Source: Hexactinellida sp. DTS-2022
Taxonomy: Eukaryota > Porifera > Hexactinellida
DNA length: 64,000 nt
NCBI GenBank assembly: GCA_028753945.1
Contig: JAPNXP010000012.1
Coordinates: 4,176,501-4,240,500, forward strand
Reading direction: 5' to 3'
Shown here in pieces: positions 1 to 64,000 of the stretch (positions are counted from its first letter, which is position 1; each line of letters opens with the position of its first letter). Under the pieces are notes generated by a model that saw nothing but the letters and a program-made list of their open reading frames with translations, was not told the origin of the DNA and did no database searches. Made by a program: the position numbers and the translations under genes.

Positions 1-977
1 GATTTTGTGATGATCTTTTTTGTACCTAGTGATTCTTGCGAAAGCTTTGGCTGTCAGATTATATTAAATATGGGGCAAACTGTGGTGTTCTAATTTTCTT
101 AAAGAAGCTCTGTAATGGTAGCATTTGTTAGAATATATCTTCCTCAAACATTTGCATTTGTTAGAATAGTTATTTCATACGTTTGCATTTATTAGAACTT
201 TGTTTGAGCTTAGTCACGTACCTAAATTACTCAATTTGCATTATGTCCATGCGAGTATCTCTCAATTTTCGCACGAAAAAGTTTCGTTCAATAGTTTCTA
301 GGTGAAAAGCTTACCGTTATTAGTAGGATCCAGTGTTTAAATACAACCGGCATACAATTGGGAAAATTAACATGCTTGAAATATAAGCATATAAGCAAGG
401 GCTCAGTCCCGAGTGTGAGTAGTAAGAACGTGCGTAGCGCGGACGGGCAGCTTGCAAAGATAAAACTATACATATTGATAACAGAAAAATTAACTATAGT
501 ATAAATCTAAAATAAAAGAGTACCGTATTTGTGGCGATTCACATAACTAATATTACCAGAGTTGTACTCGGGGCGGACCGACTTTCCATAGCGGCGCTCA
601 TGACTCGCTGCTATAACGACTGTCCTGACTGTCGTGTTAACAATAACGAATTGCTCAGAATTGCACACAGAGCAGGCCAGTCCTCACAGTTCTCCACCAT
701 TACGACTGAAAATTTTGTGGGGCGAGAAAAATTATGCGGGCTTTTGCAGGCCGAAAATATGGTTTCCGCCCAGGAGTAGAATTGAATACTCCTAAGGTCA
801 CTAGACATAACTGCCAACCGTACAGGGATTGTAACCATTTTGGCTGTTCTATACAGGCGTACAGGTATTTATTACATTTGGACAGGAGTTTTTGTTTGAC
901 AAAATTACTGATTGTGTGTCTAATAATACCAAAAAATTGAATTATGTCAACCTTCTTAAACATAAACAACATGATCA

Positions 978-1140
978 TAGGCGTCGTAAACCGCCCGGGT
1001 GCCCGGAAATGTCCGGGCGGGCCGAAGGGATTGTCCCTATGCTACTAACACTAAACTCCGAGTTTACCCGGAGTTTACCCGGACATTACCAGGAATTTCC
1101 GGGCGGGCCGAAGGATTGACCTTTGCATTTACGACGCCTA
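978..1140. mobile_element. Short TIR element (MITE)
   Basis: A perfect inverted repeat TAGGCGTCGTAAA / TTTACGACGCCTA bounds 163 bp, and the similarity extends weakly outward (ATGATCA / TGAACATGAT). Inside are two direct copies of GGGCGGGCCGAAGG, making it far more GC-rich than its surroundings. The superfamily is not identified. Confidence 0.7.
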
Positions 1141-2135
1141 TGAACATGATAGTATTTAATGTCATGTACTCTGCATTAAAACCCCCTGAATGCGATGTCT
1201 TGGTTAGTGCAATTCCTCTCAGTAGTATAGTGTAGAGCAATAGAGTGATTCCATATACGAGCGAGCGAGAAGAAAACTCAAATAAGTTGGTAGGTATGCA
1301 CTAGAGTATGAATTTTGTACGCCTAAAAGGTTAGTTTGTATTGCTCTATGGGGACTTTCGGAAGTTTTCGCACTACTAAACTCAAACATCCCAATTTATA
1401 CGCCTCTAGGCGAATGGCGCGCTCCTGAATAAAACTCTGTTTCCGCCTGCTTGCTGGATTTGCTAAAATTGCTAGTCGCGATTAAAAATTCGGCCCGCGT
1501 TCAACTCTTAATTATACCACACAATGATTGAATTAACAATAATCAGTGGAACTGTCAGATTACAATACGTTTCTTAAATGCTGTGTTTGACTAACTTCTA
1601 ATTGTAGAAGGACACATCTAGATTAGATCTTCTTAGTAAATATAATTTTGTTATACCTTTCGACATAACTAACTGACTATCGCTATCTGCACAATTATGT
1701 TGTTACTTATCTTAGACACATGATACTCATATCCATATCGAATGATATTTCTGGATAGGCACATTTAAAAGGAACCTATATAAATGATGTGCTGTTTCCA
1801 ATGATACTAGATATAATAATTAGCTGAGGAAGGATTGGTGAGTTGAGCCACTCAGCCACACTCGCAATGCCTGAGACCAGATGCGACATATTGCTCCATG
1901 CCATCTCCCGGCTAGATCGGAAGCTAATTGGAGCAATACCTCGGACTCTTTACAGCACATTCTCTGTTTAATTGTACATGTATTTCTTGGTAAATTTATT
2001 TTTAATTGTCTATTACGTATTTAACATCTGCTATCTGTTTTTTTCAGGTATTTTGTACTTGTTTTAACAGCTTTAGAATGTTAATTCATCGATTCTATTA
2101 AAACTAAAATGCAACATGTTTATATAGATTATTTA

Positions 2136-2402
2136 GCAAAGTTGAAACCGCTTCAACCGAATACCGAACCGAATAATTAAACCAAATACCAATGAACACT
2201 ACAATACTACACAGAAATATTGCAGTTTTCTTCATATTAGAACACCCCGTACAGGTATCGATAACTAAATGTATTTGGTCAACCGAATATTCGTTTCCCA
2301 GCCAAATACTGTAATACTGATATTCGGTAACAAACTGAGTATAAACTTTTGCCAAACAGTATTTTTTCCAACCTGTATTGGACTATTCGGTTTCAACCTT
2401 GC
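2136..2402. mobile_element. TIR element with ATTCGGT motifs
   Basis: The ends GCAAAGTTGAAACCG and CGGTTTCAACCTTGC form 15-bp inverted repeats with one mismatch. ACCGAATA-type motifs recur inside in both orientations. No coding capacity; non-autonomous. Confidence 0.6.
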
Positions 2403-3108
2403 CCTATATTTGTTTCTATGATCCGAGTAGAAAGAGATTGGACGTTCTCCAAATTGTTTTGTCATACAGGAGAACCTCGTTAGTACGAACACGGTTAATA
2501 TGAACACTTATTCAGTCCCCTTCAAAGCCTTTTCAATGCAAATGACCGATTAAATTCGAAAATGCCAATACCGTACTATAATTCGAGTTTTATAAAAAAA
2601 TACAATAACAGACAAAATATGCAATAAATAACTGATTAAATTGATGCTCGTACTAACTGATTAAATTGATATACTATTAAGATCCAAATCTGGAATTAAA
2701 TCTCAACTATTAGTGCAGAAAGAGAGAAAGAGGGTAAAACACTGAAAGTAGCACTAAGTAAGGACTTTAAAATTTATTGTTTTTAACAATTTGTAACGAC
2801 TGATAACATACTCATTTCAAGAGAAGATATTCTGTTTGGATTGGATGAGATAATTCTCAAATTATCCCGCATTGTTATTTTTAACCTCTTTATTCAGCTA
2901 ACATGATTTCAAAATAATACTCTTCCGAAGGGTGTAACAAGCTGCTTCTCCCAAAGTTATTTTATCTCGAAGGTTACCTTTATGGAATTAGAAATCCAAA
3001 GAGCATGTAGAGCAGTGATGCTCAACTGACGGTCCGGATCAAAACCTTTCATCGGTATAGACGAAGGCAATGCTTAATTAAGCAAATCTTATGAATAACT
3101 TAGTCATG

Positions 3109-3210
3109 CAGGGCCGTAGCCACCAAAATCAAAGTGGTCAGGTTAACTTGACCAACCTGATCGAGTGGTCAGGTTAATCTGACCAACCTGACCGAGTGGC
3201 TACGGCCCTG
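3109..3210. mobile_element. 102-bp TIR element, CAGGGCCGTAGCCAC ends
   Basis: Perfect 15-bp inverted repeats CAGGGCCGTAGCCAC / GTGGCTACGGCCCTG. The interior is itself palindromic, with alternating GGTCAGGTTAA and TTGACCAACCTGA. A 5-bp TCATG flanks both sides, shorter than the 8 bp usual for hAT, so the superfamily is uncertain. Confidence 0.7.
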
Positions 3211-3713
3211 TCATGTCTTAGTTGGCTTAACTTAGTTAAAAATAATTGTGTAGTTGAAATTTTGCTTGAATTGCTTTCATAATCTCGTAGATTCAGATTA
3301 CAATCGGAGAGCTAATTTTCTGATTACAGTGAATATTATTTAATGAAATTTTAATTTCATAATTACTTTTTGTATGAAGTTCATATTTGTGAGAAAGTCA
3401 CTATGAGAGTCAAATAATTTTTAAACATTTGAAAGCACAAATTGTTAAATTTAATGCATTTAAGAAAACTTGACTTAAGTTTTGCTAAACATTTAAGTTA
3501 AGCAAAACTTAAATTTTGAATAATTAATAAAAAGTAATTGTGAATTTTCTCATACTCTCAAATTGTCAATTTTCACGCTTCTCAAAATGTGAGAATGGGA
3601 TTTGGGGGCAAATCCCTGAACTTGTTGCCGGGTGCGAAAAGTTACCCTTATATGCTAAATCAGATTTGACACTTCAATCGACTCGGAACATCTAAACAAA
3701 TATATACACGCAC

Positions 3714-4326
3714 CAGGGAATGAAAGGTTCACGAACGAACTTATTGAACTTGAACTGAACGAACTGAACTTGAACTTTTATGGCATTTACGCTGAACGAA
3801 CTGAACGAACGCCAACAGTTGTGTGAACGGCAGTTGAACGAACTGAACGAACGAACGAACTGAACGAACTGAAAGAACTACGCAGGGCCGGATTACCCAA
3901 TAAGCTAACTAAGCTATAGCTTGGGGGCCTCCACAGGTTTGGGGCCTCACAGGCCCTATAAAATCATTGGGTAGGGCCTCCGAAACTCATTTAGCTTAGG
4001 GGCCTCAACATACCTTAGTCCGGCCCTGGAACTACGTAAACTGAATATCGATAAATTAGAAATACTGAATCATTAATCCATCCTAAGAATATAAATATAT
4101 CACTAGAAAAGTAAAATATAAATAGATCACTACTTATACCTGATTTTCATACCTAATAACCACCACCAACTCATCTGAACTGAACGAACTGATCGAACGA
4201 ACTAAACGAACGCTGCCGGACTGGTGTTGAAGTTAGGAGGTTGAACGTGAACGAACTGAACGTGCGTTAATTTGAAATGAACTGAATTGGGTTTATTAAG
4301 TCCGTTCGTGAACCTTTCATTCCCTG
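3714..4326. mobile_element. hAT-type non-autonomous element with GAACGAACT repeats
   Basis: The ends CAGGGAATGAAAGGTTCACG and its near-exact inverted copy at 4307-4326 form the TIRs. The element is flanked by a perfect 8-bp duplication ACACGCAC (3706-3713, 4327-4334), the hallmark of hAT transposition. Subterminal regions are filled with GAACGAACT units in both halves, like the subterminal repeats that hAT transposases bind. A second hAT-type element is inserted at 3883. A diverged left half of the same family lies at about 48393-48600. Confidence 0.85.
3883..4028. mobile_element. hAT-type MITE nested in the 3714-4326 element
   Basis: A 146-bp element starting CAGGGCCGGATTA and ending AGTCCGGCCCTG, with inverted AAGCTA/GGGGCCTC motifs. 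It has a perfect 8-bp target duplication GAACTACG (3875-3882 and 4029-4036). It belongs to the same family as the element starting at 15453. Confidence 0.9.
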
Positions 4327-5171
4327 ACACGCACACACTAATGTTTTAATAGTATCCGTAGATTACATACAGCCATAATACAGGTATCACGGTAGTTAAT
4401 AATTCACACTTTGTTGTAAACTTGTGGGTCACCAGTCTCACCACTGATCAATATTTATTATGCAAAATATTTAACAAATGAACAAGATATATGCAATACA
4501 CCTAGTGACACTATTAATAGATGCCACAAAAAATACAAATAAATCTATTCTTTTTTCTAGCCCTAACTTCTAGCATGAGTAGTTGAGTGCATTGTAAATG
4601 ACTGCTCGATATCAAAAACCGCACTTCCCACTGGATTACCGACATTTCGATACACGACGATTTGATGAGATGGGTTTATTCGTGTATCGAATTGTCTTGT
4701 TCGAAATATTGGTATTCGCTCCCCACTAACCCAATCCAAGATCGAATCGATTAGTCAAAGACTGTATAGTAATCTTTGTGAACTCAAAAATGGTTCGGCT
4801 AGTAACAACATTTGAGACAAGGAATGCAAAGATAGAGATAATGTTCTCCTGCAGACTCAGGACAGCTGTGAGAGAGGTAGCGCCTGAGTACATGAGTTTT
4901 CTAAGGCAGGAGGAGAAGAAATATGGGAGGAGAAGAAATCAGCTGTACCCCAGTACGAAGCTATGAAACCAATTGTAGCTGTCGGGGAGGGAGACAAGCT
5001 CCCGGAGAGTAGTGTATTATCATGTCGAGCAATTGATAGCAATATAAATCGTATTTATATTACTAGAACTTCTAGAAGGGAAGTATATCGATTAATTTCT
5101 CATATATCTCCATATTTTCTAACGGAAATGAGTTCCTACTGTGCCACTAATAAGCGCTTGAAGAATATAAA

Positions 5172-5325
5172 GGCCGTTCAAACGTTACGAAACGCTTCAA
5201 AAGGGGGGGGTTAACTAATGTGTGCATTCCACCCTTTTTGTATTACAAAATTGGCAAAATAACGTGACATAAGGAGAGGGTGTATATTTTTCGGGAATTT
5301 TGCTTTACGTAACGTTTGAACGGCC
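5172..5325. mobile_element. TIR element, GGCCGTTCAAACGTTACG ends
   Basis: Perfect 18-bp inverted repeats bound 154 bp. A related right end lies at about 21163-21195 (GCGTTACTTAACGTTTGAA), so this is a dispersed family. No coding capacity. Confidence 0.75.
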
Positions 5326-5611
5326 CCAAATTCAATATCCATACATACATATAACATGTACGTTACGGATATAGGAGTACATGCTGTGTTTCAATGCAAA
5401 CTATGAACTGAAATGCGTTTAGTAGGGACACGGGTCTGATAGTGATCCTTCTAACCTCGCTATTTCTTCTAACGGAGATGTGACATTGCAGATCGTAGCA
5501 ACAACAGAATACAAATCCTAGACAGATCCATACACGATTTACACGATAAATGAACCAACAATACAACGATCTCGTGATATCAAATTAACAGCGACTCTGT
5601 TTGTACTACAA

Positions 5612-5648
5612 GCATCTCTCCCTTAGCCGTTCGTTAAGGGAGAGATGC
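5612..5648. other. Perfect short hairpin
   Basis: A 14-bp perfect stem (GCATCTCTCCCTTA / TAAGGGAGAGATGC) closes a 9-nt loop, about 670 bp upstream of the sirtuin start. It is too short for a typical microRNA precursor. It may be a relic of a palindromic element or a structured UTR segment. Confidence 0.5.
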
Positions 5649-6316
5649 CACATAGTAGTATATACTAGTGCTACGCTCTATTAGGTGGCCAATGGCAGGT
5701 TATAAGAGCTTACTATTTCTGTTTGGACTCAAAAGAGAACAGCGTTCTCTAAGGAAGGAGACCTCATACACAAAAAATGAAGAATATTTCTGGGTTAAAC
5801 TCAGGATGATAAACTGAGTTTAATTCTTGTATCTTGGAAATGTTGGTAGGTATTCTGATTTTCTGCTCTTTGATTTTAGGATTTTCAGCTCTATATACAT
5901 ATATATTGCAGTATTTATACTCCAATGAATTAGATCTAACCAAATGAAGCGGTAAATTTCAGGTTTTAATAGAAGACTATTTCTTGAGTAAACTGATATC
6001 TAGTGACTAGTGGTACGATATGGCACGTTCCATTAGAGGATATGGTTTCTATAGCCATCTGTCTATTTGCTCAAATACTCATGTTACACTGGAATAGAAA
6101 GAATTTAGTTATTTATTCACGTTTTAACATTTCACAATTATATAGTGCAGGCACATAGTTTCAATGTAGCCGCTACTGTATTTCTCATTCTCACCACTGT
6201 TTACGACCCCTGATTGACTTCCTTATTTATTTTCGTCAATAAACTCATGTCTATAAACTTGTTTTCTGGACCTGTTTCTGCAGGTCTAGCCTACGAATAC
6301 TCCTGCTGTCTATGCT

Positions 6317-7537
6317 ATGGCTTCAGGAATATCACTGGAATTACTCCAACAGCTGCTGGCCTCGAACCTGAGCGAGCAGGGAGGCTGCGACTCGGCTGAC
6401 CAGAAGCGGTACCTGGCTACGCTGGACCTAGAGGGCGTGGCTAGCTACATGAAGATGTGCATGGGGGGAGAGGAACTGCGGAACCAAGGAGAGACGGCTA
6501 AGCCTGTTCCGACAGAGAAGAGCAGCGATATTGTCTCGTCCGGAGAGACATCAGATGGCGATCAGCTGTCTGATGAGGTCAAGTCCCCGGCCCAGTTAGC
6601 CACGCCCTTACAGTCCCCCGAGTCGGAGAGCTTCATTGTGGTTATGACAGGAGCCGGCCTGTCAACTGCCGCGGGAATCCCAGACTTCCGGTCCGAAGAT
6701 TCCGGTCTTTATTCGCGACTGAAGAAAGACTCAAAATTCGACCTCCCCACACCCGAGTCCATATTCCACATCGACTACTTTAAGGAGAACCCCCAGCCCT
6801 TCGTGCAGCTGGCTCAGGAGCTGTTCCCTGGCAGATTCAATCCCACCAAGAGCCACTACTTCCTGCGACTGTTGCAGGACAAAGGTCTGCTCACCCGTCT
6901 CTACACACAGAACATAGACGGGCTGGAGAGGAGAGCCGGGATATCGGATGACAAGTTGGTGGAGGCTCACGGGTCTTTCCACGGGGCCCGCTGCGTGGAG
7001 TGCTCGACTGAGCAGGACATGCAGCTGGTGAAGGAGAGCATCCTGAAGGGGTATGTCCCCATTTGCACCTCCTGCAACAAAGGGTATGTGAAGCCAAACA
7101 TTGTGTTCTTCGGAGAAGCGCTGCCCACTAGGTTCCAGCAGATGTCAGCTGTGGACATGCCTGTCTGCAGACTGCTCATCATCCTGGGCACCTCCCTCAA
7201 AGTGCACCCATTCGCGGGGCTCGTGGAGCGGGTATCGGACTCGTGTCCCCGCCTGCTCCTCAACAGGGAGCCTGTCACGGGGGGAGACATGCTCAAGTCA
7301 ATGCTCGGGATCCCGACAGGGCTCGACTTCTCCACAGAGCGGGGGTACAGGGACGTGTTCGTGGGAGACCCGTGCGACCTCTCGTGCGAGAGACTGGCAG
7401 ACCTGCTGGGGTGGAGAGAGCAGCTGGAGAAGCTCTACGCCGAGGAGCTGGCGGCGCTGGAGGAAGACCAGCGGTCTGACCCTCTCCTGCGGCTCGTGCT
7501 GCAGGGAGGGAAGGACGAACTCAAGCAGAAGCCGTAG
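6317..7537 (+). CDS. SIRT2: SIRT2-like NAD-dependent protein deacylase
   Basis: Class I sirtuin of 406 residues in one exon; such enzymes remove acyl groups from lysines (tubulin, histones, metabolic enzymes) using NAD+. Visible are the nucleotide-binding GAGLSTAAGIPDFRS from G112, TQNIDGLERRAG, the catalytic histidine in HGSF (H218), a zinc site of C226/C229 and C250/C253, and ILGTSLKVHPFAGL. The C-terminal stretch ending in LADLLGWREQLEKL matches SIRT2, as does the N-terminal helix LEGVASYM. Known SIRT2 proteins have only about 15 residues between that helix and the GAG motif. Here about 65 residues, Ser/Glu/Pro-rich, separate them. A strong 3' splice site (TGTTTCTGCAG, ending 6283) lies 34 nt before the ATG, so the leader is probably spliced. 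No mitochondrial presequence is evident; cytosol or nucleus is inferred. Confidence 0.93.
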   Translation: MASGISLELLQQLLASNLSEQGGCDSADQKRYLATLDLEGVASYMKMCMGGEELRNQGETAKPVPTEKSSDIVSSGETSDGDQLSDEVKSPAQLATPLQSPESESFIVVMTGAGLSTAAGIPDFRSEDSGLYSRLKKDSKFDLPTPESIFHIDYFKENPQPFVQLAQELFPGRFNPTKSHYFLRLLQDKGLLTRLYTQNIDGLERRAGISDDKLVEAHGSFHGARCVECSTEQDMQLVKESILKGYVPICTSCNKGYVKPNIVFFGEALPTRFQQMSAVDMPVCRLLIILGTSLKVHPFAGLVERVSDSCPRLLLNREPVTGGDMLKSMLGIPTGLDFSTERGYRDVFVGDPCDLSCERLADLLGWREQLEKLYAEELAALEEDQRSDPLLRLVLQGGKDELKQKP

Positions 7538-7849
7538 ACAAGGTATATTAGTGTTTAAACTGTTATGTTGTAAATCGTCGTGCATAGTTTATTTTGGTTA
7601 TATTGGTTGTGGAAATGTATCATATATATGCAGAGTATATTATCATGTCAGATCTTGGAAATTAATCGACCGAAGAAATTAAGAATACAATGCAACCAGA
7701 CCAGAGAGCTTATTGTTAGCTGCCTAATATGCACCGTGCTTTATAGCTACTCTCACGCAGTATATGTCCCGACGCCGTCACTGGATCAACGGCACAATAT
7801 ATAGTAGTGGCCCATTAATAGCGTGTCACCTCAATCTGATTATATAGTA

Positions 7850-8264
7850 CAGTGGAACTCGCTTTGTACGTACTCTCGGATATTACGATATTGTTCTCTA
7901 ATAACCGATTTTCCTCCTATCTGATCCATTAAAATGATTCGGTTAATAAGTACTCAGGTGAGACGTACCAATTTTATTCCCAAGTAAATAAAATGTATTA
8001 ATTATAATTCTGTTAGTACGTACTCCAGAAAACTATCAGCATAACTCAGTTATTATTTGGTTTAAGTGAGTAGGTGACAACTATAATACTTTAATCTTAT
8101 CGTTAACTTAAGTAAGTTAAAGACTTGAATACCCTACTTCGTATTCATATCATTGAACAAGTCAGTATTTCGATTTGTGGATTGTGCATACGGATAAGAC
8201 GTACCTCTGTTAGCACGTCCTTTTCTTGTTTCCCAGGGTGGTACGTCTTAACCGAGTTCTCCTG
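7850..8264. mobile_element. pogo/mariner-like MITE with TA flanks
   Basis: The ends CAGTGGAACTCG and CGAGTTCTCCTG are inverted and flanked by TA on both sides. Inner TIR sequence includes GTACGTACT / GGTACGTCTTA. It is one member of a group of CAGT-G-AAC-end elements scattered through the window. It lies just upstream of the coiled-coil gene. Confidence 0.65.
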
Positions 8265-8289
8265 TATCTAACTGCCAAGTGTATATAGA

Positions 8290-10718
8290 ATGGTTAGCTC
8301 TGAGGGCAAGTTCTCGCATCTCTCCAGCGAGGAGAGGAGCAGCCTGGCCGGCGTGGGGAGAGACGCACTAACGCGTCTGAGAGACAAGCAGAGAGCTGGC
8401 GGCAGAGACAGGGCAGAGGAGCACAGGAGGGAGATACAGAAGATAATTGCTGCTGGTAATTATGATAACTTATCTATTCTATTTAGTAGAGTTAACATCA
8501 ATCGGCTCCTGCACAAATAGTATTAATGAACAGGTTTTCCTTATATACTAGATACACTATTCCTCAAGTACGTATATAGCTCTTACCAGTTTTCCACAAT
8601 TCCCTCCCACCGGACATGCTGTATATATTACATTTCATAAATACAGTAGAACCTGGTTAGTACGCACACGGTTATTAAGAAATTCCGGTTAATACGAACA
8701 CTATTTCAGTCCCCTTCTAAACTTTTTCAATACAAATAATATTGGTTAATTAATTAATACGAATTCTGGATAAGGCGAACATATTTGACAGTCCCCTTGT
8801 GTTCGTTACTAACGAGGTTCTGCTGTATATCTTTTCTGGTACGCAACTGAATATCCCGTGTCAGGAGAAGAGGACAAGTCCCGAGAGCTGTCCCTCCTCT
8901 CAGAGGAGCTAACTAAGCACTACAAGTGCCACATAGAGCAGCTGGAGCAGAAGCTACAGCTGTTCAGGGAGACCGATGGCGTCACGGGGTCAGATGAGAG
9001 CGAACTCTCTCGATACAAATCTCACATAGAGCACACGGCTAGCATTCAGGTGCAGCAGTACTACCAGCAGTGCAGAGAGGAAGTGGAGAAGATGGAGGAG
9101 GAGATTAGTCTGCTTAACGAGGAGAAGGAGCAGGTGTGTGTTGTCAGCTCAGTAGTGTTCTCATTTAATTCATAATTGGCTCTGCCTACTAAATACTCCT
9201 CTGTGTAGGGATTGGAAGAGGTGGCTGTTCTCAGCGGCGAGCTGTACAGATGCCGACAGGAGCTGGAGTCCCTGGTCCAGAGCGGCGGGCAGAGAGAGCG
9301 GGCGCAGCTGCTGCAGAGCCTGCAGGAGGCGGACACCAAGGTGGGGGGACTGGAGAGACTGCTGGAAGAGAGACTGCGGGCGTGTGAGCTGCTAACAGCT
9401 GAGAGGGACGAGGCGAGAGAGATCCTGGAGAGCAGGGGGAGAGAGAATATGGTGAGTCAGCTGCTGTCTATGTAGGCTCAAGGGACAAGTTATGTTATAA
9501 CAGACGCCATGATACCATATGGTTTGTTCATAATAATGGTGTGTCACAAAATTAATTTACAGTAGAAGTAGAACTTCGTAAGTATGAACGCAAGGGGCTG
9601 TCAAAATGCGTTCGCCTTTCCGGATATTTCCTAATTTCAGCACTGTAATAAGAATAGTTATATTATAGCTAATATACAAACACCATATCATAAGTAACTA
9701 AATAGAATATCAGATACTAATACGAGCATAAGAATCGGCTCCATTGCTGTAGGCTCTGTCCCGTCACTTCACTGAGCAGGTGGAACAGCTGGAGCGAGAT
9801 AGAGCTCAGCTGTCAGAGACTGTGAGGAGCAGAGACAATGGGCTGTTAGAGTTTGGTACAGAGGTATCAGAGCTAAGAGAACTGCTGGAGAGAAAGGAGA
9901 ATGAGAAGAATCAGTTGACTCAAGAGTTCCTTAGAAACAGGAGTACCACTCAGGAATGCGAGAATCTCAAATCAGAACTAACTAGCTTAGCAGCAGAGAA
10001 GGAATATCTGATATCAGAGTTATCAGCTGAGAGATCAGCTGCTGAGAGACTGGAGGGAGATGCGGAGGGGATGCAGAGTATCCTAACACAACTGAGACAG
10101 GAGAACGCCGAGTTAGGCACTAGAGCAGAGAGTAGTAGCAAGCTGAATGAAGAGTTGCGTAGTAGGACTGGAGGGCTGGATAGGCAGCTGGCAGCTGAGC
10201 TGTCTAAGAATTCTGCTCTGGAGAGACAGCTGCAGGGAGAGGCAGATACACAGAGAGAGCGAGGTGTGAGAATTCGAGAGCTGGAGCAGCTGCTAGTTAG
10301 AGCAGGGGAAGACAAGACAGAACTGTCAGTGAGGCTCTCCGGAGCAGAGAGCCGCACGTCAGAAGTCAATAGCGCTAATGTATCTGTGAGAGCTGAGCTG
10401 GAGACAGCTCGCAGAGAGACGCAGGAGAGACGCACTGAGATTGAGAGACTGATGGCAGAACTTGGGAGGGTGAATAAGGATAGAGACATCAATAGGTGTG
10501 TTGGTAACCAACAGCTCCCACAGAACAACATGGCAACTCAGATCAGTGCGATAACATGCGCTAATAGTACCTATTTGAAGTTAATTAAGGAAGAAGTGTT
10601 ATTCCTCAGAGCGAGAGACGATGAGGGAGATAGAGTATACGCCATTGCGAGAGAGTTAAAATACAAGCTACAAGCTGACAACATGGCACTGTCTAATAAG
10701 CTTACAAACCATAGTTAA
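8290..10718 (+). CDS. Coiled-coil protein, four exons
   Basis: Four exons join in frame: 8290-8455, 8865-9133, 9209-9451 and 9753-10718, all with GT/AG borders. The first junction splits a glycine codon, giving IIAAG then EEDKSREL; the others are in phase 0. The predicted protein is about 547 residues, very rich in Glu, Arg, Gln, Ser and Leu, with near-continuous heptad-like coiled coil from about residue 55 to the C-terminal fifth. The last 70 residues are less helical and end KYKLQADNMALSNKL. I do not recognise the family; centrosomal, ciliary or cytoskeletal scaffold proteins look like this, but composition alone does not prove it. An alternative acceptor for exon 4 at 9779 would remove nine residues. 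Intron 1 carries a small MITE (8644-8825). Confidence 0.8.
8644..8825. mobile_element. pogo/mariner-like MITE in intron 1 of the coiled-coil gene
   Basis: A 182-bp element between TA dinucleotides with ends CAGTAGAACCTGGTTAG and CTAACGAGGTTCTGCTG. Internal GTACGCACAC / GTGTTCGTTA continue the inverted repeat. It is typical of short non-autonomous Tc1/mariner-pogo derivatives. Confidence 0.75.
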
Positions 10719-11709
10719 GCTCTTAGAGTTTATCTATACCTTCATATACCTTCATCACTAATACTAAATTCTGCTGTCTGTATATTGGAAATTCTGTACA
10801 GACTCAATTGAACAACTTGTATATATTTGCTTGTCATTATTGGTGTTTATTGTTTGAACTTTGAATGGATTAAATAATTCATAACTTAACATTAGACACT
10901 TAGACGATCGAAATCGGTATCCTACAGGTTGCCATGGAACGGGGATAGCATACCTGCCAACCTATTTGAGTAACAGGGCTCCAATTTTCCCCTGACATTG
11001 GACAAAATCCCTGTACACCTGCCAAATTTAGACCATTGCTCCTAAACATGGTCCTAGAAACATCTTTGGTAGTTTGGAATGTGTGGGATGGTAGCACATA
11101 CGGATATCTATTATTAATAGGTATGCCCAAATTAAGGGCTTACTTATTTATCTGCCAACTCGTTATCAATAGAAAAACCCGAGATGGGGTTGTTGGGCCG
11201 TTAGTAGCTGATTGCAGACTGATAGGGCTTATGGCTAGGAGTCATGATTGGTAGATGCAGGGACGGATCCAGGATTTATTCAAAGGGGGTTGTCATTTTA
11301 TTAAAAAATAATTATATAATTATCACACCAACAGCTGGGGTTCTGGGGGTCTTAATTAGTGTAGAACATTTTTGCCTGGATGAGAGACTGCTGTCAGTGC
11401 ATGACTACATGATGATATGATCAAGGTGCTCAAGAACTCAAGAAAGTGAAAACGATATTATAGCTGAGGCTAAATCTATGATATAGCTAGAGTCATATAA
11501 TATCGTTTACATTATGGAGACAAATAATAATCCATCAATTTAATTAAAACGGTCAATGGAAATATAACACCACCCTTAATTAACCAACTAGAAACTCCTA
11601 CTTCTCCTTCTATACTTCTACTCAATTTAACACAACCTCTCTCTTGAACTAATTAGCAGCTATACATCACACCAACCATAAGATATGCTTGATAAATTAT
11701 TGAACTCAA
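10719..11709. other. Intergenic stretch with a hairpin and a hAT-like end
   Basis: No gene is seen. At 11257 a CAGGGACGGATCCAGG sequence looks like a solitary left end of a hAT-type element; I cannot place its partner. At 11450-11508 AAACGATATTATA and TATAATATCGTTT form a 13-bp perfect stem with a loop of about 33 nt, about 200 bp upstream of the next start codon. Confidence 0.5.
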
Positions 11710-14700
11710 ATGGCTTCTTTACTCTCGCCCCTACTCTCAGATCTCCCCAAGTACAAACGACACATTTCATTCTTTGAGCAGGAGTTCACACGAGTCTGCA
11801 GTGGAATTAACCTCGAGGCCATTTGTTTTAACCCGGTCTGCAAATCTGTCCTTAACTTCGCGGGACTGGTCATAATCAAGTACCCTGGGGTGAAGAGTTG
11901 TGTCTACCAGGACGTGTTGCCCTACCTTAGGTGTCCATCCTGCGGCGGTCAGCTGCAATCAGAGAGAGTCAAGGGCGCCGTGTTCGTGCGTTGCGAGGCT
12001 AAAATTAAGATTGGTGAGGAGTCCGTCGTGTTTCGAGTTAGAGGAGAAGAGACTGTTTTGTGGGAACTCCCCTACCAAGGGGCAGAGGTGTCAATAGCCG
12101 TCTTAGGCAGTGACCCGGAGCCCAAAACTGACTCGAAAGAGTTTCTCAATCCTACTGACGGAGTGAATCTCTCGGCTATCTGTCGCAACAACGAATGTCA
12201 GGCTTCAAAGTCAAAAGATGGCTTGGTGGTTATTAAGGTGGGACGAGTGGAGTTACGAACTTACCAAGAATTGCTGAAAAACCGATCTTGTCCCTCCTGT
12301 AACCACCCTCTGGAGCCACGCTGTTTTCGCGGGGTCATTTTCAATTCGTGCCACGGGGAAGTTGAGATAGCTGGGAATGTACGAAGGTTCGACGCTCACC
12401 AAAAGCCCGAGCTCTGTATCATAGACTTGGCAGATTATATGGCTACTATCCGCATTAGACCGACCATAACAGACATACACTCGGCTCCTAATAGCAGTCC
12501 AGAAACAGTCAGATCTAAACAAGAGCAGCCCTCCTTGCCATCAAAAATCAATGATAGAACTGAAGTTCTGCAACGGGGTGGAAATATGTCTTACGAATCT
12601 GTCTGCCATGGGATAAATTTCGAGGCTCATTGTCCCAATGAGAGGTGCTCAGCGTATAAAGAAAACAACGGGTTTGTTAACATAATGTCCGGACACATGA
12701 TGGCTTGCGATTACCGAGCTGCTATCCAGGCCCTGTCCTGCCCTTCTTGTAGCATCTCAATCCCCCCTACCTGCTTCCAGGGCGTGGCCCTTGTGTGTTG
12801 TCGAGGTGAGATACTGATTGGGGAAGAAAAGAAGTTTTTCGAACCAAAAGGAAGCGAAATACACAAGATCTCAATCCCCCATGACGGCACCAGGGTGAAA
12901 ATAGAGTTGTACACCAAAGAGGAATACAAATCGACCCATACTGAGTTAGGATCTAGCGATAGGACTTATACGAAGGTTTGTGATGGAGTTAATTTCATAG
13001 CTTTCTGTAAGAACCCCAGCTGTCAGGCCTTCAAGGAGTACGACGGGTGCGTTAGCATCAAGAGGGATGAGCAGTTTATAGAAAGGAATGGATTCTCCGC
13101 GACACGATGTAACTACAGCAGAGAAATACAGGGGCTAGTATGTCCCTCTTGTGGGAATCCTCTGAACACTCACTTTGTACAGGGAGTAGCACTCGTGAGG
13201 TGTAAAGGAACCGTAGAATCCAGCGGAAAAAGTGAAAACTTCTTAGCTGAAAGTAACAATATAATACGTCATACGTTCGATAGGTCTGATGCTAGTGCTG
13301 TTATCGAATATGTGATCCCTGAAACGATAACAGATTCAATCATTCCTAAGAAAGGGCTGAATCTACTTGCCAAATGTACTAACTCTTCTTGTCCCTCACA
13401 ATCCCAAGCCTCACTGGAGGGTATCGTTAGGTTTCACATGGGAGAAGTCACAGACTGTAGACTCCAGCGATTAATCCAAGGTAGGATTTGTCCCAATTGC
13501 CAACATGCCCTCCCTCCGGCCAGTTTTATAATCGCTATCTTTTCTCAGTGCACTGCTCGAGTTAAGACGAGTGATCTTGTAGTATCGTATATATTCGGTC
13601 AAAGAACGGAAGCTGTTCCCATTTGTATCAGCAAGGATCCTGTAGTCGACATCCTACCTATTCATACGAAGGATATATCCATGGAATCTTATGGATCTCC
13701 ATATAGGCGAATGAAAAGAGGAATGAATCTGAAAGTTATTTGTTCAAACTTAGATTGCGCTTCCAAAAAGTTGAGTGATGGCATAATAATAATATCCCTC
13801 CAAGAAATGAAATTGTACACGTTCAAAGATATATTCTCCACTGTGAAATGTCCCTCTTGTAACAACACACTCTCCCACATGATCCTACTGACTCTCTCCT
13901 TCATGCACTGCAGATCAGAGATGTTAGTTGAGAAAGAGCGGTTTATCCTTGAGGCTGGGAATGGGGAAGTTATCGACTTCAAACCCGATTCATCCGCTTC
14001 TGACGTTACAATCCATGTAATGGAAGAGGAGGCAAAATCTTCTGTTCTATTCCCAGATATTCAGGGAGAAGGATCGACCAGTAAGGGAGGAGATTTCACC
14101 CACGCATCAGTCTGCCATGGTCTCAACTTCATAGTTCGCTGCTCCAATCCCGCGTGTGCATCTGTTAGAAACAGCGAATATGTTATGATACAAGCCGGAC
14201 ACATTATAGACCGAGATATCAGACGAGATATGCAATCGCTGAATTGCTCTTCTTGCGAGACTGAGATACTCCCTCATCAGGTTCAAAGGGTAGCGTTCCT
14301 CTGCTGCTCAGGGGAGATTACGATTGGCGGAAAGAAGGAGATATTCAACCCCACCGGACAGGCCACTTCTGATTTCAAAATCCCAAGCGACAACTCACCT
14401 GTCCTTTTGAAAGTTTACCACAGAGAATACCACCTCAAACAAAATCCTGCTATAGGGTTTCTGCAGAAGACCTACACCAAGCACCACAATGGAATTAACT
14501 TTCATTGCTATTGTAAGAATCCATCCTGTCAAACTGTTAAGGAAGTTGACGGCTACGGACTTGTTATTGTCCAGAGAGACGACTTTATGGTCTGGAAGTA
14601 TGGGTACAGCCCCTCTACCTGCTACTACAGTCATGAGATCTCACAGCTTAACTGTACCTCCTGCGGGTTTCATCTCAGGAAGTACTACTGTTGGGGGGTC

Positions 14701-14838
14701 GGACTCCTGCACTGTTCCGGGACCATAACCAGAGACGGGTCCCCTATTGAGTCGTTCCGCTCCAGCATGGGACAGGTTGCAGAGTATCAACTGGACACGG
14801 GAGACACTTCTTTGAAGATAGAATTCCATATTATATGA
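11710..14838 (+). CDS. Protein of eight cysteine-rich repeats, unknown function
   Basis: Single-exon gene for 1042 residues. The chain consists of eight units of 110-150 residues. Each opens with a GINLEAIC-like motif followed by C-x4-C (AICFNPVC, AICRNNEC, AHCPNERC, AFCKNPSC, AKCTNSSC, VICSNLDC, VRCSNPAC, CYCKNPSC), then a hydrophobic strand, then C-x2-C (CPSC or close), then a strand ending in one more Cys. The four spaced cysteines suggest a zinc-ribbon-like fold. Units 1-4 and 5-8 correspond pairwise: 3 resembles 7 (CHGIN, GHMMACDYRAA versus GHIIDRDIRRD) and 4 resembles 8 (a longer insert ending in a CNYSREI/CYYSHEI motif), so a four-unit block was duplicated. The GINL-C-x4-C...CPxC pattern recalls Cys-rich modules in uncharacterised proteins of rotifers, fungi and sponges, but I cannot name a family. 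No signal peptide or membrane segment is seen, so it is likely intracellular. Confidence 0.9.
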   Translation: MASLLSPLLSDLPKYKRHISFFEQEFTRVCSGINLEAICFNPVCKSVLNFAGLVIIKYPGVKSCVYQDVLPYLRCPSCGGQLQSERVKGAVFVRCEAKIKIGEESVVFRVRGEETVLWELPYQGAEVSIAVLGSDPEPKTDSKEFLNPTDGVNLSAICRNNECQASKSKDGLVVIKVGRVELRTYQELLKNRSCPSCNHPLEPRCFRGVIFNSCHGEVEIAGNVRRFDAHQKPELCIIDLADYMATIRIRPTITDIHSAPNSSPETVRSKQEQPSLPSKINDRTEVLQRGGNMSYESVCHGINFEAHCPNERCSAYKENNGFVNIMSGHMMACDYRAAIQALSCPSCSISIPPTCFQGVALVCCRGEILIGEEKKFFEPKGSEIHKISIPHDGTRVKIELYTKEEYKSTHTELGSSDRTYTKVCDGVNFIAFCKNPSCQAFKEYDGCVSIKRDEQFIERNGFSATRCNYSREIQGLVCPSCGNPLNTHFVQGVALVRCKGTVESSGKSENFLAESNNIIRHTFDRSDASAVIEYVIPETITDSIIPKKGLNLLAKCTNSSCPSQSQASLEGIVRFHMGEVTDCRLQRLIQGRICPNCQHALPPASFIIAIFSQCTARVKTSDLVVSYIFGQRTEAVPICISKDPVVDILPIHTKDISMESYGSPYRRMKRGMNLKVICSNLDCASKKLSDGIIIISLQEMKLYTFKDIFSTVKCPSCNNTLSHMILLTLSFMHCRSEMLVEKERFILEAGNGEVIDFKPDSSASDVTIHVMEEEAKSSVLFPDIQGEGSTSKGGDFTHASVCHGLNFIVRCSNPACASVRNSEYVMIQAGHIIDRDIRRDMQSLNCSSCETEILPHQVQRVAFLCCSGEITIGGKKEIFNPTGQATSDFKIPSDNSPVLLKVYHREYHLKQNPAIGFLQKTYTKHHNGINFHCYCKNPSCQTVKEVDGYGLVIVQRDDFMVWKYGYSPSTCYYSHEISQLNCTSCGFHLRKYYCWGVGLLHCSGTITRDGSPIESFRSSMGQVAEYQLDTGDTSLKIEFHII

Positions 14839-15596
14839 TTCCCGGGCTCCTTACTGAATACTGAACTATTTATTTAGTGTACATAGACAAGAGCCTAGAT
14901 TAATCCCCACAATTTGCAATATTATTGATATCTCGTTAATACTATTTTTACTTTTTATTCCTTGACTGCAAAAAATCTTAATTGTTACAAAACGATATGT
15001 TATTGATGTTGTTGTTGTCATTGTTGTTGTTGTTGTTGTTCCAAGGTGCCAGAGGCGCCCGCAGAGGTAGTTTTGTGGACGCACGTGCACATGAATAAAA
15101 TCTAGTCAAACTGCCCAACCTCAGGACAATATCTTGTCGAGACTTTTAACCGCTTAGCGTTCAGTCGAGGGCGAAGCCCTAGAAAACTAGGGTCCGGGGT
15201 ATGCCCCGGAGCCCTAGTTTTTTCGCGATCTGGAGGCCCTAGATCGCAAAAATATCAAAAATTTCCAAGCCCCATTCTAGACTGTCAGATAAATATTCTA
15301 TCAAATGGCTTGGTAAATCGATCGTCAATTCACGCTTGTACCATATTTGCAATAATATTCTTGTTTCCTCTAATATATTCAACGAAGTGAAAGCTAAAGA
15401 ATTTTACAAATGAGATCAAGTTGGTACTTGATATTATGAATCGACCATCAGACAGGGCCGGATCACCCAATAGGCTAAGTAGGCTGCAGCCTAGGGGCCC
15501 GTCGATTCTGGGGGCCCGATATAATCTGCTCGTCGTAAGTTTTTACATTAATTAATACATTGTTGATCTATCAAAACGTAATTATTGGCCTACTAA

Positions 15597-16650
15597 TCTA
15601 TATTATTAAATCTCGATTGTTGTTTGTGTGTGTGTTTGTGTGTGTGTGTGTTTGTCCGGATTGTATTAAAGTGATGGGGGAATAGAAACCGCAATTAATA
15701 TTGGGATATAAACTAACTTTCAAATGTTATAATAGGTAAACAAGTATGCTAAACACGAATTTCGCGTTTATAAATTTCTCATATTAATATTTGTTGTTGT
15801 TGTTTACACAAAATAGGTAAACAAATTAATTAAAATTCAAAATCAACCTAGAAGTTAGCTTTCAACGAGTATTATAGGTAAACAAGTATGCTGAACACAA
15901 ATTTCGCATTTATAAATTTTTAATATGAATATTTGTTGTTGTTGTTGTTGACACAAATAAGTAAACAAATTAATTAAAATTCAAAATCAACCTAGAAGTT
16001 AGCTTTCAACGGGTATAATAGGTAAACAAGTATGCTGAACACGAATTTCGCATTTATAAATTTATAATATGAATATTTGTTGTTGTTGTTGACACAAATA
16101 AGTGAACAAATTAATTAAAATTCAAAATCAACCTAGAAGTTAGCTTTCAACGGGTATAATAGGTAAACAAGTATGCTGAACACGAATTTCGCATTTATAA
16201 ATTTATAATATGAATATTTGTTGTTGTTGTTGACACAAATAAGTGAACAAATTAATTAAAATTCAAAATCAACCTAGAAGTTAGCTTTCAACGGGTATAA
16301 TAGGTAAACAATTATGCTGTACACGAATCTCGCGTTTATAAATTTATAATATGAATATTTGTTGTCGTTGTTGACACAAAATATGTAAACAAATTAATGA
16401 AAATTCAAAATCAACTCAGAAGTTAGCTTTCAACGGGGATTGTAGGTAAACGAGTATGCTGAACACGAATTTCGCTTTTATAAATTTAAAATATGAAAAA
16501 CAAGTTAAACATGGAAATCTTATAAAGGGATGTCCCTTTCCACCATTTTCCATGGTGGAAAGGGTGAGGAGTAAGGCCGCACAGCGGCCGTTAACTTGAG
16601 GTGCGTAGCACCGATCCGTCGCAAAGCGACCGAGACCGAAGGGCTCGTAA
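15597..16650 (+). mobile_element. Helitron-like non-autonomous element with satellite core (copy A)
   Basis: It begins TCTATATTATTAAATCTCG directly after an A, as Helitron 5' ends do. A GT-rich tract follows, then GTATTAAAGTGATGGGGGAA. The core is a tandem array of six units of 141-144 bp, with start points 15734, 15876, 16020, 16161, 16302 and 16444; each carries a TTG microsatellite and GGTAAACAAGTATGCTGAAC. The right end has a run of short hairpins (GCCGCACAGCGGC, GGTGCGTAGCACC, GTCGCAAAGCGAC). A satellite core with microsatellite and terminal hairpins is the layout of Helentron-associated elements (DINE-1/HINE, oyster pearl elements). The exact 3' end is uncertain. Confidence 0.6.
15734..16500 (+). 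repeat. Tandem repeat, six units of about 142 bp
   Basis: Consecutive units start at 15734, 15876, 16020, 16161, 16302 and 16444 (spacing 142, 144, 141, 141, 142). Each contains GGTAAACAAGTATGCTGAAC, AATTTCGC, TATAAATTT, a GTTGTTGTT run of variable length, ACACAAATA and AACAAATTAATTAAAATTCA. Units 3 to 5 are nearly identical. A seventh, diverged unit sits at 16794 in the next element. Confidence 0.95.
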
Positions 16651-16665
16651 GTAATTAAATTACAA

Positions 16666-17090
16666 TCTATATATTAAAAGCACGATTGTTTCTTTGTTTG
16701 TGTGTGTTTGTGTTTGCCGGGTGTATTAAAGTGATGGGGGAATCGAAACCGCATTTATAATTGAGATAGACACTAACTTCAAAATTTTATAATAGGTAAA
16801 CAAGTATGCTGATTTCAAATTTCGCAGTTACAAATTTCTAATTTCAATAATTGTTGTTGTTGTTGTTGTTAGTGTTGTTGTTGTTTACACAAATAGGTGA
16901 ACAAATTAATTAAAATTCAAAATCGACCCAGAAGTAGGCTTTCATTGGGTTTTACGTAACATATTGTGAGTATGCAAAATGCTTGAAGGGATGTATATGA
17001 CTAAGACAATTATTAACAAACTATGTAATTTATTGTTTGATCAGGAGTAAGGCCGCGTAGCGCCAGTTAACTTGAGACCGAAGGGATCGT
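16666..17090 (+). mobile_element. Helitron-like element (copy B), one satellite unit
   Basis: It starts TCTATATATTAAAAGCACG after an A, 15 bp beyond the end of copy A. It repeats the GT-rich tract, the GTATTAAAGTGATGGGGGAA block and a single diverged 142-bp unit with a long TTG tract. It ends with the same AGTAAGGCCGC hairpin block as copy A (17046-17090). Insertion of a second copy beside the 3' end of the first is a known Helitron behaviour. Confidence 0.6.
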
Positions 17091-17649
17091 GATCATACAA
17101 TTAAATATACTAGTTATTTTGTGATCCATATTTTGATTGAAGGGGGGAGGGGGGCCCTAATTTTACCCAGCCTATGATCCCAGAGACCCATGATTCGGCC
17201 ATGCCATCAGATACAACACATTTATATAATTAGGTATCTAAATAACTGTAAATTCATGTATACAGTGATTAAGGGGTAATATTCTAGATCAGCCTGAGGG
17301 CGCCCCTGCAGGTGCAACGTAGCGTTGTTTCAAACGATCTAACCTGTCATTACAGACTAATGACAAGCTAGGATCGCATGTTCCTCAGCGATTAGTTTTA
17401 GCTAGGCTACTGAACGCCCAGTATAGGTGTTCTCCATGCTTGTTACTGTGCCGACTATGTAGTGGGCCAGTTCTAACTTCAGTGCCTTAGTTAGTTTTTA
17501 CTGTGGGTCCGGACTCCGGATGGTTTATGGGTTCACGAATTTAACAGATAAATCCGTAATTTATGGATTTTTTAATGAATTTGGAAATTATTCTCAAATT
17601 TATCCAAAATCCAAAATAATAATACGGTAATATGGATTTTGGATTGAGA

Positions 17650-18480
17650 ATGTTCTTTGTACCATAGGCGTCAAGTTTTGGAACTTATAATCAAAGATGG
17701 GGGGGGGGCCTGTCACGCCAAAATTGGTCCGGGTCAAAAGTGGTCCGGCCGGACCACTTTTGACTGCCAAAAATGGTCCGGTCGGACTAGCTTTGGTCGC
17801 CAAAGGCGGTCCCCATTGACCAAAAGTGGTCCCCGCCGGACCAGTTTTGGCAGCCATTCCATTTATCATTCATCAGCACAAGAATACGTAGAGATGCAAA
17901 TGTTTTCACAATAGTCAATAATACACAATTACAAAGTTGATTCTTTACACCGTAACTCCATATATCACAATTACAAAACCAATTTTTTCACTATTATTCA
18001 TGCCTTCATACTTACAAGGGACTCCTTTTTCCCCTGAACCATAGTAGACAATTAGAAAAAGATACATTTTCAATTTAATAATTGATTGTCCTATACAATT
18101 TCGCACTAGTGGGAGGTCTGTTCTAGCAACTTTAGTGCGATCTAACAAAAAGTTTAGGCTGGACCTATTTTAGCAAGCTAGGACCATTTATGGCAGGCCA
18201 AAATTGGGGGGTCTGGGGGGGCCACTGGGAGGTTTGCTAAATATTTCCAGATGTGTTTCTTCAGAAACAAAATCTGGATATTTTGAGTTTACAAACGTGA
18301 TTCTCACCCTCTATCATCCCTTGGTCGATCAAAAGGACCACTTTCATACAAAAATTAAATCCACCGAAAGGTCCGGGAGGTCGCTCCCAGTGACCCCCAG
18401 CCCCCCAATCAGCAATATGGGGGGGGCGATCAACAATTTGGGGGGGGGGGGGACGGCCCCCCCCCCCCAAAACCCCAAAC
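17650..18480. repeat. GGTCCGG-rich repetitive segment with 32-bp palindrome
   Basis: GGTCC/GGACC motifs recur every few tens of bases. Positions 17733-17764 form a perfect 32-bp palindrome centred on GGTCCGGCCGGACC. G-homopolymer and C-homopolymer runs at 17700, 18190 and 18420-18475 frame the segment. It looks like part of a mobile element whose TIRs I cannot define. Confidence 0.6.
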
Positions 18481-18814
18481 TTGGCGCCTATACTTTGTAC
18501 CTTGTAAATATAAATATAAATATACAGAGTACATATTGGATATAGTGATAATCATACTATATCCAATAATTATATCACTATAACCTGTTATGACATATTT
18601 GGTCCGGATGCAAATATGGTCCGGCCGGACAATATTTGTCACGATTCCGACAGATTGACAAATTTGGACCGGGCTAATTATAGGCAATGATAATTTTATA
18701 TGGCCTCTCAAATATCTATGACAAAATTGGTCCGGGTTTATTTTAGGGTGTTATTCATTATATGGCCTCTCTAATAAACATTCAACGTATGCAACATTTA
18801 GAAGTTGCAATATT

Positions 18815-18933
18815 CAGAGGCGGAGCCAGGATTTTTCGGCAGGTGGGGTGCAGAGGGGTTTCAGGGGGAACCTCTATGAGGATTTTATGCTCACAGGGGG
18901 CTCTGTCCAACCCCCCCCCTGGCTCCGCCTCTG
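18815..18933. mobile_element. hAT-type MITE, CAGAGGCGGAGCCAGG ends
   Basis: Perfect 16-bp TIRs CAGAGGCGGAGCCAGG / CCTGGCTCCGCCTCTG and a perfect 8-bp duplication GCAATATT (18807-18814, 18934-18941). The 119-bp interior has G and C runs. Confidence 0.92.
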
Positions 18934-19329
18934 GCAATATTATATTATTTATATAATATTCGTCATAATCGTTGATACAAATTGATAAATAGATTGAATG
19001 CACATATATTTAACATAAATTATTTAAAAAAAAACCTAACTAATACCTGTTATTCATGAATTCAGAAAAGTATACAGAATTATATAACTATATATAGCTC
19101 TCAGATGGTTCTTATCCCTTTGGAGTTTCAGATAATCAGAAGCATTACAAAATTGTTACAAAAAAACTTATGTATTGTTACAATTTGGATACCAAACCAG
19201 CTATCATTATCCACCTACAGTAGAACCTCGTAAATACGAACACGAGGTTCTAATGTAAATTTTATTTTCTGGATTTTTCAAAAAAATTGAGGGTAAATTT
19301 GACCCACGAAAACAATAAGCACCTGGGAG

Positions 19330-20754
19330 CAGTGGCGTAGCCAGGGGGGGGCCAGCCGGGGCCAGGCCCCGGTTAGCGGAGCTCAGGCCCAGGTTAGCGA
19401 GGCTGAGGCCCCGGTTGTCGCACCAAGGTTGGGACCCCACCGACTCAGTATTTCAACTCTGAGGACCCTGCTGAAACACATAGTTAGGGCCTGCTACAAG
19501 GGCGCATCCAGCACAAGGATGGGGTGCAACATATTCTTTATGGATACCGCTACTTTACTGTCCTATTATTGCTCAAACTAAATACTCTCGTTCAAAATCT
19601 AAATACTCTCATACTTTCTCGAGCTTTTTTTTTCAAATGTGTGCAATCTCTATTATCCGAACTATAGAGTGCCCTTCCAAAGTATTCGTACGCCGCCGAA
19701 AAATTATATATTTAAATTAATTATTCGCAATGATGTCTAAATTCATGCAAAATAGATTTGATGTCGAATTAACTCGTGCAATTAACTAAAGGCTGCGCAC
19801 TATGGAATGATTATGGATAACATGAGTTCTCTATCTTTCACAAAAATACAGTAGAGAGATAGAGAGCGAATGGAAATCTTAATAGCTTTTTCTATTATTG
19901 TAATACGATTAGTTGTAATACAATATTACTATTCATTGACTCACTCACCAGGGTTATTGACTATATTATTGTCCATTAATTTCAATGCAGAAGTTAAGTG
20001 TACGACTAGTTTGGTAGGGTAGGTTATAAAGAAAAACGCATGGCAGAGAAGGTTAAATTTATTTTGGTAATCATAGACATAAATATTACTAAATGTAAAA
20101 ATATTCACATAGTATATATGACAGGCCCGCAAGAGCAGGTGCGGCCTTGAACGCAACAATATTTAGCTAGCCGCATCAATATTCGGGTACCATTTTAATT
20201 CACACTGAGATTCAAAAACTCTACGTCACTTCGCCGTACCAATATGAATTGGCTTGCTACGAGCCTGTAAGAGATTGTGCTTAATAATGGAAGGTAATTA
20301 TTGTATCTGGAACAACTGCACACAAATTTATGAGAGTTGTTGAGATTAGTACCACACAACAACTGCGAAGCGGTTCTGTGGATATTACAGGTGTCGAAGC
20401 GACCGAGAAAGCGTAGTGCGCTAGTATTATATAATATTATAGCATATTATAGCTAAAATTACTTAGTTGTATGGGATGCCCTATACCCTGTTATTATTAT
20501 TAATATTATTATTATTATTATTATTATCAATGATTGTATGACTAGTTCCACAAAAACAATAATGCCCTGGTTATTCACATACACTCTGTGAAAAGTATGT
20601 GAAAAATCTGTGGGGTTACACCCCCAAGCCCCCTTTAGATCGCTCGCTACGCTCGCTGAATTTACCTTTGACCCCCTAGATTTTCTTCTGGCTACGCCAT
20701 GGGTGAGTGCCCCAAGTGTGCCCAGGTTGGGCTCAAGGTCTGGCTACGCCACTG
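19330..20754. mobile_element. hAT-type element, CAGTGGCGTAGCCAG ends
   Basis: The left end CAGTGGCGTAGCCAGG and right end CTGGCTACGCCACTG are inverted and flanked by a perfect 8-bp duplication CCTGGGAG (19322-19329, 20755-20762). No transposase frame is visible in the 1425 bp. Near 20345-20435 is a Helitron-like 3' end (several short hairpins, then GCGCTAG before T), suggesting a nested insertion. Confidence 0.88.
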
Positions 20755-21928
20755 CCTGGGAGCTTATTCGGGGAAGGTAGTTATACGTAGTGTATTAGGA
20801 ATTTAGGATCGCACAATCAATGGTCCTTTTCTGCAGATCAGAGAGCGTAAAACGAACGAGGTCGGATCGGCGATCATTTGTAAAAAACGATTGGGATCGA
20901 GATCGACGATCAATTTTCTGCAATCGAATAATACCCAAGTTATACGTAACAAGTTAATTAAATAATAGTTAATAACTTTAAACTGTAAAGTTGTGTTAGC
21001 CCCATTAAGAAAATACTCCGCCCTGGCTAGCCCCATTCGTTACTCCACACTAACGCCGCCACTGGTAGGAATTAAGACAAATTTGGTCCGGCCAGACCAA
21101 AGGTGCCATAACAATACAAAGAGGATGGTCTGTCAAACATTGGTTAATAACCCCCTCCTCCTTTGGAAGCGTTACTTAACGTTTGAATAGCCCCATACTA
21201 AATAATCTGAATTTTGAAACCTCATCTCCTTCTGTTCTGCAAATGTTCTATGTTTACAGAGAGGCCATATAATTAATAACACCCTAAAATAAACCCGGAC
21301 CAATTTTGTCATAGATATTTGAGAGGCCATATAAAATTATCACTGCCTATAATTAGCCCGGTCCAAATTTGTCAATCTGTCGGAATCGTGACAAATATGG
21401 TCCGGCCGGACCATATTTGCATCCGGACCAAATATGTCATAACAAACCAATAAAATTTGTATGGGATTTGATCTGGGACACACCTAAAGCGGCAAAATTA
21501 TCACTACGTATATCCAATATATCACTATTCTATATCTAATGCCCCCCTAGCTCAGCCATTTTCACCCCCAGACCCCCTTTAAGTCGCTCGCTACGCTCGC
21601 AGGTTGTACATTCGCCCCCCCCCCCCTAGATTTTGGCCTGGCTACGCCCTTGCTTACTAGAACACGGTTGATTTACCCAAACTTTTCGTGGCGACCATTT
21701 TCAGTTTTCTGTGTTTTGTTCCTACCACAATAGTCAAAATATATTTGGCTCAAAGTCATGAATATTTTGAGTTTTTGACACTATAGGTAAACTGGCACAC
21801 TTCATTCAAAAGGTTGTTGGTCCCTATGCTAGAAGGATTTCTAAACCAACTATTTGGATCTAGAAATTATGGGGTTGCAACCTAAGTTGAATATTAGCTT
21901 AACAGCTTTAAAGTGATGATGACGTGAC

Positions 21929-22061
21929 AAAAATCTAAAAGTACAGCTGTGCTGACAGCATTTTATTTATTTTGGAGCACTATCAATCTACTAACCACGA
22001 AATTATAATTTATAGTGCCTCCAAGGAACATGCTGTCGGCACAGATGTTATTTTTGATTTT
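21929..22061. mobile_element. MITE of the CAGCTGTGCCGAC family
   Basis: The ends carry AAATCTAAAAGTACAGCTGT and, inverted, GGCACAGATGTTATTTTTGA, followed inward by GACAGCAT and GGAG(G)CACTAT. TIRs are about 50 bp of a 133-bp element. Family members lie at 59138-60511, 60698-60829 and 63004-63136. It sits only about 190 bp before the CABIN1 start. Confidence 0.8.
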
Positions 22062-22254
22062 GTGGTAATAATTATTCCTAATCATTCTCTACACTGTTTC
22101 TATTTTAATTTATTTGTGCTTGTTTTTGCTTACTAATTGATTCCCAAGTTACAATCAAAACTTTATTTATTTATTTGCTTATTGATCCATCGGCTGTCTC
22201 ACTAATATTCTTATTATTTTACTTTTTAGTGACTGACTAATATTGAGTTTTCCA

Positions 22255-25200
22255 ATGCAATTTTCAGCTCTCAATTCGGATAGCAATCTAGAGAGGAACC
22301 ATGAAGAGCACCCCAGCCCCTCCGAGGCTGTCTCCTCCACGCGGGAGGCCATAGAGTCCGAGGCGTTCAAGAGCTACTACCGCGGGCTCTCTCTCCAGCA
22401 GGGGGGCCAGCTGGAAGAGGCCAGAGCGGTTCTCACCTCGGTGCTAGGCTCCGCCTACCTGACCATCTCGCTGCAAGAGACTGGCAAGAAGATACCCAAC
22501 GAGCTGCTCAGGGGGAAGGCTGCCAGGCTAAAGCTGGCTTCTCTCCGCAACCTGTCTTGCATAGCGGAGGAGCTGGAGAGCTGGCGGGAGTGCATGACCT
22601 GCTGCGGACAGGCTCTGGACATCGACGACACCGACGCGATGCTGTGGTGCCGACTGGGTCGCGTGTCCCTGCGGGTGCTGGAGCTGGAGCTGAGCGCGTA
22701 CGCCCTCTACCAGACCCTATCTCGCGCGCCCTACCTAACTCCCGCCCGGAAGTCTCTCATATCAGTGCTGTACGCTATTTACAGGTACGACGAGTGTCTG
22801 CTGCAGTGCTCCGAGTTGCTACGCGTCTGTCCGCTCTCCCAGCTGGGGGCCGACTACGCCAACTGGATCCTCAAGTCCCTCCTCACGGACCCGCTGGACA
22901 CGCGGCCTATCGACTCTCTGCGGCAGAAGCTGGACGCAGTCAGCTCGGCGGACCTGGAGGCCTCCCCGCACCTGCGCCACGGGAACGAACTGAGACAGAA
23001 ACAGAAAGCAGCGTATCCGGTTAACCCGCCCCTCGAGGAGTGGAGTCCCCTCTCGCGGCTCTCCTCCCTCTGCTGGACAGACCTCGGCGGGTACCTGCTG
23101 TCTGCCTTCCGCGAGGCCGAGGCGGCGGGGGCCACCCTGCGGCCCTGCCGGCTGCTGGGCGCTGACGGGGCGCCGTGCCGCGAGGAGGGCGGCGGCCCCA
23201 GAGGGGAGGAGGCCGAGAGGAAGGCCGGGAAGAGGCGGGGCCCCGACCCGCTGGAGGAGATGCCCAGCTTCAAGCGGCGCTCTCTCCGCAGCTCCCAGCA
23301 AGACACCAGGGACAGCGAGGTGCTCAACAGAAACCTGAGCGACCTGGTCTCCTCCTTCTTCGTGCCCAGATGGGACTACTTCCAGCGGCCGCGCTGCATG
23401 TCGGAACACCCGTCCCGCCCCAAGAAGCTGTCCCCTCCCGCTGTGGATCCCAAGTTGCTGCTGAGGTCTGTCTCGAGTGTGGAGGGGGAGGAGGAGAGGG
23501 TGCGACAGTTCCTTTGCTCCCACAACCTCTCCCCCGTCTGCTCGCTCCTGCTGCGCTACCTGGAGACCTCCTCCCAGCTGTTCATGCTCTCCTGGTCCCA
23601 CTCCCCCACCCACAGACTCCACACCGTCATTTCGCAGATGTACCTCGTGTGCCACGGTCGGTTCATGTCCCTTCCGAACCTCCCCTCCGACTCCTCCCTC
23701 CTCTCGGAGCAGCTGGACACTGCCTACGTGGTGCTCATGTTCATAGAGGTCATGGTGCACCTGTACGCCTCCTCCCACTCAGAGGAGGATCCCCTCCTGT
23801 CCCAGAAGGTGCTGGAGGCCGCGCACTTCCTGGAGCAGGTCTGCTACTCGCCCGCCCTCCCCCCCAGACACTGGTACGCCTTCTTCCTCCGGAGCTCCTG
23901 GTCGCTGTCGCTGCTCTCCCAGCACAGGGGCCTCTCGGACAAACAGCTGTCGCTGCTGGACCACGCCCTGCAGGCATCGGAGCTGTACAATCTGCAGCAG
24001 GAGGCCGTGCTCGCGCAGGACTCCCAGTCCGACTCCAGCAGCAACCTGGACGGGTTCTCGCTCGAGTACCCGCCCGACGAGCTCACCCTCCTGCATCCGA
24101 ACACGCACACAGTCATCAACAGAAGTCTGCTACAGGCAGCGGCTAACAAGGCCATGACGGCAAACTCCCTCGACAGAGGAATCCTGTTCCACTACTACCT
24201 CAAGGGAGACGCTCAGCTGCTGATTGATTCCATAAAGCCTTTTGTCGCTGACTCACCGAGTCTTTCTTTCGGATTTCTACTCGTGCCTATGCAGATGACG
24301 TCAGAGACTGACACCAAGCCTAACCTCCTTCAGGTCGCATTGGAATGCATTGTATCATCTCAAATTGAAGATTCTGAGGTCGTCCCTCTTCTCAATAAGA
24401 TCCTATCCAAACTGGTGCTCTCGATCTCTGACAGTCTAGACGTGACAAGTGACTTCTCTGAGCTAGAAACAGAGCTCGTCACGCTTTGTGACGTCATCGA
24501 GGCGTTCGTCTGTAAGCATAGACAGTCCGTGTTGACTCTTATTGATTCAGCTGATTGTGTTGGGTTCATTTGGAGTTTATTGAAAATCCTACAGTTCTAT
24601 TGGGACATGCGTGCTAGCCCTATGAGGAAGCTACTCCCCATCTCTCCTACTGTAACACTCCTATTCACCTGTATCCAGAAACACACACAATCAGCTGATT
24701 GTGCTACGGAAGAGAGTATCCATGGTGTCAGCTCTGTTAGCGAGTCGCTTTCTGAGTCCACTGAGCGGAGAGCGCTGCTCGCTCAGAGGAGCCTCATTCG
24801 CGCTAACCCCGCGCTCGCGTTCCTGTACGAGTGCCACGAGCTGTTCGCGGGGGACCGTCTCTGCTGCTCGCACCAAGCCATGCTGCTGCACCTGCTGCTG
24901 GCCGAGACCAGCGGCGCCCTGGCCGCGCTGGGCGCTGGGGACTCGTGTCTGAGAGAGCTGCTGGAGAGCGAGCTCACGCAGATCCTGTTCTGTCTCTTCG
25001 GGTACCCGGCCAAGCGGTCCCGAGCTCTGGGGCTGAGCGAGCACAGAGAGAGCGACGAGTTCTTCCCCTCTTTCCACTGGCCGTCTTGCTACATAATGCT
25101 GTCCAACCTGTTTCCTGCTTCGCTCCCCACTTTTGATGATAACTACTCTACAGGCATTTCTCCAGATCTCACCATTCTCTGCAAGCGCCTGGCAGACCAA

Positions 25201-26895
25201 CTGCCCTACAGAGAGTACACTGTTATAACCCAGGAAGCTCTGGAAGCATTTGTTCAGAGCGAAGCTGACTCATTTCCGGAGGAGTTCGAGGCTCGCCTGT
25301 GCTCTCACGAGGCTGAATGCCTAGCGATGGCTTACTACGTCATAGCCGATGACTTTCTCAAGAGCCATTCAAACAAGGCTGTGGAGTTCTACACGCGACA
25401 CCTCCTCTTCTATCCCACTCACCCGGACTCGTGGGCGGGACTGACCCTAGCCTACTTCCGCAAGCTCAAGTACATGCTGGCCGACCGCACAGTTGCAGAC
25501 GGCTCCCTGTACGTTAGTGAGGTGAGGGGGTGTATGGAATGTGTGTCCAGATGCTTCAGACAGGCCAACAGACTCTACCCGTCCCACTCTCAGCTGCTCG
25601 AGAGGTACGGACACTTCTGCTTTCAGGTTAACTCCTTCTGGCAGCACAGCTGTGCAGGCGAGCTCTCCCCCCCGGACACCCTCCCGGAGCTGCGGACCAG
25701 TCTCTCCGTCTTCCAGAAGGCGCTCGACTTCGACACGCACATCGCAGAGCCCTGGCTCTACCACTACCTGCTCGCTAAGATAAAGTGGAAGCTGCTGCGC
25801 CCGCTGGAGCAGTGCTTCTCGCACCTCCTCTCCAGCGCGCGCATCCTCCGCTCGGACGGGGCCTGCTATCCGGAGCACGTGGACTGCAACTCCGCCCGGT
25901 CTGCCATTCAGGCCATCGAGGTGCATTACGTCATTCACTCGATGTTCGTGAAGTCTCTCTTCAGAGACAAGATGGCAGCTGTCTCTGGCGTGGAGGCCGC
26001 GCTGATCTCGCTGCAAGAGGCGAGCCCTCTCTCCCGAGCCACCTTCCCCGACACGTCCGTTACTCAATGCATTCGCGAGAAGAGAGAGAGCATCCTACAG
26101 GTGCTCGGCATCCACCAGGATCTGGCTTGGCACCACTCCCTGGAGGAGAGGTTCATTTCTGCGTTGGTGGAGAGTATCCATGGTCTGCTTGTGTGTCTAG
26201 CTCGCTTCCCCTCGCATTACAAGTCCCACTACCGTCTCACTAAGACCCTTTGGGGCCTCAGTCCCGAGATATTCTACACAGCAGTCAAGTCTCTGCTGGT
26301 CGGCCCCGTCTCCTCTTCTGACGTCACGAGCGACAAACAGCTCCCGCTATTCAACCTCAAAGCAAACCTATTCTCTAACATGTGGGTCTATGACAAGTCC
26401 TTGGACATTGAGAGGCCCGGTTCCTTCGTCTACCACATGTACCGGCACGTGTCTCTGCTCTTCTCGTTTCTCTCCCACCGACACTCGGCGGAGGCTCTGC
26501 TGTCCACGCTGTCCCTCCTCAGGCTGAGGCCCGACCCCGCCAACACCTATCTCCGCGAGTACAAGCGCGTGGAGCTCTTCCAGGCCGGACTCCTGACCGC
26601 GACTCAGGCTCTGGAGAGCGTGTGTGCGCTGGGACTGCTGGGGGCTAAGCCCCTGCATCTTCTCAAGGCTAGCTTTATCTTGCATTCCTTCGCCCTCAAG
26701 TCGTCGCTAGCTGACCAGCTGGCAGAGAGGCTGGGCGTAATGCTGCTGAAGTACTATCAGCTGCACAAAGGAGAAGGGGAGCACTCGCTCGATAAGGTTC
26801 TCAGCTACTGTGCACAGCTGACTTCACTCAGCGACCAGCTGCCTCACGCTAAGAAGCTCAAACAGCTAAAGCCAAAACCTCTCCCCACATCCTAG
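22255..26895 (+). CDS. CABIN1: CABIN1-like subunit of the HIRA histone chaperone complex
   Basis: A single coding exon gives about 1546 residues; human CABIN1 has about 2200. In animals CABIN1 (yeast Hir3 homologue) scaffolds the HIRA-UBN complex, which deposits histone H3.3 independently of replication in the nucleus. The N-terminus (MQFSALNSDSNLERNHEE) parallels the start of vertebrate CABIN1, so I chose this ATG rather than the upstream in-frame TTG. TPR-like helical repeats follow: EAFKSYYRGLSLQQGGQLEE, LRNLSCIAEELESWREC, DTDAMLWCRLGRVSLRVLEL. A Glu/Arg/Gly-rich linker lies at about residues 310-370. A second helical block contains HSNKAVEFYTRHLLFYPTHP and LRKLKYMLADRTVADGSLY-like sequence. 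The C-terminal MEF2/calcineurin-binding tail of vertebrates appears absent. GC content is high except in the middle (about 24200-24770). A 3' splice site ends at 22229, 25 nt before the ATG. Confidence 0.88.
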   Translation: MQFSALNSDSNLERNHEEHPSPSEAVSSTREAIESEAFKSYYRGLSLQQGGQLEEARAVLTSVLGSAYLTISLQETGKKIPNELLRGKAARLKLASLRNLSCIAEELESWRECMTCCGQALDIDDTDAMLWCRLGRVSLRVLELELSAYALYQTLSRAPYLTPARKSLISVLYAIYRYDECLLQCSELLRVCPLSQLGADYANWILKSLLTDPLDTRPIDSLRQKLDAVSSADLEASPHLRHGNELRQKQKAAYPVNPPLEEWSPLSRLSSLCWTDLGGYLLSAFREAEAAGATLRPCRLLGADGAPCREEGGGPRGEEAERKAGKRRGPDPLEEMPSFKRRSLRSSQQDTRDSEVLNRNLSDLVSSFFVPRWDYFQRPRCMSEHPSRPKKLSPPAVDPKLLLRSVSSVEGEEERVRQFLCSHNLSPVCSLLLRYLETSSQLFMLSWSHSPTHRLHTVISQMYLVCHGRFMSLPNLPSDSSLLSEQLDTAYVVLMFIEVMVHLYASSHSEEDPLLSQKVLEAAHFLEQVCYSPALPPRHWYAFFLRSSWSLSLLSQHRGLSDKQLSLLDHALQASELYNLQQEAVLAQDSQSDSSSNLDGFSLEYPPDELTLLHPNTHTVINRSLLQAAANKAMTANSLDRGILFHYYLKGDAQLLIDSIKPFVADSPSLSFGFLLVPMQMTSETDTKPNLLQVALECIVSSQIEDSEVVPLLNKILSKLVLSISDSLDVTSDFSELETELVTLCDVIEAFVCKHRQSVLTLIDSADCVGFIWSLLKILQFYWDMRASPMRKLLPISPTVTLLFTCIQKHTQSADCATEESIHGVSSVSESLSESTERRALLAQRSLIRANPALAFLYECHELFAGDRLCCSHQAMLLHLLLAETSGALAALGAGDSCLRELLESELTQILFCLFGYPAKRSRALGLSEHRESDEFFPSFHWPSCYIMLSNLFPASLPTFDDNYSTGISPDLTILCKRLADQLPYREYTVITQEALEAFVQSEADSFPEEFEARLCSHEAECLAMAYYVIADDFLKSHSNKAVEFYTRHLLFYPTHPDSWAGLTLAYFRKLKYMLADRTVADGSLYVSEVRGCMECVSRCFRQANRLYPSHSQLLERYGHFCFQVNSFWQHSCAGELSPPDTLPELRTSLSVFQKALDFDTHIAEPWLYHYLLAKIKWKLLRPLEQCFSHLLSSARILRSDGACYPEHVDCNSARSAIQAIEVHYVIHSMFVKSLFRDKMAAVSGVEAALISLQEASPLSRATFPDTSVTQCIREKRESILQVLGIHQDLAWHHSLEERFISALVESIHGLLVCLARFPSHYKSHYRLTKTLWGLSPEIFYTAVKSLLVGPVSSSDVTSDKQLPLFNLKANLFSNMWVYDKSLDIERPGSFVYHMYRHVSLLFSFLSHRHSAEALLSTLSLLRLRPDPANTYLREYKRVELFQAGLLTATQALESVCALGLLGAKPLHLLKASFILHSFALKSSLADQLAERLGVMLLKYYQLHKGEGEHSLDKVLSYCAQLTSLSDQLPHAKKLKQLKPKPLPTS

Positions 26896-27142
26896 AGCTA
26901 TTCCCAACTTCATTGAACATTCTATCAACGCAATATGAATACAGCTACGATTTGAGATCCTTTCTCTTCTGATTTTAACTTTTCCGAAGATTGCAATTTC
27001 ATATAGCTTTGTCCATAATAGCAATTATTAATTCGACTGCTTTTAGATTTGTCCGTTATAAATTATGAAATTATGTTGGTTATGTTGTGCGTTACTAACA
27101 ATTATCAATAATTATCCACCCACGTTGTAATACTGATTCAAT

Positions 27143-27169
27143 TGATATGCAGTCCTTTCTAGTTTTCTG
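27143..27169 (+). promoter_or_regulatory. Pyrimidine-rich leader of uS17 (TOP-like or acceptor)
   Basis: ATATGCAG then TCCTTTCTAGTTTTCTG directly precedes the ATG of the ribosomal protein gene. It can be read as a 3' splice site (AG at 27151-27152) with a 17-nt leader, or as a terminal oligopyrimidine start as in many animal ribosomal protein genes. Confidence 0.5.
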
Positions 27170-27640
27170 ATGGAGCATCAGACAGAGAGAGCCTTCCAGA
27201 AGCAGAAGGGTGTGTTTCTGAACAAAAAGCTGGCGCCCGGTGTGGCTGCGCCTAAGAAGGACAAGAGGTTTGTCCGTAACGTGGGTCTAGGTTTCAAAAC
27301 ACCGTTGGAAGCCTCAGAGGGCACCTACATCGACAAAAAGTGTCCCTTTGTTGGAAATGTTAGTATTCGCGGGCGTATCCTCACTGGCACGATTAAAAGC
27401 ATGAAAATGAAGCGCACCATAATTGTACGCAGGGACTACCTGCACTATATCAAGAAGTACAACCGATTCGAGAAGAGACACAGGAACATGTCAGTTCACC
27501 TCAGTCCTTGTTTCCGAGACGTAGAGCTGGGAGATATGGTGGTCGTGGGACAGTGCAGGCCTCTCTCAAAGACAGTCCGATTCAACGTGCTCAAGGTGCA
27601 GAAGCAGAAGGGGGCCAAGAAAGTGTTCAAGAAGTTCTAG
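27170..27640 (+). CDS. RPS11: 40S ribosomal protein uS17 (S11)
   Basis: A 156-residue protein, against 158 in human, in one exon. uS17 binds 18S rRNA in the small subunit body. The central segment is nearly invariant in animals: [67 protein letters not shown] and [14 protein letters not shown]. The first 45 residues are diverged, as usual. Gene structure is unusually simple: vertebrate copies have several introns. An AATAAA lies at about 27714. Confidence 0.98.
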
Positions 27641-28971
27641 AAGTTACGACTTAGTTATTCATTAGAAATATGTAGGAGAGTAGTTATGTGAGTATTAGTA
27701 GGCTTATGCTGATTAATAAATGATACAAAGACTGTGCTTATTGGGGAACCGGTTTAACTAGGGGTAACATACTGCTAGCTTGGGTCCATATACTTTGGTC
27801 GGAGTTAATTAATACTAATATTGTAATATATAAAATTAGAGTATTTTGATTTCTATATCAGGATTTTTTTAAGGCCGATCTTGGAGTAAATTTTGCACCA
27901 CGATTATGGGTCGGCCGCGGCCGCTGCATAGTTGAGTTACATCAAGGTCTCAACCTTAAAAAAAACCCTAATAGTATATAGTACTATTAGAACTCGGTTT
28001 TATGTTATAACGTATAAGTTTTCAAAGCAAGTTTATAAAGCAGGTGTAGTTTGTGTGGGGTAAACTCAGTTAGTACGCACACTCGGATAATACGTACTAA
28101 TTCATATTATAAAGTTATCATATTCACAAATCTGTATCAACAACACTGTTGAAAACTAAAAGCAAATTCAGACCACTCCTGGAATTTTGGAGCGCGCTTT
28201 ACCTTGATTGCATTTGTACATCCACATACTGTATTATCTTGTCCCGTATTGTTTATTTGATTCCGAGAAGAGAAAAATTGACATTTGGATGATATTATTT
28301 ATTTTATTGAATACTTATTATAGGGTTTATGTCTTCAAACTATAATATATTTATAACAATACGTAAAATACCAATTTGAACAATAATTCTCAGAATTTGT
28401 TTGTAGTGAATTAATGCGCTCTCCTTTTATATTTTGAGCAAATTTAGAGTTGCTAGCAACCAAGTGATCTTTGAAATTTAAAATGGTTATTGTAATATTG
28501 TTGGTTCAGCTAATAATTATATTTATAATAATTAAGTTAATTAAACTTTATACTGTAAGGAGCAGTTTTCCAAAGCTCTGCGATTTTATAAACTTCTCAT
28601 TGGAAGAACTAATAAATAGAGCCGAACTCTGTTACAACTTCCTTGTCTCTGGTCTAGCCCCGTCTTACATCGTAATTCATTTGTACTCTACTGCTAGTTA
28701 TATAGTTGTATTAGAATAGGCTCAATTATTAATTTAGTGATACTCCGAAACAGAAAAACAACACATAATCGATTAATAATAGTAGGGGAGAGATTGTAGA
28801 TAATAGTTCGACTGGTCTGTTCTCTACAACAAAGTACATTGTTAATTTGTTAGTTAATTCGTCATTCAATATAAGAGAAATTCGTGATATTTATTCACAT
28901 TTGCTCTTAAACAGGTACCTCTTTCCTTGTAGCTCTTACATAATTAATTAATTAATTAATTAATTGAGTTG
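27641..28971. other. Intergenic stretch before YIPF6
   Basis: AT-rich with no supported gene. A partial pogo/mariner-like end (CTCAGTTAGTACGCACACTCG) is near 28065. A frame at 28483-28719 encodes a short hydrophobic peptide but is judged chance. An AATT microsatellite occupies about 28942-28965, directly before the YIPF6 start. Confidence 0.6.
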
Positions 28972-31900
28972 ATGGCTACCTCCACAGTCCGCATAGACAC
29001 CGAAGCGGGCGCTGCGTTTGACCCTACGAGTATCCGCGGTAAGATGGACACAGTTATTCCTATTGAGAGCTCGGAGGGAGGGGCGGGAGAGGAGGCACTG
29101 CTGAACACTCTGGATGAACCCGTCCTCACCACCATCAAGAGAGACGTCAAAGTACGTATGTTTACTATGTTATTTTCATATATATACATATTAATTAACT
29201 TTGTTTTTATTGATATTGATATACAAGAGTATTATAGTAAATGCATTACAGTGAACTCTGAACTTATAACGAAGTTGGATATAACGAAATTGATATTTTC
29301 CACCCAGGGTGTTATCCAGGCGTATTGGGCGCTCCTAAAGGAGCGTAATTTGGATGGATTTTAATCTAGGCGTACAAAAATCGTGTCTAGGCGTACAATA
29401 TCGAGAGATGCTCCCATAGACTTATACAATATGTGCAAACTAGGCGTACAAAATGAAAAATGAACGAGCTCAAACTAAACTAGGCGCGCAGAAATTTTTG
29501 TCTGGATGAAAGCCTGTTTCCACCAGAGCACTAAATGCATTAGTTATTATCCGCTTATAACGAATATCAGGATATAACGAAGGAATTTACAATTTACAGG
29601 TCCCAAGCACTTCGTTATAATGAGAGTTGACCGTATTATTAGATGTTACAGAAATGTGCATATTACTCATAGATTTCTAACACATACTATCTATCCGTTT
29701 GCTAAGAATCTTTGCATTTAAAGATGATTTCTTTGCATTTCCCGTCAAATGGTTATCTTATTTACAAGCTGTTCATTCACATTTTGCACTAGGACTTACT
29801 TATATTCATGTATTTGAAATTTATATGTCGTTAATTATGTAGACGGAATAATATTTTAATGTTTCAACCAATGCCTTAAAATATCAGTTTTGATTAGAGA
29901 TAGAGGCCAATTTAGAGAGATTAATTAAAATGTAGGTTTTACACTAGACATGTTTCCTGAATTTTTCAAATGATGAGTTAATGCTTGTTATAATTTGTAA
30001 TATTAAATATTAATTAGCTATACATCTAAAATTAACTTTGCTTATTCTACACTTTGAATGAGGAAACCTACTAGGTTTTGTGTGATATTTGTTAGTTTTC
30101 TGAAGCCACATTCTATCTTGAGTGCTAAATCATTATTGTTGACATTAAACAATTCACCGAGTATGTGATTTCTCAATTCCAATATGGCTGCCAAGTGACA
30201 TAAAGTAACTATGACATGAGACTTATAAATGTCCACACAAACCATTGACAAAACATACGAACAAATAATATTACAAATGACAACGAAGATATTCTCATCT
30301 CGCCACACCCCCCTCCAACTGAGCAACCCCACCTCGGTTCTCTCCTGGATGAGTCCCTCTCGCGACTACTCCTGTCTCCTCACGGGCCAGCACAATGGGT
30401 GCATCGGCGTCACTTGGTACCCCACTCGGACCTCCAGCTCTCTCTCCCACTACTCGAGCCTCACGCTCTCCTACGACTGTCTCGTTCGCATCACGCACAT
30501 TTGCACCAGCCAGCTGCACTCCCACGCGGCCATCGCGGACGCTAACGGCACTCTGATGCTGCTGAGCATCCGACAGCCGCACACCGGAGTCACGCGCATG
30601 CTCACCTCCATCAGCAACCAGCCGCAGACAATCGTGGGTGTGGACTGGTCTCATTGCGGTTCTAACTTGGCCTGTTTGAGGGCCAACGCGAACAGAACGA
30701 GTTCTCTGTCCCTCCTTATCTACTCCAACCTCTCCCAGTCCCAGATCGGACACACGGACGTGTCTTTTCCCAGAAATGTGGTCAGTCAGTCCCTGGTCGC
30801 CTCCGAGAAGGATACTGCCAGTCAGCGCGTGGCCTGGAGTCAGGACGACTCTTCTATCTTCATAACCACACCCGACCACTCTCTCATCCAGCTGTCCAGC
30901 CACACCTGGCAGATAACCGCCAGACTGTTCCTCAGCTACTGCACGCACATACAGCTGGTCTCCCCCTCCCAGCTCCTGGCGTCCGACACGGAGGCTCGTC
31001 TCTCGCTCTACGACACCGCCTCCGCCACCTGCAAGCAGCTGAGAAGAGGCGTGGACAGCTGGCTGTGGTCTCCGCACCACGACAAGCTGCTGGCTGTCGT
31101 GCGACAGGAGCAGAGCTGCCATCTCTCTGTGCTCTCCTTGCAAGGAGCCGAGGTATCCCACCACGAGCTGCCCACTCGCCAGCGTGTGACGTCACTCTCT
31201 CTCAGCCCCGACTCCTCGGCCCTCTCCTACGCTAGCGGCCGCGAGATGGGCTCCCTGCTGCTCTACTCGCGGGTCCCCACTCTCTCGGACCTCTGCATGA
31301 GCACCATTGGGGAGCGACAGGTGGCCACTGGGTCTCTGCCCGAGCGGCTGCGTCAGCGGGTGAGCACGCACCACAGCGTGCTGTTCTACCCCTCCTGTCT
31401 CTCGGACAGTGTGGAGCTCTGCGTGTGCAACAGAGAGAGGAGCTCTGCCGTGAGAGGCAGCTGCAGACTCCTGCTGGTTAAGAAGGACCACCTGGGACAG
31501 GAACTGGACTTTCTACGCTTCACTCAATGTCACAAGTATTTTCGGCGCTGTGTTAAACTGGACTTGAAGCAACCCTGCTCAAGGACGATGCTTTCCAAAT
31601 TGTTGTCGTCTTGTCTAACTGATCCTCCTAGCAACACCAAGATCAAATGGAATTCGTGCAAAACCGAGTTCACTCTACGTACTGGTGCTGACAAACTCAA
31701 GTTAATATTCTCAGGTGACCATATTGCGGTAGAATCGAGAGAGATTGTATCCATGGTGTCAGTCTCTAAGATGTCCGCAGTACTTTTCATGCAGAATGTT
31801 GGTGGGACTGGATTGGCAAAGTTCTCTCACGAGAATAACCTGTTCAGACTTAAACTGTATAAGGTAGCTCTGTTCTCGCAGCTGCAGACTCTCTTGATCG

Positions 31901-32982
31901 TCCTGGCTTACATTATTCGTAATTATTAATTGATTTTGCTTTTTTATTGTTTTTATTGATTTTACTCTTGGCACGCATCTAATTAAATATTTATATTGGT
32001 TATTTCACAATTACTATACTTGTTATAAAGTTGGTTGATTAGGTTAATTAGTAAGATTATATATTTGGTGAGTTGAGAACTCAGCTTTACCTTTTCCTAT
32101 CATTTGCAGGCTGTGCTATGGAAGTTCACGTACGTCCTGGTTCCTCGTAACAGCACCACTCTCCTGTACGACTGGGACCTGTGGGGCCCGCTCATCCTGT
32201 GCATGCTGCTGGCCACTCTGCTCTCGGGGCCAGAGCACCTCGGCAGCGGAGACGTGTCCGGACCCAGTTTCGTGCACGTGTTCGTGCTGGTCTGGAGCGG
32301 CGCAGCGGCTGTCACTCTGAACACGATTCTCCTCGGAGGAACTCTTTCTTTCTTCCAGTGCCTCTGTGCCCTGGGGTACTGTCTGCTGCCTCTCAACTTG
32401 GGTAAGAGCTGTGTTGTCATTCAATTGTTATCTGTTAATGCGACTACTATAATAGATATTTATGATTTGTCACTTTTGCCTATTGTAATTCAAAGTATAC
32501 ACAGTCAGGTCTGCTTATTATGAACAATATTTCGTCTGCTATTCTGAACTATTAAGTTGAGTCCCGTATTATGAAGTCTCTATCATGAACACAATTTTTG
32601 GTCCCTTGAATGTTCATATTTAAAGAACCTGACTTTATTAGGAATAAAGTCTTGTTAATTCAATAGAAATTTTTCCATTTCAGTAATCATTATTGTAATT
32701 TATATTACAGTGTAAATAACTAGTGCTACGTATACGACTTTAACTAAATCCCTTATAGCTGTCATCATCTGTCGGATCATATCATTAGCCGGGTCTTCTA
32801 AGCCGCTATTCCTTGTGGAGACAGTCTCTGTTGCGGCTGCACTCTTGTGGGCAGTCATCGCTTCGATTGGATTCGTAGCAACAACTCAGCCCAAGGAGAA
32901 GAAGTTCCTGGTTATCTACCCCATATTCCTCTTCTACTTTGCTATGAGTATTCTCACATTGGCTACTATCAATTCCAGCTAG
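28972..32982 (+). CDS. YIPF6: YIPF6, Yip1-domain Golgi membrane protein
   Basis: Three exons: 28972-29151, 32110-32401 and 32759-32982, joined in frame (phase 0, then phase 1 completing an Ala codon), giving 231 residues; human YIPF6 has 236. Yip1-family proteins are multi-pass ER/Golgi proteins that associate with Rab GTPases and vesicle traffic. Diagnostic segments are LDEPVLTTIKRDVK, YVLVPRNSTTLLYDWDLWGP, LILCMLLATLL, LLGGTLSFFQCLCALGYCLL and VIYPIFLFYF; about five hydrophobic segments follow the soluble N-terminus. Intron 1 (29152-32109, about 2.96 kb) contains a MITE and a complete intronless TULP4-like gene on the same strand. A 3' splice site ends at 28932, 39 nt before the ATG. Confidence 0.93.
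29249..29633. mobile_element. pogo/mariner-like MITE in YIPF6 intron 1
   Basis: Bounded by TA: left CAGTGAACTCTGAACTTATA, right CATTATAACGAAGTG-type sequence inverted (TTCGTTATAATGAGAGTTGACCG). ATAACGAA motifs repeat subterminally in both halves. Non-autonomous. Confidence 0.7.
30229..31929 (+). CDS. TULP4: TULP4-like WD40/SOCS-box/tubby-type protein
   Basis: An intronless 566-residue frame lying wholly inside YIPF6 intron 1. The first 345 residues look like a WD40 propeller: VLSWMSPSRDYSCLLTGQHN, GCIGVTWYP, VGVDWSHCGSNLACLRA, RVAWSQDDSSIFITT and SLSLSPDSSALSYAS. They resemble the TULP4 N-terminus (a CLSW...GNGRGVVGVTF layout). A SOCS-box-like motif follows at about 348-380 (TLSDLCMSTIGERQ...SLPERLRQRV), which in known proteins recruits Elongin B/C and Cullin 5. 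From about 395 on, SCRLLLVKKD, KTEFTLRTG and LAKFSHENNLFRLKLY... with FSQLQTLLIVLAYI fit strands and the terminal helix of a tubby domain, much diverged. TULP4 in vertebrates is about 1500 residues, so this version is compact. A second ATG at 30276 is possible. The tubby assignment is the weakest part. Confidence 0.65.
   Translation: MSTQTIDKTYEQIILQMTTKIFSSRHTPLQLSNPTSVLSWMSPSRDYSCLLTGQHNGCIGVTWYPTRTSSSLSHYSSLTLSYDCLVRITHICTSQLHSHAAIADANGTLMLLSIRQPHTGVTRMLTSISNQPQTIVGVDWSHCGSNLACLRANANRTSSLSLLIYSNLSQSQIGHTDVSFPRNVVSQSLVASEKDTASQRVAWSQDDSSIFITTPDHSLIQLSSHTWQITARLFLSYCTHIQLVSPSQLLASDTEARLSLYDTASATCKQLRRGVDSWLWSPHHDKLLAVVRQEQSCHLSVLSLQGAEVSHHELPTRQRVTSLSLSPDSSALSYASGREMGSLLLYSRVPTLSDLCMSTIGERQVATGSLPERLRQRVSTHHSVLFYPSCLSDSVELCVCNRERSSAVRGSCRLLLVKKDHLGQELDFLRFTQCHKYFRRCVKLDLKQPCSRTMLSKLLSSCLTDPPSNTKIKWNSCKTEFTLRTGADKLKLIFSGDHIAVESREIVSMVSVSKMSAVLFMQNVGGTGLAKFSHENNLFRLKLYKVALFSQLQTLLIVLAYIIRNY
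32502..32636. mobile_element. MITE in YIPF6 intron 2
   Basis: Left CAGTCAGGTCTGCTTATTAT and right TTCATATTTAAAGAACCTGA are inverted; TATGAAC motifs recur inside. It makes up much of the short intron between exons 2 and 3. Confidence 0.6.
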
Positions 32983-34478
32983 CAAATTACTTAATTATTT
33001 TAATATTACAACAGTTTGAATAGGTAAGTGTTGTACAGTTATTCAATCATGTTCCATTCATTCGTTAATTCCGTTAAGATTCCAACTCTCTTTAGTAGAA
33101 ACCTCTCTCGATACCGAATAATTACCTCCGTTAACATATGGCTCATTTATCTATCAGACTAATTCGTGTTTGGTAGAATGACAAACGTACCAAGTGATGG
33201 CATTGATAAGATTCAAGTATGGACACTATTGTTTCCATCTCAGAAATCCTGAAAGAGAAGCCTCGTAATTAGGTTACTAAACAGATCCAAATAATCTCTA
33301 TTTTGGGATATTCACGGGATAATTATGATAACTATCTCTTTGTTCCAGATGAGTAGCGATGCATGAGGACTCAGGACATATAATAATACAATCTACTCTG
33401 CTCAGTTCACTGAGTCACATTATTCTGGCAGTTTGTCCATTAACATAATTATATTAGTATTAACTAAGAGTATTTTTAGATTTTTAGATGGAATCTGTCC
33501 TACTTAAGCGGAGTAAACTGTGGTATTTAGTTAGACTAGGCACAGTACATATAACTTTCAATTTAATTTAATTTGATTATAAAGTACCCCTAGGGAATTT
33601 AACCAGTACGTATTATCCGAATAACTAAATTAATTACATACTTCCTCTAACTTTTTGAAAAATTAGAATGTACTACCCCAGCAAGTTACAACCGAGTTCT
33701 ACTGTATTTGTGCTTGTGTAGATCTCATTATTTGTGCGTAAATTCGTAACAAGTCCTTTAGGCAAATCTTTTAACCCGTATGCTTTGTTTTCTCTATCTT
33801 CAAAATTGAAATATCAATTTTAACATCCGAAATTTTGATAATTTATCCTTTGCGAAACTTTGGGTCATTTGGGACACCATCAAAATATTTATGCGGTTGA
33901 TGCTGGGGTCACTTAGTGTCTGCTCCATTTACTCAGCTAGTGTGTTGTAAGGTTTTGTATTGAGAGTCTGGGATTATCTTTACTTTATAAAATTTATTTT
34001 AATACGTCTGTTTTGTAACAAATTTAATTGCACTCCGTTTAATAAAACTCCGGTTATTTACAAACCTTTCCCTTGACAAACACAGATTCCATCCAAACAG
34101 AATATATCTTAATTACAACTATACGTTATCACTTCCTCTGGACAGAGATTCCCTGACCTTTGAAACTTCTAAATTTGTTATTTAATTATGCAGTAGGAGA
34201 TATGAGCTCAGCTCAGTTAATTTAACTGACAACTGCGGCATTTACCTTGACTCTGGAAATACAATGTTCGTGTTCTGGAAGGTTTAATAATACTTTTATT
34301 CCCGCCTTATACTATTTCTGGGTTCGCAAGAAGCCATTTCTAAATGTTTTCATCTAATCAATGCATTATTATATAATTACAGGTTTTATTAGAGTTCTGT
34401 ATTAGAGTACGTATATTCGTTAGCGCATAGTCTTCCCTTTGTTACTAATGCTATCAGAGATATGCTATTGGTGTAGGC
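32983..34478. other. Intergenic stretch, no gene seen
   Basis: AT-rich. A solitary MITE right end (ACCGAGTTCTACTGTA) lies near 33707. I looked here for an upstream phosphatase exon belonging to the DUSP12-like gene (HC-x5-R signature) and saw none. Confidence 0.6.
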
Positions 34479-35102
34479 ATGGCTAGCGAGCTGAGTTGCG
34501 ACGCGCCAGTAGCAGCGGAGGACCCGAGAGGGGGCGGAGTGGTCAGGTGCCGGAAGTGTCGGAATCAGCTGTTCTTCGCCGCGGACATATTATCCCACGT
34601 GGAGGGGAAGGGACAAGAGGCCTTCAATTGGTACAAACGGTCCCATGAGACCAACCCCACTCTGGTTACTCGAGACTTCATTTCCGTTGAGAAGAAGGAG
34701 CAATCCGGGCCCGAGGGAGACGCGGGACAGTCTCTGTTGGAGACCCTCTCTCGGACGCACACGGTGGAGTACAGCGAGCAGGCAGGGGGGTACGTCATCA
34801 GCGGGGCGGGCGAGTTGTCGGAGGCTGTGTCTGCTCCGGACTCGTTGTCAGCTGGCGGCAGACTGAGTCCCAAACTCAACAGCATCAGTGCCAGCATGAA
34901 CTCCTCGAAATGCCAGTCCCTGTTCGTAGAGCAGAGCGAGTGGATGGAGAGCTCGAGCAGCCAGGGGAAGCTGGCCTGTCCCAAGTGCCGCGGGAGACTC
35001 GGCTCCTACAACTGGGCGGGGCTGCAGTGCTCATGCGGGCAATGGATAACTCCAGCCTTCCAGATACACAAAACCAGGATCGACCTCATTGCTTTTGATT
35101 AG
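34479..35102 (+). CDS. DUSP12/YVH1-type zinc-binding domain protein, no phosphatase domain
   Basis: A 207-residue frame matching only the C-terminal zinc-binding region of DUSP12/Yvh1. The first half has VVRCRKCRNQLFFAADILSH with a following acidic/Gly segment. The second half has CQSLFVEQSEWMESSSSQGK, LACPKCRGRLGSYNW, QCSCGQWITPAFQIHKTRID, essentially the family signature. Between them lies a 70-residue Ser/Glu/Gly-rich linker. In DUSP12 this domain follows a dual-specificity phosphatase domain of about 170 residues; none precedes it here. In yeast Yvh1 the zinc domain, not catalysis, is needed for releasing Mrt4 during 60S ribosome assembly, so a stand-alone domain could keep that role. A 3' splice site (TTGGTGTAG, ending 34476) is 2 nt before the ATG, so an unseen upstream coding exon outside the checked interval cannot be fully excluded. 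Confidence 0.88.
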   Translation: MASELSCDAPVAAEDPRGGGVVRCRKCRNQLFFAADILSHVEGKGQEAFNWYKRSHETNPTLVTRDFISVEKKEQSGPEGDAGQSLLETLSRTHTVEYSEQAGGYVISGAGELSEAVSAPDSLSAGGRLSPKLNSISASMNSSKCQSLFVEQSEWMESSSSQGKLACPKCRGRLGSYNWAGLQCSCGQWITPAFQIHKTRIDLIAFD

Positions 35103-35530
35103 CTGCTTGTACTATTATTAGAATCTTGTTTGTGTGAGATTAATACGAGGAAGCAACCTAGAGCATTGTGAAACCTTGATTTGGTGTTTCTGCTAATTTT
35201 ATACAGCAAAGCAATCTCTGAAGGAAATAGCAAAGCACGTAAGTATTTAGTGTATATACAACCTTATTTTAATGGAAGTTTTAATTTCATTGAGATAAAA
35301 TAATTACTCTTAACAGCTAAGCTCTTGTATGCATATGTAATTCTATATTTAGAGTTCTCTGAAATACTAATAATATTGACTTGTTCAACCTATTTCAGGC
35401 TAGTTCTTGCCATGCTAGTAATCTAAATAGTATATAAGCAGTGGGGCAACTGATTGCCATTATACATTTTACTTGTTACTACTGTGACACTGTTAGTAAA
35501 TTGACCAAAGCTCTCCTGGCTACCAAATTA

Positions 35531-37284
35531 ATGAATTCTAACTGCAACGTTGAGGGAGCGACTGCTCGCACGCGTCTGAGCCTAATGGTTAATAATTTCG
35601 GCGAAGAGGGACCTGGAGACATTACGCCTGTGACGAGTGAAAAAGCGCGGAAAGAGCTGAACGAGACTCTTGAGAGGAGAATTTCCGCGATCGCGGAGCT
35701 GAAGAGTATGGTTGCTCGCGACGAAAAGTTATCTGAGATAATTACCCGCACGGACGATAGCTTCTTCCTAAGATACCTCAGAGCTAAGAAGTTTAATGTT
35801 GAGCGCGCCTTCAGTTTGATGCAGAACCACAATGCGTATCCCGAGAGGATAGGACAGCCCCTCATCTATTACAGAGACCTCACGCCCGGGCAGATCCTAG
35901 CCATGGAGCAAGGCGTAGTCGGGTTCCTACCGAAGAGAGACAAAGCTGGGAGAAAAGTGAGTATTCATTAGCAATAAAATTGAACTCCCAAGCAACTTAT
36001 GAAGTTTAATATAGGAACTTATCAATACTCTCGTTTAGATTTTATGCTTGTTTCCTGGCAAATGGAACACTGAGACAATGCCTCTATCTGAGATGCACTC
36101 GCTGGTATTTCTTACCCTCAACATGTTGATTGAGAGTGAGGAGACGCAGGTTAACGGGTTCGTTGTGCTCTGCGACGGCTCCAACCTCGGATACAGGCAG
36201 TTGCTATCTGTCATCACTAACAGAGACCTTATGATGCACATAGTGCACTTAATACAGGTATTTACATGCCATAATACTAATACTCTTTAATAGGAAAATT
36301 TTATTTTGCATATTCTCGCAGGAAACATTTCCAGGCCGGTTTAAGGAAGCTATAATTACAAACCATCCTTGGTATGTCAGTCTCATAAAGACACTGGTAT
36401 TTCCCCTCATAAAGAAGAAGTTTAGAGATAGAGTGAGTATTATATTATTTTTATTTGTAATTACAGTTGACTCCACTTAATTGGCCCACTTGCCTGGGGT
36501 AGTTTGATCCAGTTAAGCGGATAAATCATTCTAAATTTGGTAGATCCAGTAAATGTGCCAACTAAGCCGAAAAATCCAATAAACTGCTGGCTCTACTAAT
36601 CGGAGCTGAGTCTACTGTTATTAAATTAGATAATAATTAAATTAGATTTTCAGTCTATTTAAATATTTTGATTAGAGTTGCATTTTTTATTTTTTGAATT
36701 GCAAACCGCCTCATTCGACTATCACTACTAGTTGAATAATTAATTTAATATTGTTTCATTGAAATATTAAACATGAAGGGTTACGAGAAGAGAGTTTCGG
36801 ACTTATCCGAATTAACATGTTGTATTACTGTTAATATACGTATAGCTTGAGAGTCATAATTGTGCTATTAAATTCAGTATCTTTATGTAAGTGCTCGTTT
36901 TCACTACAATATCTCATTTAATCATTGTTTTAGATTCACTTTATGGGAGGAAACCTAGCGAATATAAGTGATAACTTCGGAAAAGATTGTCTGCCTCAAG
37001 AGTTCAATGGCTCCCTTCCCAAATACGACCCTTCTTTCGTAACCCAGGCAATCAACGAGGCAAAGTGCAACTTCTATCCTCCTTTTACATCCACCCCTCC
37101 TCCTGAAGGCGCCCATCCCGGAGTAGGAACTGTGTTTACTCACAAGCGTCACGCGTCCGATGGCGTGACGCCTACAACTCCTCCTCCCTTCGGGCCCAGA
37201 CTGGAGAAGTCCCTCTCTCTCCACAACCTGGACGAGGAGTATCACGATGCCATTAATTTCCCTCTCTCCACTCCCACGACCTAG
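35531..37284 (+). CDS. CRAL-TRIO (SEC14-like) lipid-transfer protein
   Basis: Four exons: start to 35956, 36039-36257, 36322-36432 and 36934-37284, all phase 0 with GT/AG borders, giving about 368 residues. CRAL-TRIO proteins carry hydrophobic ligands such as tocopherol, retinal or phosphoinositides. The N-terminal helical part has DDSFFLRYLRAKKFNVERAF. The lipid-binding fold shows VNGFVVLCDGSNLGYRQLLS, FPGRFKEAIITNHPWYVSLI and LVFPLIKKKFRDRIHFMGG. LPQEFNGSLPKYDP closes the domain, as in TTPA/clavesin/CRALBP relatives. The tail (about 90 residues) is Pro/Thr-rich. The frame is open back to a 3' splice site at 35441; I chose the first ATG, 35531, but 35585 is possible. Intron 3 holds a MITE (36464-36617). 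The specific ligand cannot be told. Confidence 0.88.
36464..36617. mobile_element. pogo/mariner-like MITE in a CRAL-TRIO gene intron
   Basis: 154 bp between TTA and TTA, ends CAGTTGACTCCACTTAATTG and, inverted, CAGTAGACTCAGCTCCGATT. Repeated GATCCAGT(T/A)AA motifs inside. Non-autonomous. Confidence 0.7.
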
Positions 37285-38140
37285 TTTTACAAATAGTATA
37301 ATATGCCACTGGCATTTTAACGCTTTACGTTTTTATGCTCTGGCTTTTGTTTCGAATTGTTTGTAGATTTCACTTATCTCTTTGGTTCTGTGACAACAGA
37401 ACACAAGTGTACTTGAATTTGCTGAGGCTGTTATATATTTTGAAGTACATTGGATTGTTGTAATATTCTGATCGGTTGTACTTTTTTTCTCACTATTATT
37501 CTAATATATTTCCTCTGTGATTCATTGTTGCTATTGTTATTAGTATTTAAGCCATTTGGAATAAATTACTTGATTATAATTCCAGTCCATGATGTCCATC
37601 CTAATTTTTCGCGTTAAATACTCACATAAATCAATTTATTTTATATACATCCAAATTAATATTGGGCATTTCCTTGAGATTCTCTTATTTTGCGCTATAG
37701 TAATATTTATTGCTTGATTTAATTAAGATAAGTATATTATTAACAAATAATAATTAAAATTAAAATCAGTATTTCCTAAAAAATTCTGGATGGTAAACAT
37801 AACATTTATTAAAGTGAATTAATTTGATACGAAACATCTCGCGTGCTCGGCTCTTAACTAGATAACGAGTCTAATTAGTAATCCCCGTCCGAGATCAAGA
37901 GTACTAGTTATTTCCACATTTTTCCTTTGGAGACTAAAATCAATTGTTTGAACCTATTTAGCAGATTCCCAATGAAGTTTTCACAAAAAAAGTACTGCTA
38001 GCAAACTAGTCCTTACTCCTGGAAACTTGCATTTCCAATAATGCAGTATTTCGAAGGTATACAATAATATATCACATAATTCTTGTAGTACGATTTTTCA
38101 GAATTAATGTCATATTATCTCGAATAAATACAAACCTTAG
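37285..38140. other. Intergenic stretch, nothing recognised
   Basis: AT-rich. An AATAAA at about 37559 probably ends the CRAL-TRIO transcript. No frame or repeat of note. Confidence 0.5.
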
Positions 38141-41032
38141 ATGTTGGTTAATACTTTGTTCAAATTATCTCCCTTGCTATACCGACCAATCCTTGGTATA
38201 AATCTGAGATACTTCGGTTCCTTTGAGTACCTCAAGGTGGAGAAGACAGGAAAAAACGGTTGTGTTCAACTGATTCAACTGAATCGTCCTGAGTCTCTCA
38301 ATGCTCTGTGTGGGCCTCTCCTCGCGGAGCTGGGAGACGCGCTCAGAGCGGGGGAGGCAGACCCGTCAGTGGCGGCGTTCGTGCTTACAGGAAGCGAGCG
38401 CTCGTTCGCTGCAGGAGCGGACATTAAAGAGATGCAGGATAAAACTCTACAGGTATAGCTCTTACGCCATACGGTATTACCTATGTACTTGTTTGTATAA
38501 TATGATTTAATCATAGTATAAACTTCTTATCTCTAATTAAAGTAATATCAGGTTGTAAGGAGCAAGAAAGGTCGAAAAGGTGAACGATAATCTCAGTTAT
38601 TCAATGCAGCTTACCAAAGGACTGCCGTATTACCTCGAATAGTAGCCTCAGACTTATACTAAGTACACGTATATTCCTACTATGCTAGATTTAATTGCAC
38701 TGCGGGTCTAAATTTGGCAGATGCAAAAATCACGGAGATGTACAGAATTCCATATGTTTCATTTACCAAACTGAAAGTATTCTGGTAAATTAGTGATAAT
38801 TATAATGACTGAAACAATAGACTGTAAACTATTTATTTGCAAGTAGAGGTAGTGTGCACGTGTGAATTAAATATAGTTGTATAATTAGCAACTAAATTAT
38901 TAGGTAAACGTGATATCGGTTATATCGATTAATCGGACAAGCTGCTCGAAAACTTGTATAGTAAGGATATGTTGTGAGAAAGTAAAGAATATGCATGTTG
39001 TGGCCGGTGCGTAAATAGGAATTATTTTACACATTAATTGTATAATTTGCAGAAATATGATACACATTATCTCACATCGAATTGACTATAAGTGTTTCAC
39101 TTGGTAATAGAGGATAATACAAATATAATATTATAAGTGATATTTTGAGAATATTTGGTAATGCATCATATAACACGGCATTCTTGCAAATGGTAAATTT
39201 GTGTATTTACTTACTTACAATATTGTTATGTATTCTATATTATAATGAAATGTATATTTACATTAGCTAATATGGATAATTATTAAAGCAATAGATTAGT
39301 AGTTTGAATATATTACTCTATCTGAAATTAGTTCATATTCTATCAGCAAGAACAACAAAATAGCTAGTAATTGTTGCAATATATAAATGGCGTACAATAG
39401 TAGCAACAAGCATCAATTCGGGGGTTGGTCTTATGGAGATCAGGCTAACAGTACAGGGTACCAAGGTTCATTCAGGAGAGAGGGGGTAAATTCCTATCGG
39501 TCTCCTAGCAACCAGGATCAGTGGGAATGTGAGTCAGAGGATGGAAGTAACTCGAGTGGCGTTTTGAGTAGCAATACTTCTAGAACTACCATGGATGCTA
39601 AGTTGAGTAATGACAAGCAACTGTGCATGAAGACTTTGAGTGTGGATCAGAAAAAATTCTTTTTGTATTTAAGAGAAAATGATTTTGGAAGATTTATTCG
39701 AATATTAGAAAAGACTAAGAACTTTTCAAACAACAAAATTATAATTCCAGAGGGACTACTGGAAGAGTTTATTGCAATATTAAATGATTTCTCATATAAA
39801 GCCATTGACAAGAAGGGCTACATAGAGCAGACCCAAGGCAGGTATTCTGATATTTTAGCTAAGAAAACCTTAAAGCAGCACTCAAAGTCGATATTCATTG
39901 AGCTGAGAGAGAACACAATGGGAAAGTTTGTTAAGATAATATCGCTTCTCCGGCAGACGAGACAGCACATAATAATGCCTGCGGCTGGTATATTTGCTCT
40001 CACCTCGGTTATAGAGACTATGATGCAGGAGTCGGCTGTAATGGGAAGAGAGGAGGGCACTCATAGCGCCTCTCCTGATAGAAGTGACAATGTGTTCTCT
40101 CATGCGACTGTTTCTGCGAAAAGTAACAATGCGCCGCTATGCGGAGAGGTGTTAGATAATAACAAACAGTTGGACCTAAGTGGGAATCTGTTTATAAGCT
40201 CGAATGTCTATTTTGACGTAGTATATTCAGCCGAGCGGGAATTGAAGCTGAAGATCACAGACAAATCAGCTGACACGTCTCTGCTGATCCCGCACAAGAA
40301 CTGGACCTCCTGCGTGAAGGCGCTACAAATGCTGATGGAGAAGCATCCGCCGCCAGCCCAAGACGACTGGATTTAGTGTTTTGTTACGTATTTTTGTATT
40401 TCTTTATATTGATTACACGTTATGTAAAATAATATACAGCAGTTCTTGCAGTAGCTAGTATCAACATTATCCGTGTGCAATTGTAGGAATGCATCAAGAC
40501 TCAATTCCTCGCTGACTGGGACGTGCTGAGCAAGGTTAGGAAGCCAGTCATCGCGGCTGTCAACGGATATGCGCTGGGGGGAGGCTGCGAGATCGCCATG
40601 ATGTGTGACGTCATACTGGCGGGAGAAAAGGCAAAGTTCGGACAGCCTGAAATCAATCTCGGCACAATCCCTGGTGCGGGCGGCACACAGAGATTGGTCC
40701 GGGCAGTTGGAAAGTCGTTGGCGATGGAGATGTGTCTCTCAGGTGCGCCGATTGACGCAAAGAAAGCCCTCGCGTTCGGACTGGTGAGTCGCGTATGTCC
40801 GCCGGACTCCCTGGTGAGCGAGGCGGTTAAACTGGGAGAGAGGATCGGCAGACACTCTAAGCTCATAGTTTCCATGTGTAAGGAGGCTGTTAACAGCGCG
40901 TATGAGCTCAGTCTGCAGGAAGGCCTTAAGTGCGAGAAGAGACTCTTCTACGCAACCTTTGGTACCGAGGATAGGAGGGAGGGGATGACGGCATTCTTAG
41001 AGAAGAGAGATCCTAAGTTTGTAGAAAACTGA
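38141..41032 (+). CDS. ECHS1: ECHS1, mitochondrial short-chain enoyl-CoA hydratase
   Basis: Two exons, 38141-38452 and 40487-41032, joined in phase 0 (KTLQ then [12 protein letters not shown]), give 285 residues; human ECHS1 has 290. The enzyme hydrates trans-2-enoyl-CoA in beta-oxidation and valine breakdown in the mitochondrial matrix. The first 30 residues are basic and hydrophobic without acidic residues, a likely presequence. Crotonase signatures are [11 protein letters not shown] (oxyanion hole) and [16 protein letters not shown] with the first catalytic Glu. [19 protein letters not shown] carries the second Glu. The C-terminus [16 protein letters not shown] is typical. The single 2.03-kb intron contains an intact Pur-family gene on the same strand. 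AG directly precedes the ATG (CAAACCTTAG ends 38140). Poly(A) signals are at about 41088. Confidence 0.97.
39387..40376 (+). CDS. Pur-alpha/beta family nucleic-acid-binding protein
   Basis: An intronless 329-residue frame inside the ECHS1 intron. Three PUR repeats are visible. The first is [20 protein letters not shown] with RFIRILEKT and [18 protein letters not shown] (about residues 82-140). The second is [18 protein letters not shown] with [19 protein letters not shown] (about 165-215). The third, more diverged, is [20 protein letters not shown] with [19 protein letters not shown] (about 270-320). In known Pur proteins repeats 1 and 2 bind purine-rich single-stranded DNA/RNA and repeat 3 dimerises. 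The N-terminal 80 residues are Asn/Ser/Gly-rich and disordered. It cannot be assigned to A, B or G. Its stop codon is only 110 nt before the ECHS1 exon 2 acceptor. Confidence 0.85.
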   Translation: MAYNSSNKHQFGGWSYGDQANSTGYQGSFRREGVNSYRSPSNQDQWECESEDGSNSSGVLSSNTSRTTMDAKLSNDKQLCMKTLSVDQKKFFLYLRENDFGRFIRILEKTKNFSNNKIIIPEGLLEEFIAILNDFSYKAIDKKGYIEQTQGRYSDILAKKTLKQHSKSIFIELRENTMGKFVKIISLLRQTRQHIIMPAAGIFALTSVIETMMQESAVMGREEGTHSASPDRSDNVFSHATVSAKSNNAPLCGEVLDNNKQLDLSGNLFISSNVYFDVVYSAERELKLKITDKSADTSLLIPHKNWTSCVKALQMLMEKHPPPAQDDWI

Positions 41033-42177
41033 CTTAGTAATTAGCTCTCTTATATTATATTGCAATTCTATTCTCAATCGCAAATTCGAATAAATAAATA
41101 TAATAAAGGCAGTGATTTCTATACTGGTCTACATACACGATGCAACAAAGTGGCACACAACATTGTTGCATCGTGTACGTATGTTGAAATGTTGCATGCA
41201 ACAAAGTTTCACCGTGTATATTGATTGGGTTGCATGCATAATGTTGCATGGAAATTGAACATGTTCATTCACGAATCCATTGGGATTATACGTATTGTAC
41301 TGATTTAAAATAATATTTTTACAATGTGTATATAGTATAAAGTAATTTCCATGCAACAATGTCGCACGGAAATAAATGTTGCACGGAAATAAATGTTGCA
41401 CTGTGTATGTTAATCCCACCATACACGATGCAACTGTTGCACGCAATAAAGTTGAATGCAACAATTCGAGTATATGTAACGAAGTAATCTGTTACTAGCC
41501 CAAGAAAATTCCGAAGTAGTTTGTCTCCAATGAAGTTATTGCTACATTTGTAAACACCAGAATCTGGAAATGTAGGTAACATTGAGTACATTATTTATAC
41601 GCAGGTAAGAATGATGTAATAGCTCATGCGTATATTTTACCTGTCGGATAAGGAGCGGATGGGTAATATATTCTTATAGCTATTGGGAGAACTGATGCCA
41701 CCAAGACTTTCTAAAAATAGCCTGCTGCTAAATTGATTAAGTCCACTAAACCCATATCGAAATTGGTCGAGAAAATGCACTGAACTTCTCTAACGTCAAT
41801 GCAAGAATAAAATACCACAGAACTGACACCTGGAAGTATTAAAGTGAACACTAAACGTATTCGAAACAATAATAGTGAATAAATTATGGTATCAGCCGAA
41901 ATCAAAAGTTATGTCTCTCACAATAGCAAAGCTCAATTCACATGTTTTAAATTTATTTGTATTCTTATTTTATCTTTTCGGAAATACTACGGATTATATA
42001 CTACCAGATGTTCATAATTTGCAGTAGGAATAGTTATAGCATTCTATATGGAATAGTCTATTTACTACTCAATAAATATTTTATTGAATTTTATCACTTT
42101 CGAGGTTATGAACAGCATTATCATCCATGGTACTAAAATTGCATTTGATCACATAAATTCAGCGAATGTAAATTAGT
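41033..42177. other. Intergenic stretch with a TGCAACA palindromic repeat
   Basis: No gene is seen. Positions 41128-41470 are filled with TGTTGCAT/ATGCAACA motifs (listed separately). The remainder up to the Ca2+ pump start is AT-rich and featureless. Confidence 0.6.
41128..41470. repeat. ATGCAACA/TGTTGCAT inverted-repeat cluster
   Basis: CATACACGATGCAACAA at the left is repeated inverted at about 41160-41181 (TTGTTGCATCGTGTACGTATG) and again directly near 41421 (CATACACGATGCAACTGTTG). At least nine TTGCA(T/C) or GCAACA cores are spread over 340 bp. It looks like a decayed foldback-type element. Confidence 0.6.
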
Positions 42178-45042
42178 ATGCAATCAAACAACTGCATCAA
42201 ACCAGAGCCTAGCAAATCCCCCACGTTCTCGAGACATTCCAATTTACATTTATCGCTCTCTGAAGATTCCGACTCTGTAGCTGAACGCAGCGAGATACCC
42301 CTCTCTCCAGTTCCGGACAAACAGCAGGAATTAGACCCAACTATGTTGTTCATAAAATCCTCCGACGCCTCCAAACACTCAGTCGAAGCAGTCACCACGC
42401 AGCTCAGAGTCAATCAGACGCAGGGCCTCTCAGCTGGCGACGTCGCGGAGAGACGCAGGATGGCGGGATGGAACGAGTTCCAGGCCGAGCCCGGCTCCCC
42501 TCTCTGGCTGCGCTTCCTGGAGCAGTTCAAAGACCCGCTCATTATCCTTCTGCTCGTGTCCGCACTCGTCAGTCTCATCATGCGGCAGTTCGACGACGCC
42601 TTCAGCATCACAGCCGCCATACTGATCGTCGTTACGGTGGCGTTTATCCAGGAGTACCGCAGCGAGAAGAGCCTGGAGGCCCTCAAGCGACTGGTCCCGT
42701 ACAAGTGCCACGTGATGCGGGAAGCGAAGCCGCTGGTGGTCCCGGCGCGCGAGCTGGTGCCCGGAGACATCGTGCTGCTGCAGGCCGGGGACAGGGTCCC
42801 GGCGGACCTGAGACTGTTCGACATCCACGAACTCTCCGTGGACGAGTCTGGGTTCACGGGAGAGAGCAAGGTCGCATATAAGATAGCCGCTGCCATTGAA
42901 AAGTGCAGTGACTTTGCTGAGAGACTGAACGTAGCTTATATGGGGACACTGGTGCGCACCGGTAACGCCAGGGGCGTGGTGATAGGCACAGGGGAGCAGT
43001 CTGAGTTCGGCGAGATATTCCGCGCGATGCAGCAGGAAGAAGCTCCGCGGACTCCGCTACAGAAAAACATGGCCACTCTAGGGAAACAGCTGTCTGTGGT
43101 GAGTCTGATTATAATAGGGCTGATCCTCCTGCTGGGGTGGGTACAGGGGAGGCCGCTGCTGGAAATGTTCACCATAGCCGTGAGCCTGGCGGTGGCCGCC
43201 ATACCCGAGGGTCTTCCCATTGTCGTTACTGTGACGCTGGCTTTGGGAGTTATGCGCATGGCTGCGAGGAAGGCTATAGTCAAGAAGCTGCCTACGGTCG
43301 AGACGCTAGGCTGCGCCACAGTCGTCTGCACGGATAAGACAGGCACGCTCACACTTAACGAGATGAACGTGGCGCACATATACACCTCGAGAGGGGCGCA
43401 CCTGTCCGTGGACCTGGCGTCTAACTCTATGCTGGACGAGCACGGGGGGCGCGTGTCCCTGGCCGAGACCCCCGAGCTGGAGTCGCTCGTGCTGGCCGGG
43501 ACGCTCTGCAACAACGCGCGAATAGACGCAGACGGGAAGCTGCTGGGCCAGTCGACCGAGGGAGCTCTGCTGCGTCTCTCGCAGAGACTCGGCGTCTCGC
43601 ACCTGAAGCGGGCCTTCAAGCGGCTGTCCGAGCGCCCGTTCAGCAGCGAGGCTAAGGTCATGTCCGTGCTCGCCTCCAACAACAACGAGCCCGTTAAGCA
43701 GCTCTGGTACGTGAAGGGCGCCCTGGAGGTGGTGCTGCCTAGCTGCCGCTGCTTCTTCGGACACAAGGAGCTGCTGAGCGAGGCGGACCGAGAGGACATA
43801 CGGGCAGCTGCGCTTCTCATGGGGCGGAGCAGCCTGCGGGTGCTGGCTGTGGCGCAGGGGCCAGAGACCGATCAGCTGTTCTTCCTGGGGCTCTTCGGGA
43901 TACGGGACCCGATTAGACCCGGCGTGAGCGAGTCGGTGAGGGCGCTCCTCCGCGGGGGTGTTAAGGTTAAGATGGTGACAGGAGACGCGCGCGAAACCGC
44001 GATGAGCGTTGCTCGCGAGCTGGGGCTCGTGAGCAGCTCCCTCGCGGAGGTGGAGTCGGGTCCCTGCCTGGCCCTCTCTGGTAAGGAGCTGGAAGACATG
44101 GACCAGCGGGAGAGGGAGGACGCCATCAATCGCGCTGTCGTGCTGTACCGCGTGACCCCCACACACAAGATCACAATCGTACGAGCCCTGCAAGCCCGTA
44201 AGCACGTGGTAGCGATGACTGGGGACGGGACCAATGACGCCATCGCATTGAGAGGAGCAGACATAGGCGTGGCCATGGGGAAGAGCGGGACAGACGTGTG
44301 TAGGGAGGCGGGAGACCTCATCCTCATTAATGACAACTTCTCTACGATAATGGCCGCTATTGAAGAGGGCAAGGGCATATTCTACAACATCAGGAACTTT
44401 CTGAGATTTCAGCTCAGCACCAGCATTGCTGCCATTGCGCTCATTGCTATTGCCACAATGATAGGGTACCCCAACCCTCTCAACGCAATGCAGATTCTGT
44501 GGATCAATATTATAATGGATGGGCCTCCTGCCCAGAGCCTGGGCGTGGAGCCAGTCGACAGAGATGTTATGAACAGGCCGCCTCGACAGGTGAGCAAACC
44601 TGTGCTCAGCTGGCAGATCCTGTTCGGGGCCGTCCTCAACGCTTGCGTGATTGTACTGGGCGTGATGTGGGTGTTCCAGCACGAAATGCAAGATAAACTT
44701 ATCACCCGGAGAGACACGACTATGACTTTCACTTGCTTTGTGCTGTGCGACATGTTCAATGCGCTGAGCTGTAGGTCTCAGGAGAAGTCGGTGTTCCAGC
44801 TGGGATTCTTCTCAAACACAACATTCCTGATTGCAGTAGGATTCAGTCTCTTCGGCCAGCTTTTGGTTATTTATTTCCCTCCACTGCAATCTATATTCCA
44901 AACAGAGTCTCTAACAATGAATGACCTCCTAAAACTCACAGCTATCGCTTCCTCGGTTTGGATTGTAGATGAAGGCAGGAAATTAGTGATGAAATGTTGG
45001 AGAACTAAGAACACATCTGAGAGCAAGCTATATGAAATTTGA
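42178..45042 (+). CDS. ATP2C1: SPCA-type Ca2+/Mn2+ P-type ATPase of the Golgi
   Basis: A single exon for 954 residues; human ATP2C1 has about 920. SPCA pumps move Ca2+ and Mn2+ from the cytosol into the Golgi. Visible are TGES of the actuator domain at T227, PEGLP in TM4 at P343, the phosphorylation site DKTGTLTLNE at D386, KGALEVVLPSC in the nucleotide domain, MTGDGTNDAIALRGADIG from about 680, and SIAAIALIAIATMIG onward for TM5-6 and the C-terminal helices. QILWINIIMDGPPAQSLGVEP is strongly SPCA-like, with N and D of the ion site. The 70-residue Ser/Pro-rich N-terminal extension is longer than usual and lacks an obvious EF-hand. Codons are GC-rich. AATAAA occurs at about 45234. Confidence 0.96.
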   Translation: MQSNNCIKPEPSKSPTFSRHSNLHLSLSEDSDSVAERSEIPLSPVPDKQQELDPTMLFIKSSDASKHSVEAVTTQLRVNQTQGLSAGDVAERRRMAGWNEFQAEPGSPLWLRFLEQFKDPLIILLLVSALVSLIMRQFDDAFSITAAILIVVTVAFIQEYRSEKSLEALKRLVPYKCHVMREAKPLVVPARELVPGDIVLLQAGDRVPADLRLFDIHELSVDESGFTGESKVAYKIAAAIEKCSDFAERLNVAYMGTLVRTGNARGVVIGTGEQSEFGEIFRAMQQEEAPRTPLQKNMATLGKQLSVVSLIIIGLILLLGWVQGRPLLEMFTIAVSLAVAAIPEGLPIVVTVTLALGVMRMAARKAIVKKLPTVETLGCATVVCTDKTGTLTLNEMNVAHIYTSRGAHLSVDLASNSMLDEHGGRVSLAETPELESLVLAGTLCNNARIDADGKLLGQSTEGALLRLSQRLGVSHLKRAFKRLSERPFSSEAKVMSVLASNNNEPVKQLWYVKGALEVVLPSCRCFFGHKELLSEADREDIRAAALLMGRSSLRVLAVAQGPETDQLFFLGLFGIRDPIRPGVSESVRALLRGGVKVKMVTGDARETAMSVARELGLVSSSLAEVESGPCLALSGKELEDMDQREREDAINRAVVLYRVTPTHKITIVRALQARKHVVAMTGDGTNDAIALRGADIGVAMGKSGTDVCREAGDLILINDNFSTIMAAIEEGKGIFYNIRNFLRFQLSTSIAAIALIAIATMIGYPNPLNAMQILWINIIMDGPPAQSLGVEPVDRDVMNRPPRQVSKPVLSWQILFGAVLNACVIVLGVMWVFQHEMQDKLITRRDTTMTFTCFVLCDMFNALSCRSQEKSVFQLGFFSNTTFLIAVGFSLFGQLLVIYFPPLQSIFQTESLTMNDLLKLTAIASSVWIVDEGRKLVMKCWRTKNTSESKLYEI

Positions 45043-45666
45043 TATTTTCTCGGGTGAGGAGATTCGCATATTTTATTTTGCTAGTAACTTTATACCAACA
45101 TAGGATATTCTTATTAGCTTATCACTTCACCAATTGTCCATTCTAAATTAAGATTTTCATAAACTAATTTTTTTTCAAGTTACATTCAGTAGTTGGGCTT
45201 TTATATAAGTAACATGTATTCCGTTTATATATAAATAAAGAAAAAGGTGTAAATGAACGAGTAGCAAGTTTAAATGTACTTCTACTGTCTTGTCAAATTA
45301 AACCGACTCAAAAGATTAGTTACCTTATAATCTATATGCAAGTTAGTGGAAATGATTATCAGAAAACTGCTGCCTTTGATAGAGAATCATTTACCAGCGG
45401 TCTAGCTGTCCCCTTGGATAAAATTAAAACGCATTAAAAGCATATGCATATACGTTATTCCACTTCTTATTTGGAGTCTAATTATTTATCTGTTGAACCC
45501 CCAATATTTCGAGTGTAACTTACTATTAATGGAGGCAAGGACTGTAGACTTAGACTACTTCGTTGGGATCAGAATTGCAACTCCTTACATGAATTTTGGG
45601 ACTAATACAAAAAGGTTTACTAAACGAGATTAAAATATATGAGCAATAATTAAGCATAAAGTTAAA
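45043..45666. other. Convergent intergenic stretch, nothing recognised
   Basis: Lies between the 3' ends of the Ca2+ pump (plus) and the P450 (minus). AT-rich, no frame or repeat of note. Confidence 0.5.
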
Positions 45667-47180
45667 TTAATAAAGTTTGTATTTAAACCTTTTAAGAATC
45701 AGTTTAATCGGGGTCAAAGGCTTGAGTATCACATCCTTCTTGATTTTGACGTCAGTGTCGATAATACTGGGATGCAAAGAAAACTTGTAATTCCTAAGGA
45801 CCATGCTAATAACAGTTTTAATTTCGTGCATGGCGAAGTTCTGTCCTATACAATTCCTCTCTCCGACAGCGAATGGTAAATAAGAGTACGGAGTAATCTT
45901 ATCAATGTTCTCAGGGGAGAAGCGATATGGATCGAACTTGAATGGTTCTGGCCATAAGTCGGGATTCCAGTGGAGGTTTAGAATGGATATTTGAACCATT
46001 GTACCGGTAGGAAGTAGAAAGCCCTCAAAAGTCTCAGGGGCTTGGGTTTCGCGTGCTACCATATGTACTGGTGGTCTTATCCTCATTGATTCCTTAATAA
46101 ACATATTAAGGAACTCCAGTCGGGACAGATTGTCCAATCTGATTTCATCCTCTTTAACCCACTCAAGAACCTCTTTACGACACTTTTCTTGATAATTTGG
46201 GAACTTAGCCAAGAAGTACAGTACCCATTCCATAGCAACAGCGGTTGTGTCATGTCCCCCAAAAATGAACGTATTCACTTCATCACAGATCTCTTCATCT
46301 GTAAGTCCCTTCCCGTTCTCATCGGTTGTTGTTAGTAAGATATTGAGAAAGTTTTTTGAATCCCTTGAATGTAAATATTTTCCTTCGCTATTATTGTTCT
46401 GAAGTTCTCGCTTGCACTTAAGTATAAGATCTAGTATAAAACTTTTCGATCTTTCGCATGCTTTCTTAAACACTTTTCCATTGTGTGTATTGTAGAAGTA
46501 TATATCCAAAAAGTTAAGAACATTGACAGATCGGAGCCAAATTATTCTAGTGATTTCGGACACATCCCGAATGTACTGAAGGTTTTGTTTCTCGACCTGA
46601 CAGTTGGTTTTGAGAGAACCAATGCATTGAAGTAGAACATCAAGCGTTAGATTAGGAAGAAAATCCTGCAATATAATATAACGGTCACGATGCATAGTTT
46701 CATCCCACAAGCCAAACATTATAATAGCAGAATTGTCGTACACGGACATAAAAGTACGCATAATGTCATAATGAAACGCCGGAGTGAGCATCTTCCTGTT
46801 CCTAAACCATTTCTTTCCATATGCGAAAGCAAAATCCCTTCTCCAATCATTGGGCGCAGCATCAGGCTATAGTATCTGTGTTTGGGTAACTTAAGGCTCA
46901 CAAGTTTTCGAATTGATTCTGGATGAGCTATCGAAATATACCCAATAGGCCCAATGAAGAAGCGGCATAGTCTTGGAAATTTCGTATGCCATTCATGTTT
47001 AAAATCTAGGATTGTGTGATAATCGGAGGCGAATTCACTAACCCTGTGACGGAGTAGAATATCGTAAGGGGGACCAGGCATCTTAACAAAGTGCCTGTAA
47101 TATCTAACTACTTTCACGAGGTTCTGAATACAGACAAGAGAGACTAACACGAGTCCAATTTGGAATAATGTATCGATCAT
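45667..47180 (-). CDS. CYP4-like cytochrome P450, frameshifted
   Basis: Intronless, about 500 codons in two frames. The N-terminus has a membrane anchor (GLVLVSLVCIQNLV) and a PGPP-type hinge. Frame 1 reads to IGEGILLS; frame 2 resumes at YGKKWFRNRKMLTPAFHYDI. The break lies at about 46817-46825, and a 2-bp excess (CATATGG region) best explains it, since relatives have S-x-G-x-KW. All functional motifs downstream are intact: FIFGGHDTTA (I helix), KESMRIRPP (E-x-x-R), and the haem ligand motif FAVGERNCIGQNF. CYP4 enzymes hydroxylate fatty acids and related lipids in the ER. Either a young pseudogene or a sequence error; there are no other lesions. Codons are much more AT-rich than in the neighbouring pump gene. 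Confidence 0.85.
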
Positions 47181-47478
47181 TTATTGTAGTTGCAGCTAAG
47201 TAGAGATCTGCTTCAAACAATAGGAAACATATGTAAACTGGCTACAATACGTATAATTGTTATTACTATTATTATACTAATATTTATTTTTCAACAATAT
47301 TAACATTTAGTCACTATTTAACATCCCATTTCACAAGATAATATGGTATATCAGCATAGTAAAAAGAAATTGATTTTTTTAAACACCTTGAAACATTAAC
47401 AACTACCTACCTAATACCGTAACGTATTGTTCTATTTGTATGTACGTATTAAGACTAGTTCTTTCGAAATAACCATAG

Positions 47479-47721
47479 CAGCGATTTTTCAACCGCGGAC
47501 CCCCAATAGCAAATACAAAACATTTCGGTGAACCCACTCCCATTGCCTGCAGGGCCGGCGGAAGCAGTTATAGAGTGATCAGGCCATGGATTGACCGGAC
47601 TAACTAGTGACGTAACGTAAGAGTGGTCAGGCTATTGGCCTGACTGGCCTGACCGCTTCCGCCGGCCCTGACTGTAATACAAATTTTAGAGATCTTGTGG
47701 ACCCCAGGTTGGGAACCACTG
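47479..47721. mobile_element. hAT MITE (CAGCGATT...AACCACTG) split by another TIR element
   Basis: The left end CAGCGATTTTTCAACC and right end GGTTGGGAACCACTG match the widespread hAT end CAGTGGTTCCCAACC. A 121-bp element with perfect ends CAGGGCCGGCGGAAGC / GCTTCCGCCGGCCCTG (47550-47670) sits in the middle. A second, uninterrupted family member is at 58993-59066. Confidence 0.75.
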
Positions 47722-48182
47722 TACTACAGCTTCGGTAGAAGCAAAATAAAAGTGGTATTAACCTGGCGGATGTATTATGAAAGTGGAACGAAATTTCTAT
47801 AGATCAATATACGTATATATCTACAAAATGTAGCAAAAAGTAGGTCAAATTTTGAGACAGGAAATCATCACGAAGAAATCAGTATAAAGGTAACCCTGTC
47901 TCTCCGGACCTAATTATTTAGTTTCTTATTCTCTATATATTTGTTTCAACTATTTAATTATGAAGGCTATGGTTCAGTTAAATTGCAACTATCCATATTG
48001 TATTACAGTGGTAGCTCCTAGCTCCTTAATCGGGACGTTCAAAGAGTAGACATTATGACTCGTTTATCTGGTTATTCTGATTAACCGATGAAAATTATAC
48101 TATTATGTATGAAATCGTTTCCAAAACTTCGTCGCATTTAAATGAATTTCTTGTTCATCCTATCCCAAAATTAAGCGGCTTA

Positions 48183-48352
48183 TAGGGTACGTATGTGGTG
48201 TTCGCCTAATAGCAATATATATTTTATTGCTCTTTTAGCAAGTTATTTGTCCCCAAGCGAGCAATGTTAATTTTGTACCTTTAATAGCAAGTTCGCCTAT
48301 TGACAAGGAAATTTCGTGCAAAATGCGACTTGCTATTACGCGAATACCCCTG
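48183..48352. mobile_element. Short TIR element with TAATAGCAA motifs
   Basis: Left GGTGTTCGCCTAATAGCAA and right CTTGCTATTACGCGAATACC are inverted; the right end closes with CCCCTGTA. TAGCAA motifs recur inside. Non-autonomous. Confidence 0.55.
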
Positions 48353-48392
48353 TACTATCAGTAAAATTCTTTGTTATACTACATTAAGACCA

Positions 48393-48600
48393 AGGGAATT
48401 AAAAGTTCACGAACGGACTTATTGAACTTGAACTGAACAAACTGAACGCATGACTTTTAAGGGATTCACGCTGAACGAACTAAACTGAATATTGATAAAT
48501 TATACATACATATTGATCCATATGTAGTGTATAAATAGATCACTACAAAAGTGCAAATTCCATAAATCCCTCGTGGACTAATGTCTGCTTGCCATACATA
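48393..48600. mobile_element. Left part of the GAACGAACT hAT family
   Basis: GGAATTAAAAGTTCACGAAC, then TTGAACTTGAACTGAAC and CACGCTGAACGAACT, then ATATTGATAAATTA and AAATAGATCACTAC follow the same order as in the complete element at 3714. The right half is missing or replaced. Confidence 0.65.
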
Positions 48601-48835
48601 TTAACTACGTGGGTGTCATGGAAGCTTTGAGACCTTGCTGGATCGTACTGCCACCACGCCAGCTCCAATGGTTCAAGAGGTATCACCAACCTCTCAAGGT
48701 TTCGGCCCTACATAGGCCTCACCAGGACGGTCCAGTCCTCTACCCTCGGTATGTTTACCTGCGAGCGTTGTGCCCGACCAACGTCCAGATAGGAATAGCC
48801 TCCATCTGTCGGGGCACATCTTCTTGAGTTACTCT
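48600..48835. other. GC-rich island of unknown nature
   Basis: About 235 bp with roughly half G+C amid AT-rich DNA. It holds a short frame of 72 codons without recognisable similarity, and a GGTTCAAGAGG that resembles an RNA polymerase III B box. It could be a structured RNA, a SINE-like element or an exon fragment; I cannot decide. Confidence 0.35.
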
Positions 48836-49444
48836 TTATTTCTATTTAGTGTCACTTCTATTGAGTGCCAATAAACATTCAGACAAGGAATTGAATTTTA
48901 TAAGACAACTGCTTCTAATGCCGATGTAATTTCATTAAAAAAATCTTTTACCGCAAACAGGATTTCCTATCAAACACCAAATCTCCCGTTTCTTACTTAC
49001 ATCAACTCAATTATTTGGTGATGTTAACAGGTGTAGCTTTAATTTCCTTTGCTTCTTTCCTCGTTCCCCGCATTGGCGCCGCCACCAATACCCCCACCAT
49101 GCACCAGCACAGACATGCTTTCTACAACTTGTATATTTATTTATGAAATATTGATGCATAGGCCTACGTGTGAAATCCTTGACATCATTCAAATAGACAG
49201 ACTACAATAAAAAAGTTTAGTTTAATTTAAATTTCTTAAATTAGATTGATTAGTAGAGTATTACCATCTCAATTTCATGGTAATTAACCAGAGGCCATTA
49301 TGTCTTCGAGATAGAATTTCGTGCAGAACCTATGAATAAAAGATAAAGAAAAATCTGATTGGTATTCTTTATGGGTCACTGAAACTATTATTTGGAATAT
49401 TGAATAATGGTAAGTAGTATATGTACGTGTAATATTGTATATAT

Positions 49445-49962
49445 TATGTCGATTTTGTCAAATGTTGATTTTACAAAATCAACATGAATCAACGGAACTA
49501 AAACAAGTGTTCTACTTTGGCTATATTACTCGGATAAGCCTTAGTTTTATTGCATTTTGTTCAGAATTCGCTTCATCCAAGTATATACGTAAGTATACAC
49601 TTGTATGAAGAAAATTTACTAGAATGAAAATTTTTACTATAATGAAAAAATATTCCAGGGTGATTTTGCAAAATCAACGAATAAAATATGTCGATTTTAT
49701 AAAATCAACATTTTTTATTAGTTGATTTTGTAAAATCGACATTTCTAACTAGTTGATTTTGTAAAATCGACATTCTGAAATGTCGACTCGATTTTACAAA
49801 ATCAACTAATTAAAAATGTTGATTTTATAAACCGACATTCTGAAATGTCGATTTTACAAAATCAACTATTTTACAAATTTAACTTAAGTTTGTATGTTGA
49901 TATTACAAAATCGACATTTTGGATGTTGATTTTGTAAAATCGACTATTTAACAAAATCGACA
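49445..49962. repeat. Array of 20-bp palindromes bounded by inverted repeats
   Basis: About ten copies of a 20-bp near-palindrome (types GTTGATTTTGTAAAATCGAC and GTCGATTTTACAAAATCAAC) occur at about 49464, 49660, 49689, 49720, 49752, 49782, 49818, 49847, 49896 and 49925. The outer ends TATGTCGATTTTGT and ACAAAATCGACATA are inverted. Adjacent units also pair with each other, so long foldback structures are possible. Probably a foldback-type element. Confidence 0.8.
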
Positions 49963-50565
49963 TAACATATACGTATATTATTTTGAAACTCGTATTTTAT
50001 AATAATACAGTCAACTTTGTTAATAAAGTTAATGGAGTACACCAATTTACCGTTATTTCAATTATGCTTTTTTAATTACTTGCACATCTATTTTATTCAT
50101 CCTACCGTATATATTGCACTAAGATCTAATTCCAATTATAGTGGATTTTCTTGCCTGGCGTGCGACTACAATAATGCATACTTACAAAAGGGATTATTCT
50201 GATACAGTGGCGGGTGGGGAACACTAACATTAATTTTTGCCTGTGCCCCACCCTCCCTTCCGCCCCTGTTCTGGTATTCTAATTTACTAACTTTTTTAGT
50301 TGTTTCTATCAGTTAAGTTGATACTTAATAGTAATAATGAAACGTGTATGTTAAAATCTTAAATTAAGCTATAGGAATTGTCCTCTAAACTTGGGATACT
50401 TAAGTAGTGGACTACCTAATTGGGGCAACGGCGGCCAGGTCAACTAAACGTTGACTTCAACAGCTTATTGAATCCTGATATTTTACAACCCCGCGATAAT
50501 CCCGTGATAATAAGTTCCACAGTCTGTATTATACGTATGGTGTATTTAAGATATTTTCTCTATAG

Positions 50566-53500
50566 ACAAAGCCACTGCTACCAACTCTCCCATTCCTCCT
50601 TGCTACCTTTATATTATTATGCCCTGTAACTGTGTCCATTCGAGTTACTGATGGCAGCCTTTCATTTGCGAACCCACAGATTGTAATCGCACTCCAGTTC
50701 GATTCATCTGTATCTGGACCAGAGCTTAATCTAAATGGCATTGGACTATCAAATACCCTGACCTTTGATACCAATTGTACATTTGTTAATTTATCTATCA
50801 CGATTCAGAATCTCACCGGCTCTTTTCAGCATGACCTTATCTTATCCCTGCCCGACAGTAATAATATAGTTACTGTAACTAGTGAAAGCAGTACTCCTTG
50901 TCTCGCAAATAACCAATCAACCTTCACAACGCTGCCGCCTGATTTTGTTCCTGGATCTTCATTAACATTAATCCCATTACAAGTAATTCCCGATACGACG
51001 TCTCCTAACATATCATCTTCTGGTGTTGTCGTTAACCTCAACCAGGGGAGTATATCCATCCTATTCTCAGAACTTGTAGATCTTAATACCATTGATATCT
51101 CTCTTCTAAGATTATATGGGTCTGCTGTTGCGGGTTCATTTTCTTTCGTGGCTTTCACAGCTCTCACCAATTCTAATAACAAGGCAGGTATCAGTAATAC
51201 TTACGCGTTTTCAATCGAGGTGTTTGAGCTCCAGACTATCGTAAACGTCTGTTCCTCTATTTGCTATCTCCATATTAGTCCTGGTGACGTAGTGAGTGAT
51301 GTTTTTGGAAATACTTTGAGTATACAAAATGTCACTGTTCTTCCCACAAACTTCACTACTTTCACTTCTTCGCAATTCGTCGCTTCCTTTGTTCTTCAGC
51401 TTGTCACTCCTACCCGAGTTAATGTTACAATTACTCCTCCAGCACAGCGGGAGGCTGACGTCATAAATTACCTACTTTACGAGTTCCCCCGATTTGTGAA
51501 CTACTATCATTCGAACTGTGACTATCCTCTTGCTTACGACTACCAGAGAAGATCCAATTCTACACAATGGGATACCGGACTTCCCTTTGGTGGCAATTTT
51601 CCTCCTTGTGTTAACGGTAGTGACTATAGGTGTTACGCCTCTAAAGATTTGAGCTTCGTTATCGAGTTCTTCTCTGGTTATCTTACGAGTTTCATTCTTG
51701 TCACAGAATTCCCGCAAATAACTTCCAATTCGGCTTCAAGTTCTCTTTCGCCTGTTTCTCTTTATGCAAATTTCTTGCAATTCCAGATACGCGTTCAACC
51801 AAACCCTATGAGACGCTCTATACAACAGAGTCCTAATCCGGTTGCAAACCGTATCGTAGTACAATGGCAAGTTGATTCTAGTTTCTGTGATCGACATCAA
51901 CTCACATTATACTATGGGGGAAATTCTTTTCCCAGTTCTAGTTTTAAGTACATTAACCTGGATACGAATATAACATGTGGGGCCAAGTTTGTTAATATTT
52001 ATTCTACTTCAGGAAGCATTAGTGTAATTCCAGAGATACGTATCATCGCGCCACATATTAATATTCCTTTAGACACCTGTATCTCCGTAAGGTTAGGAAG
52101 CTTGAATCAAGGAGGAATTCCTTCTTCCAGAATTGATAGACCAGTCATTGACAGGGTTAGTGGTTTATCTCCCTCGAATGCTATTTACCTAAAGTGGGAT
52201 ACCTTCACGCCTTCAACTGGTTATACCATTGATTATTTTAACATCTATATTATTCCTGTTTACGCTCTAAGATATGATGGTGGGTCTTGTAGTAATGTTG
52301 ATTCCCAAACTACTCCGAATGACTTTACGTTCCTACCTACAGAATACTACAAGTATGGTGTTAGTATTCCGTCTGAGGATTTCCCGTTCAACTGTCCCCC
52401 TCCTCCAGGATTGGCTTTTCCGTATGATTGTTTTTCGCTTTCTAGTGACAACGAAGATCTTACATTTTCACATAGTTTTCCATATGCCATCAGTATAATA
52501 GTTGAGGCTGTCACCCGCGAGTTGAGCTCGTATGCTATTGTTAAGGTTAGAAGCTATCCTCAGAACTTTACAAGTTACACTTTGAATCAAGGAAGAGATG
52601 GATTAAATTATCAACAGTTCACTTGGAATAGTCTGCTCTGCCAAGTAACAGATTCTTTCCTCTTTATACATCTCTCCTTTTTTGATGAGGAAATTAATAG
52701 AGATGTATTCTTTTCAGAAGTATTTCCTTGCCCACCTGGAATGGGAATTGATTTACAAGTACAAAACTCTATTTCTTACAAATCATTTTCTAATTATTTT
52801 TCAGAAGTAACCACCCTTGATGGACTTATGTGTCTTTTAAGTTATGAGTCATCACAGATTAATGTTTTCTCAGGCTTTCAAGAGATATTAGTGGAATTAA
52901 TTGACTTCAGTTATATTGATTACGAAACTATACTGGTTAGCATTCAAACATTTAATTTCGATTCTAGTTCTACGAATATACTTATTGTACCAGATTCTGA
53001 AATGATTCTAGACACCGATATAGGTACAGCAAACATTTGTCCAGGGAATATGCCAGATCTTCCACCTTATTTCATAGGCTTTCGCTCCAATTTCACCCTA
53101 AGAAACATGAATAATCTTACATGTGAAAATACTAGTGATTACACTTGCACCACAGTTCAAAGCACTATTAATATTCCTCTTCGAATAATTCCTGGGTTGG
53201 GATTCAGGATACGAGTTGTATTTCAAGGCAATGAATTCACTATAAGTACAAATAACCAAGGTCCTTTCTACCCAATTGGAAATCTGCAATCAATACGCCT
53301 TCAGAGTGAATTAAATACGAATACAACTCTGGCTACTGCTAATAGCATTATGGTCAGCTGGAATGTAGACTACTATTGTCCTCCAAACTCGTATATCAGT
53401 GTAGCTTGGATAAGGTCGTTCTCAGAAAAACTGATTCCAAGGAGGAGGAGAGGACTTACTCCAATAGATATTGATGCTACGATGCCTTGTGATGTTGGAT

Positions 53501-56500
53501 TCTATGTAATAAGTGATCTTGCTTTCAATTGGGGATATAAGATTGATGGATATGTTTTCTTTAATTCAACAACTGTGATCTTTTCACAAACGTGCCCTGT
53601 CATTACCATAGCATTTTCAGACGCATTCAGCACATCTCCAATACTGACAGGCATCCAATTGTTGGATCTCTCAACTATACTAGTGTCTTGGAACAGTATC
53701 CCAGGTATAGAATCTCCATACACTTTGCTAGCCTACCCTTCATCACTCGGTACATTTAATGAATCAATCACGACTCAATTTACTCCTAGCACTGCTAACC
53801 CGCAAACTATAGCATTTACCAATCCTGATTTTATTTCCACTTATTTCGAAATGTGTCTCAATTCCAGTCCAGCCATTACCTGCTCCAAAGCAACCACTGC
53901 TAATACTAATGCTGTCATCTCAATCATCCCGGGATACGAATATATATTGGCACTTGCTTTTCAAATAGGAACTCAAATTCAGATTGATATCTTGGAAAAT
54001 AGATATATCCCAATGGAATTGCTTGTAAGTGAGGTCTCCGCTTCAGGATTCAATGTTTCTTATTCCTACAATTTGAATACTGCAATCTGCACTCCAGGTG
54101 TATCTACTGCGTATTACTATGAAGAGATGGGTTCAATTGGCACCGTATTCCCCGTCAATCTGTGTACAATAGGCACTGGATTTCTTATATCTTTTGCACA
54201 ACTATCTCAATCGCGATTTCTGTTCACATTCCCTTACGTCAGTATAAATATTCCTGGATTCAATTTAACATCTCCTGCGGCCACAGGTATAATCTTGAAC
54301 CTACCACTCTCTTTTCTTCCTATCAGCGCTGCACCAATGATTACCAATGTTTCTATACCATCGGACATAACGTCCAACTTATTTCAGGTTTCTTGGACCT
54401 CTCCTCCTAACATTCCTATCCCTCAACAGTTTGACACTTTCATCTTGTACGCATACCCAGAGAGTCAAGTATATCTCCAAGGTTACGCGTCTTGCCCAAC
54501 TAATATCAATTCCTTGGAAGACTTAGGGAATTTTATTTTTCCTATTCTATTGCAAGAATTTCTTAACCCATTCAATGATGTCTGCCCCCCACCCCAAGGC
54601 CAATTCTCCTTTTGCAAGGAATCCACTACCAACAGTGTAGAATTACCGCTCATCGCATTTCTTAATTATCGATTCGGAGTTGTAGCTAGATACAATGGTG
54701 GTCTCATTACCTACGCATCTGAATACTCCGCTTCTGCTCAGGCTTCTGAAAACCTCTCTCTCGCTCTCAACCTAGCCTACCAAGTGACCCCTGCTTCCAT
54801 TACAGTTAATTGGAACTCACAAGTGTCTTTCTGTGGCAATGCAAGATTCTTCTTTATCCTGAACTCATCATTTATACCTAATTTTGTTGCTTGTACAGCT
54901 GATAGTTATATAATAAATTTCCTTCAACCGCTCACTACATACACATTAGAATATATATTATTTTACGATGCATCTATCCTTGCCCCTCAAGCAGGCATTT
55001 GTATAACAAGTTCGACTCAGCTTGCATTCGATCCATTACCAGTGACAACTTCCTTCTGCACCCCTGTCAATCCCTGTGGGTCTGTAGGCGTGTGTTCAGA
55101 AGGGTTTTTTAACAGTTCTTTCCATTGTGACTGCAACACCGGATACATGTTCGATGGAAACACCTGCGTGGACATCAATGAATGCAATGCAATACCAAGT
55201 GTCTGTATTAATGCTGGTTGTCTCAACAGCGTTGGGAACTTCGCTTGTACATGCTTCGAAGGTTATACGCCAATGGGCGCATCTGTAATCGTGTGTGAGG
55301 ATATTGACGAGTGTGAAATAGCTGACAACTGTGTTAACGGAATTTGCACTAATCTCCTGTCTCCGGAAAACTACCAATGTGATTGTAACTCAGATTTTGA
55401 AGGCATCAACTGTGCGATTCCGATTGCGTCTCCGACTTGTCCTTCTATAACAGAGACCACGCTACTCAGTGACAACAACATTATTTTCCCAGTGACAGAA
55501 TACGGATTTGTGGCTACTATCTCCTGCTCTCAATTGGATATAGAACTGTTCGGCAGTATTACACGGTTCTGCGGAGATACTGGTGACTGGGGAACAGTTA
55601 ACATTGACGATTGTCAGAGAATCATATTCGTAGCGATAGAGCTAACAACAACACTAAGTCTGACTCGTACTCTAACCCCAGTGGAGACAGTCGCGCTCTC
55701 AGACGACTTGGCAACTGCAACAGAAGTGAGCTTATTCCCTGGAGAAATATCCGCAGCCTCTGTAGGCGTTGTTGTCATTGCAGAGGCGTTATCGACTTTA
55801 ACTGGAGACGAACTGAGAGAGAGTCTGAGTAGTGTGCAGGAAAATATAGTAGTGACAGGGTCCAATATTCTGAGACGAGAGAACAGTGCTGCTTTCGCTT
55901 CGGCTACGCCTTCCGAGGCGCAGAGCTATGTCAACAATCTGGTGGATGGGATTCAGGATATCGGCATTTTGATTGGGTCAATTGCTGAGGATAATGCAAC
56001 CATAGTACTGGAGATATCAGAGCCCACTGTAGCACTCATCGTAACTGTCGTAAGGGACGTAACAGAGCCATTGGTGCTGGGGTCTAACTTGAGTATGTCT
56101 TTGGGAAGCAATGCTTCTGCCGTGATGGCAGCCCAGACCTCGGTCTCTATTCCCGCTGCTGTGTTCCAAGCAAACGACGACGGAAACGGTATAGCGGTGA
56201 GTGTGGCTCTGTTCTCAACTGTTCAAGAGTTAATCAGTGAAGTGTTAGTGAATGCCAGCGAGCAAGGGCCTAACGGAGTGACAGATTCCCTTGCCAGCTC
56301 ATTAGCTAGCGTAAATCTATTCACGAGAAACGGACAGCGAATCAGTCAATTGGTAGAGCCGATTACCATATTATTCGTGGTAAACACCAGTCTAATTGTG
56401 GATAATTCTCAGCAGACTACACAACTCAGATGCGCGTCTTCTCGCATGCTGTCTGATGGCTGGAGCTTCCTCTATGTGGATCTAGCCAATCCTGGAGAAG

Positions 56501-57681
56501 TGCCTCCAAATCCTGCTAACTGTGTCGCCACGCATTTGACACATTTTGGAGTCCTGGTATCAGTGACATCACAGGATTTTTCAGCAGCAGAACTTCTAGC
56601 ATTACAAATCTTAACCTACCTAACTTGTGGCATTTCTATCGTATTCTTATTACTATCTATAGCTGCATATTCAATTTTGTGGTGGAAAACTCGCAATCAA
56701 CAGGAAAACATTTTCAACAAAGATGCAACAGTACTACATGTCAACTTCGCCGTTTCACTGTTGCTAGCCCTCGTATTCTTCCTCATCTCTGATGCTGCCT
56801 ACAGCAATGAGGGTTTATGCAAAGCTGTCTTATTATTCCAGTACTACTTTTGGCTCAGCGTATTCACTGCTTCTCTCTCCATCGGTATCTATCTGTTGAT
56901 CAAGATATTCGCTTGGTCCAGCCAGAGACGCTTCTGGTACTATTTGGTGCTTCTCACCTGGGGCCTCCCCATGCCCCTACTCATCATCACGCCGGTAATA
57001 GCCCGCGATTATCTCATTAACACGCAAGAGATGGTGTGTTGGTTCAGCAAGGAGCCTAATTACGCGAATTTAGGATTCATAGTGCCTATGATCGTCATTA
57101 CTTTAACCAACTTTGTTATCTTGATCATAACAGCAATTGTTCTATTCAAGATATCAAAAGGCAACAAAGGAATGGTACAACAAATAAGAGGAGTACTCAT
57201 AGCTTCTTTTATTCTCTCTCCAATCCTTGGTCTACCCTGGCTTTTCTCCATCATAGCGACAGCTCCCACTTCAGCCACTGCTTTCTTTTTCACTATCATA
57301 CTGGGACTACAGGGTACTTTATTCGCTATCCTATACCCACTGAGAACTCCAGAAATAATAGATTATGTGTTGAGATGTAGAAATCCGTATACCGGTATCA
57401 AGATGACTCAGACACATTCTTCCAATCCCTCGCATCCAACTCCCACCGCTATTAAGTTCAGAGTCAAGCGTGCAGACCACAGCACTGCCAGCGATTCAGC
57501 CTCTATAGTTAAATCAAAAGCAGAACAATCTGAGCATGGTCACGAAAATATAGAACTCGAGAACATTAAGCCTGTGACCGTAAGTGTTAGCAAGAGTGAG
57601 AAAGAAGAGGGTATCTCCTCCCTTCCATTCATAACGGGTAGTCCCTCTGTTCCTCGGTATGAGAGTCTTCATAACAATTAG
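50566..57681 (+). CDS. Large adhesion-type GPCR (EGF, GAIN/GPS, 7TM)
   Basis: One giant exon; residues are counted from 50632. The frame opens right after a 3' splice site (ATTTTCTCTATAG, ending 50565) with no ATG, and its first residues (PLLPTLPFLLATFILLCPVT) look like a signal peptide. An upstream exon must supply the start. The ectodomain has about 1470 residues of Asn/Ser/Thr-rich beta-type sequence with recurring V-x-W strands (fibronectin-III-like). EGF-like domains follow at about 1475-1600, two with the calcium-binding DINEC/DIDEC start. Then come a CCP/sushi-like module (about 1603-1660) and a GAIN domain to about 1980. The GPS is degenerate in cysteines but keeps the HLT cleavage tripeptide (CVATHLTHFGVL). 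Seven hydrophobic helices span about 1986-2245, then a Ser-rich tail. Ligand unknown. Base composition is AT-rich, unlike the pump gene. Confidence 0.92.
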   Translation, partial: TKPLLPTLPFLLATFILLCPVTVSIRVTDGSLSFANPQIVIALQFDSSVSGPELNLNGIGLSNTLTFDTNCTFVNLSITIQNLTGSFQHDLILSLPDSNNIVTVTSESSTPCLANNQSTFTTLPPDFVPGSSLTLIPLQVIPDTTSPNISSSGVVVNLNQGSISILFSELVDLNTIDISLLRLYGSAVAGSFSFVAFTALTNSNNKAGISNTYAFSIEVFELQTIVNVCSSICYLHISPGDVVSDVFGNTLSIQNVTVLPTNFTTFTSSQFVASFVLQLVTPTRVNVTITPPAQREADVINYLLYEFPRFVNYYHSNCDYPLAYDYQRRSNSTQWDTGLPFGGNFPPCVNGSDYRCYASKDLSFVIEFFSGYLTSFILVTEFPQITSNSASSSLSPVSLYANFLQFQIRVQPNPMRRSIQQSPNPVANRIVVQWQVDSSFCDRHQLTLYYGGNSFPSSSFKYINLDTNITCGAKFVNIYSTSGSISVIPEIRIIAPHINIPLDTCISVRLGSLNQGGIPSSRIDRPVIDRVSGLSPSNAIYLKWDTFTPSTGYTIDYFNIYIIPVYALRYDGGSCSNVDSQTTPNDFTFLPTEYYKYGVSIPSEDFPFNCPPPPGLAFPYDCFSLSSDNEDLTFSHSFPYAISIIVEAVTRELSSYAIVKVRSYPQNFTSYTLNQGRDGLNYQQFTWNSLLCQVTDSFLFIHLSFFDEEINRDVFFSEVFPCPPGMGIDLQVQNSISYKSFSNYFSEVTTLDGLMCLLSYESSQINVFSGFQEILVELIDFSYIDYETILVSIQTFNFDSSSTNILIVPDSEMILDTDIGTANICPGNMPDLPPYFIGFRSNFTLRNMNNLTCENTSDYTCTTVQSTINIPLRIIPGLGFRIRVVFQGNEFTISTNNQGPFYPIGNLQSIRLQSELNTNTTLATANSIMVSWNVDYYCPPNSYISVAWIRSFSEKLIPRRRRGLTPIDIDATMPCDVGFYVISDLAFNWGYKIDGYVFFNSTTVIFSQTCPVITIAFSDAFSTSPILTGIQLLDLSTILVSWNSIPGIESPYTLLAYPSSLGTFNESITTQFTPSTANPQTIAFTNPDFISTYFEMCLNSSPAITCSKATTANTNAVISIIPGYEYILALAFQIGTQIQIDILENRYIPMELLVSEVSASGFNVSYSYNLNTAICTPGVSTAYYYEEMGSIGTVFPVNLCTIGTGFLISFAQLSQSRFLFTFPYVSINIPGFNLTSPAATGIILNLPLSFLPISAAPMITNVSIPSDITSNLFQVSWTSPPNIPIPQQFDTFILYAYPESQVYLQGYASCPTNINSLEDLGNFIFPILLQEFLNPFNDVCPPPQGQFSFCKESTTNSVELPLIAFLNYRFGVVARYNGGLITYASEYSASAQASENLSLALNLAYQVTPASITVNWNSQVSFCGNARFFFILNSSFIPNFVACTADSYIINFLQPLTTYTLEYILFYDASILAPQAGICITSSTQLAFDPLPVTTSFCTPVNPCGSVGVCSEGFFNSSFHCDCNTGYMFDGNTCVDINECNAIPSVCINAGCLNSVGNFACTCFEGYTPMGASVIVCEDIDECEIADNCVNGICTNLLSPENYQCDCNSDFEGINCAIPIASPTCPSITETTLLSDNNIIFPVTEYGFVATISCSQLDIELFGSITRFCGDTGDWGTVNIDDCQRIIFVAIELTTTLSLTRTLTPVETVALSDDLATATEVSLFPGEISAASVGVVVIAEALSTLTGDELRESLSSVQENIVVTGSNILRRENSAAFASATPSEAQSYVNNLVDGIQDIGILIGSIAEDNATIVLEISEPTVALIVTVVRDVTEPLVLGSNLSMSLGSNASAVMAAQTSVSIPAAVFQANDDGNGIAVSVALFSTVQELISEVLVNASEQGPNGVTDSLASSLASVNLFTRNGQRISQLVEPITILFVVNTSLIVDNSQQTTQLRCASSRMLSDGWSFLYVDLANPGEVPPNPANCVATHLTHFGVLVSVTSQDFSAAELLALQILTYLTCGISIVFLLLSIAAYSILWWKTRNQQENIFNKDATVLHVNFAVSLLLALVFFLISDAAYSNEGLCKAVLLFQYYFWLSVFTASLSIGIYLLIKIFAWSSQRRFWYYLVLLTWGLPMPLLIITPVIARDYLINTQEMVCWFSKEPNYANLGFIVPMIVITLTNFVILIITAIVLFKISKGNKGMVQQIRGVLIASFILSPILGLPWLFSIIATAPTSATAFFFTIILGLQGTLFAILYPLRTPEIIDYVLRCRNPYTGIKMTQTHSSNPSHPTPTAIKFRVKRADHSTASDSASIVKSKAEQSEHGHENIELENIKPVTVSVSKSEKEEGISSLPFITGSPSVPRYESLHNN

Positions 57682-58059
57682 TTCTCTCTTCCAGATTAAC
57701 TGGTATTTTCTGTAAACTGTTATTAACATTACTCTTGTAGGATAGTTATTTTAGAATAATTGGTCGTCAGTGTATACATACCCATTATTAGCATTTTCTC
57801 TATAATATTATTTCATATTCTCGTGTGGATTAGAATTTATGGATGGAAAATTCGAAATAAGGTTATTCACTTACCTATTGTACCCAACAGGAAACAAAAC
57901 TAGCCTCCAGTTTCACATTGAATTTGCAGCAATTTTTACTGTGCCGATTATTATGTAGTGGGCTAGTTATAATTTCATTGCCTTGGTTAGTTTTTTATAG
58001 TTTTTTATCAGAACAGAGTTTTATTGACAAGGAATTTGAGGAATTTGAGGAATTCGTGA

Positions 58060-58290
58060 CCTGGGGTCACGATTTTTTATTACATTTTTTTGGACACATT
58101 TTACCCAATTTAATGTCACAACAGGGCAAATCAAATTAATCAATAGTATCCGCATATTGAATTTATAATTTTATATGCATATGATAGAGAATTTAATTCT
58201 ACCCCTTTTCACTGTGCACGAACTTTGAAATTGGGCTTAGTTTGTGCCATAAATGAGTTGCAATTCTTTTTTGTTTACTACACTTCATTT
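58060..58290 (-). repeat. Dispersed repeat, copy 1 (inverted relative to 63690-63905)
   Basis: The reverse complement of this segment aligns to 63690-63905 through TAGTAAACAAA, GGCACAAA, TTCGTGCAC, TAGAATT(A/T)AATTCTCTATC, ATGCATATAAA and AAAATGTGTCC in the same order. No TIR or frame recognised. Confidence 0.65.
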
Positions 58291-58634
58291 CACTGTTAAA
58301 TGGGATTTCGTACAATGAATTCGAAATTCTACAAATGGTGTAACTAGACAATAACATAAGGTTTAATAGTTCCACAAGGTCGCAATTTAACACTTCTATC
58401 TGTAAATTTTTTCTCACTATACCCTGTCTTGATTAGTGTACACTGTACAGTTGTATCAGATGTTATAATTACCTCCATTAGTAACCCAGTCTCTAATAAT
58501 ATGTTATTACAGTATTTTCCAAATTACTAATATTTTCGTTAGGGTAAGTGAAGCAATACATTTTATATATATAGGCCTCTATAAAATGAGACCCGGATTA
58601 TCCGAACAAAACTTGTTCAAATCTTTTTAATTCA

Positions 58635-58790
58635 GTGATGTGCTCCGTTACTCAGTAACGGAAAAGTAACGGAGTAACGGTAACGGAAAAAAGTAACGGT
58701 AACGGACATCCGTTACTTTTAACTAGTTACCGTTATCTTTAATCAGTTACTCTTACCATTACATATTCCATTGCCGTTACTCCGTAGATT
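58635..58790. repeat. GTAACGG-rich repeat
   Basis: CCGTTACT/AGTAACGG units occur about a dozen times in both orientations, giving overlapping short palindromes. Probably the decayed remains of a TIR element. Confidence 0.55.
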
Positions 58791-58992
58791 CTAATACATG
58801 TAATACTATTTAAATAGTGATTAATTAAACATTCGTTGTAGACTTTAGATCTAAAAGATTTTCTACACAAATATAAACTTCTCTTCCATAATGGAGTATG
58901 GAGCTTTTTAGTTGTTTATCTCACGATTACGATTACATATTTAGTACAAACCCTTTCACAAAGATGAGTCGGTAGGTAATAATCCTTTATAG

Positions 58993-59066
58993 CAGCGATT
59001 CCCAATCTTTTTGGACCCCTCTAATTGGCAGTGATATATCTTGTGGACCCAGGTTGTGAACCACTG
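58993..59066. mobile_element. hAT MITE, CAGCGATTCCCAATC ends
   Basis: A 74-bp element with ends CAGCGATTCCCAATC and GGTTGTGAACCACTG and an 8-bp target duplication CTTTATAG/CTTTATAA (58985-58992, 59067-59074; one mismatch). Same family as 47479-47721. Confidence 0.85.
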
Positions 59067-59137
59067 CTTTATAACGTTCTAACCCACTCGGATTCCCAAA
59101 ATTGTAAAAACATAGTTTTGAGGATGTCATCATCACT

Positions 59138-60511
59138 AAAATCTAAAATTACAGCTGTGCCGACTGCATTTTCATTTGGTAACACTATACAGTATTTGGT
59201 GGGCCAATGCCTAATTTTTGATAAAAGCACTAAAATTTGTACACATGTACTTTGATGTAGTGCGAACATTTTTGGATATTGAGGCAATTGAAAGAGTGTC
59301 TATATCGGCCATGACAGCTCGTCAAAGTTAACACGTCCGATAGTGTTCGCCGGACTTGTTTATCACAAAAACTTGTTCAAATTAAGTTATATCGTCTTTT
59401 TATTGTTGAATTCGGTTTCCAAGTAAAATTTCCGATAATTTGATATATCACATGACCATATTTGGAAGAATTTTTCCATAGCAACGCTGGAATAAACCAG
59501 GAATGTGTTAAAAATTCCATTCTCCAATTGTGTCCTTATCCGATCTAGTGACCCCTCTTTCGACTCCAATCAACTACCTGAGTATAATTATGCACATACC
59601 GACCAGGGGTTTATCTAGGATTTTCGTGGCTGGCACCTTATTATGGAGGTAGAAATTTTCCGGCACCCTAGAGGTATTAGCCATAATACAAAATCAATAT
59701 AATACAATGATGCGGCACTATTTTAAGGAGGTAAACTGCTACGGTGCACAAATAGTTGTTTATCCAAGCATTTCTGGACCAGAAAATCTGGCCATACACC
59801 CGGCACCTAATTAAGTGCCAAACCGGCACCTAAATCGAATCGAAAATCACGCACTTTTTGACCACAACTGATGCGTGGCCGGCACCTAAAAGTGTCGGCC
59901 AGGCACCTAGATAAACCCCTGATACCGACCCTGTAAAACGTGATTTGATAAAATTATTTGATATTTATGGTAAATCACGGTGAATCTCGAATAATTTTTT
60001 CAAATCACGTTTTACAGGGTCGGCATGTGTATAATTATACTCAGGTAGTTGATTGGAGTCGAAAGAGGGGTCACTCGATCGGGTAAGGTCACAATTGAAG
60101 AATGGGATTTTTGACACATTCCTGGTTTATTCCAGCGTTACTATGGAAAAATTCTTCCAAATATGGTCATGTGATATATCAAATTATCGGAAATTTTACT
60201 TGGAAACCGAATTCAACAATAAAAAGACGATACAACTTAATTTGAACAAGTTTTTGTGGTAAACAAGTCCGGCGAACACTATCGGACGTGTTAACTTTGA
60301 CGAGCTGTCATGGCCGATATAGAAACTCTTTCAATTGCCTCAATATCCAAAAATGTTCGCACTACATTAAAGTACATGTGTACAAATTTTGGTGCTTTCA
60401 TCAAAAAAATGGACAATCTTTTGAAACTTTATGTCTATGCCGCCGCTGGACTATAATAGAATATTGCCTCCACAAATAATGATGTCTGCACAGCTGTAAT
60501 TTTAGATTTTT
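59138..60511. mobile_element. Large foldback element with arms of about 390-430 bp
   Basis: The outer ends AAAATCTAAAATTACAGCTG (59138) and CAGCTGTAATTTTAGATTTT (ending 60511) are inverted and belong to the CAGCTGTGCCGAC MITE family. Inside, 59212-59603 is repeated inverted at about 60019-60410 with few differences. With the hAT insertion at 59604-59921 removed, the arms extend to CCCTGTAAAACGTGATTTGA and leave a loop of only a few tens of bases. Each arm holds the same 60-codon frame in mirror orientation, without a credible start. Confidence 0.85.
59604..59921. mobile_element. hAT-type MITE inserted in the foldback element
   Basis: Ends CAGGGGTTTATCTAGGATTT and CACCTAGATAAACCCCTG are inverted. 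A perfect 8-bp duplication ATACCGAC flanks it (59596-59603, 59922-59929). GGCACC motifs recur throughout. Confidence 0.92.
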
Positions 60512-60697
60512 CTGCACAAGAGTGGAATGTAATAGAAATGTTAAGAGCCGTTTTATGGGGTGACAATAAGTTCATTCAGGACAGGATAGTTCAATATTAA
60601 GACTCATAGCAGCTAGCAGTAGACTATAGAATAGTAAGAGGTCACAGAAGTTTCATACAGTACATCCTCGCTAATCCGAACAGAGGTGTTTAGATTC

Positions 60698-60829
60698 AAA
60701 AAGTCTAAAATTGCAGCTGTGCCAACAGCATTTTCTATTAGAGGAACTATTAATCAACAACCAATCATCAAATATAGTGCCTCTGCCTCCAATGGACATG
60801 CTGCGGCACAGCTATAATTTTAGATTTTT
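60698..60829. mobile_element. MITE of the CAGCTGTGCCGAC family
   Basis: Ends AAAAGTCTAAAATTGCAGCT and AGCTATAATTTTAGATTTTT are inverted; TGTGCCAACAGCATTT and ATGCTGCGGCACA continue the TIR. About 132 bp, 190 bp from the foldback element. Confidence 0.8.
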
Positions 60830-61216
60830 CAATTTTTCGTTGACTATAATTCATTGGGTACGAATTACATACTAATGTATTATATAAGTTTTCACATTCT
60901 TGACGAACAATTAAAATAGTTCATACAAATATAAACACACGTTATTGCAGGCAACTGAATTATATGGTCACAAATTTATGCAGGATTATGTACTTAGTAC
61001 TTTGGCTTACTCGGGAACATGATACGTAACCAGAATCTAAATTTACAAATTATTTAAAGATTATTTTGTAGCTACTGAGACAGCTGGGATTCAATTTGAA
61101 TTCGGTCACATTGGTGGTCCGACAAATTATACAGTTCTAGTTTGCGAGATTATAATTTAAATATTTGATGATATTTTGATTTTTTCACACGAAATTTACA
61201 AAAAAATTAGCAAAGT

Positions 61217-62470
61217 TTAAGAAAATATTTGAAATGCACATGAATCGTTACAAGAGACACAAACTAATTTAGTGTTGTTGAGGATAGCAATGCCAAAAGG
61301 GAAGTCAAACATTCCAGCTTGTTGTCCTTCCTGTCCTACCGTGTGTAGGAGGTCTCCTGCTGGAGAGAATACTTTGATATCGTGAGCAAAGCAGTCGCTG
61401 ATGACAATATTATTGAGTCCGTCTAAACAGAAGTAATATGCTTCTGAAACTTGCATTCCTATTCCTCCGGTAACTATGGAGCGGGACTTCTCTCCTGATA
61501 GTGTAAACACGTGAATACAGGGATTGTCTTCACGGCTTAACACAAACATTTCATTGTTTGTGAATTTAACATCAACAGGTGATGTCATTGTTTGATGTCG
61601 TAGTGAGCCTTGGAAGGTTAGATCTGTAGACAGTATTTGGATTCTGTTGTTTTCTTGATCTGGCACGTAGAGGCGTTGATTGGGAGAGATGGCGAGTTGT
61701 CTCGGAGAATAGAACTCTTCATTTCCAGATCCATGCTTCCCTACTCGCTTTACCATTGTGAGATCTGGAAGCTTGAATAGGACGATAGCGTGTTGTGTTG
61801 TGTCAGTGACATAAATGCTATCCTGATGGATTAATATGCCACATGGCATTATCAGGTATTGATGTCCGAATTCGTTGATATAGTCTCCTGTCTCAGAGAA
61901 TATTTGGATTCTTTTGTTGTTCATATCCGCCACATAAATGTGTCCGGATTCCGTATCGATTGAGACACCACTTGGGCCGTTAAACTCTCCATGAGCTGAT
62001 CCTAATTTCCCAAAAGCAACAATGGGTTGTTGGAATGTGGCATAGTTTGGTATCGCTGGCACAGGAGGGATGGGAGGAGTCTCGAGTTGTACAATCTCTC
62101 CCAGACGGGAGATACGTTCCTCTAGGTCCCGTGTGTCGCAGAGGTAGCTCACTTCTTGAGGTGGTGCTGCCACTTGCATTTCTGCCATTTTCCCTTCCAA
62201 ATCTGTGACTATTTTCCCCTGAAAGGAATGCAACAAATTGTGAGTCATTTGACCTTCCAAAAATGCGCGGGTTTCTGCGATTTGTTGTTGCATTTGTTGT
62301 CGCGCCACCCGATTGGCTCTGATTTCCTCTCGTCTGTCCCTTAAGTCGGTCAACAGTTGGTGCCTTCTCTGCTCGAGAGAGAGTATCAACCTGTCTATCG
62401 ATTGGTTGATTTGTATCGACACGGGGTCTACGATTGGTACTGGGATTAGCTCAGGTATTTGAGTCGCCAT
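61217..62470 (-). CDS. Coiled-coil/NHL-repeat protein (TRIM-NHL-like, no RING or B-box)
   Basis: An intronless 417-residue protein. Residues about 20-135 form a coiled coil (RLILSLEQRRHQLLTDLRDR, EIRANRVARQQMQQQIAETR). A Pro-rich hinge follows at about 135-150. Then comes an NHL propeller of about six blades: FGKLGSAHGEFNGPSGVSID with GHIYVADMNNKRIQIF, DSIYVTDTTQHAIVLF, QRLYVPDQENNRIQIL, NNIVISDCFAHDIKVF and MFDFPFGIAILNNTKLV. This is the C-terminal half of TRIM2/3/71-type proteins, in which the propeller binds RNA or protein. The RING finger and B-boxes are absent and there is no upstream exon in sight, so ubiquitin ligase activity is not expected. I associate closely similar coiled-coil/NHL proteins with sponges, from memory. 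Confidence 0.9.
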   Translation of the reverse strand: MATQIPELIPVPIVDPVSIQINQSIDRLILSLEQRRHQLLTDLRDRREEIRANRVARQQMQQQIAETRAFLEGQMTHNLLHSFQGKIVTDLEGKMAEMQVAAPPQEVSYLCDTRDLEERISRLGEIVQLETPPIPPVPAIPNYATFQQPIVAFGKLGSAHGEFNGPSGVSIDTESGHIYVADMNNKRIQIFSETGDYINEFGHQYLIMPCGILIHQDSIYVTDTTQHAIVLFKLPDLTMVKRVGKHGSGNEEFYSPRQLAISPNQRLYVPDQENNRIQILSTDLTFQGSLRHQTMTSPVDVKFTNNEMFVLSREDNPCIHVFTLSGEKSRSIVTGGIGMQVSEAYYFCLDGLNNIVISDCFAHDIKVFSPAGDLLHTVGQEGQQAGMFDFPFGIAILNNTKLVCVSCNDSCAFQIFS

Positions 62471-63003
62471 TTGTGTTTTTTGAAATTTATTTGAGTTTGT
62501 TTGTTTGTTTCAGTTTAATCTTAATTTATAGTTCCATTAAATGACTACTCTCATTTCTGAGTAACACAGTTAATATTAGTTGTGGTCGTTAGACAATACT
62601 TTAACTCTGAACTTATTGCGTATTTAGATTAGTGGCTGTATTAATTGTGGTTGTTGTTTCAATGGATAACTAATTTCTGCAATTCCATCAAATTCTTTTG
62701 AACCACTAAATTAAATAATTCTACTTTTTAAGGAATATTAGCTTTTCAATAACAAAAGTTTATTCGTTGAACATATTTAAGTTCCGATTAATAGATCACA
62801 GTTCCATAAGGGGAACATATTTGGTGTTCCTACTAACGAGTTTGCTTATAGTTCTATTTATAGTTCCAATCTCATACTTACAGTAGAACAACTCTCTGTA
62901 TAAGTTAAAGCTACTTCAAATAATAAATAAACTAATTATTGGACCGATATATCGACTCCGAGGGGCTCGTTATACAATATTCGAATAAATAAAGGAGAAG
63001 TAT

Positions 63004-63136
63004 AAAAAAATCCAAAATTGCAGCTGTGCCGACGCATTTCCCTTTGGTGGCACTATCTTTTGGTGGATACCGGTTGGGTAATTGATAGTGCCTCCAAGGA
63101 AATGCTGTCGGGACAGCTGCAATTAGGAATTTTTTT
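63004..63136. mobile_element. MITE of the CAGCTGTGCCGAC family
   Basis: The left arm runs AAAAATCCAAAATTGCAGCT, then GTGCCGACGCATTTCC and GGTGGCACTATC. The right arm is the inverted counterpart ending CAGCTGCAATTAGGAATTTT. TIRs are about 50 bp of the 133-bp element. The best preserved short copy in the window. Confidence 0.85.
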
Positions 63137-63689
63137 CGCCATGTCATTATCACTATCAAGGTGTTAAATTATTTCAGGAAGGTGTTTCAGAAGGCGACGA
63201 CCCTTAGAGTGGGGAAAGTTTCCATTTTGCTCACTTCATTTTAGAGATATTCAAGTTTTAGCATGAATATAATAGGTGATGAATTAGCATTTTTTAAGTG
63301 CGTGTTGGGTGATCGCCCAACGCCAACTAACCCATTAATAATAATAATAATAATCATTTATAAAGCGCAAATTCCATTGTAGATATGTTAATTATTAATT
63401 TAAATTGAATTTCACTATAATAGTACTTGAATTCAGCGCACTCGATAACCCCAATAATCTAATTAGAACAGTCTCTATAAGTTAAAGACAGAGCGAATTA
63501 ATTATGTCAGTGTATCCATTGTGCAAGAATATTCTCGCAGAAGTAAATATAATCACATAATCTGTCGTTGTTATGAAATGTAAATTCTTAGTTTTCAATT
63601 AGAAAATAGAAGCCTACTCGATCTCACAAGTTGAATCAATATAATAATCACAAGTTGAAACAATAGAATTAGATTTAACACTTTCAATT

Positions 63690-63905
63690 GAACAGAAGTG
63701 TTAGTAAACAAAGGAAATTTGCAACTCAATTGTGGCACAAATGAAGCGCAATTTGAAAATTCGTGCACTGTGACAAGGTGTAGAATTTAATTCTCTATCG
63801 AATGCATATAAATAGAATATTCGCGCACAATTTATTGTTCTTTTTCTAACATTAAACAGGTGTAAAAATGTGTCCCAAAAAATGTGATAAATAAACGTGA
63901 CGCAC
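63690..63905 (+). repeat. Dispersed repeat, copy 2
   Basis: Aligns to the reverse complement of 58060-58290 over about 210 bp with interrupted identity; see that entry for shared words. No coding capacity. Confidence 0.65.
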
Positions 63906-64000
63906 ATCTGTAACCCATGAGACATCTCTAATTAAAATTTTAGTTCTTAGTTAATAAAACTCTGTTCTGTGGATGGGATACGGAAGAAGAAAAAAATCCA

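What the first reader, a model, noticed from the sequence alone, without database searches (positions are those of the whole stretch)
11710..14838. Eight-unit cysteine-repeat protein made by duplicating a four-unit block
All eight units share C-x4-C, C-x2-C and a later Cys. Units 3/7 and 4/8 resemble each other more than their neighbours, and 1/5 and 2/6 fit the same register. This implies a four-domain ancestor that duplicated as a block. I cannot assign a family, and the protein has no other domain. A chain of probable zinc modules could be a scaffold or a recognition array.
Basis: partly seen in the sequence, partly recalled or inferred. Interest (0 to 1): 0.75.

Follow-up and report, generated by a model that had tools for sequence, protein, structure and literature searches.

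The report
Eight-fold array of ubiquitin-partner zinc modules
An animal gene encodes a protein made of eight copies of a small cysteine-rich module that elsewhere is found joined to ubiquitin and to ubiquitin- or ADP-ribose-attaching enzymes; the copying was probably not of a four-unit block, and single modules fit no family in the libraries checked.

Summary
Window 11710-14838 is one uninterrupted 1042-residue frame with exactly eight units in the stated Cys register (shuffles give none), under purifying selection against three intact paralogues (dN/dS 0.27-0.34 over units 1-2 and 5-8). The four-unit-block history is not supported. Units 3-4 are an old copy of the last pair 7-8 (39% over 250 residues). 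Unit 5 groups with unit 2; pairing 1 with 5 is rejected in the larger tree (p-AU 0.017), pairing 2 with 6 is not (0.097). Intact paralogues have nine units, three different ones where the window has 3-4. The same genome has 11 single-unit ORFs, five with a ubiquitin match above Pfam's cut-off; none of the 101 ubiquitin matches found lies near the five multi-unit genes. Outside, the unit occurs clearly in 6 of 232 genomes of a chlamydial phylum, fused to ubiquitin, ankyrin, U-box or PARP domains, and by predicted fold in giant-virus RING/ubiquitin proteins. No Pfam model passes its cut-off on 24 single units. Best reading: a ubiquitin-system zinc module, freed from its ubiquitin and amplified into a multivalent binding array. 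Ligand unknown.

The parts
11710..14838 (+). Single-frame coding sequence, 1042 aa, eight units, no ubiquitin match found in it
11710..11796 (+). N-terminal leader (aa 1-29), similar in the paralogues; no ubiquitin match
11797..12120 (+). Unit 1 (counterpart of paralogue unit 1, 63-70%)
12154..12477 (+). Unit 2 (counterpart of paralogue unit 2, 66-69%); groups with unit 5
12604..12927 (+). Unit 3, old copy of unit 7 (paralogue unit 8); structure model of this unit pLDDT 90.4
12979..13317 (+). Unit 4, old copy of unit 8 (paralogue unit 9)
13348..13671 (+). Unit 5 (counterpart of paralogue unit 6, 61-70%); groups with unit 2
13714..14037 (+). Unit 6 (counterpart of paralogue unit 7, 72-79%)
14113..14436 (+). 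Unit 7 (counterpart of paralogue unit 8, 66-71%)
14485..14835 (+). Unit 8, terminal unit, middle part 11 residues longer than in unit 1 (counterpart of paralogue unit 9, 67-76%)

Best explanation
The gene encodes a string of eight copies of a roughly 110-residue, five-cysteine, probably zinc-binding module. In its relatives the module is often the C-terminal partner of a ubiquitin or ubiquitin-like domain, or is fused to ubiquitin- and ADP-ribose-attaching enzymes. In this animal lineage one such module lost its ubiquitin-like domain and was amplified into an array; units were later copied in pairs or lost, so intact paralogues have nine units and the window gene eight. Shown: units, homology, one clade of array units, the old copying of the last pair, purifying selection, domain partners elsewhere. 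Inferred: C-x4-C and C-x2-C hold a zinc ion; units are independent beads on flexible linkers; the module binds a ubiquitin-system component, substrate or chain; the array works by multivalent binding as an adaptor or reader, with no catalysis.
For: Eight-fold register and invariant residues. dN/dS 0.27-0.34 for the window gene against three intact paralogues over units 1-2 and 5-8. Eleven single-unit ORFs in the same genome, on C12 (6), C15 (4) and C9 (1); a ubiquitin match above the Pfam cut-off in the same ORF in 5 of 11, and for one more in a separate ORF just upstream. None of the 101 PF00240 matches found in the genome lies in the window or beside the C17, C14 or C3 multi-unit genes. Profile comparison, array units against single units: probability 98.8, E 6e-17; against 8 chlamydial units: 97.0, E 1.2e-10. 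Chlamydial frames: two ubiquitins + unit next to a U-box + weaker unit, ankyrin + unit, ubiquitin-like + unit, PARP catalytic domain + unit in two genomes (3.9e-7; 2.8e-9). Predicted fold of unit 3 confident (pLDDT 90.4, pTM 0.82); in the viral library 4 matches at E <= 0.001, each probability 1.00, two of them named 'Ring and ubiquitin domain protein' (Barrevirus) and 'Ubiquitin' (Pandoravirus salinus). Two-unit model: two domains with the same order of elements and a low-confidence link at residues 114-136. Multi-unit rows one clade, 98/98.
Against: No binding or metal data. Six of 11 single-unit ORFs have no ubiquitin match above cut-off in the same ORF; three of these six have one below it, and three, two of them on C15, showed none, so the link is not universal. 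The module also occurs with PARP and ankyrin domains, and once before a C-terminal stretch that looks transmembrane by eye, so the ligand could lie outside the ubiquitin system. Two of the four viral fold matches had no name at hand. The two-unit model is only pLDDT 65.5 from five rows, so the beads-on-a-string reading is weak. The whole window protein does pass Pfam's cut-off for Trm112p (32.2 bits against 22), though of the 24 units only unit 4 matches it, at 13.1 bits, E 0.093. Unit 4 also comes close to the Zn_ribbon_TFIIB cut-off (21.3 bits against 22, over profile 2-23 of 41). Expression was not tested.
Confidence: 0.5

Rival explanations
1. Nucleic-acid or protein recognition array: each unit is a zinc-ribbon-like finger that reads DNA, RNA or peptide, and the link to ubiquitin is only ancestral.
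For: Weak zinc-ribbon matches: Zn_ribbon_TFIIB in 6 of 24 units at E <= 1, best 1.7e-4 on unit 4 (21.3 bits against a cut-off of 22); DNA_ligase_ZBD in 6 of 24. Serial arrangement; units differ strongly from each other (15-39%), as readers of different targets would.
Against: No Pfam match reached its cut-off on any of the 24 units at E <= 0.1, and the zinc-ribbon matches on units 1, 2 and 4 cover only the CxxC half. The outside partners seen are ubiquitin, U-box, PARP and ankyrin domains; no nucleic-acid-binding domain was among the Pfam matches of the six chlamydial frames or the one.
Confidence: 0.2
2. Host-microbe conflict protein: the array is a decoy or sensor that competes with ubiquitin-linked modules delivered by chlamydial symbionts or carried by giant viruses.
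For: The module is found in 6 of 232 genomes of the chlamydial phylum with clear scores and by fold in giant-virus proteins; a small clustered gene family in the animal with decaying members (C3 copy in two overlapping frames, C1 remnant).
Against: No expression or infection data; no sign of positive selection in pairwise averages; chlamydial or viral sequence in the animal's genome was not looked for.
Confidence: 0.2
3. Four-domain ancestor duplicated as one block.
For: Pairs 3/7 and 4/8 are real; pairing 2 with 6 is not formally rejected (p-AU 0.097); in the tree without outside relatives neither 1/5 nor 2/6 is rejected.
Against: Units 2 and 5 group (97/95), 1 with 5 is rejected in the larger tree (p-AU 0.0168), identities of 1/5 and 2/6 are at background; nine-unit paralogues have three other units in place of 3-4.
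Confidence: 0.05

Closest known systems
Single-unit ORFs of the same genome, several with a ubiquitin-like domain (C12, C15, C9; no family name)
   Same: Same module with the five invariant cysteines, each in one uninterrupted frame
   Different: One unit, and in 5 of 11 a ubiquitin match above cut-off in the same ORF; the window protein has eight units and no ubiquitin match
Chlamydial ubiquitin / U-box / ankyrin / PARP fusion frames with one unit (G227, G084, G159, G162)
   Same: Homologous unit (hhalign 97.0; a chlamydial unit against a C12 unit 43% over query residues 1-84, E 1.6e-9)
   Different: Single unit, fused to enzymes, ankyrin or ubiquitin; bacterial
Giant-virus 'Ring and ubiquitin domain protein' (Barrevirus A0A3G4ZQ93) and 'Ubiquitin' (Pandoravirus salinus S4W648)
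   Same: Predicted fold matches the unit model, Foldseek E 1.7e-4 and 2.2e-4
   Different: Viral, named after ubiquitin/RING domains; their sequences were not read or compared here
Trm112p (PF03966) and Zn_ribbon_TFIIB (PF13453)
   Same: CPxC zinc-knuckle motif; the whole window protein passes the Trm112p cut-off
   Different: The best Trm112p stretch covers profile positions 8-35 of 40 spread over 126 residues of two units; of 24 single units only unit 4 matches, at 13.1 bits. Zn_ribbon_TFIIB reaches 21.3 bits on unit 4, under its cut-off of 22

Membership tests
Unnamed ubiquitin-partner five-cysteine module | Invariant G, C-x4-C, C-x2-C and a fifth Cys | tested here: met
   G and five Cys invariant in the 14-row alignment of window, single and chlamydial units and in 29 of 29 units of this genome
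Unnamed ubiquitin-partner five-cysteine module | Profile homology of array units to single-unit and chlamydial rows | tested here: met
   hhalign 98.8 and 97.0
Unnamed ubiquitin-partner five-cysteine module | Ubiquitin-like domain in the same protein | tested here: not met
   No Pfam ubiquitin match in the window protein and none of the 101 genome matches found lies in the window; so it is built from the same module but is not a ubiquitin fusion. Five of 11 single-unit ORFs meet this feature above cut-off
Zinc-binding protein | Bound zinc at the invariant cysteines | not testable with these tools
Trm112p (PF03966) | Domain-level match over most of the 40-position profile in one unit | tested here: not met
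   Whole-protein score 32.2 bits is above the cut-off, but only 1 of 24 single units matches, unit 4, at 13.1 bits over positions 8-24
Trm112p (PF03966) | Trm112 fold | tested here: inconclusive
   Not in the listed rows of the PDB comparisons, which does not exclude it
   3-7 and 4-8 pair, 2 pairs with 5, 1-5 rejected in the larger tree; 2-6 alone not rejected, and neither rejected in the smaller tree

The most novel reading that the evidence does not exclude
An undescribed, confidently folded ubiquitin-system zinc module is shared by animals, environmental Chlamydiae and giant viruses. In this animal it was cut free of ubiquitin and amplified into eight- and nine-unit arrays that act as multivalent readers or decoys in a conflict with microbes using the same module.
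Probability: 0.2. Interest if true: 0.75.

Novelty: new variant of a known kind. Interest (0 to 1): 0.5.

Why it matters
It ties an unassigned cysteine-repeat protein to the ubiquitin system and points to a module that passes no Pfam cut-off unit by unit, has no clear solved structure in the comparison made, and recurs beside ubiquitin, E3-type and PARP domains in chlamydial genomes. A testable question follows: does the module bind ubiquitin, a ubiquitin enzyme or ADP-ribosylated targets, and what does an eight-fold array of it do in an animal?

Full report
Observation. The frame at 11710-14838 on the + strand runs from an ATG to a TGA over 1042 codons without interruption. A fixed pattern of G-x-N, C-x4-C, C-x2-C and a fifth Cys matches eight times and in none of 1000 residue shuffles. 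In 24 aligned units of the window and its paralogues the G and five Cys are invariant. Against three intact paralogues dN/dS (Nei-Gojobori, own script) is 0.30-0.34 over units 1-2 and 0.27-0.28 over units 5-8, at dS of 0.55-0.67: a coding gene under constraint.

Genome setting. The window lies at C4:4176501-4240500 of a 112.4-Mb, 18-contig genome. Neighbouring frames include an adhesion-type GPCR with GAIN and EGF domains, an NHL-repeat protein, a Sir2 protein, a P450 and a P-type ATPase, which points to an animal; my guess that it is a sponge rests on no call. Four paralogues: C17 (1166 aa), C14a (1160) and C14b (1165), a head-to-head pair, and a C3 copy that falls into two overlapping frames of 329 and 834 aa. 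C1 holds a 95-codon remnant, 44% like window unit 7 over 79 residues.

Unit history. The three intact paralogues have nine units. Window units 1, 2, 5, 6, 7, 8 correspond to paralogue units 1, 2, 6, 7, 8, 9 at 61-79% identity. Paralogue units 3, 4, 5 have no counterpart in the window. In their place the window has units 3 and 4, which resemble paralogue units 8 and 9 (36-39% and 37-42%). The pair 3-4 aligns with the pair 7-8 end to end, linker included, at 39% over 250 residues. In the tree of 42 multi-unit rows, W4 joins the unit-9 clade (100/99) and W3 the unit-8 clade (81/66). In a tree of 43 rows (24 multi-unit rows of the window, C17 and C3; 11 single; 8 chlamydial) the multi-unit rows are one clade (98/98), W3 joins the unit-8 clade at 98/90, W4 the unit-9 clade at 96/91, and W2 groups with W5 and C17 unit 3 at 97/95. 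The 18 C14 rows were left out of this second tree as close relatives of the C17 rows. Holding 1 with 5 is rejected (p-AU 0.0168), 2 with 6 is not (0.097). Holding W3 with W7 alone is rejected (0.00482) and W4 with W8 alone is not (0.0719). In the first tree none of these four was rejected (0.114, 0.146, 0.066, 0.089). So the last two units were copied as a pair, probably before the paralogues separated, and a four-unit block is not supported. Whether the ancestor had eleven units followed by different losses, or the window lineage replaced units 3-5 with a fast-changing copy, is open: the tree favours the first, and counting events favours the second.

Single-unit relatives. Six-frame searches of the genome with the whole protein and with single units converge on 11 single-unit ORFs: six on C12 (5929-5942 kb), four on C15 (4133-4138 kb), one on C9; a 39-codon piece at C12:5939.8 kb next to a ubiquitin match looks like a twelfth, decayed one. 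The tool calls such counts lower bounds. Of ten of the 11 scanned against Pfam, four pass the ubiquitin cut-off, three have a ubiquitin match below it, and three have none. The genome-wide PF00240 search finds one above cut-off in the same ORF in 5 of 11 (the four, and the one not scanned), and one in a separate ORF upstream of the 168-aa C12 ORF. The C12 cluster also holds a four-fold ubiquitin-like ORF. None of the 101 PF00240 matches found lies at a multi-unit gene. The multi-unit branch has therefore most likely lost the ubiquitin-like domain; the root of the tree is set by the chlamydial rows, and the reverse order is not excluded by the domain count alone.

Outside relatives. A DNA pattern scan of the prokaryote collection gave seven stretches, one real: a Candidatus Neptunochlamydia MAG, where the unit follows a ubiquitin-like C-terminus and a linker (by eye) in a frame with one internal stop, at a contig end. 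A profile scan of 232 genomes of its phylum gave 18 at E <= 0.01, of which I count six as sure. Their frames carry two ubiquitins plus unit (PF00240 1.3e-45), with the neighbouring frame a U-box (2e-10) plus a weaker unit (profile E 1.5e-6 over positions 1-55); ankyrin plus unit; ubiquitin-like (8.3e-12) plus unit; and PARP catalytic domain plus unit in two genomes (3.9e-7 and 2.8e-9). One more frame (G102) has no Pfam match. Paper PMC4209131 (passages seen) reports expansions of F-box, BTB and RING/U-box families in Parachlamydiaceae; 'zinc', 'ubiquitin-like' and 'PARP' do not occur in its main text.

Function. The module keeps company with ubiquitin, E3-type and PARP domains in chlamydial genomes, by fold with ubiquitin and RING proteins in giant viruses, and with ubiquitin-like domains in this animal. 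The simplest reading is a small zinc-stabilised binding module of the ubiquitin system, and of the array a multivalent adaptor or reader. The ligand, the zinc and the expression are not shown. Library checks: at E <= 0.1 no Pfam match reached its cut-off on any of 24 units; the nearest is Zn_ribbon_TFIIB on unit 4, 21.3 bits against 22, over half the profile. In NCBIfam two families matched one unit each of 29 at E <= 0.01, best 0.0039, both unrelated. The whole protein passes the Trm112p cut-off, most likely as the sum of weak CPxC matches.

Verdict. Real, conserved, and more interesting in its relatives than in its count of units. New variant of a known kind: a ubiquitin-partner module turned into an array.

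Noticed in passing
window 15717-16497: Tandem array, period 141 bases, 5.5 copies, 93% matches, just downstream of the gene.
   Followed up: no
L010 3263-6763 and L011 2955-6458 (C14): Two close nine-unit genes (95% protein identity) head to head, start codons about 2.2 kb apart.
   Followed up: partly
L012 3831-7147 (C3): Fifth multi-unit copy lies in two overlapping frames, with unit 2 shortened and unit 3 split between them: probably decaying. Two long frames with several hydrophobic stretches, alike by eye, lie upstream on the other strand.
   Followed up: partly
L065 3850-4947 (C12): Frame with four ubiquitin-like repeats inside the single-unit cluster (PF00240 4e-52).
   Followed up: no
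L073 (Candidatus Neptunochlamydia MAG), contig end: Ubiquitin-like C-terminus plus linker plus unit in a bacterial contig, interrupted by one in-frame stop; at a contig end, so contamination by host DNA is not excluded.
   Followed up: partly
L081 and L082 (unnamed chlamydial genomes): PARP-like catalytic domain fused to the unit in two genomes; in L082 a second frame with a unit follows. A frame at the edge of L080 looks like the same PARP type by eye.
   Followed up: partly
window 50566-57681: 2371-codon uninterrupted adhesion-GPCR frame (7tm_2, GAIN, EGF): several long uninterrupted genes in this window.
   Followed up: no
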